A stretch of DNA of 42,317 bases from Lentisphaerota bacterium (GTDB lineage: Bacteria > Verrucomicrobiota > Lentisphaeria > Victivallales > Victivallaceae). Of the stretch, positions 1 to 42,317 are shown piece by piece. The notes beneath the pieces were generated by a model. It saw only the letters and a list, made by a program, of their open reading frames with translations. It did not search any database and had not been told where the DNA came from. The stretch is taken from the NCBI GenBank assembly GCA_015061815.1, contig SUVW01000022.1, positions 1-42,317 of the forward strand, given 5' to 3'. Within the stretch, counting starts at the first letter, position 1. Every line of letters begins with the position of its first letter. The translations under genes and the position numbers were made by a program.

Positions 1-101
1 TTTGACTTTTCTTTTTGGTGAACAGGGGTTATATTATATATAATTCGTTTGTAATCAAGCAAGTTCTAATAGATACTTATCGTACGGACTCCCCCAGAAG
101 T

Positions 102-125
102 TCAATCAGCGTGAACGCTGATTGA
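102..125. repeat. Inverted repeat over the QSAFTLIE codons
   Basis: TCAATCAGCG and CGCTGATTGA form a 10-bp stem around TGAA. On the coding (minus) strand this covers the codons QSAFTLIE, so the prepilin signature itself is one arm. Further short inverted repeats lie at 133-145 (ACGCC/GGCGT), 161-177 (GTTTGA/TCAAAC), 235-248 (AAAACA/TGTTTT) and 281-296 (AAAGGC/GCCTTT). Confidence 0.85.
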
Positions 126-292
126 GTGAAGAACGCCTTCGGCGTGTGAAGGTGTGAAGAGTTTGACTGCATCAAACGTGAAGTGTGTCCTGCGGGGAGT
201 GATGCTGTGTTATTTTTAAGGTGACACAAAGGCAAAACAGTTGTTTTACGGATAACTTTTTCCAGCGATTCCATAAAATTAAAGGCTTCAGC

Positions 293-318
293 CTTTACTC
301 TCCCCGGGGAGAGTAAAG
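293..318. repeat. 26-bp perfect palindrome in prepilin leader
   Basis: The arm CTTTACTCTCCCC is followed directly by its exact reverse complement. It covers the codons for LLSPGRVK of the truncated prepilin gene. The same leader position is palindromic, with different sequence, in the other prepilin-like genes of the window. Confidence 0.9.
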
Positions 319-398
319 CGTTTTTCATGGGATACGGGCGTTTTCCGGTGTTCAATGATTGTTTTTGCATTTTTTATCCTCCTTTTTAGTGTTCAGAC

Positions 399-2417
399 TT
401 ACAGCCAATCCGGAATCGGGCTTTTTCCTGTCGGAAATTCCCCCATTACAAATTTCAAGGTGCCACCGTCAGCCAGCTCTTTCAGCGCGATGTATGGTTC
501 TGTAAAACGGCTTCCTTTGAATTCATAGTACAGTGGGCAGACGGCCGAAGCAGAATTTCTTTCCACTTCGATGATCAATTTTTTGGTGCCGACGGGCAAT
601 TCTGCATGTTTGACAGCCGGAGAAGCCAGAAGCATATATGGTGTCCCGGTTAGAGGGATCAAGCCAAGGCAACTCCAGACATACCAGGAACTTAATCCAC
701 CGGAATCATTGTTGCCCGGGCAGCCGCCGATGCCGTTCGAGAACATGTTTTGCCGGATCGCAGCATGTACTTGCGCCTGTTTATCGGCTCTGCCGCACCA
801 GAGGTAAGCTGCAGGAGTTTCCATGTCAGATTCATTATTCATCCCTTCAAAGCGATGCGGTATTTGCGGGCGTGCGATCGGATAACTATCCTGACAACCG
901 AAGCCGAAAAATTTATCCAGCAGAGCTTCGAAACTTTTCTCTCCTCCGGCTAACGCAGTTCTTTCAGCCATATTCACATGAGGACGGAATGAGTATGTCC
1001 AACAATCACCCTCATAATATACCGCATCATCGATCAGTACCCCGGTGGTTTGATCGTAAACCTTGCGCCAGATCCCGGATTTTTCCAGCCAGATCCCGGC
1101 AAGTTCCATATCACCGCATCTTTCTGCGACCAAAGAAGCCGCAAAATATGCACCGGAAAGATCAAGCGTGTGAGTCGGCGATTTTTTACTGACATCGGCG
1201 TGGGAAAATTCAGAAATGAACGCCTTTTTCAAAAGCGGATAATCCGCCGCTGTCAGCAGATCCCGGAAAAAACCATCGGCAAGTGTGTATACTGACAGTG
1301 CGGTGGCTTGCATGTTATGATTGTCACGATCGTCGCTCAACATGTAGGTGCAGGGAAAATAGCCGATCCTGTCAATAGCATGCAGCATCGTGCGCAGGAT
1401 ATTTTTTCCGGTTTCCGGAGCGATTGTCATTACCAGCGGCAGTTGAGTGCGGTAAATATCCCACATGGTCTGAAAGTCAGTGTATTCTGTTCCGGAATCA
1501 ACCGGTTTGAGCAACGAATGATAAAGGGCGCTGTAAAAGGTGTATTTATCACTTTCGTTGTCAAACTCTGTCTGAAAGCAGTTGAGAACATCCTGCCAGA
1601 GTTTCCTGGTATCAGTTGCAGTTCGTTCAAAACCTCTGCTGCAAGTATGCCGCGCCCTGGCAACAGCTTCACTTTCAGAGCTTCTGGAAAACCCCAATAC
1701 ACTTTCCACCACAACTGAAGATGATTTAAATACCATCCGGTCACCGTCGATATACTGTTTACTGATGTCGCCGGATATCATCCAGGCAAAAAATATCGTT
1801 TCTCCGTGGGCTGTGACAGAACCGGCAAAGCAGTCCGGGGAAACGGTATGGTATTCGCATGCCGTTATTTTTTCCTGCCGGTCATCGGTCTTTTCCAATC
1901 CGATTTGAGTGGGATTAAGGTGAAGTGAGCCGCTTCCTGAAGCAAATTTACACCGGTGTACGGCTGAAAATTTATCGGCAGTCAACTCAAATTCCACGCC
2001 ATAGTCACTTAATTTGCCTTTGTAATATCCGGGGGAGGCATGTTCATCGTCCAGCCGGGATATTGATGAAGCATCATATCCGGAAGCAGCAGGTGTAAGC
2101 AGCAGAAAATTGTAAAATTCTCCGAGAAACCCGACTCCGGTCGTATGTAAATGGGTGAATCCTTTTGCCATCTGCCGGTCAAAAACCTTTGGTGCTTCGC
2201 CATCGCATGAAACTCCGATACAGCCGTATCCGCTGGAATATGCTCCGCTGTAAGGAAGTACCGAAATCCAGCCGAATGGCGGAAGTGCGCCGGGATGGGT
2301 GTTGCCTGATTGGGCTTTCAGCCAGTTCCAGTGTTTGGCCAATCCTTGTCCCGGAGGGGCGGCAGTGGCACCGTTGCCCCAGAATGGATCAGCAAAAAGA
2401 CAGTTGTTTTCTTTCAT
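399..2417 (-). CDS. GH92 family alpha-mannosidase-like glycosidase
   Basis: This 672-residue protein matches GH92, a family of calcium-dependent exo-alpha-mannosidases. Recognisable blocks in order are an N-terminal beta-sandwich with PPFGWISVLPYSG and KGFTHLHTTGVGFLGEF, the TMWDIYRTQLPL segment of the (alpha/alpha)6 barrel, YYEGDCWTYSF (the glutamate is in the usual general-acid region), GMNNESDMETPAAYLW, and GNNDSGGLSSWYVWSCLGL near the C-terminus. The family usually shows GNDD or GNED there, so GNND is a deviation at an acidic position. No signal peptide is visible, so it probably acts in the cytoplasm. The ATG at 2417 is chosen because AAGGAG lies 6 nt upstream; a start 16 codons earlier would fall in the -10 region. 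It is divergent from an AraC regulator, which may control it. Mannosidase activity itself is inferred from the family. Confidence 0.88.
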   Translation of the reverse strand: MKENNCLFADPFWGNGATAAPPGQGLAKHWNWLKAQSGNTHPGALPPFGWISVLPYSGAYSSGYGCIGVSCDGEAPKVFDRQMAKGFTHLHTTGVGFLGEFYNFLLLTPAASGYDASSISRLDDEHASPGYYKGKLSDYGVEFELTADKFSAVHRCKFASGSGSLHLNPTQIGLEKTDDRQEKITACEYHTVSPDCFAGSVTAHGETIFFAWMISGDISKQYIDGDRMVFKSSSVVVESVLGFSRSSESEAVARARHTCSRGFERTATDTRKLWQDVLNCFQTEFDNESDKYTFYSALYHSLLKPVDSGTEYTDFQTMWDIYRTQLPLVMTIAPETGKNILRTMLHAIDRIGYFPCTYMLSDDRDNHNMQATALSVYTLADGFFRDLLTAADYPLLKKAFISEFSHADVSKKSPTHTLDLSGAYFAASLVAERCGDMELAGIWLEKSGIWRKVYDQTTGVLIDDAVYYEGDCWTYSFRPHVNMAERTALAGGEKSFEALLDKFFGFGCQDSYPIARPQIPHRFEGMNNESDMETPAAYLWCGRADKQAQVHAAIRQNMFSNGIGGCPGNNDSGGLSSWYVWSCLGLIPLTGTPYMLLASPAVKHAELPVGTKKLIIEVERNSASAVCPLYYEFKGSRFTEPYIALKELADGGTLKFVMGEFPTGKSPIPDWL

Positions 2418-2452
2418 AATGCTCCTTTTTTTGTAATTTTGGCTATGCACAT

Positions 2453-2480
2453 AATATATCTGCATAAAAAATTTTTACAA
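2453..2480 (-). promoter_or_regulatory. Promoter of the GH92 gene
   Basis: Read on the minus strand, TTGTAA (2475-2480) and TATATT (2453-2458) are 16 bp apart, about 35 nt upstream of the GH92 start. It lies in the 139-bp spacer shared with the divergent AraC gene. Confidence 0.6.
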
Positions 2481-2484
2481 CGGC

Positions 2485-2512
2485 TTTATTTTTTTTAAAA
2501 GTGTGATATATT
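2485..2512 (+). promoter_or_regulatory. Candidate promoter of the AraC gene
   Basis: A TATATT -10 element lies at 2507-2512, with a weak TTTATT -35 at 2485-2490 (16 bp spacing). It overlaps the upstream side of the GH92 promoter, so one AraC protein could act on both. The -35 is poor. Confidence 0.35.
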
Positions 2513-2556
2513 TTCAAAAAACAAATAAATCTTTTCAATATATGCCGGAGTTGACT

Positions 2557-3450
2557 ATGAAGCGCGATTTTGTCGGTTCATCCGAGGGTAATTCACAACT
2601 CTTCGGGTATAATTTCGGAGATTATCCGATACATAAGTTTAACTATTTCAATGTGTCTGAAGATTTTTATCCGTTGTATCCATGTTTTTGCGGCAGAGAT
2701 TACTGGCATCATGAATGTTATCGGGAAAGAGTCAATTCAGATACATTCGCCATAGAATATGTCGTAGATGGAGATTTTATATTTATTCATGAAGCAATCA
2801 GGGAGGTTTGCCATCCTGGAGACATTTTTCTTGTGCATAAAGGTGGAAATTGTTCTATGCGCTGTCAAACTCCCAGTGCGCAGAAAAGAACCGTGTGTCT
2901 GGATGGCGCATTGCTGATACCTTTGCTGTCATCATGCGGACTTGACCGGGTGTTTTGTGTCCGCGAGATTGATAACGCAAAAGTTGATGCTTTTTTTGAC
3001 ATGATGGATGAACACAGTTGCCGGAGTGAGCCGGATTTCGGACAGTTGAGTACGCTTTGCTATTCATTTATATTAAGTCTTGCTGAATCGGCGGTTACCG
3101 GATTCCGTCCACCGGAATTGCAAAAAGCTTTGAAGTTTATGCGTCAATCGTTGAATGACTCATTGTCATTGACGGAGTTAGCCAGATATTCCGGAGTCAG
3201 TCAGGCTACACTTTACCGGTTGTTCCGGGAGTATTTCAACATCAGTCCGATAAATTATTTTCTGGAACAGAAAATGGAAAAAGCTAAAACATTACTGCAG
3301 TATTTCCCGGTGAAACAAGTGGCAGGGATGTTGAATTTTTCTACAGCTCAATACTTTTCCAATGAATTTAAAAAGCGTTACGGGGTTTCTCCGAAAAATT
3401 TCCGCTGCCGCCCATCATCCAGAGATTTTGACCATGCTGATAAAAACTGA
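2557..3450 (+). CDS. AraC family transcriptional regulator
   Basis: This 297-residue protein has an N-terminal AraC-type cupin sensor (about 50-150, with the typical HPGDIFLVHKGG turn). The C-terminal double helix-turn-helix covers about 190-285 (LTELARYSGVSQATLYRLF, then VAGMLNFSTAQYFSNEFKKRYGVSP). The start at 2557 has GGAG 6 nt upstream; the frame is open 18 codons further up but would begin inside the candidate -10 region and lacks a ribosome site. It is transcribed away from the GH92 gene, the usual arrangement for a local sugar-responsive activator. The inducer cannot be read from sequence; release of mannose-containing oligosaccharides by the neighbour makes such sugars candidates. Confidence 0.9.
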   Translation: MKRDFVGSSEGNSQLFGYNFGDYPIHKFNYFNVSEDFYPLYPCFCGRDYWHHECYRERVNSDTFAIEYVVDGDFIFIHEAIREVCHPGDIFLVHKGGNCSMRCQTPSAQKRTVCLDGALLIPLLSSCGLDRVFCVREIDNAKVDAFFDMMDEHSCRSEPDFGQLSTLCYSFILSLAESAVTGFRPPELQKALKFMRQSLNDSLSLTELARYSGVSQATLYRLFREYFNISPINYFLEQKMEKAKTLLQYFPVKQVAGMLNFSTAQYFSNEFKKRYGVSPKNFRCRPSSRDFDHADKN

Positions 3451-3562
3451 CCGGCCGGACAGGATGACAATGCTTTCCCGGCATCATGTAATGTCAACTT
3501 TTTTGTCATAACTTTTCAGGTGTCAGTTACTATTTGAATGTCGCCGGCTCTTTGCTCCGGGA

Positions 3563-3590
3563 TTGTTTTTTTCTGTTGCGGGGATATATT
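3563..3590 (+). promoter_or_regulatory. Promoter of the GntR/DUF4091 operon
   Basis: TTGTTT (3563-3568) and TATATT (3585-3590) are 16 bp apart. Transcription would start near 3597, which excludes an upstream in-frame ATG at 3538 and supports the start at 3631. Confidence 0.55.
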
Positions 3591-3630
3591 AATCGCATCG
3601 TGCAGTTTGGATTTGTATTGCAGGTGTGAG

Positions 3631-4695
3631 ATGAAAATTCATGGGATGGATATCGCTGAAGCTCTGGAGCAAAAGATCATAAGTGACCGGATCATGCCGG
3701 GGGTAAGAATGCCTTCTGCTGCCGAATTGGCAAAGCAGTATTCGGTATCACCTAAAACTGCGGACCGGGCATTGAGCCGTTTGGCTAAACGCAAGTTGAT
3801 CGTCCGTAAGCGCGGGGTCGGCAATTTTGTACTTGATCACCATTATCCGGAAAGCCGGATCAGAGTCGGATTGTTGTGGTGGACGTTGGATGAGTCTGTG
3901 GACCAATTATCTTTTGACCCGTCTGATATATTTATCAATACGCTGAAAAAATTGATGGATGAGCATTTGATCAATTATGAGCTGTTCATCGAAAACAGCA
4001 GTCAATTGGCACAACCGCAGAACCGCGAGAAGAAATACGATCTGTTTTTGATGCCGGCCGGAGTTATACTTAATGATAAGGAGGTTTACCGTTCCGCCAT
4101 CAGAGTGCCAATGATAATTTACGGGGACTGCAAATATAATTCCGGTCCCTGGCATCAGGTGTTTTATGATTTTAAACCTGGTTTTGCTGAAGTTATGAAA
4201 TATTGCCGCCGGATGAAAAAGCATAAGTTTTTTCTGCCGTTCAAAGATGTGGAAATCGTCCGGAATAAATGCGATGCACTTTTTGCTTGTGCCGGAGAAG
4301 TGGGGTTCGGGAATGCAGATTTTCACATTTGTCATATTCCGGAAAATATTACTGATAATGTTGCCGGGGGAGAGTATTGCGCCGGGTATTTTCTGAAAAA
4401 TCAGTTACAAGATCATTTGATTTTATCAGTGAGCGATTTTTTTACCTACGGGATGCAAAAAGTTTTCAACCGCATGAACTTGAAATATTCTGTCGATTAT
4501 TCGCTGATAAGTTATGATAACTTCCGGAAATATATAGATGGAAAAAAAGAATTTTTTAATGTTTCAAGTGTAACTCATCCGTTGGAAGATCATGCCCGGG
4601 CACTGGTGGATATGATCGAAGAAGTGGGCAAAATGCCGCAAACAGGATATTACCGGGCTTATGTCACGGCGGCTAAAGAGTTTGTAATACGTTGA
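3631..4695 (+). CDS. GntR-type regulator with periplasmic-binding-protein-like sensor
   Basis: This 354-residue protein begins with a winged helix-turn-helix of the GntR type at about 1-75 (MDIAEALEQKII, LAKQYSVSPKTADRALSRLAKRKLIVRKRGVGNF). A LacI/periplasmic-binding-protein-like effector domain (about 80-354) follows, recognisable from the RIRVGLLWW opening and alternating strand/helix pattern. This architecture is typical of carbohydrate-responsive repressors. The start at 3631 follows AGGTGTGAG. It is the first gene of a co-directional set ending at 9066, so autoregulation of the operon is likely. The ligand is unknown. Confidence 0.85.
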   Translation: MKIHGMDIAEALEQKIISDRIMPGVRMPSAAELAKQYSVSPKTADRALSRLAKRKLIVRKRGVGNFVLDHHYPESRIRVGLLWWTLDESVDQLSFDPSDIFINTLKKLMDEHLINYELFIENSSQLAQPQNREKKYDLFLMPAGVILNDKEVYRSAIRVPMIIYGDCKYNSGPWHQVFYDFKPGFAEVMKYCRRMKKHKFFLPFKDVEIVRNKCDALFACAGEVGFGNADFHICHIPENITDNVAGGEYCAGYFLKNQLQDHLILSVSDFFTYGMQKVFNRMNLKYSVDYSLISYDNFRKYIDGKKEFFNVSSVTHPLEDHARALVDMIEEVGKMPQTGYYRAYVTAAKEFVIR

Positions 4696-4717
4696 AAAGA
4701 AAGACACAGGATGTTTT

Positions 4718-6379
4718 ATGGAAATAAAAGCGCAGTTCTGCTCATCTCTGGCTAAAGTTTTTCCGGATAAACAGCCGGAGGTTTTGCCGGAAAATATCTC
4801 TGTCCTTCCCGGAGAACGTTACTCGTTCCAATTAGCTTACATTGCAGAGAACAACCGGGGGTGGGCCAGTGTGAAAATTTCATCTCCCTGGCCGGTGACG
4901 GTGCGTAAAGTTGAATTGATGCCGGTTCGGTTTTGCGGATGGGAGTCGGATGAAGATGTTATTTCCAATGCTCCGGGACTTTACCCGGATTATCTGGCTC
5001 CGCTGGATAATGGCGGCAAAAATCTTCCGCTGATGCTCAAACAATACCGGTCGGCATGGTTTACGGTGGAAATACCGCATGATTGTTCTCCGGGATGGTA
5101 CGATGTGTCAGTAGAATTGACCGGAACGGATTATTCCGGAGAAAATGGCGTGTGGCGCGGTAAGTTGAATATTGAAGTCATTGGCGCGCAATTGCCGGAA
5201 TTAACTATGAAATATACCTGCTGGCTGCATGGAGATTGTCTGGCATCATATTATAAAACAGAAATTTTCAGTGCTGAATATTGGATGATCTTGGAAAAAT
5301 TTATCGCCAATGCAGTCCGGCATGGAGTCAATATGCTGTTGACCCCATTGATAACTCCGCCGTTGGATACCGAGATCGGAAAAGAGCGTTTAACCAATCA
5401 GCTGGTAAAAATATCCCGGAAAAGCGGGCAATACAGTTTCGATTTTTCCCGGTTGGAAAAATTTGTTCTGCTGGCTCAAAAACTCGGAGTGAAATATTTC
5501 GAGATACCTCCATTATTTACCCAGTGGGGGGCGGCGGCGGCACCGCAGATCGTGTTGGAAAATGAGAATGGAGGCAAGGAACAGATATTCGGGTGGAGCA
5601 GTTCATCATCGTCTCCGGAATACCGGGAGTTTCTGGCGGAATTGCTGGTCGGATTTTGCGCTTATCTCCGCGAGAAGAAATGGGAAAATATTTTCGTTTT
5701 TCACTGTTCGGACGAACCGGCGGCAGAGCATTTGGCCGCTTATCGGGAGTGTCAGAAATTTTTGCAGGAAAAACTTGCCGGTTTTACCATAATGGATGCC
5801 TTGTCCTCGGAGGAGGTTTACCGGGAAAATCTCATCCTGGAACCGGTTGTCAGTATCAGCAAAGTCGATGAATTATCAGATGCCGGGATGGTGCCGGGAT
5901 GGATATATTACTGCTGCAATCCGCAGACGGTTTATCCCAACCGTTTTATTAATATGCCCAGTTCCCGCAACCGGGTGATGGGATTGCTGTTTTACCGGTA
6001 TCATGTCAAAGGATTTCTCCATTGGGGATTTAACTTTTACTACAGTTATCTTTCGCGGGATGTTTTAGATCCTTTCCTGTCTACAGATGCCGGCGGCAAC
6101 TATCCGGCAGGAGATCCGTTTCTGGTTTATCCGGGGCATGACGGTGAACCGCAGGATTCTATCCGGCATGAAGTCTTTTTTGAGGCGTTGCAGGATTTGC
6201 GGGCATTGGAACTGCTTGAAAAATTTATCGGCAGAAAAAACGTTGAAGATTTTCTGGATTCTCTGGTGCCGGACGGGGCTATGAGGATGGACAATTACCC
6301 GAAAGGCGAAAGCACGGTTTTGAATATAAGGAAAAAAATCAATGAGATGATCAAAAGAGTGATTTCAGTGCAAAATTGA
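4718..6379 (+). CDS. DUF4091 domain protein, glycosidase-like TIM barrel
   Basis: This 553-residue protein has no signal peptide. An N-terminal beta-sandwich (about 1-155) has the pattern seen in DUF4091 proteins (SVLPGERYSFQLAYIAEN, then WYDVSVELTG). A TIM-barrel-like middle (about 160-440) contains FHCSDEP with D332-E333, the likely acidic pair. The C-terminal DUF4091 block (about 445-520) reads GFLHWGFNFYYS, GDPFLVYPG and SIRHEVFFEALQDLRALELLE. DUF4091 proteins are thought to be glycoside hydrolases, but the substrate is generally unknown. The gene starts 22 nt after the GntR gene. I am confident of the family, not of a reaction. Confidence 0.8.
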   Translation: MEIKAQFCSSLAKVFPDKQPEVLPENISVLPGERYSFQLAYIAENNRGWASVKISSPWPVTVRKVELMPVRFCGWESDEDVISNAPGLYPDYLAPLDNGGKNLPLMLKQYRSAWFTVEIPHDCSPGWYDVSVELTGTDYSGENGVWRGKLNIEVIGAQLPELTMKYTCWLHGDCLASYYKTEIFSAEYWMILEKFIANAVRHGVNMLLTPLITPPLDTEIGKERLTNQLVKISRKSGQYSFDFSRLEKFVLLAQKLGVKYFEIPPLFTQWGAAAAPQIVLENENGGKEQIFGWSSSSSSPEYREFLAELLVGFCAYLREKKWENIFVFHCSDEPAAEHLAAYRECQKFLQEKLAGFTIMDALSSEEVYRENLILEPVVSISKVDELSDAGMVPGWIYYCCNPQTVYPNRFINMPSSRNRVMGLLFYRYHVKGFLHWGFNFYYSYLSRDVLDPFLSTDAGGNYPAGDPFLVYPGHDGEPQDSIRHEVFFEALQDLRALELLEKFIGRKNVEDFLDSLVPDGAMRMDNYPKGESTVLNIRKKINEMIKRVISVQN

Positions 6380-6394
6380 AAAAAAGGAGGTAAA

Positions 6395-7084
6395 ATGAAA
6401 GGTGTGCAAAAAATGGAAAAAATCTTTTTTCCCGGGGAAAAGGTGAAATGGCGTTTCACCCTGATCGAATTGCTGGTTGTAATCGCGATCATTGCGATTC
6501 TGGCGGCAATATTGCTTCCGGCACTTAACAAGGCGCGGGAGCGCGGGCACATGGCGACATGCATGAATATCCATAAACAGCTGGGGTTGGCTTTTCAACA
6601 GTATGCTGATGACAGCGATGGATATTTGCCCAAAAAGAAGGATAATAACAGGCCTAGTGGAAAACAGCATTGGTTCTGGATACTGGAAGATAACGGGCAT
6701 TTTAAAAATCCTGTGCAGGATTTGCGTTGTCCGGTAGGCAAAGTGGCAAAACGAAACAGCAATATGTTTTCTGTTGGAATGAATCTGTTTTATTTCTATA
6801 CATGGCGCAAGCAGAGCCGTATCCCGAAACCGTCAGTTTTGTTTATCAGCGGTGATTGGTATGAAGAAAGTCAAAATGAGGGCGAGATCGGTTTTAACTG
6901 GCGTGATGGCAAAGCCAATAACAATGATACCGGACGCAAGCCGCTTTTCCGTCACATGGGAACATCTTATGAAAATGGTCAGGATGTGGTCGGTTGTGTG
7001 GATGGACACGTGGAAGCGGTTCTTTTTAATGATTTTCCTCTGGCGACCAGCCCGTCAGCATTGCAGAAGAGGATCAGCCAATAA
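6395..7084 (+). CDS. Prepilin-like protein with type II secretion/pseudopilin N-terminus
   Basis: This 229-residue protein starts after a strong AAAGGAGG site, 15 nt behind the DUF4091 gene. The leader [20 protein letters not shown] precedes [19 protein letters not shown], the class III prepilin signature with conserved Glu+5 and a hydrophobic helix. The canonical Gly before the Phe is replaced by Arg, as commonly seen in this expanded family. The body has the [24 protein letters not shown] segment and a late WRDG...DGHVEAV block typical of the H-X9-DG pseudopilin-like group. It is probably membrane anchored, then processed or assembled at the envelope. Its role beside glycosidases is unknown. 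Leader codons form the inverted repeats listed at 6424-6460. Confidence 0.85.
6424..6460 (+). repeat. Two overlapping leader inverted repeats
   Basis: At 6424-6443 CTTTTTTCCC can pair with the adjoining GGGGAAAAGG (10 pairs, two of them G-U in RNA). At 6442-6460 GGTGAAA pairs with TTTCACC around TGGCG; the second arm is the Phe-Thr of FTLIELL. The elements overlap by 2 nt. Confidence 0.7.
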
Positions 7085-7092
7085 GCTGCTGA

Positions 7093-7129
7093 ACAATAAA
7101 AAAGGAGATGACAATAAAAAAAGGAGATG
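7093..7129 (+). repeat. Tandem duplication of a ribosome-binding segment
   Basis: The 18-nt segment acaataaaaaaggagatg (7093-7110) is followed immediately by a near-identical 19-nt copy (7111-7129, one extra A). Only the second GGAG is at a workable distance from the ATG at 7132. Confidence 0.8.
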
Positions 7130-7131
7130 GT

Positions 7132-9066
7132 ATGAAAAAAGTATGTTTAACGTGTTTTTTTGCAGCAATGTCAATGCTGCCGCTTTGGGGAGGCGAGATA
7201 CTTTTGCAAAGCGGATTCGACTCTCCGGAAGAGTTTTCCCGCTGGCGGAAAATATCCGGCTGGAGTCACTCTGTTAACGGCGGCCGCAACGGCACCGGGG
7301 CCGCCGTACTGACCCGCAAAGAATTTTCCGGACCGCTGTCCAGCATAAAATTGGATTCTTTGAAGCCCGGAGTCCTCTATCGCCTTACGGTATGGGTGCG
7401 CACGGAGAACTTGGAGTCAGATGGCAAAAGCCGCAACTTCGGTGCATTTTGCGTGGAGTTTGTCCGGAATGGCAAGTGGGTTTCCGGTTTCTATCCTCTG
7501 GCTGCAAAAAACGATGGCAAGTGGCAGAAATACAAACTGGAATTCATGCGCAAACCCGACGTCGATCAAACCTCAATAGTTCTTTATATCCGTAAAGGTT
7601 TCAAGGGGACTCTTTATTTCGATGATGTGGTTTTGGAAGAGGCTGGCGATCCTAAAGCTGCAATTCTGGTGACTGCCCCGTCACAGTTGACATTTATGGG
7701 GACTTCCGGAGAATTGAGGATCTCCGGAAGCTCCTCTGATCCTGGAAAAAAACAACTTGATATAAAAATTTCCGGTCCGGAATATTCTCTTGTTAAAACT
7801 TTGACCGAAACATCTCCCGGGGAATTTCTGCTCCCTTTATCCGGATTGAATCCCGGGGAGTATATTCTGGATATGAAACTTTCCGGAGAAGCGGGTAAAA
7901 AGATGATCCATCAGGGGCAGCAGAAACTTTTTGTCCGTACTGGCGGCAAAAAAAAGAGCAGTTTTGATGAAGCAGGGAATTTATATGTGGATGGTAAAAA
8001 AATTATGCCGATCGGTATTTTCGGCGGATTTGCCGGAAATGATGATTTGAAAAAAATTTCCGCTGCCGGATTCAATGTGATATTGAATTATTCCAGTTTC
8101 GGTATGAGTTTTGGCGGGGGTGGCAAAAATCGCATGGAAACTTTAGGCAAAGCTCTGGATGAAATTCAAAAACATGGATTGAAACTGCTTTTTTCTCTGA
8201 AAGATCAGTACGCCGGGATGCGTTATGCGCTCACCTCGCTGGATGATGCAAGCGGAATTGATGCCGTCGTTAAAAGAACGGTCAGCAGTTTGAAAGATCA
8301 TCCGGCTCTTTTCGGATGGTACGTCAGTGATGAGAACAGTCGTTCAGAGTTGCCGCAAATGCTGGCTTTACGGCAGTTGATCTCGTCTGTAGATCATGAT
8401 CACCCGACAATTACCTTGACTTTCCGGGAAGGGGATTTGCCGCTTTACGGCATCAGTGGCGATGTGGTGGCGGTTGACAATTATCCGATTTTACGGAAAG
8501 ATGAAAAAGATTTATCTCCGCTGATAAAGTTGATAAAAAATGCGAAATCCGGGAAACAGCCGGTTTGGATGGTCCCCCAGATTTTCAACTGGGGCGTATA
8601 CCGGGCCAAAAATGTGGAAGAATTTGCGGCTTTCGTCTATCCGGAAGAAAAAGAGATCAAAGCGATGATCGCGGTTTCTGCAGCATTGGGGTGTAAAGGG
8701 TTTATTTTTTACAGTTATTCCGATATTTTCGGAGAGCGAGGAAAAAAGTATTTCCCGGAAAACTGCGATAAGCAGTGGGAAAATACTGTTGCGGCAGTTG
8801 CAATGTTAAAGAAACTCGAACCGTTTATTTTATCAACTTCAGCACCTGAAATCATAACAGATAACGGTAAAGAGCTCGTTGCCGGATTCCGGAACGATGA
8901 GGGAAAAAAAGCACTCGTTGCCGTGCGCACAGACTTGGGCGAAAGTAACCTCGTGCTTCCGGTGCAGAGGGATTATCAGTTGATTGACGGTTGTGCCGTA
9001 TCCGATGGGAAAAATTGGGTGTTTACCGGCAAAGATATCGATTTTTGCATTCTGATGGAAAGGTAA
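7132..9066 (+). CDS. Secreted protein: CBM-like domain plus TIM-barrel glycosidase-like domain
   Basis: This 644-residue protein carries a signal peptide (MKKVCLTCFFAAMSMLPLWGG). Residues about 22-175 form a CBM4/9-like jelly roll (LLQSGFDSPEEFSRWRK, LKPGVLYRLTVWVRTENL, LYFDDVVLEE). A short Ig-like stretch (about 180-270) is followed by a TIM-barrel domain (about 285-575) that begins DEAGNLYVDGKKIMPIGIFGG and includes HPALFGWYVSDE with E401 as the likely acid/base. The final 60 residues resemble a small beta domain. The start at 7132 has AAGGAG 6 nt upstream; an in-frame ATG at 7108 lies directly on another GGAG. It ends the likely GntR operon. It is probably an extracytoplasmic glycoside hydrolase of unassigned family; the substrate is unknown. 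Confidence 0.75.
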   Translation: MKKVCLTCFFAAMSMLPLWGGEILLQSGFDSPEEFSRWRKISGWSHSVNGGRNGTGAAVLTRKEFSGPLSSIKLDSLKPGVLYRLTVWVRTENLESDGKSRNFGAFCVEFVRNGKWVSGFYPLAAKNDGKWQKYKLEFMRKPDVDQTSIVLYIRKGFKGTLYFDDVVLEEAGDPKAAILVTAPSQLTFMGTSGELRISGSSSDPGKKQLDIKISGPEYSLVKTLTETSPGEFLLPLSGLNPGEYILDMKLSGEAGKKMIHQGQQKLFVRTGGKKKSSFDEAGNLYVDGKKIMPIGIFGGFAGNDDLKKISAAGFNVILNYSSFGMSFGGGGKNRMETLGKALDEIQKHGLKLLFSLKDQYAGMRYALTSLDDASGIDAVVKRTVSSLKDHPALFGWYVSDENSRSELPQMLALRQLISSVDHDHPTITLTFREGDLPLYGISGDVVAVDNYPILRKDEKDLSPLIKLIKNAKSGKQPVWMVPQIFNWGVYRAKNVEEFAAFVYPEEKEIKAMIAVSAALGCKGFIFYSYSDIFGERGKKYFPENCDKQWENTVAAVAMLKKLEPFILSTSAPEIITDNGKELVAGFRNDEGKKALVAVRTDLGESNLVLPVQRDYQLIDGCAVSDGKNWVFTGKDIDFCILMER

Positions 9067-9104
9067 ATGCCGTTTGTAAATTGCAGCACATACGGGGAGC
9101 GTGC

Positions 9105-9133
9105 TTGTAAAACAGCTATGCCGGTGCTATATT
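9105..9133 (+). promoter_or_regulatory. Promoter of the ATP-cone gene
   Basis: TTGTAA (9105-9110) and TATATT (9128-9133) are 17 bp apart. Transcription would begin near 9140, about 70 nt before the start codon. Confidence 0.6.
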
Positions 9134-9208
9134 AGATAGATGTGATGAGTTTTGGTAATTACTTCATGCATCCGCAAGGTTTTGTAATCCGCAGACAGGC
9201 ATCGTTCA

Positions 9209-10150
9209 ATGGTCAAGGCAGCAGAAAAACAAATATTTTTACGTGATTCAGACGGCGGGGTTGTGCCGTTTGATACCGGAGAATTGCAAACCAGACTGAT
9301 CGGTAGTTTTCTGGCAGCCGGATTGCGGGAAGAGAGCTTTATGTCAGAAGAGATCGTTCTGGCTCTGGAGTACACTCTGCTGAATTCTCCCCGGATCGAA
9401 GCTGTTTTTTGCCGCAGTGAAATCGACAGTGCCGTTATCCGGCTTTTGGAAAGTATCGGTTATCCGGAAGTTGCACATATATTCCGTCGCAATGGCCATG
9501 AACAGTCAGTCAGGATCGCAACTGTGCCGGAAACAGTGACCGATCTGCTGATTTCTCATTTGGGGTGTTCTTTAGAACGGGCAGCGCATATCGCCGGATT
9601 GACAGCCGAAGCGATGGAGAAATTGTCCATAAAAACGGCTTCGCCGCATCTGATATTGGAATTGGCGCGGCATTATGAGAGAGATTTGGCGGAAAATGAT
9701 TTTCTCTCCGGAAATATTCTGTTGCCGGGGATTCCCCAACAAACGCTTACCCGTCACGAAATATATGAATTGCTGCCGGTGGCACCCAGACAGTTGGTCG
9801 ATGCCGGTGTATTGCGGATAAACGGAATAACGACCCTCTTCCCCAGTGTCCGTTTGTTTTTCTTTATGAAAGAATTTGTCCGGATGAATAATTTGTCATT
9901 TCCAGTCACAGAATTGGAAATAGAGCCATTGCTTTACAGTGCCGGTGCGGCTTTGGAGGAGGCACGTTTGGCGATCAAAGCTGCTTTGCGTCATCCGGAA
10001 GAGTTGCCGTGCTGTCTGGCATTGCCGGATATTTTCGACTTTTTGGAGTCATGTGCCGGGAGTTTGCCGGAAAAGCGGTTGGCCGGAGAGTTGGCATCTG
10101 TCTTGACTTCGGCGTTGAATTGTGAACTCTATCATCTGGAATTTGACTGA
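9209..10150 (+). CDS. ATP-cone domain protein upstream of dnaN
   Basis: This 313-residue protein starts with an ATP-cone-like domain at about 8-97 (IFLRDSDGGVVPFDTGELQTRLIGSFLAAGL, then EIDSAVIRLLESIGYPEVAHIFRRNG). The ATP cone is the nucleotide-sensing module of ribonucleotide reductases and NrdR. There is no zinc ribbon of NrdR and no reductase domain. The remaining 215 residues are mostly helical and I do not recognise them. There is no strong ribosome site before the ATG at 9209; no better in-frame start is visible. It is followed by dnaN and recF, so a link between nucleotide level and replication or repair is possible but is only inferred from context. Confidence 0.65.
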   Translation: MVKAAEKQIFLRDSDGGVVPFDTGELQTRLIGSFLAAGLREESFMSEEIVLALEYTLLNSPRIEAVFCRSEIDSAVIRLLESIGYPEVAHIFRRNGHEQSVRIATVPETVTDLLISHLGCSLERAAHIAGLTAEAMEKLSIKTASPHLILELARHYERDLAENDFLSGNILLPGIPQQTLTRHEIYELLPVAPRQLVDAGVLRINGITTLFPSVRLFFFMKEFVRMNNLSFPVTELEIEPLLYSAGAALEEARLAIKAALRHPEELPCCLALPDIFDFLESCAGSLPEKRLAGELASVLTSALNCELYHLEFD

Positions 10151-10185
10151 CTCTCAAGAAAATTTCATTTTTTTACGCTTCTCCA

Positions 10186-10215
10186 TTGGAAAAAGAGGTG
10201 AAAGCGGGTTATATT
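10186..10215 (+). promoter_or_regulatory. Promoter of dnaN-recF
   Basis: TTGGAA (10186-10191) and TATATT (10210-10215) are separated by 18 bp, about 45 nt before the dnaN start. Confidence 0.55.
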
Positions 10216-10261
10216 AGCACTGAATAAGTTGTATTATAAACATGCAAGGAGATAGATCATT

Positions 10262-11356
10262 ATGAAATTTACTGTTGAAAGGTTGAAACTGCAGAAGGCT
10301 TTGCAGCGTGTAGGTAATATTATCGGTTCGCGTTCAATGCTGCCGCTTTTGGGGAATGTGTTGATCAATGCCGGTGAAAATGGGCTTGAGTTGACAACAA
10401 CCGATTTGGAACTTCGTCTGGTCACCCGGGTGGAAGCAGAGGTATCCGAAGGCGGAATCACAACTTTGCCGGCTAAAAAACTGGCCTCTCTGGTCAGCAG
10501 TTTTTCCGGAGAAATGGTGGAATTCGACATTAATGATAAGGATTTTGCCCGCATTACCTGCGGGACTGCCAAATTTACTCTTCTCGGTCTTTCCGCAGCA
10601 GACTTTCCGGAAGCTCTGGCTTTTGATCCGGTGGAAACGATTACGATCAAAGAGAGTGTTTTCAAACGTATGATCGGTTCGATCTCATACGCTGTCAGTG
10701 CCGATGATTCCCGCAAAGTTCTGACCGGAATACTCTTGAGTCTCCGGGATAATGCAATGACTCTGGTCGCCACCGATGGTAAGCGCATGGCGATGCAGGA
10801 GGCCGCTCCGGATTCAGTTACCGGGGCAGATGCCAATTCGATCATTCCTCTGAAGGCGATGGTGGAGTTGCGCCGTCAGTTGGAAGGGGATGAAATGTTG
10901 ACCATTGAGGTCGGGGAAAAACTTTGCCGTTTCACCTGTTCCGGCGTGATTTTGACCAGCAAGCTGATTGAAGGGGCATATCCGAATTACCGTCAGGTCG
11001 TGCCAAGCAAATTTTCCCGGGAGGTCGAATTGCCGGTATCAGCACTTCTTTCAAAAATTGAGACAGTTGCTTTGATGATCGCCGGAGTGAACAGTTCGAT
11101 AATTCTTCGTTTCGCCGATAACCAGCTGCAGCTGCAGGCATCCAGTGCCGAGGTGGGGGAGGGAAGTGATATTCTGGAAACAGAATTTTCCGGAGAGCCG
11201 TTTGAAGTTTCTTTCAATCCGGTATTTTTGGCAGATCCTCTGCGGAATACGGATGCGGATATGGTGAGATTTAAACTTAACGATCCGTTGAGTCCGGTCG
11301 CCATTGAAGCCGGAGAGGGATTTATTTATATAATCATGCCTATCCGTAAAAAGTAA
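10262..11356 (+). CDS. dnaN: DNA polymerase III beta subunit (sliding clamp)
   Basis: At 364 residues this has the family's usual length. It shows the three-domain clamp pattern: MKFTVERLKLQKALQRVGNIIGSR with LPLLGNVLINA at the N-terminus, VLTGILLSLRDNAMTLVATDGKRMAM in the middle domain, and a C-terminal YIIMPIRK, matching the clamp's YLIMPMR-type ending. The clamp encircles DNA and tethers the replicative polymerase and other partners. An AAGGAG site lies 11 nt upstream of the ATG. recF starts one base after its stop codon, the classical dnaN-recF pairing, though dnaA and gyrB are not adjacent here. Confidence 0.97.
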   Translation: MKFTVERLKLQKALQRVGNIIGSRSMLPLLGNVLINAGENGLELTTTDLELRLVTRVEAEVSEGGITTLPAKKLASLVSSFSGEMVEFDINDKDFARITCGTAKFTLLGLSAADFPEALAFDPVETITIKESVFKRMIGSISYAVSADDSRKVLTGILLSLRDNAMTLVATDGKRMAMQEAAPDSVTGADANSIIPLKAMVELRRQLEGDEMLTIEVGEKLCRFTCSGVILTSKLIEGAYPNYRQVVPSKFSREVELPVSALLSKIETVALMIAGVNSSIILRFADNQLQLQASSAEVGEGSDILETEFSGEPFEVSFNPVFLADPLRNTDADMVRFKLNDPLSPVAIEAGEGFIYIIMPIRKK

Positions 11357-11357
11357 A

Positions 11358-12395
11358 GTGGTTATCAACTCTCTGAAATTGACCAATTTCCGCAATTTTG
11401 AGTTGCGGGAATTGGTTTTTTGTCATAAAAATATTTTTTTCACCGGTCCCAATGGTTCGGGGAAAAGCAATCTGCTGGAAAGTATATCTTTTGCCAGTTT
11501 GCTGCGATCATTCCGGGGAGCAGCCACACGGGAAATGGTGAGAATCGGAGCAAAGGAGCTTCAACTGCAAATAATTCTGGAAAACCGTTTCGGCAGAGAG
11601 AGATTAAATATCACCGAATCGCTTTCCGGCAAGCGTCATTTGGCTATAAATGGTCAGCCGGTGAGGCGGAGCAGTGATTTTATCCGGGAGTTTCATACAG
11701 TGGTTTTTGCTCCGGAAGACCGGGAGATCGCTTCCGGGCCATCTGGTTGCCGCCGGAGATTTTTTGATATACTTATTTCTGAAACCGAACCGGAATATCT
11801 GGTGCGTTTATCCCGTTATCACCGGGCTTTGCTTCAACGCAACCGGGCTTTGAAATTTTTTCCGGCCAGTGCCCCGGCGTTTGATGCTGAATTGGCAGAA
11901 CAAGCTCCTTTTATTGCCCGTTGCCGCCGTCGTTATGCAGAGTTGACCGGCAACTGTGTATCTCAACTGCTTACTGCAATGGGAGGAGAGTTCCGGATCA
12001 TTTATCGTACCGATGCCGCTGATAGTGCATCTGGGCAGTTGAAATTGCTTGAGAGCAAACGTGACAGTGAATTGCGCCGTCAATGCACCTTGTGCGGAAT
12101 TCAATTGGATGAATTCGATTTTATATTCAACGGCAAATTGTTGCGGACATACGGTTCGACCGGACAGATAAGATTGATCTCTCTGTTGCTGAAAATGGCG
12201 CAGTTCCGGATAATCCGGGATAAGTCAACGATCCCGTTGGTGGTGCTGGCCGATGATGTGACTGGAGAATTGGATGCCAAAAATCTGGCTTTGTTTCTTG
12301 ATACAGTGTCCGGCGCAGACCAGAAATTTTTTACCTTTGCCGAGCCGCCGCGTTTTTCTTTGCCGGACAGTGAAATGATCGCAGTCGGGAAATGA
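11358..12395 (+). CDS. recF: DNA replication and repair protein RecF
   Basis: This 345-residue SMC-like ATPase begins at a GTG one base after the dnaN stop, indicating translational coupling. The N-terminus has the RecF opening INSLKLTNFRNFE, Walker A GPNGSGKSN at 30-38, the YGSTGQIRLISLLLKMAQ signature and Walker B VVLADDVTGELD (usually LLLDD). RecF loads RecA at gaps with RecO and RecR. The HTVVFAPED segment after about 110 is also typical. Length is close to the family norm. It converges with the recD2 gene, with only 17 nt between stop codons. Confidence 0.95.
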   Translation: MVINSLKLTNFRNFELRELVFCHKNIFFTGPNGSGKSNLLESISFASLLRSFRGAATREMVRIGAKELQLQIILENRFGRERLNITESLSGKRHLAINGQPVRRSSDFIREFHTVVFAPEDREIASGPSGCRRRFFDILISETEPEYLVRLSRYHRALLQRNRALKFFPASAPAFDAELAEQAPFIARCRRRYAELTGNCVSQLLTAMGGEFRIIYRTDAADSASGQLKLLESKRDSELRRQCTLCGIQLDEFDFIFNGKLLRTYGSTGQIRLISLLLKMAQFRIIRDKSTIPLVVLADDVTGELDAKNLALFLDTVSGADQKFFTFAEPPRFSLPDSEMIAVGK

Positions 12396-12412
12396 TGGTT
12401 GCCGGCGGGAGA

Positions 12413-14572
12413 TCACGGCATTGATTCATGCAAGCGTCGGGCAAGATTGGAAAAGCGCGGACGGCGGCGAACATTTTTTACAGCTAATTCCACTGCTTTG
12501 GCCGGTCCGATCAAAATGAGTAGTTTTTTGGCGCGGGTCATGCCCGTATAAAGCAGGTTTTTTTGCAGCATTACATAGTGCTGGGTAAGCAGCGGGATGA
12601 TAACTGCCGGGAATTCACTGCCTTGAGATTTGTGGATGGTAATGGCGTAAGCCAGAGAGAGCTGACCTGCTTCATCAAAGCTGTATTCAACAAAGTGTTC
12701 ATCATCAAAACAAACATGAAATTTTTTGGTGTTTTCTTCAAGTTTTATGATTTGACCGAGATCACCATTGAAAACATTTTTATCGTAATTGTTACTGGTT
12801 TGCATCACCCTGTCGCCAAGTTTGAATATGGTACTGCCAAACTGGAATGATGGTATATCGTCACCGCGCAGCAGCTTTGACAGCATGGTGTTCAATGCGA
12901 ATGTTCCACATTCTCCCCGGTTCATCGGAGTTAAAACCTGAATGTCATTCATCGGGTCAAATTTGAACCGTTCCGGAATACGTTCTTTGACCAGAGTACC
13001 GATGATTTCGCTGACTTTATCCGGATCGTCCTGTTCTATCCAGTAAAAATCGGTCAATTGCCCATTTTTTAATAATACTTTTTGCGGCGGCATTCCGGCG
13101 TTTACCCGGTGAGCATTGGTTATGATCGTACTGCCGGAATTCTGCCGGAAAATTTTGGTCAATCTGGTTACTCCGAAAAAACCGCTGCCGATCAAATCAT
13201 TAAGTACATTTCCCGGTCCTACGGAGGGCAACTGATCTGAATCCCCCACCAAGACCAGGGATGTGCCGGATTTTAACGCGGAAAAAAGAGATGTAGCTAA
13301 AATTATATCCAGCATGGATACCTCATCTACGATAAGGATATCACAATCCAGCGGATTGCTGTTGTTGTGGCAGAATTTCATTGTCGCCGGATCAAATATC
13401 AGCAGCCGGTGAATGGTTTTTGCAGCAAAGGAGCTGCTTTCACTCATCCGTTTTGCAGCTCTGCCGGTAGGGGCGGCAAGCATGATTTTTAATTTCGCGG
13501 CTTTGGCGCGGCGTACTATTTCACCGATAACGGTGGTTTTACCGACACCGGGGCCGCCGGTAATGATATTCAGCGGCCGGTCGAATAATGATTCTATGGC
13601 GGCCTGCTGCAGCGGGTCGAGAATCAAATCCTGCCGGGGAGGGATACTGCGCATTTTATCGCCGGGAAAGTTTTTGGCTGAAGAGAGTTTTGCCACCAGT
13701 TTCGGTAATGTCAATTCAGCTCTGGCGGTCGCCGGAGTATATATGCAATTGTCGATTTCAAAGAGCAGTTTCCGGTCCAGAGCATTTTTTATGCCGCTGG
13801 CGGCACATTCAGGAGTTTGCCCGGTGAGTTCTGTTACCTTATCATTAAGTACTGCGGCCGGAGCGCAGACATGTCCGTCGCCGATCATTTCATTAAGGGC
13901 GTAAACTGCCGCCGCCTGCATCCGCAAAGGCGAATCCGGAGAGAATCCCAGATTGCGGGCGATATTATCCGCTTTGATGAATCCTATGCCGTCAACATCT
14001 TCTGCCAGCCGATAAGGATTTGAACGCACGATCTGTACAGCTTCATTGCTGTACTGTTTGAAAAGTCTGGCGCAATATGCCGGAGTTATTCCCAATCCTT
14101 GCAGAAAAATCATATCTTCCCGGCGTTCCCGTGAATTTTTCCATGCGGCGATGATTTTGGAAGCTTTGCTTTGGCCGATAGAATCGACCTCTTTTAAGCG
14201 TCCGGGGTAGAGGTCGAGTATGGTGACCGTTTCTGCTCCGAATTTTTTAACGATTTTAGCAGCGGTTTTCGGTCCGATCCCGGCGATGCTGTGCTGAAGA
14301 AAACGGGCGATACCATCCGGAGTGGATGGCGGAATAAAGCGGATGGATTCGACCCGGAATTGTTTGCCGAATTCACGGTGCTCTTCAAAATACCCCTCGG
14401 CCTCAATGTTTTGTCCGGCTCTGATTCCCGGCATGATCCCTTTGACTGCGAACTTCTCGCCGTTGGCACAATCAAGAGTGATAACGGCAAAACCGGACTC
14501 CGTATTTTCAAAGCGGATACGGATAACTTCTCCGGTGATTTTGGTTTTTGTCAATGTTTGAAATCCGGGCAT
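12413..14572 (-). CDS. recD2: RecD2/TraA-type ATP-dependent DNA helicase
   Basis: This 719-residue superfamily 1B helicase has an N-terminal OB-like domain (about 8-80), helix-hairpin-helix repeats (HSIAGIGPKTAAKIVKKFG near 95 and FLQGLGITPAYCARLF near 155), then the motor. Motor motifs are Walker A GGPGVGKTT near 340, APTGRAAKRM, DILIVDEVSMLD (motif II), LVGDSDQLPSVGPG (motif III), FRQ (motif IV) and LAYAITIHKSQGSEF and YTGMTRAKKLL (motifs V-VI). The long N-terminal extension and absence of recB/recC favour RecD2 over the RecBCD subunit. RecD2 is a 5'-3' helicase linked to repair. AAAGGA lies 7 nt before the ATG and the gene has its own promoter. Confidence 0.93.
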   Translation of the reverse strand: MPGFQTLTKTKITGEVIRIRFENTESGFAVITLDCANGEKFAVKGIMPGIRAGQNIEAEGYFEEHREFGKQFRVESIRFIPPSTPDGIARFLQHSIAGIGPKTAAKIVKKFGAETVTILDLYPGRLKEVDSIGQSKASKIIAAWKNSRERREDMIFLQGLGITPAYCARLFKQYSNEAVQIVRSNPYRLAEDVDGIGFIKADNIARNLGFSPDSPLRMQAAAVYALNEMIGDGHVCAPAAVLNDKVTELTGQTPECAASGIKNALDRKLLFEIDNCIYTPATARAELTLPKLVAKLSSAKNFPGDKMRSIPPRQDLILDPLQQAAIESLFDRPLNIITGGPGVGKTTVIGEIVRRAKAAKLKIMLAAPTGRAAKRMSESSSFAAKTIHRLLIFDPATMKFCHNNSNPLDCDILIVDEVSMLDIILATSLFSALKSGTSLVLVGDSDQLPSVGPGNVLNDLIGSGFFGVTRLTKIFRQNSGSTIITNAHRVNAGMPPQKVLLKNGQLTDFYWIEQDDPDKVSEIIGTLVKERIPERFKFDPMNDIQVLTPMNRGECGTFALNTMLSKLLRGDDIPSFQFGSTIFKLGDRVMQTSNNYDKNVFNGDLGQIIKLEENTKKFHVCFDDEHFVEYSFDEAGQLSLAYAITIHKSQGSEFPAVIIPLLTQHYVMLQKNLLYTGMTRAKKLLILIGPAKAVELAVKNVRRRPRFSNLARRLHESMP

Positions 14573-14593
14573 GGAAGATCCTTTCTTGACTTC

Positions 14594-14622
14594 AATATAT
14601 ATGTCAAAAGCCGTTTCGTCAA
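14594..14622 (-). promoter_or_regulatory. Promoter of recD2
   Basis: On the minus strand TTGACG (14617-14622) and TATATT (14594-14599) are 17 bp apart. The -35 overlaps the stop codon of the upstream transporter gene, and transcription would begin only about 15 nt before the recD2 ATG. Confidence 0.6.
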
Positions 14623-15521
14623 CTGTTTTTTTTGTTAAAAGGTATTTGCGGGATGATTATTGCTGCAAAAATCATTGCGCATCCGGATAATTCCCGCAAA
14701 GAAAGTGTTTCGTGGAGAAATATCCACCCGCCAAGAACCGCAAAGACCGATTCAAGACTCATTAAAAGTGAGGCTGTTACCGGGTGCAGATGTTTTTGAG
14801 CCGCGATTTGCAAAGTGAAGGCCAAGGCACTTGAACCGATCCCGCAAAAAAGCCAGAAAGGCATACTGGATAAAATACCGGAAAGGAACAATTCTCTTTC
14901 AAAAACAAGTGAAATGATCAGTGAGATTATTGTTGCAACAGTAAACTGAATAAACGACAGGCGCATACAGTCGCACTTTCCGGCATACCGGTCAATGACC
15001 AGAATGTGCAAAGAATAAGCAAATGCACAAGCGATGACCAGCCATTCACCCCGGTCGATGTCTGTGATTCCGCCGCAGAGCAAATGGGAACCACAGAGCG
15101 CAAATATTACAGCTATCCAAAGAGAAAACCCTGTTTTCCGTTTGATAAAAATCCCCAGAACCGGTACGATGATTATATATAAAGCAGTCAAAAATCCGGT
15201 CTTTCCGGCACTGGTGTATTGTACGCCGCACTGCTGCAGAATACTGGCAAGCGTTATACATATACCGCACCATAAGCCCCCGGTAAGCAACTCTTTGCGT
15301 TCATCGGGAGTGCCGGCGTTTCCCCATAGAGATATTTTCCGGTTCCGGAGGATATCGGACAGTGCAATTACAGCTGCCAGTGCGGCGACACCGACTGCTG
15401 AGCGCAGGGCAATAAACAGCACAGGTTTTACGTACTGCATTGCACTGCTCTGGGCTGAAAATGCCGCACCCCAAATGATCGTCGCGCTTATCATGGCGAC
15501 GGAACTCCAGAAATTTTTCAT
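14619..15521 (-). CDS. EamA family (DMT superfamily) transporter
   Basis: This 300-residue membrane protein has about ten hydrophobic segments in two EamA repeats. The first repeat opens with MISATIIWGAAFSAQS and includes FIALRSAVGVAALAAVIAL. The second contains the characteristic ending LLMSLESVFAVLGGWIFLHETLSLRELSGCAMIFAAIII. Family members export or import metabolites such as amino acids; the substrate is not predictable. The start at 15521 follows GGGGA; a start 33 codons earlier is ruled out because it coincides with the -35 element. It lies 46 nt upstream of recD2 and could read through into it. Confidence 0.88.
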   Translation of the reverse strand: MKNFWSSVAMISATIIWGAAFSAQSSAMQYVKPVLFIALRSAVGVAALAAVIALSDILRNRKISLWGNAGTPDERKELLTGGLWCGICITLASILQQCGVQYTSAGKTGFLTALYIIIVPVLGIFIKRKTGFSLWIAVIFALCGSHLLCGGITDIDRGEWLVIACAFAYSLHILVIDRYAGKCDCMRLSFIQFTVATIISLIISLVFERELFLSGILSSMPFWLFCGIGSSALAFTLQIAAQKHLHPVTASLLMSLESVFAVLGGWIFLHETLSLRELSGCAMIFAAIIIPQIPFNKKNS

Positions 15522-15544
15522 GTTTCCCCGTATGAAAAAATGAT

Positions 15545-15566
15545 TTGTCCGTAAAAAAGCGGACAA
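15545..15566 (-). promoter_or_regulatory. Leader hairpin upstream of the EamA transporter
   Basis: TTGTCCG and CGGACAA form a perfect 7-bp inverted repeat around an 8-nt A-rich loop. It lies in the predicted 5' leader between the TSS (about 15585) and start codon, so it could be an operator or an RNA hairpin. It lacks a T-run suitable for termination on the minus strand. Confidence 0.5.
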
Positions 15567-15591
15567 GTTGTTGTATTTGCTGCATCGGATT

Positions 15592-15620
15592 AATATATCA
15601 CATTTATCTGTTTTCTTCAA
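15592..15620 (-). promoter_or_regulatory. Promoter of the EamA transporter gene
   Basis: On the minus strand TTGAAG (15615-15620) and TATATT (15592-15597) are 17 bp apart, giving a leader of about 65 nt. Confidence 0.6.
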
Positions 15621-15662
15621 TTCAGGATGAAAAATTTTTCATTAAAAGCATGTCAAAGTGAC

Positions 15663-15691
15663 TTGACATCCAGGCGGCAGCGGTATATGTT
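15663..15691 (+). promoter_or_regulatory. Promoter of the redox/MscS operon
   Basis: A consensus TTGACA (15663-15668) is followed after 17 bp by TATGTT (15686-15691), about 30 nt upstream of the mini-FTR start codon. Confidence 0.6.
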
Positions 15692-15726
15692 TAAAATATG
15701 GACCGAAATAAAACAGGGGGTACGGG

Positions 15727-15948
15727 ATGCAGGAGGTGTTTCAACTGCCGGATAATGTCCGGTTGAATGAAAATAAAAGTGTGGTGGAAAAGCTTCAGAT
15801 GGTGATGGCGGCCAACGGCGGTTATTGTCCCTGCCGGCTGCTGCATTCACCGGATAATATTTGTGTGTGTACTGAATTCCGGGAACAGATCGCAGATCCG
15901 GAATTCGAAGGATTCTGTCATTGTAAATTGTACTATAAATCGAGGTAA
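15727..15948 (+). CDS. Compact ferredoxin-thioredoxin reductase catalytic-subunit-like protein
   Basis: This 73-residue protein carries CPC (34-36), CVC (46-48) and CHC followed by KLY (64-69), the three cysteine pairs of the ferredoxin-thioredoxin reductase catalytic chain. By analogy C34, C46, C48 and C64 would hold the 4Fe-4S cluster, and C36 and C66 would be the redox disulfide. Spacing is CPC-x9-CVC-x15-CHC, whereas plant-type chains have CPC-x16-CPC-x8-CHC, and the protein is much shorter than the usual chain of about 110 residues. Thioredoxin follows after 5 nt, strongly supporting electron transfer from ferredoxin to thioredoxin in an anaerobe. No variable chain is encoded nearby. Confidence 0.75.
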   Translation: MQEVFQLPDNVRLNENKSVVEKLQMVMAANGGYCPCRLLHSPDNICVCTEFREQIADPEFEGFCHCKLYYKSR

Positions 15949-15953
15949 AAAAA

Positions 15954-16271
15954 ATGAGTGTATTGCATTTAGATAAAGCATCATTTGACAAATTGACCAA
16001 ACAGAGTGAAAAACCGGTGCTGATCGATTTCTGGGCGACCTGGTGCGGACCGTGTCAGAGTTTGACTCCGGAGTTGGAGGCTTTGGCGGAAGAGTGTCCG
16101 GAGTTGATTGTGGGAAAAGTCAATGTGGAAGAGCCGGAAAATGTGCAGCTGGCTGTTTCTCTGGGAGTTAATGCCATTCCCGCAATGTTTTTCTACTGTG
16201 ATGGTAAATTGCAGCAGAATTTTGTCGGATTTATGAGAAAAGATGAATTGAAGAAAAAATTGGGGTTGTGA
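15954..16271 (+). CDS. trxA: Thioredoxin
   Basis: This 105-residue protein has the thioredoxin fold with active site WCGPC at 30-34 (FWATWCGPCQ), a cis-proline in NAIPAMFFY and a C-terminal GFMRKDELKKKL helix. It reduces disulfides in cytoplasmic proteins. It is directly coupled to the upstream reductase-like gene, its probable electron donor; no NADPH-thioredoxin reductase is seen in the window. The start follows GAGGTAAAAAA. Confidence 0.95.
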   Translation: MSVLHLDKASFDKLTKQSEKPVLIDFWATWCGPCQSLTPELEALAEECPELIVGKVNVEEPENVQLAVSLGVNAIPAMFFYCDGKLQQNFVGFMRKDELKKKLGL

Positions 16272-16277
16272 GAGCCG

Positions 16278-17114
16278 ATGGATATGTTGATCGAATTATT
16301 CAAAAATCATCAACAGGAATTGATTGTTTTGGGTAAAAATTTGCTGTTGAGTCTGCTGGTTCTGCTGTTGAGCTGGCTGGTCTGCCGGTTTGTCCGGCGG
16401 ATGATCGACCGGGCGATGAGCAAAATAGAAAAACTTGATCCGTCTATTGCCAATATTTTTTATTCAGTGGCGCGGGTATTTATCTGGTTGTTTGCAGTAT
16501 TGATAATACTTGACCGTTTCGGAGTGAATACGGCAAGTATTCTGACGGTGCTTGGGGCGGCCGGTTTGGCAGTCGGTTTGGCGATGAAAGATTCTTTGAG
16601 CAATATTGCTGCCGGTTTGATGCTTCTGGTATTGCGCCCGTATAGATCCGGGGATTATGTTGATTGCAGCAGTGTCAGCGGCACGATACGGCAAATCGGT
16701 TTGTTCGCAACGGAATTGATAACTGTTGACGGGATGTACATATTGGTTCCCAACAGTGCAATATTGACTTCCCCGGTGAAAAATTACTCAAGAAATCCCT
16801 TGAGGAGAGGGGATATTACCGTCGGAATAGCGTATAGTGATTCGCTGACTGTCGGAGTGGATGTGCTGTTAGAATTGTTGAAGAGCAATGAGAAAATCAT
16901 GAAGGAACCTGCTCCGGAAGTGTTGGTTGCGGAGTTGGCAGATAATTCTGTAAATCTGACTTTGCGTTTTTGGACAGCCAATGCTGATTATTGGGATGTT
17001 TACTGGCAGGTGAAAAAGCAATTGAAACCAGCTGTTGAAGCTGCCGGATTGACGATACCATTTCCGCAGCGGGTGATAACGTTGACATCAATGCCGGAAA
17101 TGTTAAAAAAATAG
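16278..17114 (+). CDS. MscS family mechanosensitive channel
   Basis: This 278-residue protein has three transmembrane segments at about 18-36, 65-85 and 92-120. The third is the pore helix, ASILTVLGAAGLAVGLAMKD followed by LSNIAAGLMLLV, with the Gly/Ala packing typical of MscS. The cytoplasmic beta domain continues with RPYRSGDYVDC, GTIRQIGLFATELITVDG and VPNSAILTSPVKNYSRNP. Such channels release solutes on hypo-osmotic shock. It starts 6 nt after thioredoxin and is the last gene before a strong terminator. Only a weak GAG ribosome site precedes the ATG, suggesting translational coupling. Confidence 0.92.
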   Translation: MDMLIELFKNHQQELIVLGKNLLLSLLVLLLSWLVCRFVRRMIDRAMSKIEKLDPSIANIFYSVARVFIWLFAVLIILDRFGVNTASILTVLGAAGLAVGLAMKDSLSNIAAGLMLLVLRPYRSGDYVDCSSVSGTIRQIGLFATELITVDGMYILVPNSAILTSPVKNYSRNPLRRGDITVGIAYSDSLTVGVDVLLELLKSNEKIMKEPAPEVLVAELADNSVNLTLRFWTANADYWDVYWQVKKQLKPAVEAAGLTIPFPQRVITLTSMPEMLKK

Positions 17115-17146
17115 CAGCTTTTTAAGTAACAGTAAAGAAATGTACC

Positions 17147-17175
17147 GCAGGAATTTTTTGTTCCTGCTTTTTTTT
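17147..17175 (+). terminator. Rho-independent terminator after the MscS gene
   Basis: GCAGGAA pairs with TTCCTGC around TTTTTTG and is followed by eight T residues. Confidence 0.85.
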
Positions 17176-17331
17176 GCCCGGATTGGAGGGCAAATAAAAG
17201 GACGGAAAATTTTTTCAGACCAATTCCTGCGGCCTTCTGCCTCTTGTTGAAACAACTGTACAAAAAATTGTGTACCTTATGCGGCGACAATTCTATTCGA
17301 TTTTATTGCTGAAACCGGGCGCAAATTTATG

Positions 17332-17368
17332 AATCACCGTGACATACAATGTGTGGACGGTGATTTTT
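17332..17368 (+). terminator. Second hairpin, terminator-like
   Basis: AATCACCGT and ACGGTGATT form a 9-bp stem, with an inner ACAT/ATGT stem in the loop, followed by a short T run (17364-17368). It is either a back-up terminator or a structured element upstream of the next promoter. Confidence 0.5.
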
Positions 17369-17406
17369 GTGACCGCATTTTGATAATATAATGCACCTTG
17401 CATCAT

Positions 17407-17435
17407 TTGCATTTTATGTTTTTCACTGCTACATT
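17407..17435 (+). promoter_or_regulatory. Promoter of the prepilin-led catabolic operon
   Basis: TTGCAT (17407-17412) and TACATT (17430-17435) are 17 bp apart. The same -35 hexamer is used by the two prepilin-like genes at 39905-41831. Confidence 0.5.
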
Positions 17436-17523
17436 AATACCAGTCTTTCAGGATTACTTTTTTTAGAGAGCCGGCAGAGCGGATGGTCCGGTCTGCGGCG
17501 CAACACAGGAAAGGGAAAAGATT

Positions 17524-18270
17524 ATGAGTAATGTGGATTCAAAGACTCTCACCGGTGAGAGAGTAAAGCATGAATGTTTTACTCTGATTGAGCTGCTTGT
17601 TGTCATCGCGATTATCGCCATTCTGGCGGCAATATTGCTCCCGGCTCTGCAGAAGGCCAGATTGTCCGGTCAGGATGCTTCCTGCAAGTCCAATTTGAAA
17701 CAGCTCGGTTCCGCCTCTGCGATGTATTCTGATGCATCTGATGGATATATGCTCAACAACAGGCAAAGCACCATCTGGGGAGCCCAGATATCGCCGTACG
17801 TCGGAGGAAAAAATTACAGTACGATTTCCTCTTCCAATGCAGTTGAAGCATGGAAAAGTGAAGTGTTTCAATGTGCCACCGCCAATGGTATATATGGTGG
17901 ACCGGGCAGTTACGGAAGCTATGGATTGCAGACACTTTTTTATGATCCCAACAATATCAAAATTTCTAAAATAACTTCATCCTCCACCTTGATTCAATTT
18001 GCAGATACCAATACTGCGACGGAGTATGCCGGCACAAAACGGCTGCCGGTGATTTGGAATATCTACCCGTATAATATTAATGCCCGTAAATCCAATGGCG
18101 TTGTGAAAAACAATATCGGTGAACATCATAACCAGAGTGCCAATTTCTGCATGGTTGACGGTCATGTGGAATGGGAGAATTTTGATCTGGTGTGGACACG
18201 CGGAGCTGACCGGAAATATTGGAGTTGTGATGGCACTTTTCCCGGAGCCGGTGCCGACCTTGCTTTGTAA
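17524..18270 (+). CDS. Prepilin-like protein, first gene of the catabolic operon
   Basis: This 248-residue protein has leader [18 protein letters not shown] followed by [19 protein letters not shown] and [39 protein letters not shown]. The class III prepilin signature is intact apart from Cys in place of Gly at -1. A C-terminal [13 protein letters not shown] block is typical of this pseudopilin-like group. It is probably inserted in the cytoplasmic membrane and possibly processed by a prepilin peptidase, with its globular part outside. AAAGGGAAAAG precedes the ATG. The leader codons carry the palindromes listed at 17546-17585. Function in the operon is unknown; a surface assembly or enzyme-display role is speculation. 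Confidence 0.85.
17546..17585 (+). repeat. Two overlapping leader palindromes
   Basis: CTCTCACC and GGTGAGAG form a 16-bp perfect palindrome (17546-17561). Sharing its last two bases, AGAGTAAAGCAT pairs with ATGTTTTACTCT (17560-17585; 12 pairs, one G-U). The second arm contains the Phe-Thr of FTLIELL. Confidence 0.85.
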
Positions 18271-18294
18271 AAAACAGTTCCGATCTTTTATATA
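18265..18294 (+). promoter_or_regulatory. Possible internal promoter
   Basis: TTGTAA (18265-18270, overlapping the prepilin stop codon) and TATATA (18289-18294) are 18 bp apart in the 86-nt gap before the secreted-protein gene. Confidence 0.35.
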
Positions 18295-18356
18295 CAGTTA
18301 ATGCTATAAATGACCGGGTTAATGTAAAAATAATAAAAATCAAGGAGATATTATTT

Positions 18357-20342
18357 ATGTTCAAATTATGGAAGTCCGCCGGAGCGGCGGTGATTTTAAG
18401 TGCGGTTTCGGCCATCGCCGCGCCGCAGGAACCACTGGATACCGTGAACCGGCAGCCGGTTCCCCGGTGGTCATGGCAGGTCAGGGACAATGGAGAATTG
18501 ACCATCACCCTGCCGGGAAACAGTTATGCCCTGAAAACCCGGATATCCTATCCGGATATGCCCAGAGAAGCCTGGTATCTGATTCCGGGAAATAATGTAA
18601 AAGTCTCCCGGGAAGGCGAAAAAGCTATCGTTGATTTCCAGTGCAAATATTATACACTTCACCGTGAGATTCTGGCTGCCGGTCACAAACTGGTGGTCAA
18701 AGATACCTATAAAAATATTACATCCGGTGATTTGGGCATCGCGTTTGATAATGTGCTGACACCGGCAAAAATTCCGGCAAAAGACAATATCCTCATTGCC
18801 GGATGTTACAAACCGGGTTCGGCTCCGCTGCCGGATTCTCCGGCACAGAATTCAACAATTTTCTTTGAACATCCCGACAGCGCGCTGGCAATGGTATTGG
18901 AAGATGACTTTTACCGTTTGCAGGCTGCTTTGAAAAAATCTGCCGGCAGAGGGGCTGTGCAGAACCGTTCTTTCGGCTTGCCGTCAAATAAGAGCTATAC
19001 CTTTGAATTCAGTTTTTATCCCATCGGGAAAGGTGATTACTGGGATTTTATCAATCAGCTGCGCCGGGATTGGAAGGTCAACACCAAAATCAGTGGAAAT
19101 CTCATTTTCTGTACCTGTCCGCATCCCCAGTTGTCCAGTTATACTCCGGAAGCATTGAAAACCGCTGTTACTCAATATCTGGGCGGGAAATATATCGGCG
19201 GTACCAATAACTCATGGTTCGGACAACCATCTTTCTGGATAACTCCCGGCTCAAGGAACTTTATGAAAGAGTATGGTTCACGTGAGCAGCAGTTGAAAAA
19301 ATTGCAAAATGCTGCCAAAAAAGCTGCCGCCTGGTCACCGGATCTTTCGGTTGTTGCCCGTATCCAGACCGTTTTCGCCGGTCCGCCGCAGGGATTGACC
19401 GACCCCGTACCTTATGCAGACAGTGTGATCATCGAAGCTGACGGTAAACCCAAACAGCGGATTTCCAGAAGCAAAGACAAAACCCCGGTCGGCTATGTCA
19501 ATCTCCACTATCCGATGGTCGGCAACAGCTATTATAAATATTTGACTGATTTGGTGAATATGGCGATGGATGGAGGAATAAAAACTATTTATTTTGACAC
19601 CTTTTGCTACAGTTTCTGGACTCCTTACGGCCGTTGGACCTATGACCGCTGGGATGAACACACGGTGGATATGGATTTGAAAACCTGGAAAATAGCAAGA
19701 AAAAAAGCGGATTTGGCAGTGCTTTCTTCGGATGCGGCTGTTGAGCTGAATAAACTTATTGTAAGCCGGGGCGGAAAAATGTTTTTCAACGGCACCCCCA
19801 CTACCCGTAAACAGATGTCGATCCTGCCGACTTCTGACAGCTTTACAGAATCATCTTACCGTCAGCTGCCGATCACCCAGCACGTTTCCCATCCGGTCAA
19901 TCTCGGTTACTATCCCGGATATCAGCACCGCAAAGATGCATGGAAAACTCCGAAAGATCTTTATGAAAATGTGATGGATAATTTGGAATTCGGTTGTCTT
20001 ACCTATGTTTACTGGCTGGTCAGCAAACTGCCGACAGCACCAACTATTTATGCCCGCATGTTTCCGATCACGATCAAAAATATTTATGCCGGATGTGTCG
20101 AGGGAGAAGAAAGAATCGTGACCAGACGTTCCGGGAAATACAGCTTCGGCAATGCCACTGAACCTGAAATTTACATTTATAATAAAGAAGGAGTTGAATC
20201 AGCCGCAACTGCCGAATATGCCAAGTGCGAAAGCATTGACGGTAAAGTTGTGATCACTCTGACTCTGCCTGAAGGTTTTTGCGCAGTTTTGGAAAAACAG
20301 ACAAGTGTAAATGATTGTCTGGCAAGTGAATTGAATTTTTGA
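18357..20342 (+). CDS. Secreted protein of unknown family, glycosidase-like
   Basis: This 661-residue protein has a signal peptide (MFKLWKSAGAAVILSAVSAIAAP). Residues about 30-235 look like a beta-sandwich of the kind that precedes catalytic barrels (galactose-mutarotase-like pattern: DNGELTITLPG, LVVKDTYKNITSGDLGIAFDNVL). The following 350 residues alternate strands and helices like a TIM barrel; MDGGIKTIYFDTFCYSFW offers a candidate acidic residue at a strand end. A small beta domain closes the protein (EPEIYIYNKEG, VVITLTLPEGFCAVLE). I do not recognise a named family. AAGGAG lies 10 nt before the ATG. Context with a symporter and other glycosidases suggests a glycan-degrading role outside the cytoplasm. 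Confidence 0.6.
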   Translation: MFKLWKSAGAAVILSAVSAIAAPQEPLDTVNRQPVPRWSWQVRDNGELTITLPGNSYALKTRISYPDMPREAWYLIPGNNVKVSREGEKAIVDFQCKYYTLHREILAAGHKLVVKDTYKNITSGDLGIAFDNVLTPAKIPAKDNILIAGCYKPGSAPLPDSPAQNSTIFFEHPDSALAMVLEDDFYRLQAALKKSAGRGAVQNRSFGLPSNKSYTFEFSFYPIGKGDYWDFINQLRRDWKVNTKISGNLIFCTCPHPQLSSYTPEALKTAVTQYLGGKYIGGTNNSWFGQPSFWITPGSRNFMKEYGSREQQLKKLQNAAKKAAAWSPDLSVVARIQTVFAGPPQGLTDPVPYADSVIIEADGKPKQRISRSKDKTPVGYVNLHYPMVGNSYYKYLTDLVNMAMDGGIKTIYFDTFCYSFWTPYGRWTYDRWDEHTVDMDLKTWKIARKKADLAVLSSDAAVELNKLIVSRGGKMFFNGTPTTRKQMSILPTSDSFTESSYRQLPITQHVSHPVNLGYYPGYQHRKDAWKTPKDLYENVMDNLEFGCLTYVYWLVSKLPTAPTIYARMFPITIKNIYAGCVEGEERIVTRRSGKYSFGNATEPEIYIYNKEGVESAATAEYAKCESIDGKVVITLTLPEGFCAVLEKQTSVNDCLASELNF

Positions 20343-20358
20343 ACTTTATTGAAAATCG

Positions 20359-20392
20359 TTCCGGGCGGTGTTGGTTATACCGCCGCCCGGAA
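20359..20392 (+). promoter_or_regulatory. Intergenic hairpin inside the operon
   Basis: TTCCGGGCGG and CCGCCCGGAA form a 10-bp GC-rich stem with a partly paired loop (GGT/ACC), 17 nt after the secreted-protein stop. No T run follows, so it is more likely an mRNA-stabilising or partial attenuation element than a terminator. It separates the exported protein from the symporter. Confidence 0.6.
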
Positions 20393-20472
20393 TGGCGTTT
20401 CCCGGTGTTGAAAAAAACTGTTCATGGGATTTTTGTCTCCGGAAACCATACGCAGAGAAAGGATTTTTTTGT

Positions 20473-22779
20473 ATGAGTTGGTACAATTGGCTGATAGTAA
20501 TAATTCCCTTCGGCTTTGTATTGTACATGGCGTATCATGTCAGACGTTATGCCCGGGGCGTTTCAGATTTTCTGGCCGGCGGCAGACTTTGCGGCAGATA
20601 TTTGATTTCAGTCGGGGATATGGCAAACAGTTTAAGTATTGTAGCTATAGTTGCTTATGTCGAAGCTAATTACCGGACAGGTTTTTCGACAACTTTCTGG
20701 GGGGCTGTGATATTACCTGTATCTCTGGTACTCTCTTTATCCGGGTACTGCACCTACCGTCTGCGGGAAACTAAAGCTTTGAGTATGGGGCAGTTCCTGG
20801 AGATGCGTTACAATCGCTCCTTCCGGCTTTTCTGTGCTTTTCTGCGCACCGGAGTTGAATTGTTGAGTAATGCAATTATTCCGGCGATCAGCGCACGCTT
20901 TTTTATTTATCTGCTTGGAATCCCTCATTATGTGAATATTTTTGGATATCGGGTTCAGAGTCTGGCTCTGGTTATAGCGATCGTTCTGTTGCTGGCGATG
21001 TTTATTTTGCTGATGGGAGGGACTCTTTCGCTGGTAATAACTGATACATTCCAGGGGTTGATGACCTATCCGATAATATTTACATTCACCATGTTTATTG
21101 TATTGAAATTCTCCTGGTGGGATGAATTGATCCCGGTAATGTCCGACCGGGTTCCGGGAGAGAGTTTTCTTAATCCTTATGATATAAAATCATTGCGCGA
21201 CTTCAATCTTTTTGCGGTCGTAGTCACCTGGTTTGATACAGTTTTGAATCGTGCTGTCTGGTTCGGCGGCGGGTCATCCAGTGCAGCCCGCAGTGCACAC
21301 GAACAGAAAATGGGCGGTGTCCTCGGTGCCTGGCGAAATGGTTTCAGTCCGTTGTTTTATCTGCTTTTGACAGCAATGCTTTTGACGGTTATGAATCATG
21401 TCAACTATTCCGGTGAAGCCAGAAAGATCCGGATGGATATGTGTACTCAAATCAGTCATGAAGTTGTTGATGACGACAGTATACGTAATGAATTGCTGAA
21501 TAACGTTTCTGCCATCCCGGAACAACGGCATGTGATCGGTCAGGATACTCCTCTTTCTGAAAAGAACAATCTTGACACTCCATATATGAAAACAGCGTTG
21601 GAAACATTGCAGCAGGTTCCCGATGGGAATGCAAAATTTCAGGAATTCCGCACCTTGTATAATCAACTGCGTCTGCCGGTCACGATCCGTAATATCCTGC
21701 CCGGTTTCATGATGGGATTATTTATATTGCTGATGCTTATGCTGATGGTGTCAACGGATGACAGTTATATTTTCAGTTCCGCAATGACGATTGTTCAGGA
21801 TATTATTGTACCGTTGCGTAAAACCCCGCTTACTCCGGAAAAACAGATCATGCTGATCAGGTTATTGACGGTTTTAACTTGTGTTTTCTTCTTTTTTGCT
21901 GCACTGTTTATGACCCAGTTGGATTATGTCCGGTTGTATACGATCATTGTTACGGCAATTTGGGTCGGCGGTGCCGGAGTGGTGATGCTCGGCGGACTTT
22001 ATACCCGCTTCGGGACAACCGCCGGAGCATACGCATCCATCCTTACCGGTGCTTTGATATCCGGTGGCGGTTTGCTTGTTCAGCGCAACTGGGCTGATCA
22101 TATTTATCCATTTCTGGAAAGAGCCGGTTGGGTGGAAACAGTTGCCGGAATTCTGGAAACCTGTTCCGGACCGTTTGAACCTTGGGTCGTCTGGCGGATG
22201 AGTGCGGTTAAGTTCCCGATCAATTCCAGTGAAATCATGTTTATGTCGATGATATTTAGTATCATTATGTATTGTGTCGTTTCCCTGTTGACCTGCCGCA
22301 AGCCGTTTAATCTGGAGCGGATGCTCCATCGCGGGAAGTATGCCGTTGACGGCGAAGTGAAAACCTTTGAAAAGCTCACCTTTCGCAATATTTTCAAAAA
22401 ATTGATCGGAATTACTCCTGATTATACCCGGGGAGATCGGATCATCGCCTGGGGAACTTTTATCTGGAGCTTTGGAGTGACATTCCTTTTCTTCTTTGTC
22501 GGGACCGTGATTTGGAATGCGATCCATCCCTGGCCGGCACATTGGTGGGGGTGGCGGATATTCATAATTTCGATTGCGCTCGGCGGCGGGGTCGCTTGTA
22601 TTTCCATGATCTGGTTTTTGATCGGCGGCATCCGCGACATGCGGCAGATGTTCCGGGATTTGAAATCAAGAAGAAATATCAACATTCTGGATAACGGAAT
22701 GGTTGATGGCCAGGATTCGCTGGCGGATAAGGCTGCTTTGGACAAAGTTGAAGCGGAAAGCACGGAGAACGGCAAATGA
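20473..22779 (+). CDS. Sodium/solute symporter family (SSS) transporter
   Basis: This 768-residue membrane protein has the SSS pattern: VRRYARGVSDFLAGGRLCGRYLISVGDMANSLS after the first segment, FWGAVILPVSLVLSLSGY, SMGQFLEMRYNRSFR, LLMGGTLSLVITDTFQGLMTYPI and VSTDDSYIFSSAMTIVQDII. It is longer than the usual 500-600 residues because of a hydrophilic insert of about 100 residues (about 315-410) and an extended C-terminal part with extra membrane segments (about 670-745). It would import a sugar or related solute with Na+. The start at 20473 follows AAAGGA; the frame is open upstream, but that part crosses the intergenic hairpin. Its stop overlaps the next start (ATGA). Confidence 0.88.
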   Translation: MSWYNWLIVIIPFGFVLYMAYHVRRYARGVSDFLAGGRLCGRYLISVGDMANSLSIVAIVAYVEANYRTGFSTTFWGAVILPVSLVLSLSGYCTYRLRETKALSMGQFLEMRYNRSFRLFCAFLRTGVELLSNAIIPAISARFFIYLLGIPHYVNIFGYRVQSLALVIAIVLLLAMFILLMGGTLSLVITDTFQGLMTYPIIFTFTMFIVLKFSWWDELIPVMSDRVPGESFLNPYDIKSLRDFNLFAVVVTWFDTVLNRAVWFGGGSSSAARSAHEQKMGGVLGAWRNGFSPLFYLLLTAMLLTVMNHVNYSGEARKIRMDMCTQISHEVVDDDSIRNELLNNVSAIPEQRHVIGQDTPLSEKNNLDTPYMKTALETLQQVPDGNAKFQEFRTLYNQLRLPVTIRNILPGFMMGLFILLMLMLMVSTDDSYIFSSAMTIVQDIIVPLRKTPLTPEKQIMLIRLLTVLTCVFFFFAALFMTQLDYVRLYTIIVTAIWVGGAGVVMLGGLYTRFGTTAGAYASILTGALISGGGLLVQRNWADHIYPFLERAGWVETVAGILETCSGPFEPWVVWRMSAVKFPINSSEIMFMSMIFSIIMYCVVSLLTCRKPFNLERMLHRGKYAVDGEVKTFEKLTFRNIFKKLIGITPDYTRGDRIIAWGTFIWSFGVTFLFFFVGTVIWNAIHPWPAHWWGWRIFIISIALGGGVACISMIWFLIGGIRDMRQMFRDLKSRRNINILDNGMVDGQDSLADKAALDKVEAESTENGK

Positions 22780-24872
22780 AGTATTCTGCGGAGTTGGAAT
22801 TTCGCAATGGCATGCCGGTAGTGCTGCTGGACGGTGAAGCGGTTCCTCCGGTTATTTATGGATTGAGCGATATTGCCGCTTCCCGCTGTCATACGGAACA
22901 GGCCAGACACAACGCCGGGGAATTTATCAAGGCCGGTATCCGGCTGGTTCAGTGTGACTGGAACTTGCGTGACGGCTGGACTTGTAACCATGAGTTCGAT
23001 ATATCAGCTTTTCTGAATGATATCCGGCAAATGGTGGAAGAATATCCGATGGTACGTTTTATTATCCGGCTGCACATGAATCCGCCTGATTGGTATTTGC
23101 AGGAAAATCCGGATGAAATGACGGTTTTCGGTATCGGCGAACCATTGCGGGCGGATAATCCGGACCGGTTGATCACCGGAGATGCACTTCCGTCGCGCCG
23201 GGTTGCACTCGGTTCGGAACTGTGGGTGAAGGATGCTTGTAACGTGCTGGCTGATATGTGCCGTCAACTGACTGCATCAGAAACTGGTTCTCATGTGATC
23301 GGTATTCAGCCGGCTTGCGGGGTCAACGGGGAGTGGCATTGGTGGGCCGGTGATAATCACCCGGATTACAGTCCGGCTCAAACCAGGTTTTTCCGGAATT
23401 TTCTGAAAGGCAAATACCAATCGGTTGATGAATTGCGGAAAGCATGGAATAACGATGAGGTTGACTTTGAAACTGCAGAAATTCCTCCGGTCAGAGCACG
23501 CATTTATGCTTCTGACGGAATAATTCGTGATCCGGAATGTGAGCAGGCGGTAATTGATTCTCTGAAAGCTCAAATGCTGGCTCCGGCAGTTGCGATAGAA
23601 AAGTTTTGCGAAACTGTAAAAAAATCTTCCGGCCGTCCGATGCTTACCGGAGCATTTTTCGGTTATATTTTCGGCACCGGGCCGAAAAATATTGCCGGTC
23701 ATCTGGAAGTGGATTTGCTCTTGAAATCTCCGTATGTTGATTACACAGCCGCGCCAGCTGTTTATGGAGAAACCAGACTGCCGGGACGGGCATGTATCAG
23801 TCGCGGTCTGGTTGAATCAGCCAGACTTAATAAAAAGTTGTATTTGAGTGAAATGGATCAACGGCCGGAAGGAGTTGTCGCTTCAGCTCCCGGTGGAGAT
23901 CCGGCAAGGGATGAGATGACCATCAACCTGATGCGGCGTGGTGTGATGGAGGTTTTTACTCGCGGTATGGGGCACTGGTATTATGATCACCGCGTGGTAC
24001 CCGGCGGCGGATTTTTTGAAAAATTCGGCTGGTGGGATACTCCGGTGCTTGCAGCGGAAGTGGTTCGGGAAAATCAGATATTCAACACTTACTTTGATCG
24101 ACCTTACCATTCGCAAGCGGAAATACTTTGTGTCTGGGATGCTGAAAGTTACTATCATGTATTTACCGGGTGGGAGCCTGCTCCATTGAGTTGGCATGAG
24201 GATGAGTTATTTGAAACCCTCGGGCGTTCCGGTGCAGTTTGTGATCACATTTACTGGAATGATATAAAACTGGCCGATTTGGATCAATATAAAATTGTTG
24301 TGATCGCCAATAAAATAGTTGCGTCCCCGGAAGATCATGATTTTGTCCGCCGCAAACTGCTGCAAAATGGACGGCAGGTAATATTCCTTTATGCTGCCGG
24401 TTTTTCTGACGGACAGAAGATATCTGTGGAAAATATGGAAAAATTCACCGGAATAAAAACCGCCCGGGCCGGATTTTATAAAGGTTTTATGCTTGATGGG
24501 GAGTTGTTGCGATCCACCATGCATGTCGATCCGGTTTTCCGTGCAGATGATCCGGCTGCAGAGGTCGTTGCCTGTTTGGGAACCGGGCAGGAGGCTGCTG
24601 TCGTGCGCAAAAGTGTTGAAAACGGAACTGTGTGGTATTTCTCGCTTCCATATCTTTCTGCATCTTTTGTCCGCAATCGCATGCTTGAAGCCGGCGGACA
24701 TCTTTACAGTGACAAAGAGTTGTTTGTCAATGCCGGACGCGGATTGCTCTCATTGCATGCTCCGGCGGCAGACAATTATCTCATTACGTTGAGGAATGGT
24801 AAAAAAGTTCAATTGGATATGAAGCTGGGAGATACGGTTGTTCTTGATGCTGAGTCAGGAGAAATTCTGTGA
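22776..24872 (+). CDS. GH42-like beta-galactosidase-type glycosidase
   Basis: This 698-residue protein lacks a signal peptide. The TIM barrel (about 20-420) starts with an active-site-forming segment AGEFIKAGIRLVQCDWN and contains GVNGEWHWW with a glutamate near 186 and LYLSEMDQR with a glutamate near 359. These are spaced as acid/base and nucleophile in GH42. Residues about 430-620 resemble the beta-galactosidase trimerisation domain (YKIVVIANKIVASPEDHDFVRRKLL, then GRQVIFLYAAG), and a small C-terminal beta domain follows. It probably hydrolyses an imported oligosaccharide; galactose specificity cannot be asserted. The start overlaps the symporter stop by 4 nt. Confidence 0.75.
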   Translation: MKYSAELEFRNGMPVVLLDGEAVPPVIYGLSDIAASRCHTEQARHNAGEFIKAGIRLVQCDWNLRDGWTCNHEFDISAFLNDIRQMVEEYPMVRFIIRLHMNPPDWYLQENPDEMTVFGIGEPLRADNPDRLITGDALPSRRVALGSELWVKDACNVLADMCRQLTASETGSHVIGIQPACGVNGEWHWWAGDNHPDYSPAQTRFFRNFLKGKYQSVDELRKAWNNDEVDFETAEIPPVRARIYASDGIIRDPECEQAVIDSLKAQMLAPAVAIEKFCETVKKSSGRPMLTGAFFGYIFGTGPKNIAGHLEVDLLLKSPYVDYTAAPAVYGETRLPGRACISRGLVESARLNKKLYLSEMDQRPEGVVASAPGGDPARDEMTINLMRRGVMEVFTRGMGHWYYDHRVVPGGGFFEKFGWWDTPVLAAEVVRENQIFNTYFDRPYHSQAEILCVWDAESYYHVFTGWEPAPLSWHEDELFETLGRSGAVCDHIYWNDIKLADLDQYKIVVIANKIVASPEDHDFVRRKLLQNGRQVIFLYAAGFSDGQKISVENMEKFTGIKTARAGFYKGFMLDGELLRSTMHVDPVFRADDPAAEVVACLGTGQEAAVVRKSVENGTVWYFSLPYLSASFVRNRMLEAGGHLYSDKELFVNAGRGLLSLHAPAADNYLITLRNGKKVQLDMKLGDTVVLDAESGEIL

Positions 24873-25690
24873 TATCCGCGAATGGTGAAGATGCAGAAAA
24901 AATTATGAAAAATTTTTCAACCTTTATAAATGGAGCAACATTCTGGGCTATAGGTTTTGCTTCTGTCAAATCGGATGTTCTGATTGCGGATACCGGTATA
25001 AATCCCGGTCATGAATTCGCTGATACATTTTGCACCCGGATTGTTGGCCCGGAAAAGTTGAAAACGGCAGCTGCTGAAAGTTTTTATCGTTACTTGAAAC
25101 AACATAATGCGCTGTGCGGAAATCGTTTGCACCCCGCCGCACTGATCCCTGCCGCGTGTGCATTTATTCTGGAACATAAGATAAACACCCTGCTGAATGC
25201 CACGATGATCGATGATTCGGTAAACAAGATGGACAATTCACACCAGATCACGCTTATGACCTCTGGCGGAGTGCGAAAGTTGTCTGCCGGATGTGTGATA
25301 GATACGTTGATTCCTGCCGGAAACATCCGTTACAAGGAGTTTAATGCCATCCTGCATGGTGTGTCCCATGAAACGATTCCGGAAAAGTGGTTGAATGCGG
25401 ATGAAAAGGACAGAATGACCCCATTTATATCACCGGGACGATTCCGGTCTGAAGCAGTACTTCATTTTCCTTGTCCGGCGGATATGGATTACATTGAGGC
25501 CAGATTTGAATTGGAAAAGTTCTGGAGAGCGCGTCCGGCTGAAATCGCAGAGTGGAAAATTGCGTTGATGGCCCGGGAATTTTTTGAAATAACCGGGAAA
25601 ACTCCAAATCCCGGGCATGAGTATTTCAGCAAAAACTTCGGTGATCCGCTTTCGGCCCTGGATGCTGGAGCAATGGAGGCAATGAGATGA
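24869..25690 (+). CDS. Uncharacterised protein resembling a degenerate FAD oxidoreductase
   Basis: This 273-residue product begins at a GTG overlapping the previous stop (GTGA), with AGGAG 7 nt upstream; its stop overlaps the next ATG. The order of segments resembles the FAD-binding oxidoreductase encoded next door. ATFWAIGFASVKSDVLIADTG sits where the Rossmann betaalphabeta unit would be, but without the GxGxxG glycines. HPAALIPAACAFILEHKINTLLNATMIDD, then VRKLSAGCVIDTLIPAG, matches the later LERHLIRSGVKVIYQAVVTG and ATVTIDATADG region. I infer a divergent paralogue that probably does not bind FAD in the usual way and may be a partner subunit. This similarity is by eye; an unrelated fold is possible. 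Confidence 0.5.
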   Translation: MISANGEDAEKIMKNFSTFINGATFWAIGFASVKSDVLIADTGINPGHEFADTFCTRIVGPEKLKTAAAESFYRYLKQHNALCGNRLHPAALIPAACAFILEHKINTLLNATMIDDSVNKMDNSHQITLMTSGGVRKLSAGCVIDTLIPAGNIRYKEFNAILHGVSHETIPEKWLNADEKDRMTPFISPGRFRSEAVLHFPCPADMDYIEARFELEKFWRARPAEIAEWKIALMAREFFEITGKTPNPGHEYFSKNFGDPLSALDAGAMEAMR

Positions 25691-27408
25691 AAAAGTATGA
25701 TGTCATTGTTGCCGGTGGTGGAACTGCCGGAGTGTTTGCAGCATTGAGTGCCGCCCGCGAGGGAATGAAAGTTCTGCTTCTGGAAAAAAATACTGCTTGC
25801 GGCGGTATCGGCGGTGATGGCGCAGTAGCTCCTTATTATGACCGGAATGATCTTGCTCTTTCAATTGATTTGGATATGGAAACTGCAGCCAGACAGCAAG
25901 ATGCCGGATTCCTTCTGCCATTGAAAAATAATTGTATTTCAACCGAATTGATGAAAGGAACTTTGGAAAGACATTTGATCCGTTCAGGAGTAAAAGTGAT
26001 CTATCAGGCAGTAGTGACCGGAGTTGAGAAAAAAGGGAAGCTGATAACCGGGGTGTCATGGCACGACCGTGAAGGCAAGCATTCCGCATCTGCAACAGTA
26101 ACGATCGATGCTACTGCTGACGGAATACTGCTTTTGCTTGCCGGAGCAAATTTTCTGCCGGGGCGGCAGATGGATAATGCCAGACAGCCTTATTCAAGGA
26201 TTTTTACTTATCTTGCAGATGGAAAACTTTGGAACTATGGCGGTGATGCAGGATATATTGATCCGGATGATCCGGAAAAATTTACCGGTGAATGTTTGCG
26301 CAGTGCCGCCGGACAGATACCGGAAGCATTTATGGAAAAGGAAAAACGCTTTGGTTATTCTCCGTTAGCAGGAGTCCGTGAAGGACGTCATTTGGCTGGG
26401 GTGCAAACGATCCGTTTCAAAGAGGTGATCCGGGGAATACAGTACTCTTCGCCGGTGGCTTGGGAATATGCCAATTTCGATTCTCACAGCATAGATATGG
26501 CATTGGAAGATGACGAGGTTTTTCTCTTTTCAGTTGTCGCTATGCAATGGGGAACCAGAATGAATATTGCAATCCCGCTTGGAGCGTTGATCCCGGCCGG
26601 TTTGGATGGGATCATTGCCGCCGGACGCATGATTTCTGCGGATCATGCAGCATCACAAGCTGTCCGGATGAAAGGATGCATGAAACATATCGGAGCAGTG
26701 GCAGGTGTATTGGCAGCAGTCGCGGCCAAGCATGATGTGCCGGTTTCAGCAGTTTCTCCGGATGAGATAACCGGAGTTTTGCCGGCCGGTTCTGCGGATG
26801 AAATGTTGCGGTATAATGAAGAATTGTGGATGAAAGAGCCTGATGAGATACGAGAATATCTTCGTCGGAAAAATCCGGGAAGTGCCATCTGGTCTGTTTA
26901 CCTGCTTGGGAAAAAAGAGTATCTTTATGATTTGCTGAATGAATCGGACTTCGCCCGGAATCACGCGGCTTTTGCTTTGGCATTGATGCATGATGACAAG
27001 GCTTTGCCGGTTCTGCGTGAATTGGCTGGCCGGAGAGATGAAACCTTTTCCGAAACATTGAGAAATGAGCCTGTGCGTGAATCGCACGGAGTAATAGCAA
27101 CATATCTGCTCGGTTATCTTGATGATATGGAAAGTTTCTCTCTTCTGAAAGAGATTTTTACCGAAAAAAGAGATTTCTTTTTTACCGCAGCCGCGTGGCG
27201 GTCGATCATTCGCATGGCAAATAAAAACGCTTGTTTGCGGGAATCTGCCGGAAGATTTATGCGGAAATTTCTTGCCGGAGATGATGTTGTACCAGGGTTT
27301 ACCTGCTATTGCGGTGAATTGTACGATGCATCCGGAAAAATAAAAGCTCTTACCGGCAAATGGCTGAAAAGTATATCCGGCAGTGACAGAAAAATATTTG
27401 ATCAATAA
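25687..27408 (+). CDS. FAD-dependent oxidoreductase with C-terminal HEAT-like repeats
   Basis: This 573-residue flavoprotein begins MKKYDVIVAGGGTAGVFAALSAAREGMKVLLLEK. The GGGTAG dinucleotide-binding loop is at 10-15, with the adenosine-ribose-binding Glu after the second strand, then ACGGIGGDGAVAP. The later GVREGRHLAGVQTI and GLDGIIAAGRMISADHAASQAVRMKGCMKHIGAVAGVLAAVAAK blocks are typical of the FAD_oxidored family of glycan and glycoside loci. Residues about 400-540 (FALALMHDDKALPVLRELAGRR, VIATYLLGYLDDMESFSLLKEIF) look like HEAT-type helical repeats. It probably oxidises a sugar or other alcohol; the substrate is unknown. It overlaps the upstream gene by 4 nt. Confidence 0.88.
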   Translation: MKKYDVIVAGGGTAGVFAALSAAREGMKVLLLEKNTACGGIGGDGAVAPYYDRNDLALSIDLDMETAARQQDAGFLLPLKNNCISTELMKGTLERHLIRSGVKVIYQAVVTGVEKKGKLITGVSWHDREGKHSASATVTIDATADGILLLLAGANFLPGRQMDNARQPYSRIFTYLADGKLWNYGGDAGYIDPDDPEKFTGECLRSAAGQIPEAFMEKEKRFGYSPLAGVREGRHLAGVQTIRFKEVIRGIQYSSPVAWEYANFDSHSIDMALEDDEVFLFSVVAMQWGTRMNIAIPLGALIPAGLDGIIAAGRMISADHAASQAVRMKGCMKHIGAVAGVLAAVAAKHDVPVSAVSPDEITGVLPAGSADEMLRYNEELWMKEPDEIREYLRRKNPGSAIWSVYLLGKKEYLYDLLNESDFARNHAAFALALMHDDKALPVLRELAGRRDETFSETLRNEPVRESHGVIATYLLGYLDDMESFSLLKEIFTEKRDFFFTAAAWRSIIRMANKNACLRESAGRFMRKFLAGDDVVPGFTCYCGELYDASGKIKALTGKWLKSISGSDRKIFDQ

Positions 27409-27424
27409 AACAGGTGGGATAAAA

Positions 27425-29260
27425 ATGGGAACACGTACTCCGTCTTTTAAGTATGAAAATAACAATATCGTTGTTGAAAATCGTTACGGCAGATTAACTC
27501 TGGCATTGCCGCCGCAGCCAAGCTTTTTTTTCTGTAAAAGCACCAAACGGCTTTTCGGTTTTGTTGCCGGTGGAGATTGTACTGTCAGCGGTAAAATCGA
27601 TAATATCAGCGAAACCGGAAAATGGATGGTGGAAACTCTTGAAAATGACGATATCCTGTTGAAGCGGGAAGAAATATCAACGATATGGCAGAAAAAAACA
27701 TTTATTCTGCGGGTGACAAAAAATGCTTTTTGCTGGTATCATCAACTTGACGGCGAGGGAGAGTTGGAAGATGTCCGCTTTTTCCGCAGTTGTTTTCAAG
27801 GTAGAGAATATGGCTTTGCCGGAAATTTTGATGAAGTTTATTCAGCAGCTCCCAATTTCCGGGAACAGCAGTATTTTCATCCCTGCGCCAGAGTGGTTAT
27901 TTCCAACGGCAATGACAGCAGTGCCAATACCGGTTTGCATGCACTGGCTTCGGTGCCGCATGTAATGGGACTGCATGACCGGCGGGACAAGACTCAACTG
28001 GGAGTTGCGGTTTTTGCCTCCCCAGGGGAATATCTGTGGGATGAGATGGTATGGAATCCGGAAGTGTTGATGTCTCCTTCGGATTATGACGGTGATCTTG
28101 CCCGGGCCGGAGGATTTGCGATCCGGTATTATGGGAAAAAACATATTTGCGGTACTTGGACTTCGCCATGTCTGATCTTTACTTTTCCGGGAAAAGTTGA
28201 TGATACTCTGGCAACCGCATTGAAGTATGCTTACTCGTGTAAATTTCTTCCCCGTCCGGGAAAACACAAGCGGGAATCATGGTGGTCAGAACCGATTTAC
28301 TGTATGTGGGATGATCAGACGGCTCTGGCATTCAAATCAGAAATTGATTATCACCAGCTCCCGGATGCCTGTCCCGGTGATTTTGCAACCGAATATTGGG
28401 CCGAACGATGGCTGGGAAAGCTTGCAGAAAATAATATCACGCCGGGGATAATTATTCTGGATGATAAGTGGCAGAAAAGCAAATTGTCCGCCGATCCTGA
28501 TTTGCAGAAATGGTCTGACTTGCGGGGGTGGATCGAACGTTGTCATCAGCGTGGAATAAAGGTTTTTCTTTGGGGAATGGCATGGCACAATGAAGATATC
28601 CCGCTGGATGAAGCAATCACCTGTGATGGAAAAGTCGTGGCCGGAGATGTAACCAATCCAAAATATGAAAAGAGGCTCCGGGAAAAAGTATACCGCTACT
28701 TTTCTGCTGATCCGGGGTGTTTGAATGCCGATGGTGTAAAAATTGACGGACTTATGGCACTGCCGGTCGGCAGAAACTTGAAAAATTACGGTAATATCTG
28801 GGGGCTGGAGTTGCAGAAACGCTTTTTGCAGATAGTATATTCTGAAGCTAAAAAAGCCAAAGCCGATGTCTGTATATCAACTTTTGCAGCGAACCCTTAT
28901 CTGGATGAATTTACTGACATGTTGCGGCTGGCAGATATGTTCACCTACCGTTTGACGACGGAAGATTCCATGCATTGGCGGCATTCGGTATATAAAGCAA
29001 CCAATCCTCATGTTCTTATTGATACCGACAGTCAAATGAATTACAATCTCGATCCGGATTATCTTCATGCTCTTGAAGCAGGTGCGCAAATAGGGATACC
29101 AACTGTTTATAATGCAGAATATCTGCGTCGGAACCGTTATTTTTTTGCTGCTGATTACCGGAAACTTACAGAGAAGGAATATAAAAAAATAGCAGAAATA
29201 TTTGCCGGATATCGAAAAAAATCCAATAAATTCAAAAATAAAAAGGAGAAAACAAAATGA
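27425..29260 (+). CDS. GH36/GH31-like glycosidase (TIM barrel)
   Basis: This 611-residue protein has an N-terminal beta-sandwich (about 1-280). A barrel follows with ITPGIIILDDKWQ (D346-D347), WIERCHQRGIKVFLWGMAWHNEDIP, DVTNPKYEKRLREKVYRYF and ADGVKIDGL, where D441 after the KxD pattern is the likely nucleophile. This order is that of GH36 alpha-galactosidases and related clan GH-D/GH31 retaining enzymes. The lysine-rich tail KKSNKFKNKKEK is unusual. No signal peptide is present. The start at 27425 follows AGGTGGG; an earlier ATG at 27383 would lie inside the FAD gene. Its stop overlaps the next start by 4 nt. Alpha-glycoside cleavage is inferred from the family. Confidence 0.72.
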   Translation: MGTRTPSFKYENNNIVVENRYGRLTLALPPQPSFFFCKSTKRLFGFVAGGDCTVSGKIDNISETGKWMVETLENDDILLKREEISTIWQKKTFILRVTKNAFCWYHQLDGEGELEDVRFFRSCFQGREYGFAGNFDEVYSAAPNFREQQYFHPCARVVISNGNDSSANTGLHALASVPHVMGLHDRRDKTQLGVAVFASPGEYLWDEMVWNPEVLMSPSDYDGDLARAGGFAIRYYGKKHICGTWTSPCLIFTFPGKVDDTLATALKYAYSCKFLPRPGKHKRESWWSEPIYCMWDDQTALAFKSEIDYHQLPDACPGDFATEYWAERWLGKLAENNITPGIIILDDKWQKSKLSADPDLQKWSDLRGWIERCHQRGIKVFLWGMAWHNEDIPLDEAITCDGKVVAGDVTNPKYEKRLREKVYRYFSADPGCLNADGVKIDGLMALPVGRNLKNYGNIWGLELQKRFLQIVYSEAKKAKADVCISTFAANPYLDEFTDMLRLADMFTYRLTTEDSMHWRHSVYKATNPHVLIDTDSQMNYNLDPDYLHALEAGAQIGIPTVYNAEYLRRNRYFFAADYRKLTEKEYKKIAEIFAGYRKKSNKFKNKKEKTK

Positions 29261-30474
29261 ATACTTTAGCAATTAACGGGGGTGTCCCTGTATTCCGAGA
29301 ACCACAAACTTTTGCCCCCTGGCCACCGGTTTATCCGGAAACAGGGGATAAATTGCGGGAAATTTACATGAGCGCGAACTGGAGTTTTTACGGTCCGGCA
29401 GAAGCTCAATTCTGTCAGGAATTTGCCGCGTATCACACCTCGGAATACGGCGTTTTTATGGCTAATGGCACTACAACACTGGAGTGTGCGCTTGCCGCTC
29501 TCGGTGTCGGTGCCGGAGATGAGGTGATCGTTCCCAGCTGGACGTGGATGGCGACCGGTATGGCTCCGGTTTATCTGGGGGCTACTCCGGTTTTTGCCGA
29601 TGGTGAAAAAGATACTTTCTGCCTTGATCCGGCTGCATTTGAGGCGGCCATAACCCCCAGAACAAAGGCGGTGATACCGGTCCACCTTTTCGGTTCGATG
29701 GCTGACATGGATAAAATTTGTGCGATCGCTGACAAACATGGTATTGCTGTGATAGAGGATTGTGCTCATGCTCATGGCGGCAAATGGCGCGGAAAAGGCG
29801 TGGGCAGTTTAGGCAAAGTCGGCAGCTTCAGTTTTCAGCAGTCCAAAATTATGACTTCAGGAGAGGGTGGTCTTTGCACTACCGATGATCCGGAACTTTT
29901 TGAAACGATCAGCCGATTAAAGCACATCGGTTATGCTCCCGGGAAAAAGCGTGGCGAAGTGGCCGGCGGACCTCCGCAAACAGGTTTACTCTGTCATAAC
30001 TACCGGGCTACGGAATTTCAGGCACAAATCCTTTTGGATCAGCTGCATCATCTGGAATCAGATACCGTGTCGCGGGCGGAAAATGCAGAATATCTCCGTA
30101 AAAGGCTCGAAGCCATTCCGGGTATTAAAACTCAATCCCCTGGAAGATGTGCCACTATGCAGAGTTACTATGTTTTCGGCATAACCGTCGATCCGCAAAT
30201 ATTAAAGCCGGGTATCAGCAAAGCTGATGTTATTGCCGCTGTAAATGCGGAAGGGGCAACTGAAGTTTTCGGCGGATGGGGAGCTGTGACTTATAAACAG
30301 AATCTCTGGAACGTTTCTCCGGAAAAATACCGGGTAGCCAGTGCGGATGTGGTCGCGGATATTATTGCCAACCGGATAATTCTGCTGGGCATCCAATGGC
30401 TGATGAGTGATCGTGCGGTGTTGGATAAGTTGGTCGAAGCTTTTGACAAGGTTATGAAAGAGTATTCAAGATGA
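29257..30474 (+). CDS. DegT/DnrJ/EryC1/StrS family PLP aminotransferase
   Basis: This 405-residue fold-type I aminotransferase shows EYGVFMANGTTTLECALAALGVGAGDEVIVPSWTWMA, the IEDCAHAHGGKWRGKGVGSLG block with the PLP-binding Asp, and SFSFQQSKIMTSGEGG, where K197 should form the internal aldimine. Members aminate keto-sugars or keto-cyclitols (for example scyllo-inosose), generally with glutamate or glutamine as donor. With the Gfo/Idh/MocA dehydrogenase two genes downstream it makes a classical oxidation/transamination pair. In this catabolic setting it may run toward a keto product. The direction and substrate are inferred. Confidence 0.92.
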   Translation: MNTLAINGGVPVFREPQTFAPWPPVYPETGDKLREIYMSANWSFYGPAEAQFCQEFAAYHTSEYGVFMANGTTTLECALAALGVGAGDEVIVPSWTWMATGMAPVYLGATPVFADGEKDTFCLDPAAFEAAITPRTKAVIPVHLFGSMADMDKICAIADKHGIAVIEDCAHAHGGKWRGKGVGSLGKVGSFSFQQSKIMTSGEGGLCTTDDPELFETISRLKHIGYAPGKKRGEVAGGPPQTGLLCHNYRATEFQAQILLDQLHHLESDTVSRAENAEYLRKRLEAIPGIKTQSPGRCATMQSYYVFGITVDPQILKPGISKADVIAAVNAEGATEVFGGWGAVTYKQNLWNVSPEKYRVASADVVADIIANRIILLGIQWLMSDRAVLDKLVEAFDKVMKEYSR

Positions 30475-31814
30475 TTACGGTCGGCGCAGCAGAAAATATT
30501 ATTGAAGTACCTCTCTTTTCAGAACTTGGCGGCTACGGGCCATTTCTCGGCCGCCGCAATATCGGAATACGTGACCCGCTTTTTTGCCGGGTTTTAACGG
30601 TCAACGACGGGCAGAGGCGCAATGTTATAATTGTTACGGATACGATTGCCAGTGATGAAGTAAATTGCCGGATTTTGCGGATGGAATTAGCCAGCGAATT
30701 TGCTCTTTATCCTGAATCGATAATGTTTGTCGCCACTCATACTCATTCTGCACCGTGCATAGCCTCTTGTGATGTCGGCTATGGTGAGCCGGATGTGGAG
30801 TTCCTGAATAATTGGCGGCAAACAATACGACGCACGCTTGCAGATGCGATCGCCGGTGAAGAGGTCGTGCGCGCTTTTGCCGGTAAAGCACCTGTCCGCA
30901 ATATCATCGGGCAGCGGAGGACATCCGGATCAGATAAGACGACGGATACGGATATCCGCTTTGTTAAATTTATCCGTCCGGATGGTTCGGTAAAAGCGTT
31001 GCTGCATAATCATGCCATGCATGGTGTCGTTTTCGGAGAAACCCGGTTGGTTTCTGCTGATTGGATGGGGAATGCCAATACATTGATCAAAGAACGTAAA
31101 TTGGCGGAAATCCCGATTTTTCTTTATGGTACAGCCGGAGATATCAATGTTATTTGGCAGGATGAAAACGGCAAAGACATTCCGATAGAAGTGTGGGCCA
31201 CCGCATCGGAAAAATCAATGGAACAGAATTTGCAGAGGATCGGCAAAAGTTATGTTGATGATCTGGCTTGCGGATTGGAAAACGGACAGGAAATTTCACT
31301 TGCACCGGTAAAAGCGGTTTTGCGGACTTTTGAATTTCCGACAGAAGCTGTTGATGCGGTGGTTTACCGGGAAATTGCGGAGAAGCTATTAAAAAAATTG
31401 CCCAGTCCTTTTGAAACACTGTTGCGTTATACCCACGACCGGATGGTGGAAATGGCGGTTCTTGCCGAAAAGGGAAAAGATTTTCGTGTTCTCCGGGATT
31501 TGCAAGTTTTAAAAATGGGCGATTTAGCGATCAGTGCCGTTCCTGGAGAACCATTTCTTGCTTTGGGCAATGCACTTTGCGCCGGCGCAAAATCGTTATT
31601 CCCAATGGCGGTCAGTGTCGCCAATGGAGATGCCGGTTATTATCCGACAGCAGAAATGTTTGAAGAGTACCCGGATATTTTCTGCTGTGATGATTTCGGA
31701 GCATTCGGATTTTATGAAGTCTGGTTCGGCGCCGGATTGCACCGGCCTAAATTCAAACCAGGCATTGTGAATTTTATTGTCGAAAAACTTTTGGAAATGG
31801 AAAATACATTATGA
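30471..31814 (+). CDS. Neutral/alkaline ceramidase-like metalloprotein
   Basis: This 447-residue protein resembles the N-terminal domain of neutral ceramidases. The opening VGAAENIIEVPLFSELGGYG, ATHTHSAP with zinc-ligand-like H90 and H92, HNHAMHGVVFGETRLVSADWMG, FLYGTAGDINVIW and SVANGDAGYYPTAEMFEE line up in family order. In true ceramidases the GD motif is followed by the nucleophilic serine region; here it reads GDIN, as in many bacterial homologues of unknown activity. No signal peptide is present, unlike secreted ceramidases. In this operon a hydrolase or amidase acting on a sugar derivative is more plausible than sphingolipid cleavage. It overlaps both neighbours by 4 nt. Confidence 0.75.
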   Translation: MITVGAAENIIEVPLFSELGGYGPFLGRRNIGIRDPLFCRVLTVNDGQRRNVIIVTDTIASDEVNCRILRMELASEFALYPESIMFVATHTHSAPCIASCDVGYGEPDVEFLNNWRQTIRRTLADAIAGEEVVRAFAGKAPVRNIIGQRRTSGSDKTTDTDIRFVKFIRPDGSVKALLHNHAMHGVVFGETRLVSADWMGNANTLIKERKLAEIPIFLYGTAGDINVIWQDENGKDIPIEVWATASEKSMEQNLQRIGKSYVDDLACGLENGQEISLAPVKAVLRTFEFPTEAVDAVVYREIAEKLLKKLPSPFETLLRYTHDRMVEMAVLAEKGKDFRVLRDLQVLKMGDLAISAVPGEPFLALGNALCAGAKSLFPMAVSVANGDAGYYPTAEMFEEYPDIFCCDDFGAFGFYEVWFGAGLHRPKFKPGIVNFIVEKLLEMENTL

Positions 31815-32932
31815 GTAAAAAATACCTTAATGTCGGAGTGATTGGATGCGGCATGATTTCCGATTGGTATTTCCGGGCAGCAAAACGTTTCAAGCAGATA
31901 CGTATTGTCGGCTGTGCCGATTTGAAGCATGTTCTGGCCGAAAAACAGGGCGCGGAATATCAAATTCCCGTCAGAACTCCGGAGGAAATTTACAATGATC
32001 CGCAGGTGGATGTTATATTGAATCTGACTCCGCCGAAAGCTCATTGCGCGGTTTTGAAACGCGCTCTTGAAGCGGGGAAACACGCTTATACGGAAAAACC
32101 TTTGGGAGTTGATCTTGATGAGGCCCGGGAAGTCTTGGAATTGGCACGTGAAAAAAATCTTTATTTAGGATGTGCTCCGGATACATTTTTGGGCGGTGGG
32201 CATCAAACCATGCGCAAGCTGCTGGATGATAACTGGATCGGAAAACCTCTGGCCGGGACTGTCGTTTGCCTGGGACGCGGGCCGGAAAAATGGGAGCATG
32301 CTCCGGCATTTTATACCAAAGGAGCAGGACCCATGCTGGATATCGGTCCTTATTTCATCTCCCAGTTGATAAATTTACTTGGGCCGGCAAAATATGTTAC
32401 AGCAGCGGTCACCCGGGGGGCGGACCGGCGGGCCGGGGGCGATGATACAGTTCCGAGAATTTATCCGGTAACTGTTCCCACTCATCAAAGCGGGATCATT
32501 GAATTTGCCAGCGGAGTGCAGATCACAATGATCAACAGTTATGAAGTGTTTGCCCCAAGTCGTCATCCGTTTATAGAGTTATATGGTTCACGCGGGGCAT
32601 TGGCCATGTTTCATCCGAACTATTTCGGCGGCAAAGTCGAAGTGTTTCAGGATGGTTATGAGGATTGGAAAGAGGTTCCTCCGGCATTTATTTATAACAG
32701 TGATGCCCGCAGTATCGGATTGGCGGATATGATCGAATCTATTCTCACCGGAAAACCGGCGCGGGCATCCGGGGATTTGGCATATCATGCTCTGGAGATC
32801 ATGCTTGGTTTTGAAAAATCAGCCGAATCCGGATGCCGGATCGAATTGAAATCGACCTGCAGCCGTCCTGAAGCCATGCTGCCGGTGATGGATGATGGCT
32901 GCATCAATACGATTTCGCTTTTGGACGAATAA
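31811..32932 (+). CDS. Gfo/Idh/MocA family NAD(P)-dependent oxidoreductase
   Basis: This 373-residue dehydrogenase has the Rossmann motif VGVIGCGMISDWYFRA (GxGxxx at 12-17) and the catalytic EKPLGVD signature with K96. The C-terminal alpha/beta domain carries GGGHQTMRKLLDDNWIGKP and MLDIGPYFISQLINLLG. Family members oxidise hydroxyls of sugars and inositols. As the last gene of the operon, and with the aminotransferase two genes upstream, it likely provides or consumes the keto intermediate. Its start overlaps the previous stop by 4 nt. Confidence 0.93.
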   Translation: MSKKYLNVGVIGCGMISDWYFRAAKRFKQIRIVGCADLKHVLAEKQGAEYQIPVRTPEEIYNDPQVDVILNLTPPKAHCAVLKRALEAGKHAYTEKPLGVDLDEAREVLELAREKNLYLGCAPDTFLGGGHQTMRKLLDDNWIGKPLAGTVVCLGRGPEKWEHAPAFYTKGAGPMLDIGPYFISQLINLLGPAKYVTAAVTRGADRRAGGDDTVPRIYPVTVPTHQSGIIEFASGVQITMINSYEVFAPSRHPFIELYGSRGALAMFHPNYFGGKVEVFQDGYEDWKEVPPAFIYNSDARSIGLADMIESILTGKPARASGDLAYHALEIMLGFEKSAESGCRIELKSTCSRPEAMLPVMDDGCINTISLLDE

Positions 32933-32950
32933 GCAAATTGTATTTATGGA

Positions 32951-33003
32951 TTTCTGCTGCCGGACAAGCAATTGTGGAGAAAATCCGCTATCGGCAGCAG
33001 AAA
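32951..33003 (+). other. Long-stem hairpin at the end of the catabolic operon
   Basis: TTTCTGCTGCCG pairs with CGGCAGCAGAAA (12 bp) across 29 nt that contain an inner ACAA/TTGT stem. It lies 18 nt after the last stop codon. A run of A, not T, follows on the plus strand, so it is not a canonical intrinsic terminator; 3' end protection or a Rho-linked end is possible. Confidence 0.55.
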
Positions 33004-33007
33004 AAAC

Positions 33008-33036
33008 TTGTAAACTTGGTCTACTGGGTGTAAAGT
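33008..33036 (+). promoter_or_regulatory. Candidate promoter of the second AraC gene
   Basis: TTGTAA (33008-33013) and TAAAGT (33031-33036) are 17 bp apart, about 65 nt before the start codon. Confidence 0.4.
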
Positions 33037-33099
33037 AAGAATCGTACAGAATTTTCTGCAATACGTTCGGATTCAATTTTGCACTGATGGGGGCTTATA

Positions 33100-33948
33100 A
33101 TGGATTTCGTTTTTAAAAAGAGCGAAAATCATACAAAAAAGTGGGATGAAACATATTGGTTTTCTTCATCGTTTCAACCCCGCAAAAAGCAGATAGTTTT
33201 GGCATTTTACGGTGAAAGTACGGTTTTTGATGCCTGTGAAGTTTCCTGCCCCGGATGTATGGATCTTTACTGTTTTGAATATATCGTTCATGGCAAAGGG
33301 ACATTGATCGATGCCGATAACTCCCGGTATCAATTGGCACCGGGAACGATGTATATTATTTCCCCGGAACGCCACTGCCGGATTCTGGTTCCTTCGGAGC
33401 AGGGACTGCAAAAAATCATGCTCGGCATTGCCAATGGTACGCTGCTGCAGATGATGCTTTACCGTTCTCAAATAAACAGTGGTGAATTACTTCGGCTGCC
33501 GAAAGAAAGTCCCGCTGTCAATCAGTTTTATCACATCGGGAATATGGTCAAAACTGGGATCGTTTCAGAAGAGTGGCTCTCAACGGAGTGTTACCGTTTC
33601 CTTTTGCTGTTATCGCTTTCTGAAAGTGCTGCCCCGAGCAATTCCCTTAATTTTGTCAGTGAATATATGCAGAATAATTTTCAGCATTCGTTGACTCTGG
33701 AACAATTGGCACAGGTCGCCGGGATGTCAAAAATTTCATTCATCCGTAAATTCCGGGAACAATTCGGTTGTACACCAATACAATATCTGATCAACATGCG
33801 TCTGGATTATGCCAGAACATTGCTGAAACTGCCGTACATGTCGGTGAATGAAGTCGCCTCATTGTGCGGATATAAAAATGTGAAGTTCTTTTCACGGGAA
33901 TATCATCGCCGTTTCAATTTTCCGCCATCCCAGAAAAGATACGGTTGA
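33100..33948 (+). CDS. AraC family transcriptional regulator
   Basis: This 282-residue protein has an N-terminal cupin sensor (about 40-130; FEYIVHGKGTLIDADNSRYQLAPGTMYIISP). The C-terminal double helix-turn-helix at about 185-280 reads LTLEQLAQVAGMSKISFIRKFREQFGCTP, then VNEVASLCGYKNVKFFSREYHRRF. GGGGG lies 8 nt before the ATG. It sits between the catabolic operon and the giant secreted-protein gene on the opposite strand, so either could be its target. The sensor differs clearly from that of the AraC protein at 2557, suggesting a different inducer. Confidence 0.9.
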   Translation: MDFVFKKSENHTKKWDETYWFSSSFQPRKKQIVLAFYGESTVFDACEVSCPGCMDLYCFEYIVHGKGTLIDADNSRYQLAPGTMYIISPERHCRILVPSEQGLQKIMLGIANGTLLQMMLYRSQINSGELLRLPKESPAVNQFYHIGNMVKTGIVSEEWLSTECYRFLLLLSLSESAAPSNSLNFVSEYMQNNFQHSLTLEQLAQVAGMSKISFIRKFREQFGCTPIQYLINMRLDYARTLLKLPYMSVNEVASLCGYKNVKFFSREYHRRFNFPPSQKRYG

Positions 33949-34015
33949 GACTATGCTCCCGTTTTTGAATTGCTGCTGTAAATATATCGTAATCGGCATC
34001 GGGGATATTGTATTT

Positions 34016-34051
34016 AAAAAAGCTGCTGCAGATTGAAAAATCTGCAGCAGC
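34016..34051 (-). terminator. Rho-independent terminator of the giant secreted-protein gene
   Basis: GCTGCTGCAGATT pairs perfectly over 13 bp with AATCTGCAGCAGC around a 4-nt loop. On the minus strand the stem is followed by TTTTTT (34016-34021). Confidence 0.9.
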
Positions 34052-34072
34052 CGCCGGTGAATTCAAAAAAAC

Positions 34073-37000
34073 TTACAGTTTTGTAATCACTTTGCATCCG
34101 GAAGCGACATCTTCGGCTTCAAATGTCCAGCCGTCTGCCGGGAAATTCAATGGCAGTTTGACATTCAAAGAGCATTTGCCATCATCCATTATCAATTTTC
34201 CGGTATAGGCCGGATTGACTTTGCCGCTGGGGTCTTTCATCCGGTAATTGATTATATGACGGGTGAATTCAGCTGTGTCAGCCTGCAGAGAAAGCTCTAT
34301 TTTTCGGGCACGGCCGGTACCGGAAATATCCGCTTTCAATGCAGTTGGTTTGTAGGGCAGGGCCACCCACACGCTTTGAGTTACCGGACCGAAACCATAA
34401 GTGAATTCTTTTCCGTATCCCATATATTTATTTTCGAGCAAATCCCAGACATGGAAGTTTTTGGAGAAAATCACTTTGTGTTGAGTGACTTTGTTTTCCG
34501 TATTGCGGGTTTGATCGATATCGCGCACAAAACCGATTATATATGCACCGTTGTTTTCGCGCAGATGCAATTCGGTTGAACGGAGGGTCGGTGCCTGAAC
34601 CAGAGGTTCGATTCCTGCTGTTTTCGTCAGACTGCTGAAGAACTTTTTAAGTTCGGCAGTGTTTTTTGCATGTTTGGAAGTGTAACGCAAAGCTCCCTGA
34701 TTTCCAATGGTGCTGGAAATATCAGCTGCCAGATAAATTGCTTTGCCCTTTCCGTAATTATTGACAAAAAACACATCTGTTGCTCCGAAGTTGCCGGTTG
34801 CTTTGGCCAACGGCCGGGCAGATGCAGCAGCAATACCGGATTCGATATATTCGACCGGAATAGAGAGTTTGCCGAGTTCTGCGCCGGAGGCATTTACTTT
34901 TCCTTTTACTTTCTGCAGAGTTCCGAATGACTTCAAACCAAAGAGTTTCAGCAATTCTGTGCGATTTTCTTTACGAACCGCGTGGTTGTCATAATGCCCG
35001 GAAGCCATATCTGCCACCAGAATACCTCCGTTGGCAACGAACTTGCCCAGGTTTTCGATTTCTGCATTTGAAAGCGACATGGACAGCGGCATGAAGATAA
35101 CTTTGTATTTGCCGAATTCACCTTTTTCGATTTCCCCGTAGGCAATGTAATTGTAATTCAGAGCGCAATCGCCGAGAATATTGCGGAAACCGGACGTGGC
35201 ACTTTTTCTCAATTCATTGTGATTCAAGACATAATCGACTTTGATCGATGCCGGTGAATAATGCATTGCGATCGGATAGACTGATGCATCGAAGTGCATA
35301 ATGAGGTCTGCTTTGCCGTTGAGATAACGGGAGAGAAGCTTTTTAAGTTCCAATCCGGCTACCGGTACGGTCCAATCCGGTGCGAAATAGAAGAAGCTGC
35401 CGTAAATATTCAGGCCGCTGACACCATTCATCAAAGCCCGGTTGATCTGCATGTTATGCTCATCGTAAGGGACATCGTAACCGATCCAGGGCATTGCTGC
35501 CAGTTTGGTTTTCGCAAAAGAACGGTGCTGGATGGTCTGTTCGCCGAAGTAACCGGCGATAGCTTTCATATGCGGCATGATCAGATAGTAATCCCATGCG
35601 TTCCAGGGGTTGGTATCGGATGTGCCGGAGAGCGAAACCCAAATACCTTGATGTTTTTCCACTGCAGCTGTCTGAATGCCGAGAGCTTTGGCGCGTTGAT
35701 AATCGTTAAAAGTCCGATGGTCCATCCAGGGGGCAAGGCTGGTATGTTTTCTTGCTTCAGGCAGAGTCATCGGTACGACTTCATCCCAGGAGGCAAATTG
35801 AGTTTGCCATGATTGGTTGAGCGCATCGAGTGAACCGTAGACATTTTTGAGATAAATGCGCAATTCCCGCATGCAATCCGGCGAGAAGCATCCATCCCAG
35901 CCGCCGAACATGTTTGCTTCATCGGCACCGGCTCCGAGAATAGCTCCATACCTGGCAGCATCTCCCTCCATTTTTTCTTGAGATGTCCGGAGTTTTTCAA
36001 GGAATGCCGGATTGCTCAAGCACGGGGTGCGGATGAGATCGAATTTATTTTTCGATTTAAGGTCCCGGTCGAAAGGATATTTTCCGCCGGTACCGATGCC
36101 GAACTCCTGGGAGATGAAGAGGATGCCGTTTTTGCGGAAAGAATGGGTCACTGCGGCATTATCCCATGAAACACTGCTGCCTCCGGTGGAATTGACGAAG
36201 TAGTGCTCTTTGAGCATACTGGTGTACTTGTCAGTAAGATACAACGGGGCTTTTTCCACCACGCTGGGCCATCCCTGTGCGATCTGGAAAAATCTGGCAT
36301 CCGGTTTCCGGAAAATGTCGATTTCACGAACGAAACGGTCAACTTCTTTGCCGTCTTTATGCAGCAGCACTTCAATTTTAGCTGCTGCCGAGAGGCAATC
36401 GGTCAACGGCAGAGAAGGAGTCAAACCTTTGGCTGTTGCAAAAAGGTTATTGTCACAATCGTAAAGATTGGTGGTTACTTCACCGGAACCGGCGATTTCC
36501 AGAACCGGGGCAATATTGTCGTTTTGCTGGTAAATGCGCCGTTCAACATCGGCTTTTACAAACCGGTCAGCACTTTCATTGTTAAAACAGGCGGTCCCCC
36601 ACCAGACTTTGCCTTTGGCGGTGGAGATGGTCGTGTCAGTGAAGTGCAAACCATTGAGAACAGCTTGCGGCAGAGATACTTTTATGATGTTTTTCCCGGA
36701 ATCAAGTTTTGCTTTTTCCCGGACGACTCCGACTTCGCGGGAGAATTTATCCCGCAGAGTCACTTCCACAACACTGTCAATCGCTTTATCAGCCTGAATT
36801 TCCAGATTCAAAGTACCGGGGACAGCGGATATGGCATCAACAGCAACTCCGGTATTTTTTCCGGCTGCGGCATACATCATTTTTGCCAGCATCATGTGAT
36901 AATATTCGTAGTAGTGCCAGTCAAGGCGGGGATCATCGTCGATTACCGATGGCAGGAAAAATGTGCTTGACTTGCTTGAACGCGGGACTTTTCCCTGATA

Positions 37001-39814
37001 GGCGGCGAGGAAGATTTTGCCTTTGCCATGATCAAACGAGGCGATCAACGGAGCATCTCCGGCAGTGGCAAGAACTTCACCGCCATTAAGTTTATAGGTT
37101 GTGTTGCGTACTTTCGGCATGATATCAAAAGGAATACCGCTGAAAATATTTTTACCGGGGACGGCTGCCCACTGAACTGCACCGCGTTGTGATGATGAAG
37201 CTTTGGTGAAAAATTTCTGCAGAGATTGCGGCATTTTATCCGGTGAAATAACGATCAATCCGGTACCGTTGGCCACTTGAGCCATGATGGCATCACTTAT
37301 GGCGGCAGGGATGTTTTGCCAGAGAGAACCGGAAATGAGGATCACATCATATTGAGTTTTAAGTTTGTCACTCAACTGATTGATGCAGTCTTTTACGCTC
37401 AAGCTCATTACATAACCGGAAAGTGTCCACAATCCGGCGACATAGTTGGTAGTCAGGTCGATGTCGAATCGTTGGCCGAGTTCCACCATTTCGCGGATAC
37501 CGCCGGCGCGGAAGTTTACGGAAAGGACCTTGAGTTTGTTTCCGGCAAAAGGTTTGCCCCATTTGATGTGCGGGGTAACCACTTCGTAGGAGTGGAAGTC
37601 CAAATTGGCTTTGCTCTGACCGGCACTGATATCCGGTTTGCGTTCACAATCCGGGGTGAGGGTATAGATGCCGGAGGAACTGCCGATAATAGTGGATGCT
37701 TCTGCGGTCATTACTGCGGTATTATTCTGCAGCAATTCTGCTTTCAGCACGAGAGTACCTTTCCCGGCGGGAAGTTTGTAACCGGTTTCAAATCTTCTGG
37801 CATTGGCCGGGATACTTTTGGACAGGAGCTCTTTGAATTGAACTTTTCCGTTATTGACAAAACCGGCACTTAAACGCAGGGTATAAGCTTGCGGATCGAA
37901 GATCTGTACTTTCAGCGTTGGATCGGTCGGCAAATCGCCGAAGCTCAAAGCGGCGGTACGGGTGACTTTGGCCGGGATACCGATTTTGCTGTATGGTACC
38001 AGAGCCATGTTGAATTTGAGATTTTCACCGGCTTTGATGGGATAAATACCGAGTTTGAATTCCATTGTACCGGCGAATTTGTTGGACGGCCAGAAATAGA
38101 ATTCGCTCAAGAGGTCGTAAGGCATCATCAAGGCCAGAGAGTTGTCGCTGTTTTCATCTTTGGCGGCCATCCAACCGGATGAGATGTCACGTACAGTCAA
38201 TTGACTGGTGCTTTTGTAGATTTCGACAGAGGTGCTGCCGGGGACGATAAGTTTGTAACCATTGGGGCTTTGGGCACCGCCGCACATCCAGTAGCCGTAA
38301 CGCAGCGGGATAACATTGTCTTTGCCGTTGGAAATGGTTTGTTCCACATGGAGAACCGGAGAGTTGGCATAGAGGGTGTAAATTCTTTCCATCCGGACGT
38401 TGCGGAATATACCGTTGCGGCCGATGCCGCTGACTTTCACCTGTTTTTTCTGCGGAGTATCTGCGATGATTTCGGTATCATAGGCGACTTGGCGGAACAT
38501 ATCCCGGATGTCGTAACCGCCGGGATAGACACGGTCGCTGAACATCAAGCCGAAGCCGTAGGAAGAGGGCAGGGCCATATTGGTTTTGCTCTCCCGGTCA
38601 TAAGCAAAATTGACCGCGCCGGACCAGGCGGGGTCAATTGCGTAGACCGCCATATCGTTGGATATGGCGATCATATCTTTTTTCTGGATCAGGCGCAAAC
38701 CTCCCGGAGTGGAGATCAACTCATCTGCATAGGGATGTTTGCCGGCCGGTTCAGTTTTTTTTTTAGCCTCTGCGGGGGCAGGGGCGGGGGCTTCGGGAGC
38801 TGCCGGAGCCGCAGCTTCAGCTTTGCCGAAGAATTCGACCTCATTCAGGGAAATCCAACCGCCGGTGGGGATGAAGCTCAACTCCACCTGGGTGAATTTC
38901 TGATCGGTAGCGGATTCGATTTCCGCGACATCAAATGACGGATCGGTTTTGGGTTTGGTGTAGGGGTGATTGAGGACAATATTTCCGGCGAGGATTCTCT
39001 GTCCATCGGCGACACCGGTTACGCGAATTTCTTTGATGCCGTAGCTGTTGGTATTTCTGGAATAGTAAACTTTGATAGTTTCGAGGGAAACCGGTTTATC
39101 AAAATTGAAGGTGATGACCGGTCCTTTACCCTTGTTGTGTTTATGCCGCCAGGTGACACTTTTTCCTTCACGGGCGCGCCAGAAGACTGCATCGGTAAAA
39201 GATGCTCCGTCGGTCAGTTTGCGGAAGTCGGGATCCTGACCGCCTTTGAGATCCGGATCAGTTTTTTCCGGGAAGCTGTAGCTGACCGGGGTGAGTTGAT
39301 TTTCCGGTTTGATTTCTTCGACAAAGAGTTTGGAAAGCTCCAGTTTTCCGCCCTGCGGAGTGTCGATATGCACACCGAAAGTATAAACTCCGTCACCACT
39401 GTCCATCATGACACCGGTGTATTCAAATTTGGTCCATTTGCCTTTGGTTGAAGCAGGGAAATTTCTGGTGGAAATATCCCGCCGCCAGTGGCGGTTGTGC
39501 AGGACAAAACGGATACGGCGGGTTTTGACATTTTCGGTTTTTACCCAGCCGCCGATTTTATATTTTCTGCCGGGGATGAAGTAGAGATTATCCAGAGCGA
39601 GTTTGCAGCTTTTGCTGCCGATGTCATTGATAACAAGGGCATCGCTGCCGTCAACTCCGGCACCGGGGGCGAGCTGCACTTTGAACGGAGCTTTGGCTAC
39701 AGAGGAACTCCATAAGCCGTATTCGCCGTTTTTGTCTTTGGCAAAGCCGTATTCTGCTCCGCAGGCGGCGAAACAGCCGGCAAGTGCTGCCAACATAAGT
39801 TTCCATTTTTTCAT
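34073..39814 (-). CDS. Giant secreted multidomain protein (CBM, mutarotase-like, amidotransferase-like, GH42-like)
   Basis: This 1913-residue protein starts with a signal peptide (MKKWKLMLAALAGCFAACGA). Inferred order: CBM4/9-like jelly roll (about 22-170); F5/8C (discoidin)-like domain (about 175-328; ITFNFDKPVSLETIKVYYSRN, ISLNEVEFFGKA); Pro/Ala-rich linker (about 330-355); galactose-mutarotase-like sandwich (about 365-610); beta modules; a class I amidotransferase-like domain (about 775-930; YDVILISGSLWQNIPAA, then GTGLIVISPD); a GH42-like barrel (about 1195-1510; GAGADEANMFGGWDG and KNVYGSLDALNQSW); a trimerisation-like domain (about 1530-1650; YKVIFMPLSMSLSNAEIENLGKF, GGILVADMASG); and C-terminal beta domains. 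AAAGGAG lies 10 nt before the ATG. It is probably an extracellular glycosidase; catalytic residues are not assigned with certainty. Confidence 0.75.
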   Translation of the reverse strand: MKKWKLMLAALAGCFAACGAEYGFAKDKNGEYGLWSSSVAKAPFKVQLAPGAGVDGSDALVINDIGSKSCKLALDNLYFIPGRKYKIGGWVKTENVKTRRIRFVLHNRHWRRDISTRNFPASTKGKWTKFEYTGVMMDSGDGVYTFGVHIDTPQGGKLELSKLFVEEIKPENQLTPVSYSFPEKTDPDLKGGQDPDFRKLTDGASFTDAVFWRAREGKSVTWRHKHNKGKGPVITFNFDKPVSLETIKVYYSRNTNSYGIKEIRVTGVADGQRILAGNIVLNHPYTKPKTDPSFDVAEIESATDQKFTQVELSFIPTGGWISLNEVEFFGKAEAAAPAAPEAPAPAPAEAKKKTEPAGKHPYADELISTPGGLRLIQKKDMIAISNDMAVYAIDPAWSGAVNFAYDRESKTNMALPSSYGFGLMFSDRVYPGGYDIRDMFRQVAYDTEIIADTPQKKQVKVSGIGRNGIFRNVRMERIYTLYANSPVLHVEQTISNGKDNVIPLRYGYWMCGGAQSPNGYKLIVPGSTSVEIYKSTSQLTVRDISSGWMAAKDENSDNSLALMMPYDLLSEFYFWPSNKFAGTMEFKLGIYPIKAGENLKFNMALVPYSKIGIPAKVTRTAALSFGDLPTDPTLKVQIFDPQAYTLRLSAGFVNNGKVQFKELLSKSIPANARRFETGYKLPAGKGTLVLKAELLQNNTAVMTAEASTIIGSSSGIYTLTPDCERKPDISAGQSKANLDFHSYEVVTPHIKWGKPFAGNKLKVLSVNFRAGGIREMVELGQRFDIDLTTNYVAGLWTLSGYVMSLSVKDCINQLSDKLKTQYDVILISGSLWQNIPAAISDAIMAQVANGTGLIVISPDKMPQSLQKFFTKASSSQRGAVQWAAVPGKNIFSGIPFDIMPKVRNTTYKLNGGEVLATAGDAPLIASFDHGKGKIFLAAYQGKVPRSSKSSTFFLPSVIDDDPRLDWHYYEYYHMMLAKMMYAAAGKNTGVAVDAISAVPGTLNLEIQADKAIDSVVEVTLRDKFSREVGVVREKAKLDSGKNIIKVSLPQAVLNGLHFTDTTISTAKGKVWWGTACFNNESADRFVKADVERRIYQQNDNIAPVLEIAGSGEVTTNLYDCDNNLFATAKGLTPSLPLTDCLSAAAKIEVLLHKDGKEVDRFVREIDIFRKPDARFFQIAQGWPSVVEKAPLYLTDKYTSMLKEHYFVNSTGGSSVSWDNAAVTHSFRKNGILFISQEFGIGTGGKYPFDRDLKSKNKFDLIRTPCLSNPAFLEKLRTSQEKMEGDAARYGAILGAGADEANMFGGWDGCFSPDCMRELRIYLKNVYGSLDALNQSWQTQFASWDEVVPMTLPEARKHTSLAPWMDHRTFNDYQRAKALGIQTAAVEKHQGIWVSLSGTSDTNPWNAWDYYLIMPHMKAIAGYFGEQTIQHRSFAKTKLAAMPWIGYDVPYDEHNMQINRALMNGVSGLNIYGSFFYFAPDWTVPVAGLELKKLLSRYLNGKADLIMHFDASVYPIAMHYSPASIKVDYVLNHNELRKSATSGFRNILGDCALNYNYIAYGEIEKGEFGKYKVIFMPLSMSLSNAEIENLGKFVANGGILVADMASGHYDNHAVRKENRTELLKLFGLKSFGTLQKVKGKVNASGAELGKLSIPVEYIESGIAAASARPLAKATGNFGATDVFFVNNYGKGKAIYLAADISSTIGNQGALRYTSKHAKNTAELKKFFSSLTKTAGIEPLVQAPTLRSTELHLRENNGAYIIGFVRDIDQTRNTENKVTQHKVIFSKNFHVWDLLENKYMGYGKEFTYGFGPVTQSVWVALPYKPTALKADISGTGRARKIELSLQADTAEFTRHIINYRMKDPSGKVNPAYTGKLIMDDGKCSLNVKLPLNFPADGWTFEAEDVASGCKVITKL

Positions 39815-39855
39815 TGATTTGTTTCTCCTTTTTTAGTTGCTTTAATTATATTTGT

Positions 39856-39884
39856 ATATTATTGTAAAACCGTCAAAGTTGCAA
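39856..39884 (-). promoter_or_regulatory. Candidate promoter of the giant gene
   Basis: On the minus strand TTGCAA (39879-39884) and TAATAT (39856-39861) are 17 bp apart, about 42 nt before the ATG. Confidence 0.45.
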
Positions 39885-39904
39885 ATGTTCAGTTTGTATT
39901 TTAA

Positions 39905-40801
39905 TTAATATATGACCGACATATCAGTTAAATCGACCCGTCTTAATTTTCCTTTGTTTATATCTGTTATATTTCCTGCCGGATAATACCATGTATTAAA
40001 AGTGTTTGTTGCATTATAGTCATAGCTTACCAAATCAAAACTTGCAGTTGTTTCTGCATGTCCATCGAAATAAAGGACATTGGCCATCGTTCCATGCGCT
40101 CCGTATCGGCCAAAGCAAGAATAGCTGCCGCCGGTTACCCCACTCGAAGAGAATACACTTGGAGAAAACAATCCATTAGTATTTCGAGTGGCGGTACCTG
40201 CTGTTTTTGTTAAGGATTTTCTCCAGTCATCAAGCATGACTACAGTAATGCTTGGTTTAGTCACTTCTTTGATTTTACCAAGATAACGAAATTTATCGTA
40301 GCCAGTGGCATTAACTTTGGTGCGTATATTGATATAACGATTATATGAATAAGATAATTTTATGGGAATATTGGCATGTTGTCTTTGATCTTCTCCGGCA
40401 CCTTCGGCAGATGGGCAAACCAAAGTTTCGGAATACCAACCTTCTGAATTGTTGCCTGGATCAGGAGATAATCCTTTTTTTACATAGATTTTTTCTCCGA
40501 AATAGTCGTTGCGAGTTCCATACTCTGCCCATCTGAATTGTTTGTTGTATGTATCTGCAAAACCATAATCGGTCATAGAAAGGGGAATGGGCACCCCATC
40601 GTTTTCATCAGAATATCGCATCCAACCAATTCCGTTTTGTTTTAAGTTGTTCAAACAAGTAGCTTTGTGTGCAGTTTGACGTGCCTTGTTCAAAGCTGGA
40701 AGTAAAATAGCGGCAAGGATGGCAATGATGGCGATAACGACCAACAACTCGATGAGCGTAAACCGGAACCGGTTTACTTTCGCATGCGAAAGTAAATGCA
40801 T
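39905..40801 (-). CDS. Prepilin-like protein, tandem paralogue 1
   Basis: This 298-residue protein has leader [13 protein letters not shown], then [19 protein letters not shown] and [39 protein letters not shown]. Its body ends with [23 protein letters not shown], the DGH block of the family. Leader, helix and the first 70 residues are nearly identical to the upstream neighbour, whereas the middle diverges. The start at 40801 has GGAG 10 nt upstream; the open frame continues 28 codons further but would begin upstream of the promoter. It has a near-consensus promoter of its own and lies before the giant secreted-protein gene, which also has its own promoter. Confidence 0.87.
40758..40796 (-). 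repeat. Two overlapping leader palindromes (paralogue 1)
   Basis: A 24-bp perfect palindrome with half TTTACTTTCGCA lies at 40773-40796. GTAAACCGG and CCGGTTTAC around AA form an inverted repeat at 40758-40777. The two share the TTTAC at 40773-40777, so as RNA they are mutually exclusive. They cover codons [13 protein letters not shown]. Confidence 0.88.
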
Positions 40802-40844
40802 ATAAACAGTCTCCTTTTTGTGGTTAATAAGTTTGGTTACACAT

Positions 40845-40873
40845 ATTATACCACAAAACAGTGCGAAATGCAA
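40845..40873 (-). promoter_or_regulatory. Promoter of prepilin paralogue 1
   Basis: On the minus strand TTGCAT (40868-40873) and a consensus TATAAT (40845-40850) are 17 bp apart. Confidence 0.7.
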
Positions 40874-40970
40874 TACCCGTTCCATATTTTTTGCAAAATT
40901 TTTTGTTTTTTTCAGAAATTGATGTCTTTTTTGTGAACTTCAATACTTTGTTCAAATCACCATATCGTTA

Positions 40971-41831
40971 TCAAAAATCTTCATAGTTTTTTACTATCAA
41001 AGAGCCGCTGTTTGCCTGTTTTTTATACCAGATACCGAAACTGTTGGCTATATCACTGTTTGCCGACATTACAGTAAATGTGGCAGTCGCCTCTGCATGG
41101 CCATCGCCGAACAACACTCCGGCATGCTTGCCGTGAGCTCCATATCTTCCAACACTGGCGTAAGCCGTGCCGCCGCTGACTTCAAGAGCTTTTATTCCAT
41201 TACCGCTTGGGCGATTGTTGCTATGACCGCTGCCGCTGAGGGTTGCTATCAACGATCTTCTCCAATCATCGATCATTATCATGGTTATACTGGGATCAGT
41301 TATTTCTTTGATTTTCCCCAAAAAACGGAACTTATCATGATTGGTTGCGTTTATTTTTTTTGACATTTGTATATAGGCATTATATTTGTATGTGCATTTT
41401 GTCGGAAAATTATTGATTCCCGGCACGTTTTCACCGGCACCTTCGGCGGCCGGACAAATTAATGTCTCCAAATACCAACCTTTTCTGTCTGAATAATCCG
41501 GATGTAATCCTTTTTCCACAACAACCGGCTGGGCAAAAAGCCCCATTCGTGTGGCATATTCATTCCAGTATAAACTGGAAGAATAGTATGGCTGATTGTA
41601 TTGAGTTTGGAGCTGCAGGGGAACTCCGTCATTTTCATCAGAATACCGCATCCAGCCAAAGGAGTTTTGTTTCAAATTATTTAAACAACTGGCTTTGTGG
41701 GCAGATTGACGGGCTTTGTTTAACGCCGGAAGCAATATTGCAGCAAGGATGGCAATAATCGCGATAACGACCAGCAACTCAATGAGCGTAAACCGGAACC
41801 GGTTTACTTTCGCATGCGAAAGTAAATGCAT
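40971..41831 (-). CDS. Prepilin-like protein, tandem paralogue 2
   Basis: This 286-residue protein starts [71 protein letters not shown], the same as paralogue 1 with few changes. It ends with [23 protein letters not shown]. Between them, the loops around 60-120 and the C-terminal tail differ. AGGA precedes the ATG at 41831. The pair arose by tandem duplication that also copied the promoter and palindromes. Whether both are exported or assembled together is unknown. Confidence 0.87.
41788..41826 (-). repeat. Two overlapping leader palindromes (paralogue 2)
   Basis: This is an exact copy of the paralogue 1 arrangement: GTAAACCGG/CCGGTTTAC at 41788-41807 and the 24-bp palindrome (half TTTACTTTCGCA) at 41803-41826. 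Confidence 0.88.
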
Positions 41832-41875
41832 ATAAATGTCCTCATTTTTTGTGTTAAAAATATTTGGTTATGCAT

Positions 41876-41904
41876 ATTATACCATAAAACTGTTGAAAAT
41901 GCAA
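41876..41904 (-). promoter_or_regulatory. Promoter of prepilin paralogue 2
   Basis: On the minus strand TTGCAT (41899-41904) and TATAAT (41876-41881) are 17 bp apart, with the same hexamers and spacing as for paralogue 1. Confidence 0.7.
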
Positions 41905-42017
41905 CTCTTTTTTTATGTTTTTTGAAAAAATTTTGTTTTTTTTTGAAAAATCTTTTCTGCAGTTGCATGTTTTTCCTTTAGAGACAGGAGATTTTCAGGA
42001 TTTTTTTCAATAATCAC

Positions 42018-42046
42018 TTGCCTTGTTCATAATTATGCGCTATATT
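42018..42046 (+). promoter_or_regulatory. tRNA promoter
   Basis: TTGCCT (42018-42023) and TATATT (42041-42046) are 17 bp apart, ending 17 nt before the tRNA. Confidence 0.65.
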
Positions 42047-42063
42047 ATATGCAATATATATGG

Positions 42064-42140
42064 GCACCCGTAGCTCAGCTGGATAGAGCGTCTGCCTCCG
42101 GAGTAGAAGGTCGTGGGTTCGAATCCCGCCGGGTGTACCA
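42064..42140 (+). tRNA. tRNA-Arg (anticodon CCG)
   Basis: The 77-nt gene folds as a standard cloverleaf. The acceptor is GCACCCG/CGGGTGT (first pair G-U), the D arm GCTC/GAGC, and the anticodon stem TCTGC/GTAGA with loop CTCCGGA, so the anticodon is CCG reading CGG. The T arm is GTGGG-TTCGAAT-CCCGC. A and an encoded CCA end the gene at 42140. Confidence 0.95.
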
Positions 42141-42173
42141 TCTTTCAAAAATTCCCGTAAAAAAACGAAAAAG

Positions 42174-42216
42174 CAGTCTTCACAAACAAGTTTGCAGACT
42201 GTTTTTCTTTTTTTTA
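42174..42216 (+). terminator. Rho-independent terminator after the tRNA
   Basis: CAGTCT pairs with AGACTG, enclosing a CAAAC/GTTTG inner stem, and is followed by TTTTTC and a second T run. Confidence 0.8.
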
Positions 42217-42299
42217 CCTTTTTTCAGCTGCTCCGCACCCGAGGAATTTTTGGGGCGGGTTGCCGTCACTTCGCTCCGGCTCACTTCGCTTCGCTCGTG

Positions 42300-42317
42300 T
42301 CGAATCCCGCCGGGTGT
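42300..42317 (+). repeat. 18-bp direct repeat of the tRNA 3' end
   Basis: The last 18 bases of the window (TCGAATCCCGCCGGGTGT) are identical to tRNA positions 42119-42136. A GCACCCG identical to the tRNA 5' acceptor strand lies at 42235-42241. It may be an integration-type duplication, a tRNA fragment, or an assembly edge effect. Confidence 0.7.

Follow-up and report, generated by a model that had tools for sequence, protein, structure and literature searches.

Palindrome-ended short DNA elements appear to jump, nearly always in frame, into the prepilin leader codons of gut Lentisphaera-group bacteria

The presence of inverted repeats in the leader codons of prepilin-like genes raises the question of which process makes these codons palindromic and keeps them so. 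We studied this from a stretch of 42,317 nucleotides of a Lentisphaerota bacterium (contig SUVW01000022.1, positions 1 to 42,317), hereafter called the window. The inverted repeats that had been predicted from its letters are present at all five prepilin-like loci, the hairpin of the locus at 77-370 being different. The prepilin-like gene that drew attention to them (17524-18270, plus strand; N_methyl, DUF1559 start, H-X9-DG) has a zero-loop palindrome, which we call hinge 1 (CTCTCACCGGTGAGAG, 17546-17561, plus strand), and a hinge-2 inverted repeat (AGAGTAAAGCAT..ATGTTTTACTCT, 17560-17585, plus strand) whose 3' arm lies in the Phe-Thr-Leu codons and whose stem has 11 Watson-Crick pairs out of 12 and one G·T. 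The gene at 6395-7084 (plus strand) carries the hinge-2 repeat GGTGAAA/TTTCACC at 6442-6460 (plus strand). Two tandem paralogues lie on the minus strand, at 39905-40801 (probable start ATG at 40801; 40885 in the list of open reading frames) and at 40971-41831. Their hinges span 40758-40796 and 41788-41826, with GTAAACCGG..CCGGTTTAC as hinge 2 at 40758-40777 and 41788-41807, each overlapping a perfect TTTACTTTCGCATGCGAAAGTAAA as hinge 1 (40773-40796 and 41803-41826). The second palindrome that was expected to overlap the first is therefore there at the gene of 17524 and at both paralogues. The two paralogues have identical leaders (39/39 nt) and match at 425/748 positions in the body after the TM segment. 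Genes of GH92 and GH123 glycoside hydrolases (399-2465 and 4718-6379) adjoin prepilin genes in the window, which also has a 1913-residue open reading frame at 34073-39814.

The window's own genome (2.5 Mb, 94% complete) has 73 places matching PF07963, and the analysis retained 67 genes whose start is a full FTLIELLV[VA]IAIIAILA. The counts of stems, palindromes and covariation made on this set are not biased by a choice of loci based on palindromes. An exact stem of at least 7 bp joins the leader to FTL in 45 of the 67 genes and is absent from the other 22, such that the claim of a palindrome in every prepilin-like gene holds within the window and fails genome-wide. The excess over codon-shuffled controls that the original prediction implied was found: resampling synonymous codons gave a mean of 4.5 and a maximum of 12 genes out of 67 (200 rounds), and shuffling the leaders a mean of 1.15 and a maximum of 5 (40 rounds). 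Exchanging leaders among genes gave a mean of 21.8 and a maximum of 29 (41 rounds), from which it follows that part of the symmetry comes from the shared Val-Lys/Phe-Thr codons and that the remainder is gene-specific matching. Upstream palindromes of at least 7 bp occur in 49 of the 67 genes when 60 nt are searched and in 45 when 45 nt are searched, against a mean of 2.2 and a maximum of 6 after codon resampling. The common anatomy is A-A'-A'': the right arm of the zero-loop hinge 1 is the left arm of hinge 2, and hinge 2 reads GTRAAGC-N-GCTTYAC and ends in the Phe-Thr codons.

The arms covary. Among the 63 own genes left after the removal of near-duplicates from the 67, 28 have Val-Lys in the main register. 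The third bases of Val (GTA/GTG) and Phe (TTT/TTC) pair in 27 of these 28 (14 A-T, 13 G-C), as had been proposed for GTA with TTT and GTG with TTC from the window. The Thr third base is paired in 22/28, the inner pair -8/-3 is matched in 21/28 with all four Watson-Crick types, and the inner pair -7/-4 in 19/28. None of 5000 permutations reached any of these four values. The covariation is weaker at -17/+6 (19/28, p 0.03) and absent in these genes at -18/+7, -19/+8 and -6/-5. The pattern GTRAAGCN6GCTTYAC occurs at 26 places in the own genome, and comparison with the fetched genes puts all 26 in prepilin leaders. With the covarying bases left free, it occurs at 124 places in 8 of 13 genomes of the genus; on visual reading of the matches listed, two have a broken R/Y pair. 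The residue before a prepilin cleavage site is usually Gly; it is Gly in just 12 of the 67 own genes (Arg in 17, Ser in 15, Cys in 9, Ala in 7), a scarcity that the palindromes may force.

One locus of the window records a whole series of events. The prepilin pseudogene at 77-370 (minus strand, as are its parts) has no body and consists of an older palindromic leader of the A-A'-A'' form (280-317), a decayed FTLIELLV reading FNFMESLE (260-283) that is likely a former insertion site, an F3-type element in frame (116-259), and a new FTLIELL into which the 3' hairpin of the element (TCAATCAGCG-TTCA-CGCTGATTGA, 102-125) extends. Over 127 nt, this element shares 73% identity with the F3 copy at another locus, L053 (E 2e-19). 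The general layout is an FTLIELLV motif followed by the element, then by a hairpin and a new FTLIELLV. At least 44 FTLIELLV motifs are interrupted in this way, and in 40 of them a later motif follows within 800 nt, at 87-291 nt. This second motif is in frame in 39/40 and in frame and open in 38/40 among the matches listed, a count that leans towards palindromes because the loci were partly chosen by the palindrome-plus-FTL pattern. L230 is out of frame and L217 has one stop; the other four interrupted motifs run into the end of the locus (L139, L185, L191) or a dead gene (L197).

The elements fall into seven families by the start of their translation and their motif-to-motif length: F1 (K(R/K)SHLCC.., mostly 108 nt), F2 (STVISS../DTFIST.., 180-183), F3 (SATCQI.., 168-177), F4 (TTAQQN.., 147-159), F5 (VTSQHC.., 231), F6 (IMTHLC.., 129) and F7 (SKACQI.., 234). 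Their left ends are, by eye, similar over about 20 nt, which suggests a single superfamily. In every family the 3' end is FTLIELLV, and a hairpin lies at this motif or ahead of it. The hairpin types differ: A-A'-A'' in F1, TCAATCAGCG-TTCA-CGCTGATTGA or something close to it in F3-F5, and long stems lying further upstream in F2. At the right boundary, which can be placed approximately, F1 is constant to CTTCTTGT and F3 is variable after GAA. Elements are stacked at four loci (L053, L106, L144, L150). In 21 copies of F1, the variable sites fall 14/12/14 on the three codon positions, and this near-equal variability indicates that the peptide is not conserved as a protein, which fits a peptide that is discarded. 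At L050, L051 and L061, the DNA upstream of FTLIELLV and of F2-type ends has an extended G-rich repeat, built of units like TTCGCTTCGCTGGGGCTCGGA, that recurs within and between loci.

The insertion site is very specific. All 27 matches listed for the F1 left-end pattern fall at GT|N, on FTLIELLV itself in 23 cases and on a decayed motif in 4. To the left stand many different host leaders with the host's own synonymous codons, and the 3' end, TTCACCTTAATAGAGCTTCTTGT, is nearly constant. One deviant outside this pattern (L266) has the element after FTLIELL with no Val codon. For F3 and F4, we searched 34 genomes of the genus by DNA similarity, using as query the F3/F4 elements of L053 together with the motifs on either side and the body, scoring the first 14 candidates in most genomes, and fetched all 75 of the regions outside the own genome among the matches listed. 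This gave at least 85 copies (43 and 42 in two batches), of which 65 (38 and 27) have a resolved left end and 20 have left ends that are diverged or cut and were not judged. Counting as a motif at least 5 of the 8 residues, the left end lies in the motif and in frame in 63 of the 65 (38/38 and 25/27, among the matches listed); the two exceptions read FSLLKQPV and FSLLGLPV and look like decayed motifs. Lengths are divisible by 3 in 60 of the 61 measurable copies, and the right-hand motif is present in 58 of the 65, six of the remaining ones being cut by contig ends (both among the matches listed). In this right-hand motif, the two Leu codons are more variable than the remainder of the element (L292-L331), as if there were a crossover there.

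The elements are dispersed between genes and species. Different hosts and species share copies of F3 and F4 that reach 100% identity, and one gene with an 89% identical body carries F2 in one genome (G001) and F3 in another (G046). An F1 match was found in 15 of 60 genomes of the family; in three of these the match is confined to 26-28 nt of the 3' end, and the remaining 12 belong to two genera and include 8 of the 16 examined genomes of the window's genus. Viral contigs gave no match to a 22-base F1 stretch, and plasmid and phage records none to F1 or F3. One pattern match in a viral contig (L278) was rejected as an ordinary VKRRG leader, four in Armatimonadota, Chthonomonadaceae, Planctomycetaceae and Gemmataceae (L126, L168, L173, L207) seem to owe their symmetry to chance in the codons, and L283 and L298 were not counted as an empty/filled pair because they are non-homologous upstream of the motif. 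BLAST matches the 3' half of F1 to six loci with palindromic leaders in the own genome. Relics of upstream motifs read FTLIKLLV, FALNKL, FTLIKL and FNFMESLE, and also, in our reading, FTPIRLPV. An intact interrupted motif lies upstream in just 5 of the 67 own genes (L049, L052, L053, L061, L062) against 45 with palindromes, and the view that solo palindromic leaders are 3' ends that would have lost their left part is therefore mostly inferential.

Leaders turn over more than the gene bodies that they precede. The nearest relative with data, G004 (54% complete), has 44 places matching PF07963 and 36 usable full genes, which gave 15 reciprocal best pairs with the own genome once pairs below 75% identity or 250 nt were dropped. 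Mean identity over these pairs is 91% in the body, 63% in the 45 nt before FTL, 61% in the 100 nt upstream of the leader and 83% in the FTLIELLV codons. Orthologues with 95-98% identical bodies can bear quite different leaders, and two pairs (L042/L345 and L056/L368) have leaders that are unchanged or nearly so. In several pairs a whole patch preceding FTL, of about 50-430 bp, has been replaced. The gene at 17524 in the window and its G004 orthologue (L344) have 94-95% identical bodies, with the leader and the FTLIELLV codons replaced. L055 and L361 are 97% identical upstream to -209 and again from +3, and what lies between is replaced, the leader being palindromic in one gene and an ordinary MKKQSFGKSMS in its orthologue. 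In L083/L347 the flanks are conserved and both palindromes are altered by compensatory pairs, and L124/L137 show compensatory palindrome changes with 98% identical bodies. Insertion alone does not explain a compensatory change inside conserved flanks, as in L083/L347, and the replacement of patches before FTL is explained by homologous exchange without any element. Insertion, patch exchange and in-place change of the palindrome thus all seem to take place. The recombination point of the original prediction is supported with a modification: genes swap the segment preceding FTL and keep their bodies, and in several pairs they also keep the sequence farther upstream. At three loci, the palindrome centre is GATC in the leaders of one genome (L124/L100) and AGCT in their orthologues (L137/L153), which looks like concerted change within a genome.

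Some leaders carry the A-A' unit in tandem. Among the matches listed, 13 of 213 leaders were flagged as having such a duplication, of 34 bp in ten cases, 35 in one and 38 in one, one of the 13 flags being a false one caused by a run of Ns. The loci with duplications include L037, L048, L064, L066, L079, L094 and L102, and between the closely similar L002 and L102 the difference is exactly one unit. Among the matches listed and considering ATG only, 10 of the 13 flagged leaders have no in-frame ATG left. These frame-shifting duplications could be on/off (phase) switching or assembly loops at palindromes.

Taken as a whole, the sequence comparisons suggest that short palindrome-ended elements jump, nearly always in frame, into the codons of prepilin leaders, where a passenger should do little harm. 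The palindromes are probably the 3'-terminal hairpins, intact or as remnants, of short non-autonomous protein-coding elements that home to the FTLIELLV codons. This gives good support, in a more specific form, to the proposed protein-coding palindromic repeat family, now seen as in-frame insertions in the prepilin motif. A superfamily of elements of 87-291 bp, motif to motif, would insert at these codons after ...GARYTNYTNGT. Each would begin at the prepilin motif, be read through in frame, and end with a hairpin and its own copy of FTLIELLV. With this copy, the mature protein would be unchanged and the target renewed, hence the stacking. Translated copies would merely lengthen the leader peptide, and the prepilin peptidase should cut at the last motif, removing the element's peptide as part of the leader. 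Leaders with only a palindrome would be remnants or minimal forms of element 3' ends, and DNA-level copying and the exchange of leader patches would keep leaders palindromic and spread them between genes. A trans-acting enzyme presumably recognises the hairpin end. What the sequences show directly is the insertions, their specific site and frame, their dispersal among genes and species, the covariation and the turnover of leaders; the enzyme, the removal by prepilin peptidase and the remnant status of solo palindromes are inferred from them.

Part of this pattern is also accounted for by recombination between paralogues, which would swap promoter-plus-leader patches through the shared 24-residue coding segment without any transposition. 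The replaced stretch between 97% identical flanks in L055/L361 fits this well, as do the replaced leader and FTLIELLV codons next to a 95% identical body in the window gene and L344, the paralogues of the window with 39/39 identical leaders and 425/748 matches in the body, and the 100 nt upstream being as diverged (61%) as the leader (63%). Such recombination probably operates in addition to the elements. It is unlikely to be the whole explanation, as it does not produce left junctions that fall sharply where the motif ends (27/27 and 63/65, among the matches listed) and leaves unexplained both the host-specific left motif beside a near-constant 3' end and the stacked copies. Template switching during replication, by which one arm of a hairpin is copied onto the other, would produce zero-loop palindromes and 34-bp tandem duplications, and it agrees with the zero-loop hinges, the 34-bp period of the duplications, the lack of a clear G·T excess over A·C, and the compensatory changes in L083/L347 (conserved flanks) and L124/L137 (98% identical bodies). 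Yet the insertions of F elements and the restriction of the common palindrome to the codons before FTLIELLV in the own genome (26/26) are not explained by it, and we regard it as an improbable sole cause.

Selection on mRNA structure, with two mutually exclusive hairpins that control translation or membrane targeting, would also produce strong covariation; the overlapping arms of A-A'-A'' resemble attenuators, and the predicted fold contains local stems. Under such selection, G·U should clearly outnumber A·C. We counted 9 G·T and 10 A·C in the stem that covaries (-17/+6 to -7/-4, 28 own genes). Over all 14 pairs examined in these genes the counts are 25 and 10; this G·T surplus comes from +7, where the Leu codon has an invariant T that often lies opposite a G (the outer pair -18/+7 is G·T in 10/28). 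In a larger non-redundant set (176 of 213 sites, stems with at least 7 of 10 Watson-Crick pairs, 142 for hinge 2 and 155 for hinge 1), G·T and A·C number 16 and 21 when mismatches outside the last Watson-Crick pair are omitted, and 32 and 29 when they are kept, among the matches listed. Apart from the sum of 25 against 10, the stems thus lack the G·U-tolerant covariation of a regulatory mRNA structure, and since G·T is not clearly above A·C within them, selection on RNA structure is a poor fit. The predicted fold of the window gene is just modestly better than those of shuffled sequences (z -1.79), F2 and F3-F5 carry other hairpins at the same position, and ordinary leaders free of palindromes are found elsewhere in this genome and also in an orthologue (L055/L361). 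The mRNA switch envisaged from the window is therefore very improbable. Coincidence or artefact, whereby Val-Lys-x-x-x-Phe-Thr codons are prone to palindromes and assemblers loop at them, seems hardly credible. Chance matches to the pattern do occur outside Lentisphaeria (L126, L168, L173, L278; L207), swapped leaders still average 21.8/67, and the frame-shifting 34-bp duplications could be assembly loops. For the palindromes, however, chance is contradicted by the maximum of 12 after codon resampling against 45/67 and by covariation at inner positions outside the VK and FT codons, and artefact is opposed by in-frame insertions in several sets of MAGs.

If homing elements made these leaders, an enzyme should mobilise them. 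The own genome (94% complete) has no match to the Y1, RVT_1 or IS110 domains. Y1 was found in 8/17 element-bearing and 2/6 other genomes, RVT_1 in 4/17 and 2/6, and the IS110 domain (Transposase_20) in 1/17 and 0/6, G046 being counted as element-bearing for its F3 copies although it has no F1 match. With none in the own genome and no clear relation across the 23 genomes, we discarded the Y1 transposase, reverse transcriptase and IS110 as the mobiliser. Four Y1 loci of about 2 kb each (L269-L272) contain neither an FTL motif nor GTRAAG-N8-CTTYAC. The fetched solo F1 left ends are short variants and include no autonomous copy; one candidate for a larger one, L197, is a dead gene followed by what we take to be a lepA-like gene. 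Inspection of F1 and F3/F4 junctions revealed no apparent target-site duplication of the kind expected for a MITE of a classical DDE transposon, since the left and right LLV copies usually differ; for F3/F4 such a duplication seems unlikely. The own genome has one match to a prepilin peptidase (PF01478).

It is possible, and we suggest it tentatively, that these elements form a new mobile-element class, whose members target the codons for a leader-peptidase motif, regenerate the motif and are removed from every protein copy by the host prepilin peptidase. If so, a mobile element would stay harmless by way of protein maturation instead of RNA or protein splicing, as a leader-peptide counterpart of the intein. 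Its insertion specificity would be set by a protein motif recognised despite synonymous variation, and the large set of FTLIELLV genes would be its refuge. The hairpin ends would keep reshaping pilin leaders, perhaps with genes switched off and on by the 34-bp duplications, and the persistence of protein-coding palindromic elements within genes could be tested in one system with many copies per genome. Pilin-like leader regions in the Lentisphaera group are chimeric, which makes them poor for annotation or phylogeny.

We found no earlier description of palindromic elements inserted in leaders in the open-licence literature, and several known systems share some of their traits. REP/RAYT and IS200/IS605-type elements have hairpin ends and insert beside a short target without duplicating it; unlike them, the present elements are intragenic and in frame, and their own genome has no Y1 match. 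They also differ from IS110/bridge-RNA elements, as Transposase_20 is found in 1 of the 23 genomes and not in the own one. Inteins and self-splicing introns are inserted at a conserved site of a gene, removed after expression and nearly neutral, whereas a splicing domain is not expected at the size of the present elements and their removal would fall to the host prepilin peptidase. Rickettsia palindromic elements are to our knowledge non-autonomous, and we know of no enzyme that mobilises them. A review of MITEs describes them as palindromic sequences of about 150 bp that enter unrelated genes, in frame within open reading frames (PMC10969869). The present elements resemble them in being short, hairpin-bearing and in frame (39/40, and open in 38/40, among the matches listed), and differ in being found in one motif of one protein class, in re-encoding the target motif at their 3' end and in yielding a peptide that should be discarded. 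PARCEL is described as protein-coding DNA with dyad symmetry that is spread patchily between and within genomes (PMC2996958). The present elements are likewise protein-coding, dyad-symmetric and patchily dispersed; PARCEL consists of tandem amphipathic repeats of 25 residues, domains of expressed proteins that stay in the protein, whereas they are single or stacked leader insertions of 87-291 bp. Among known kinds, Rickettsia palindromic elements come closest, and the elements of prepilin leaders would work somewhat like an intein, by way of leader cleavage.
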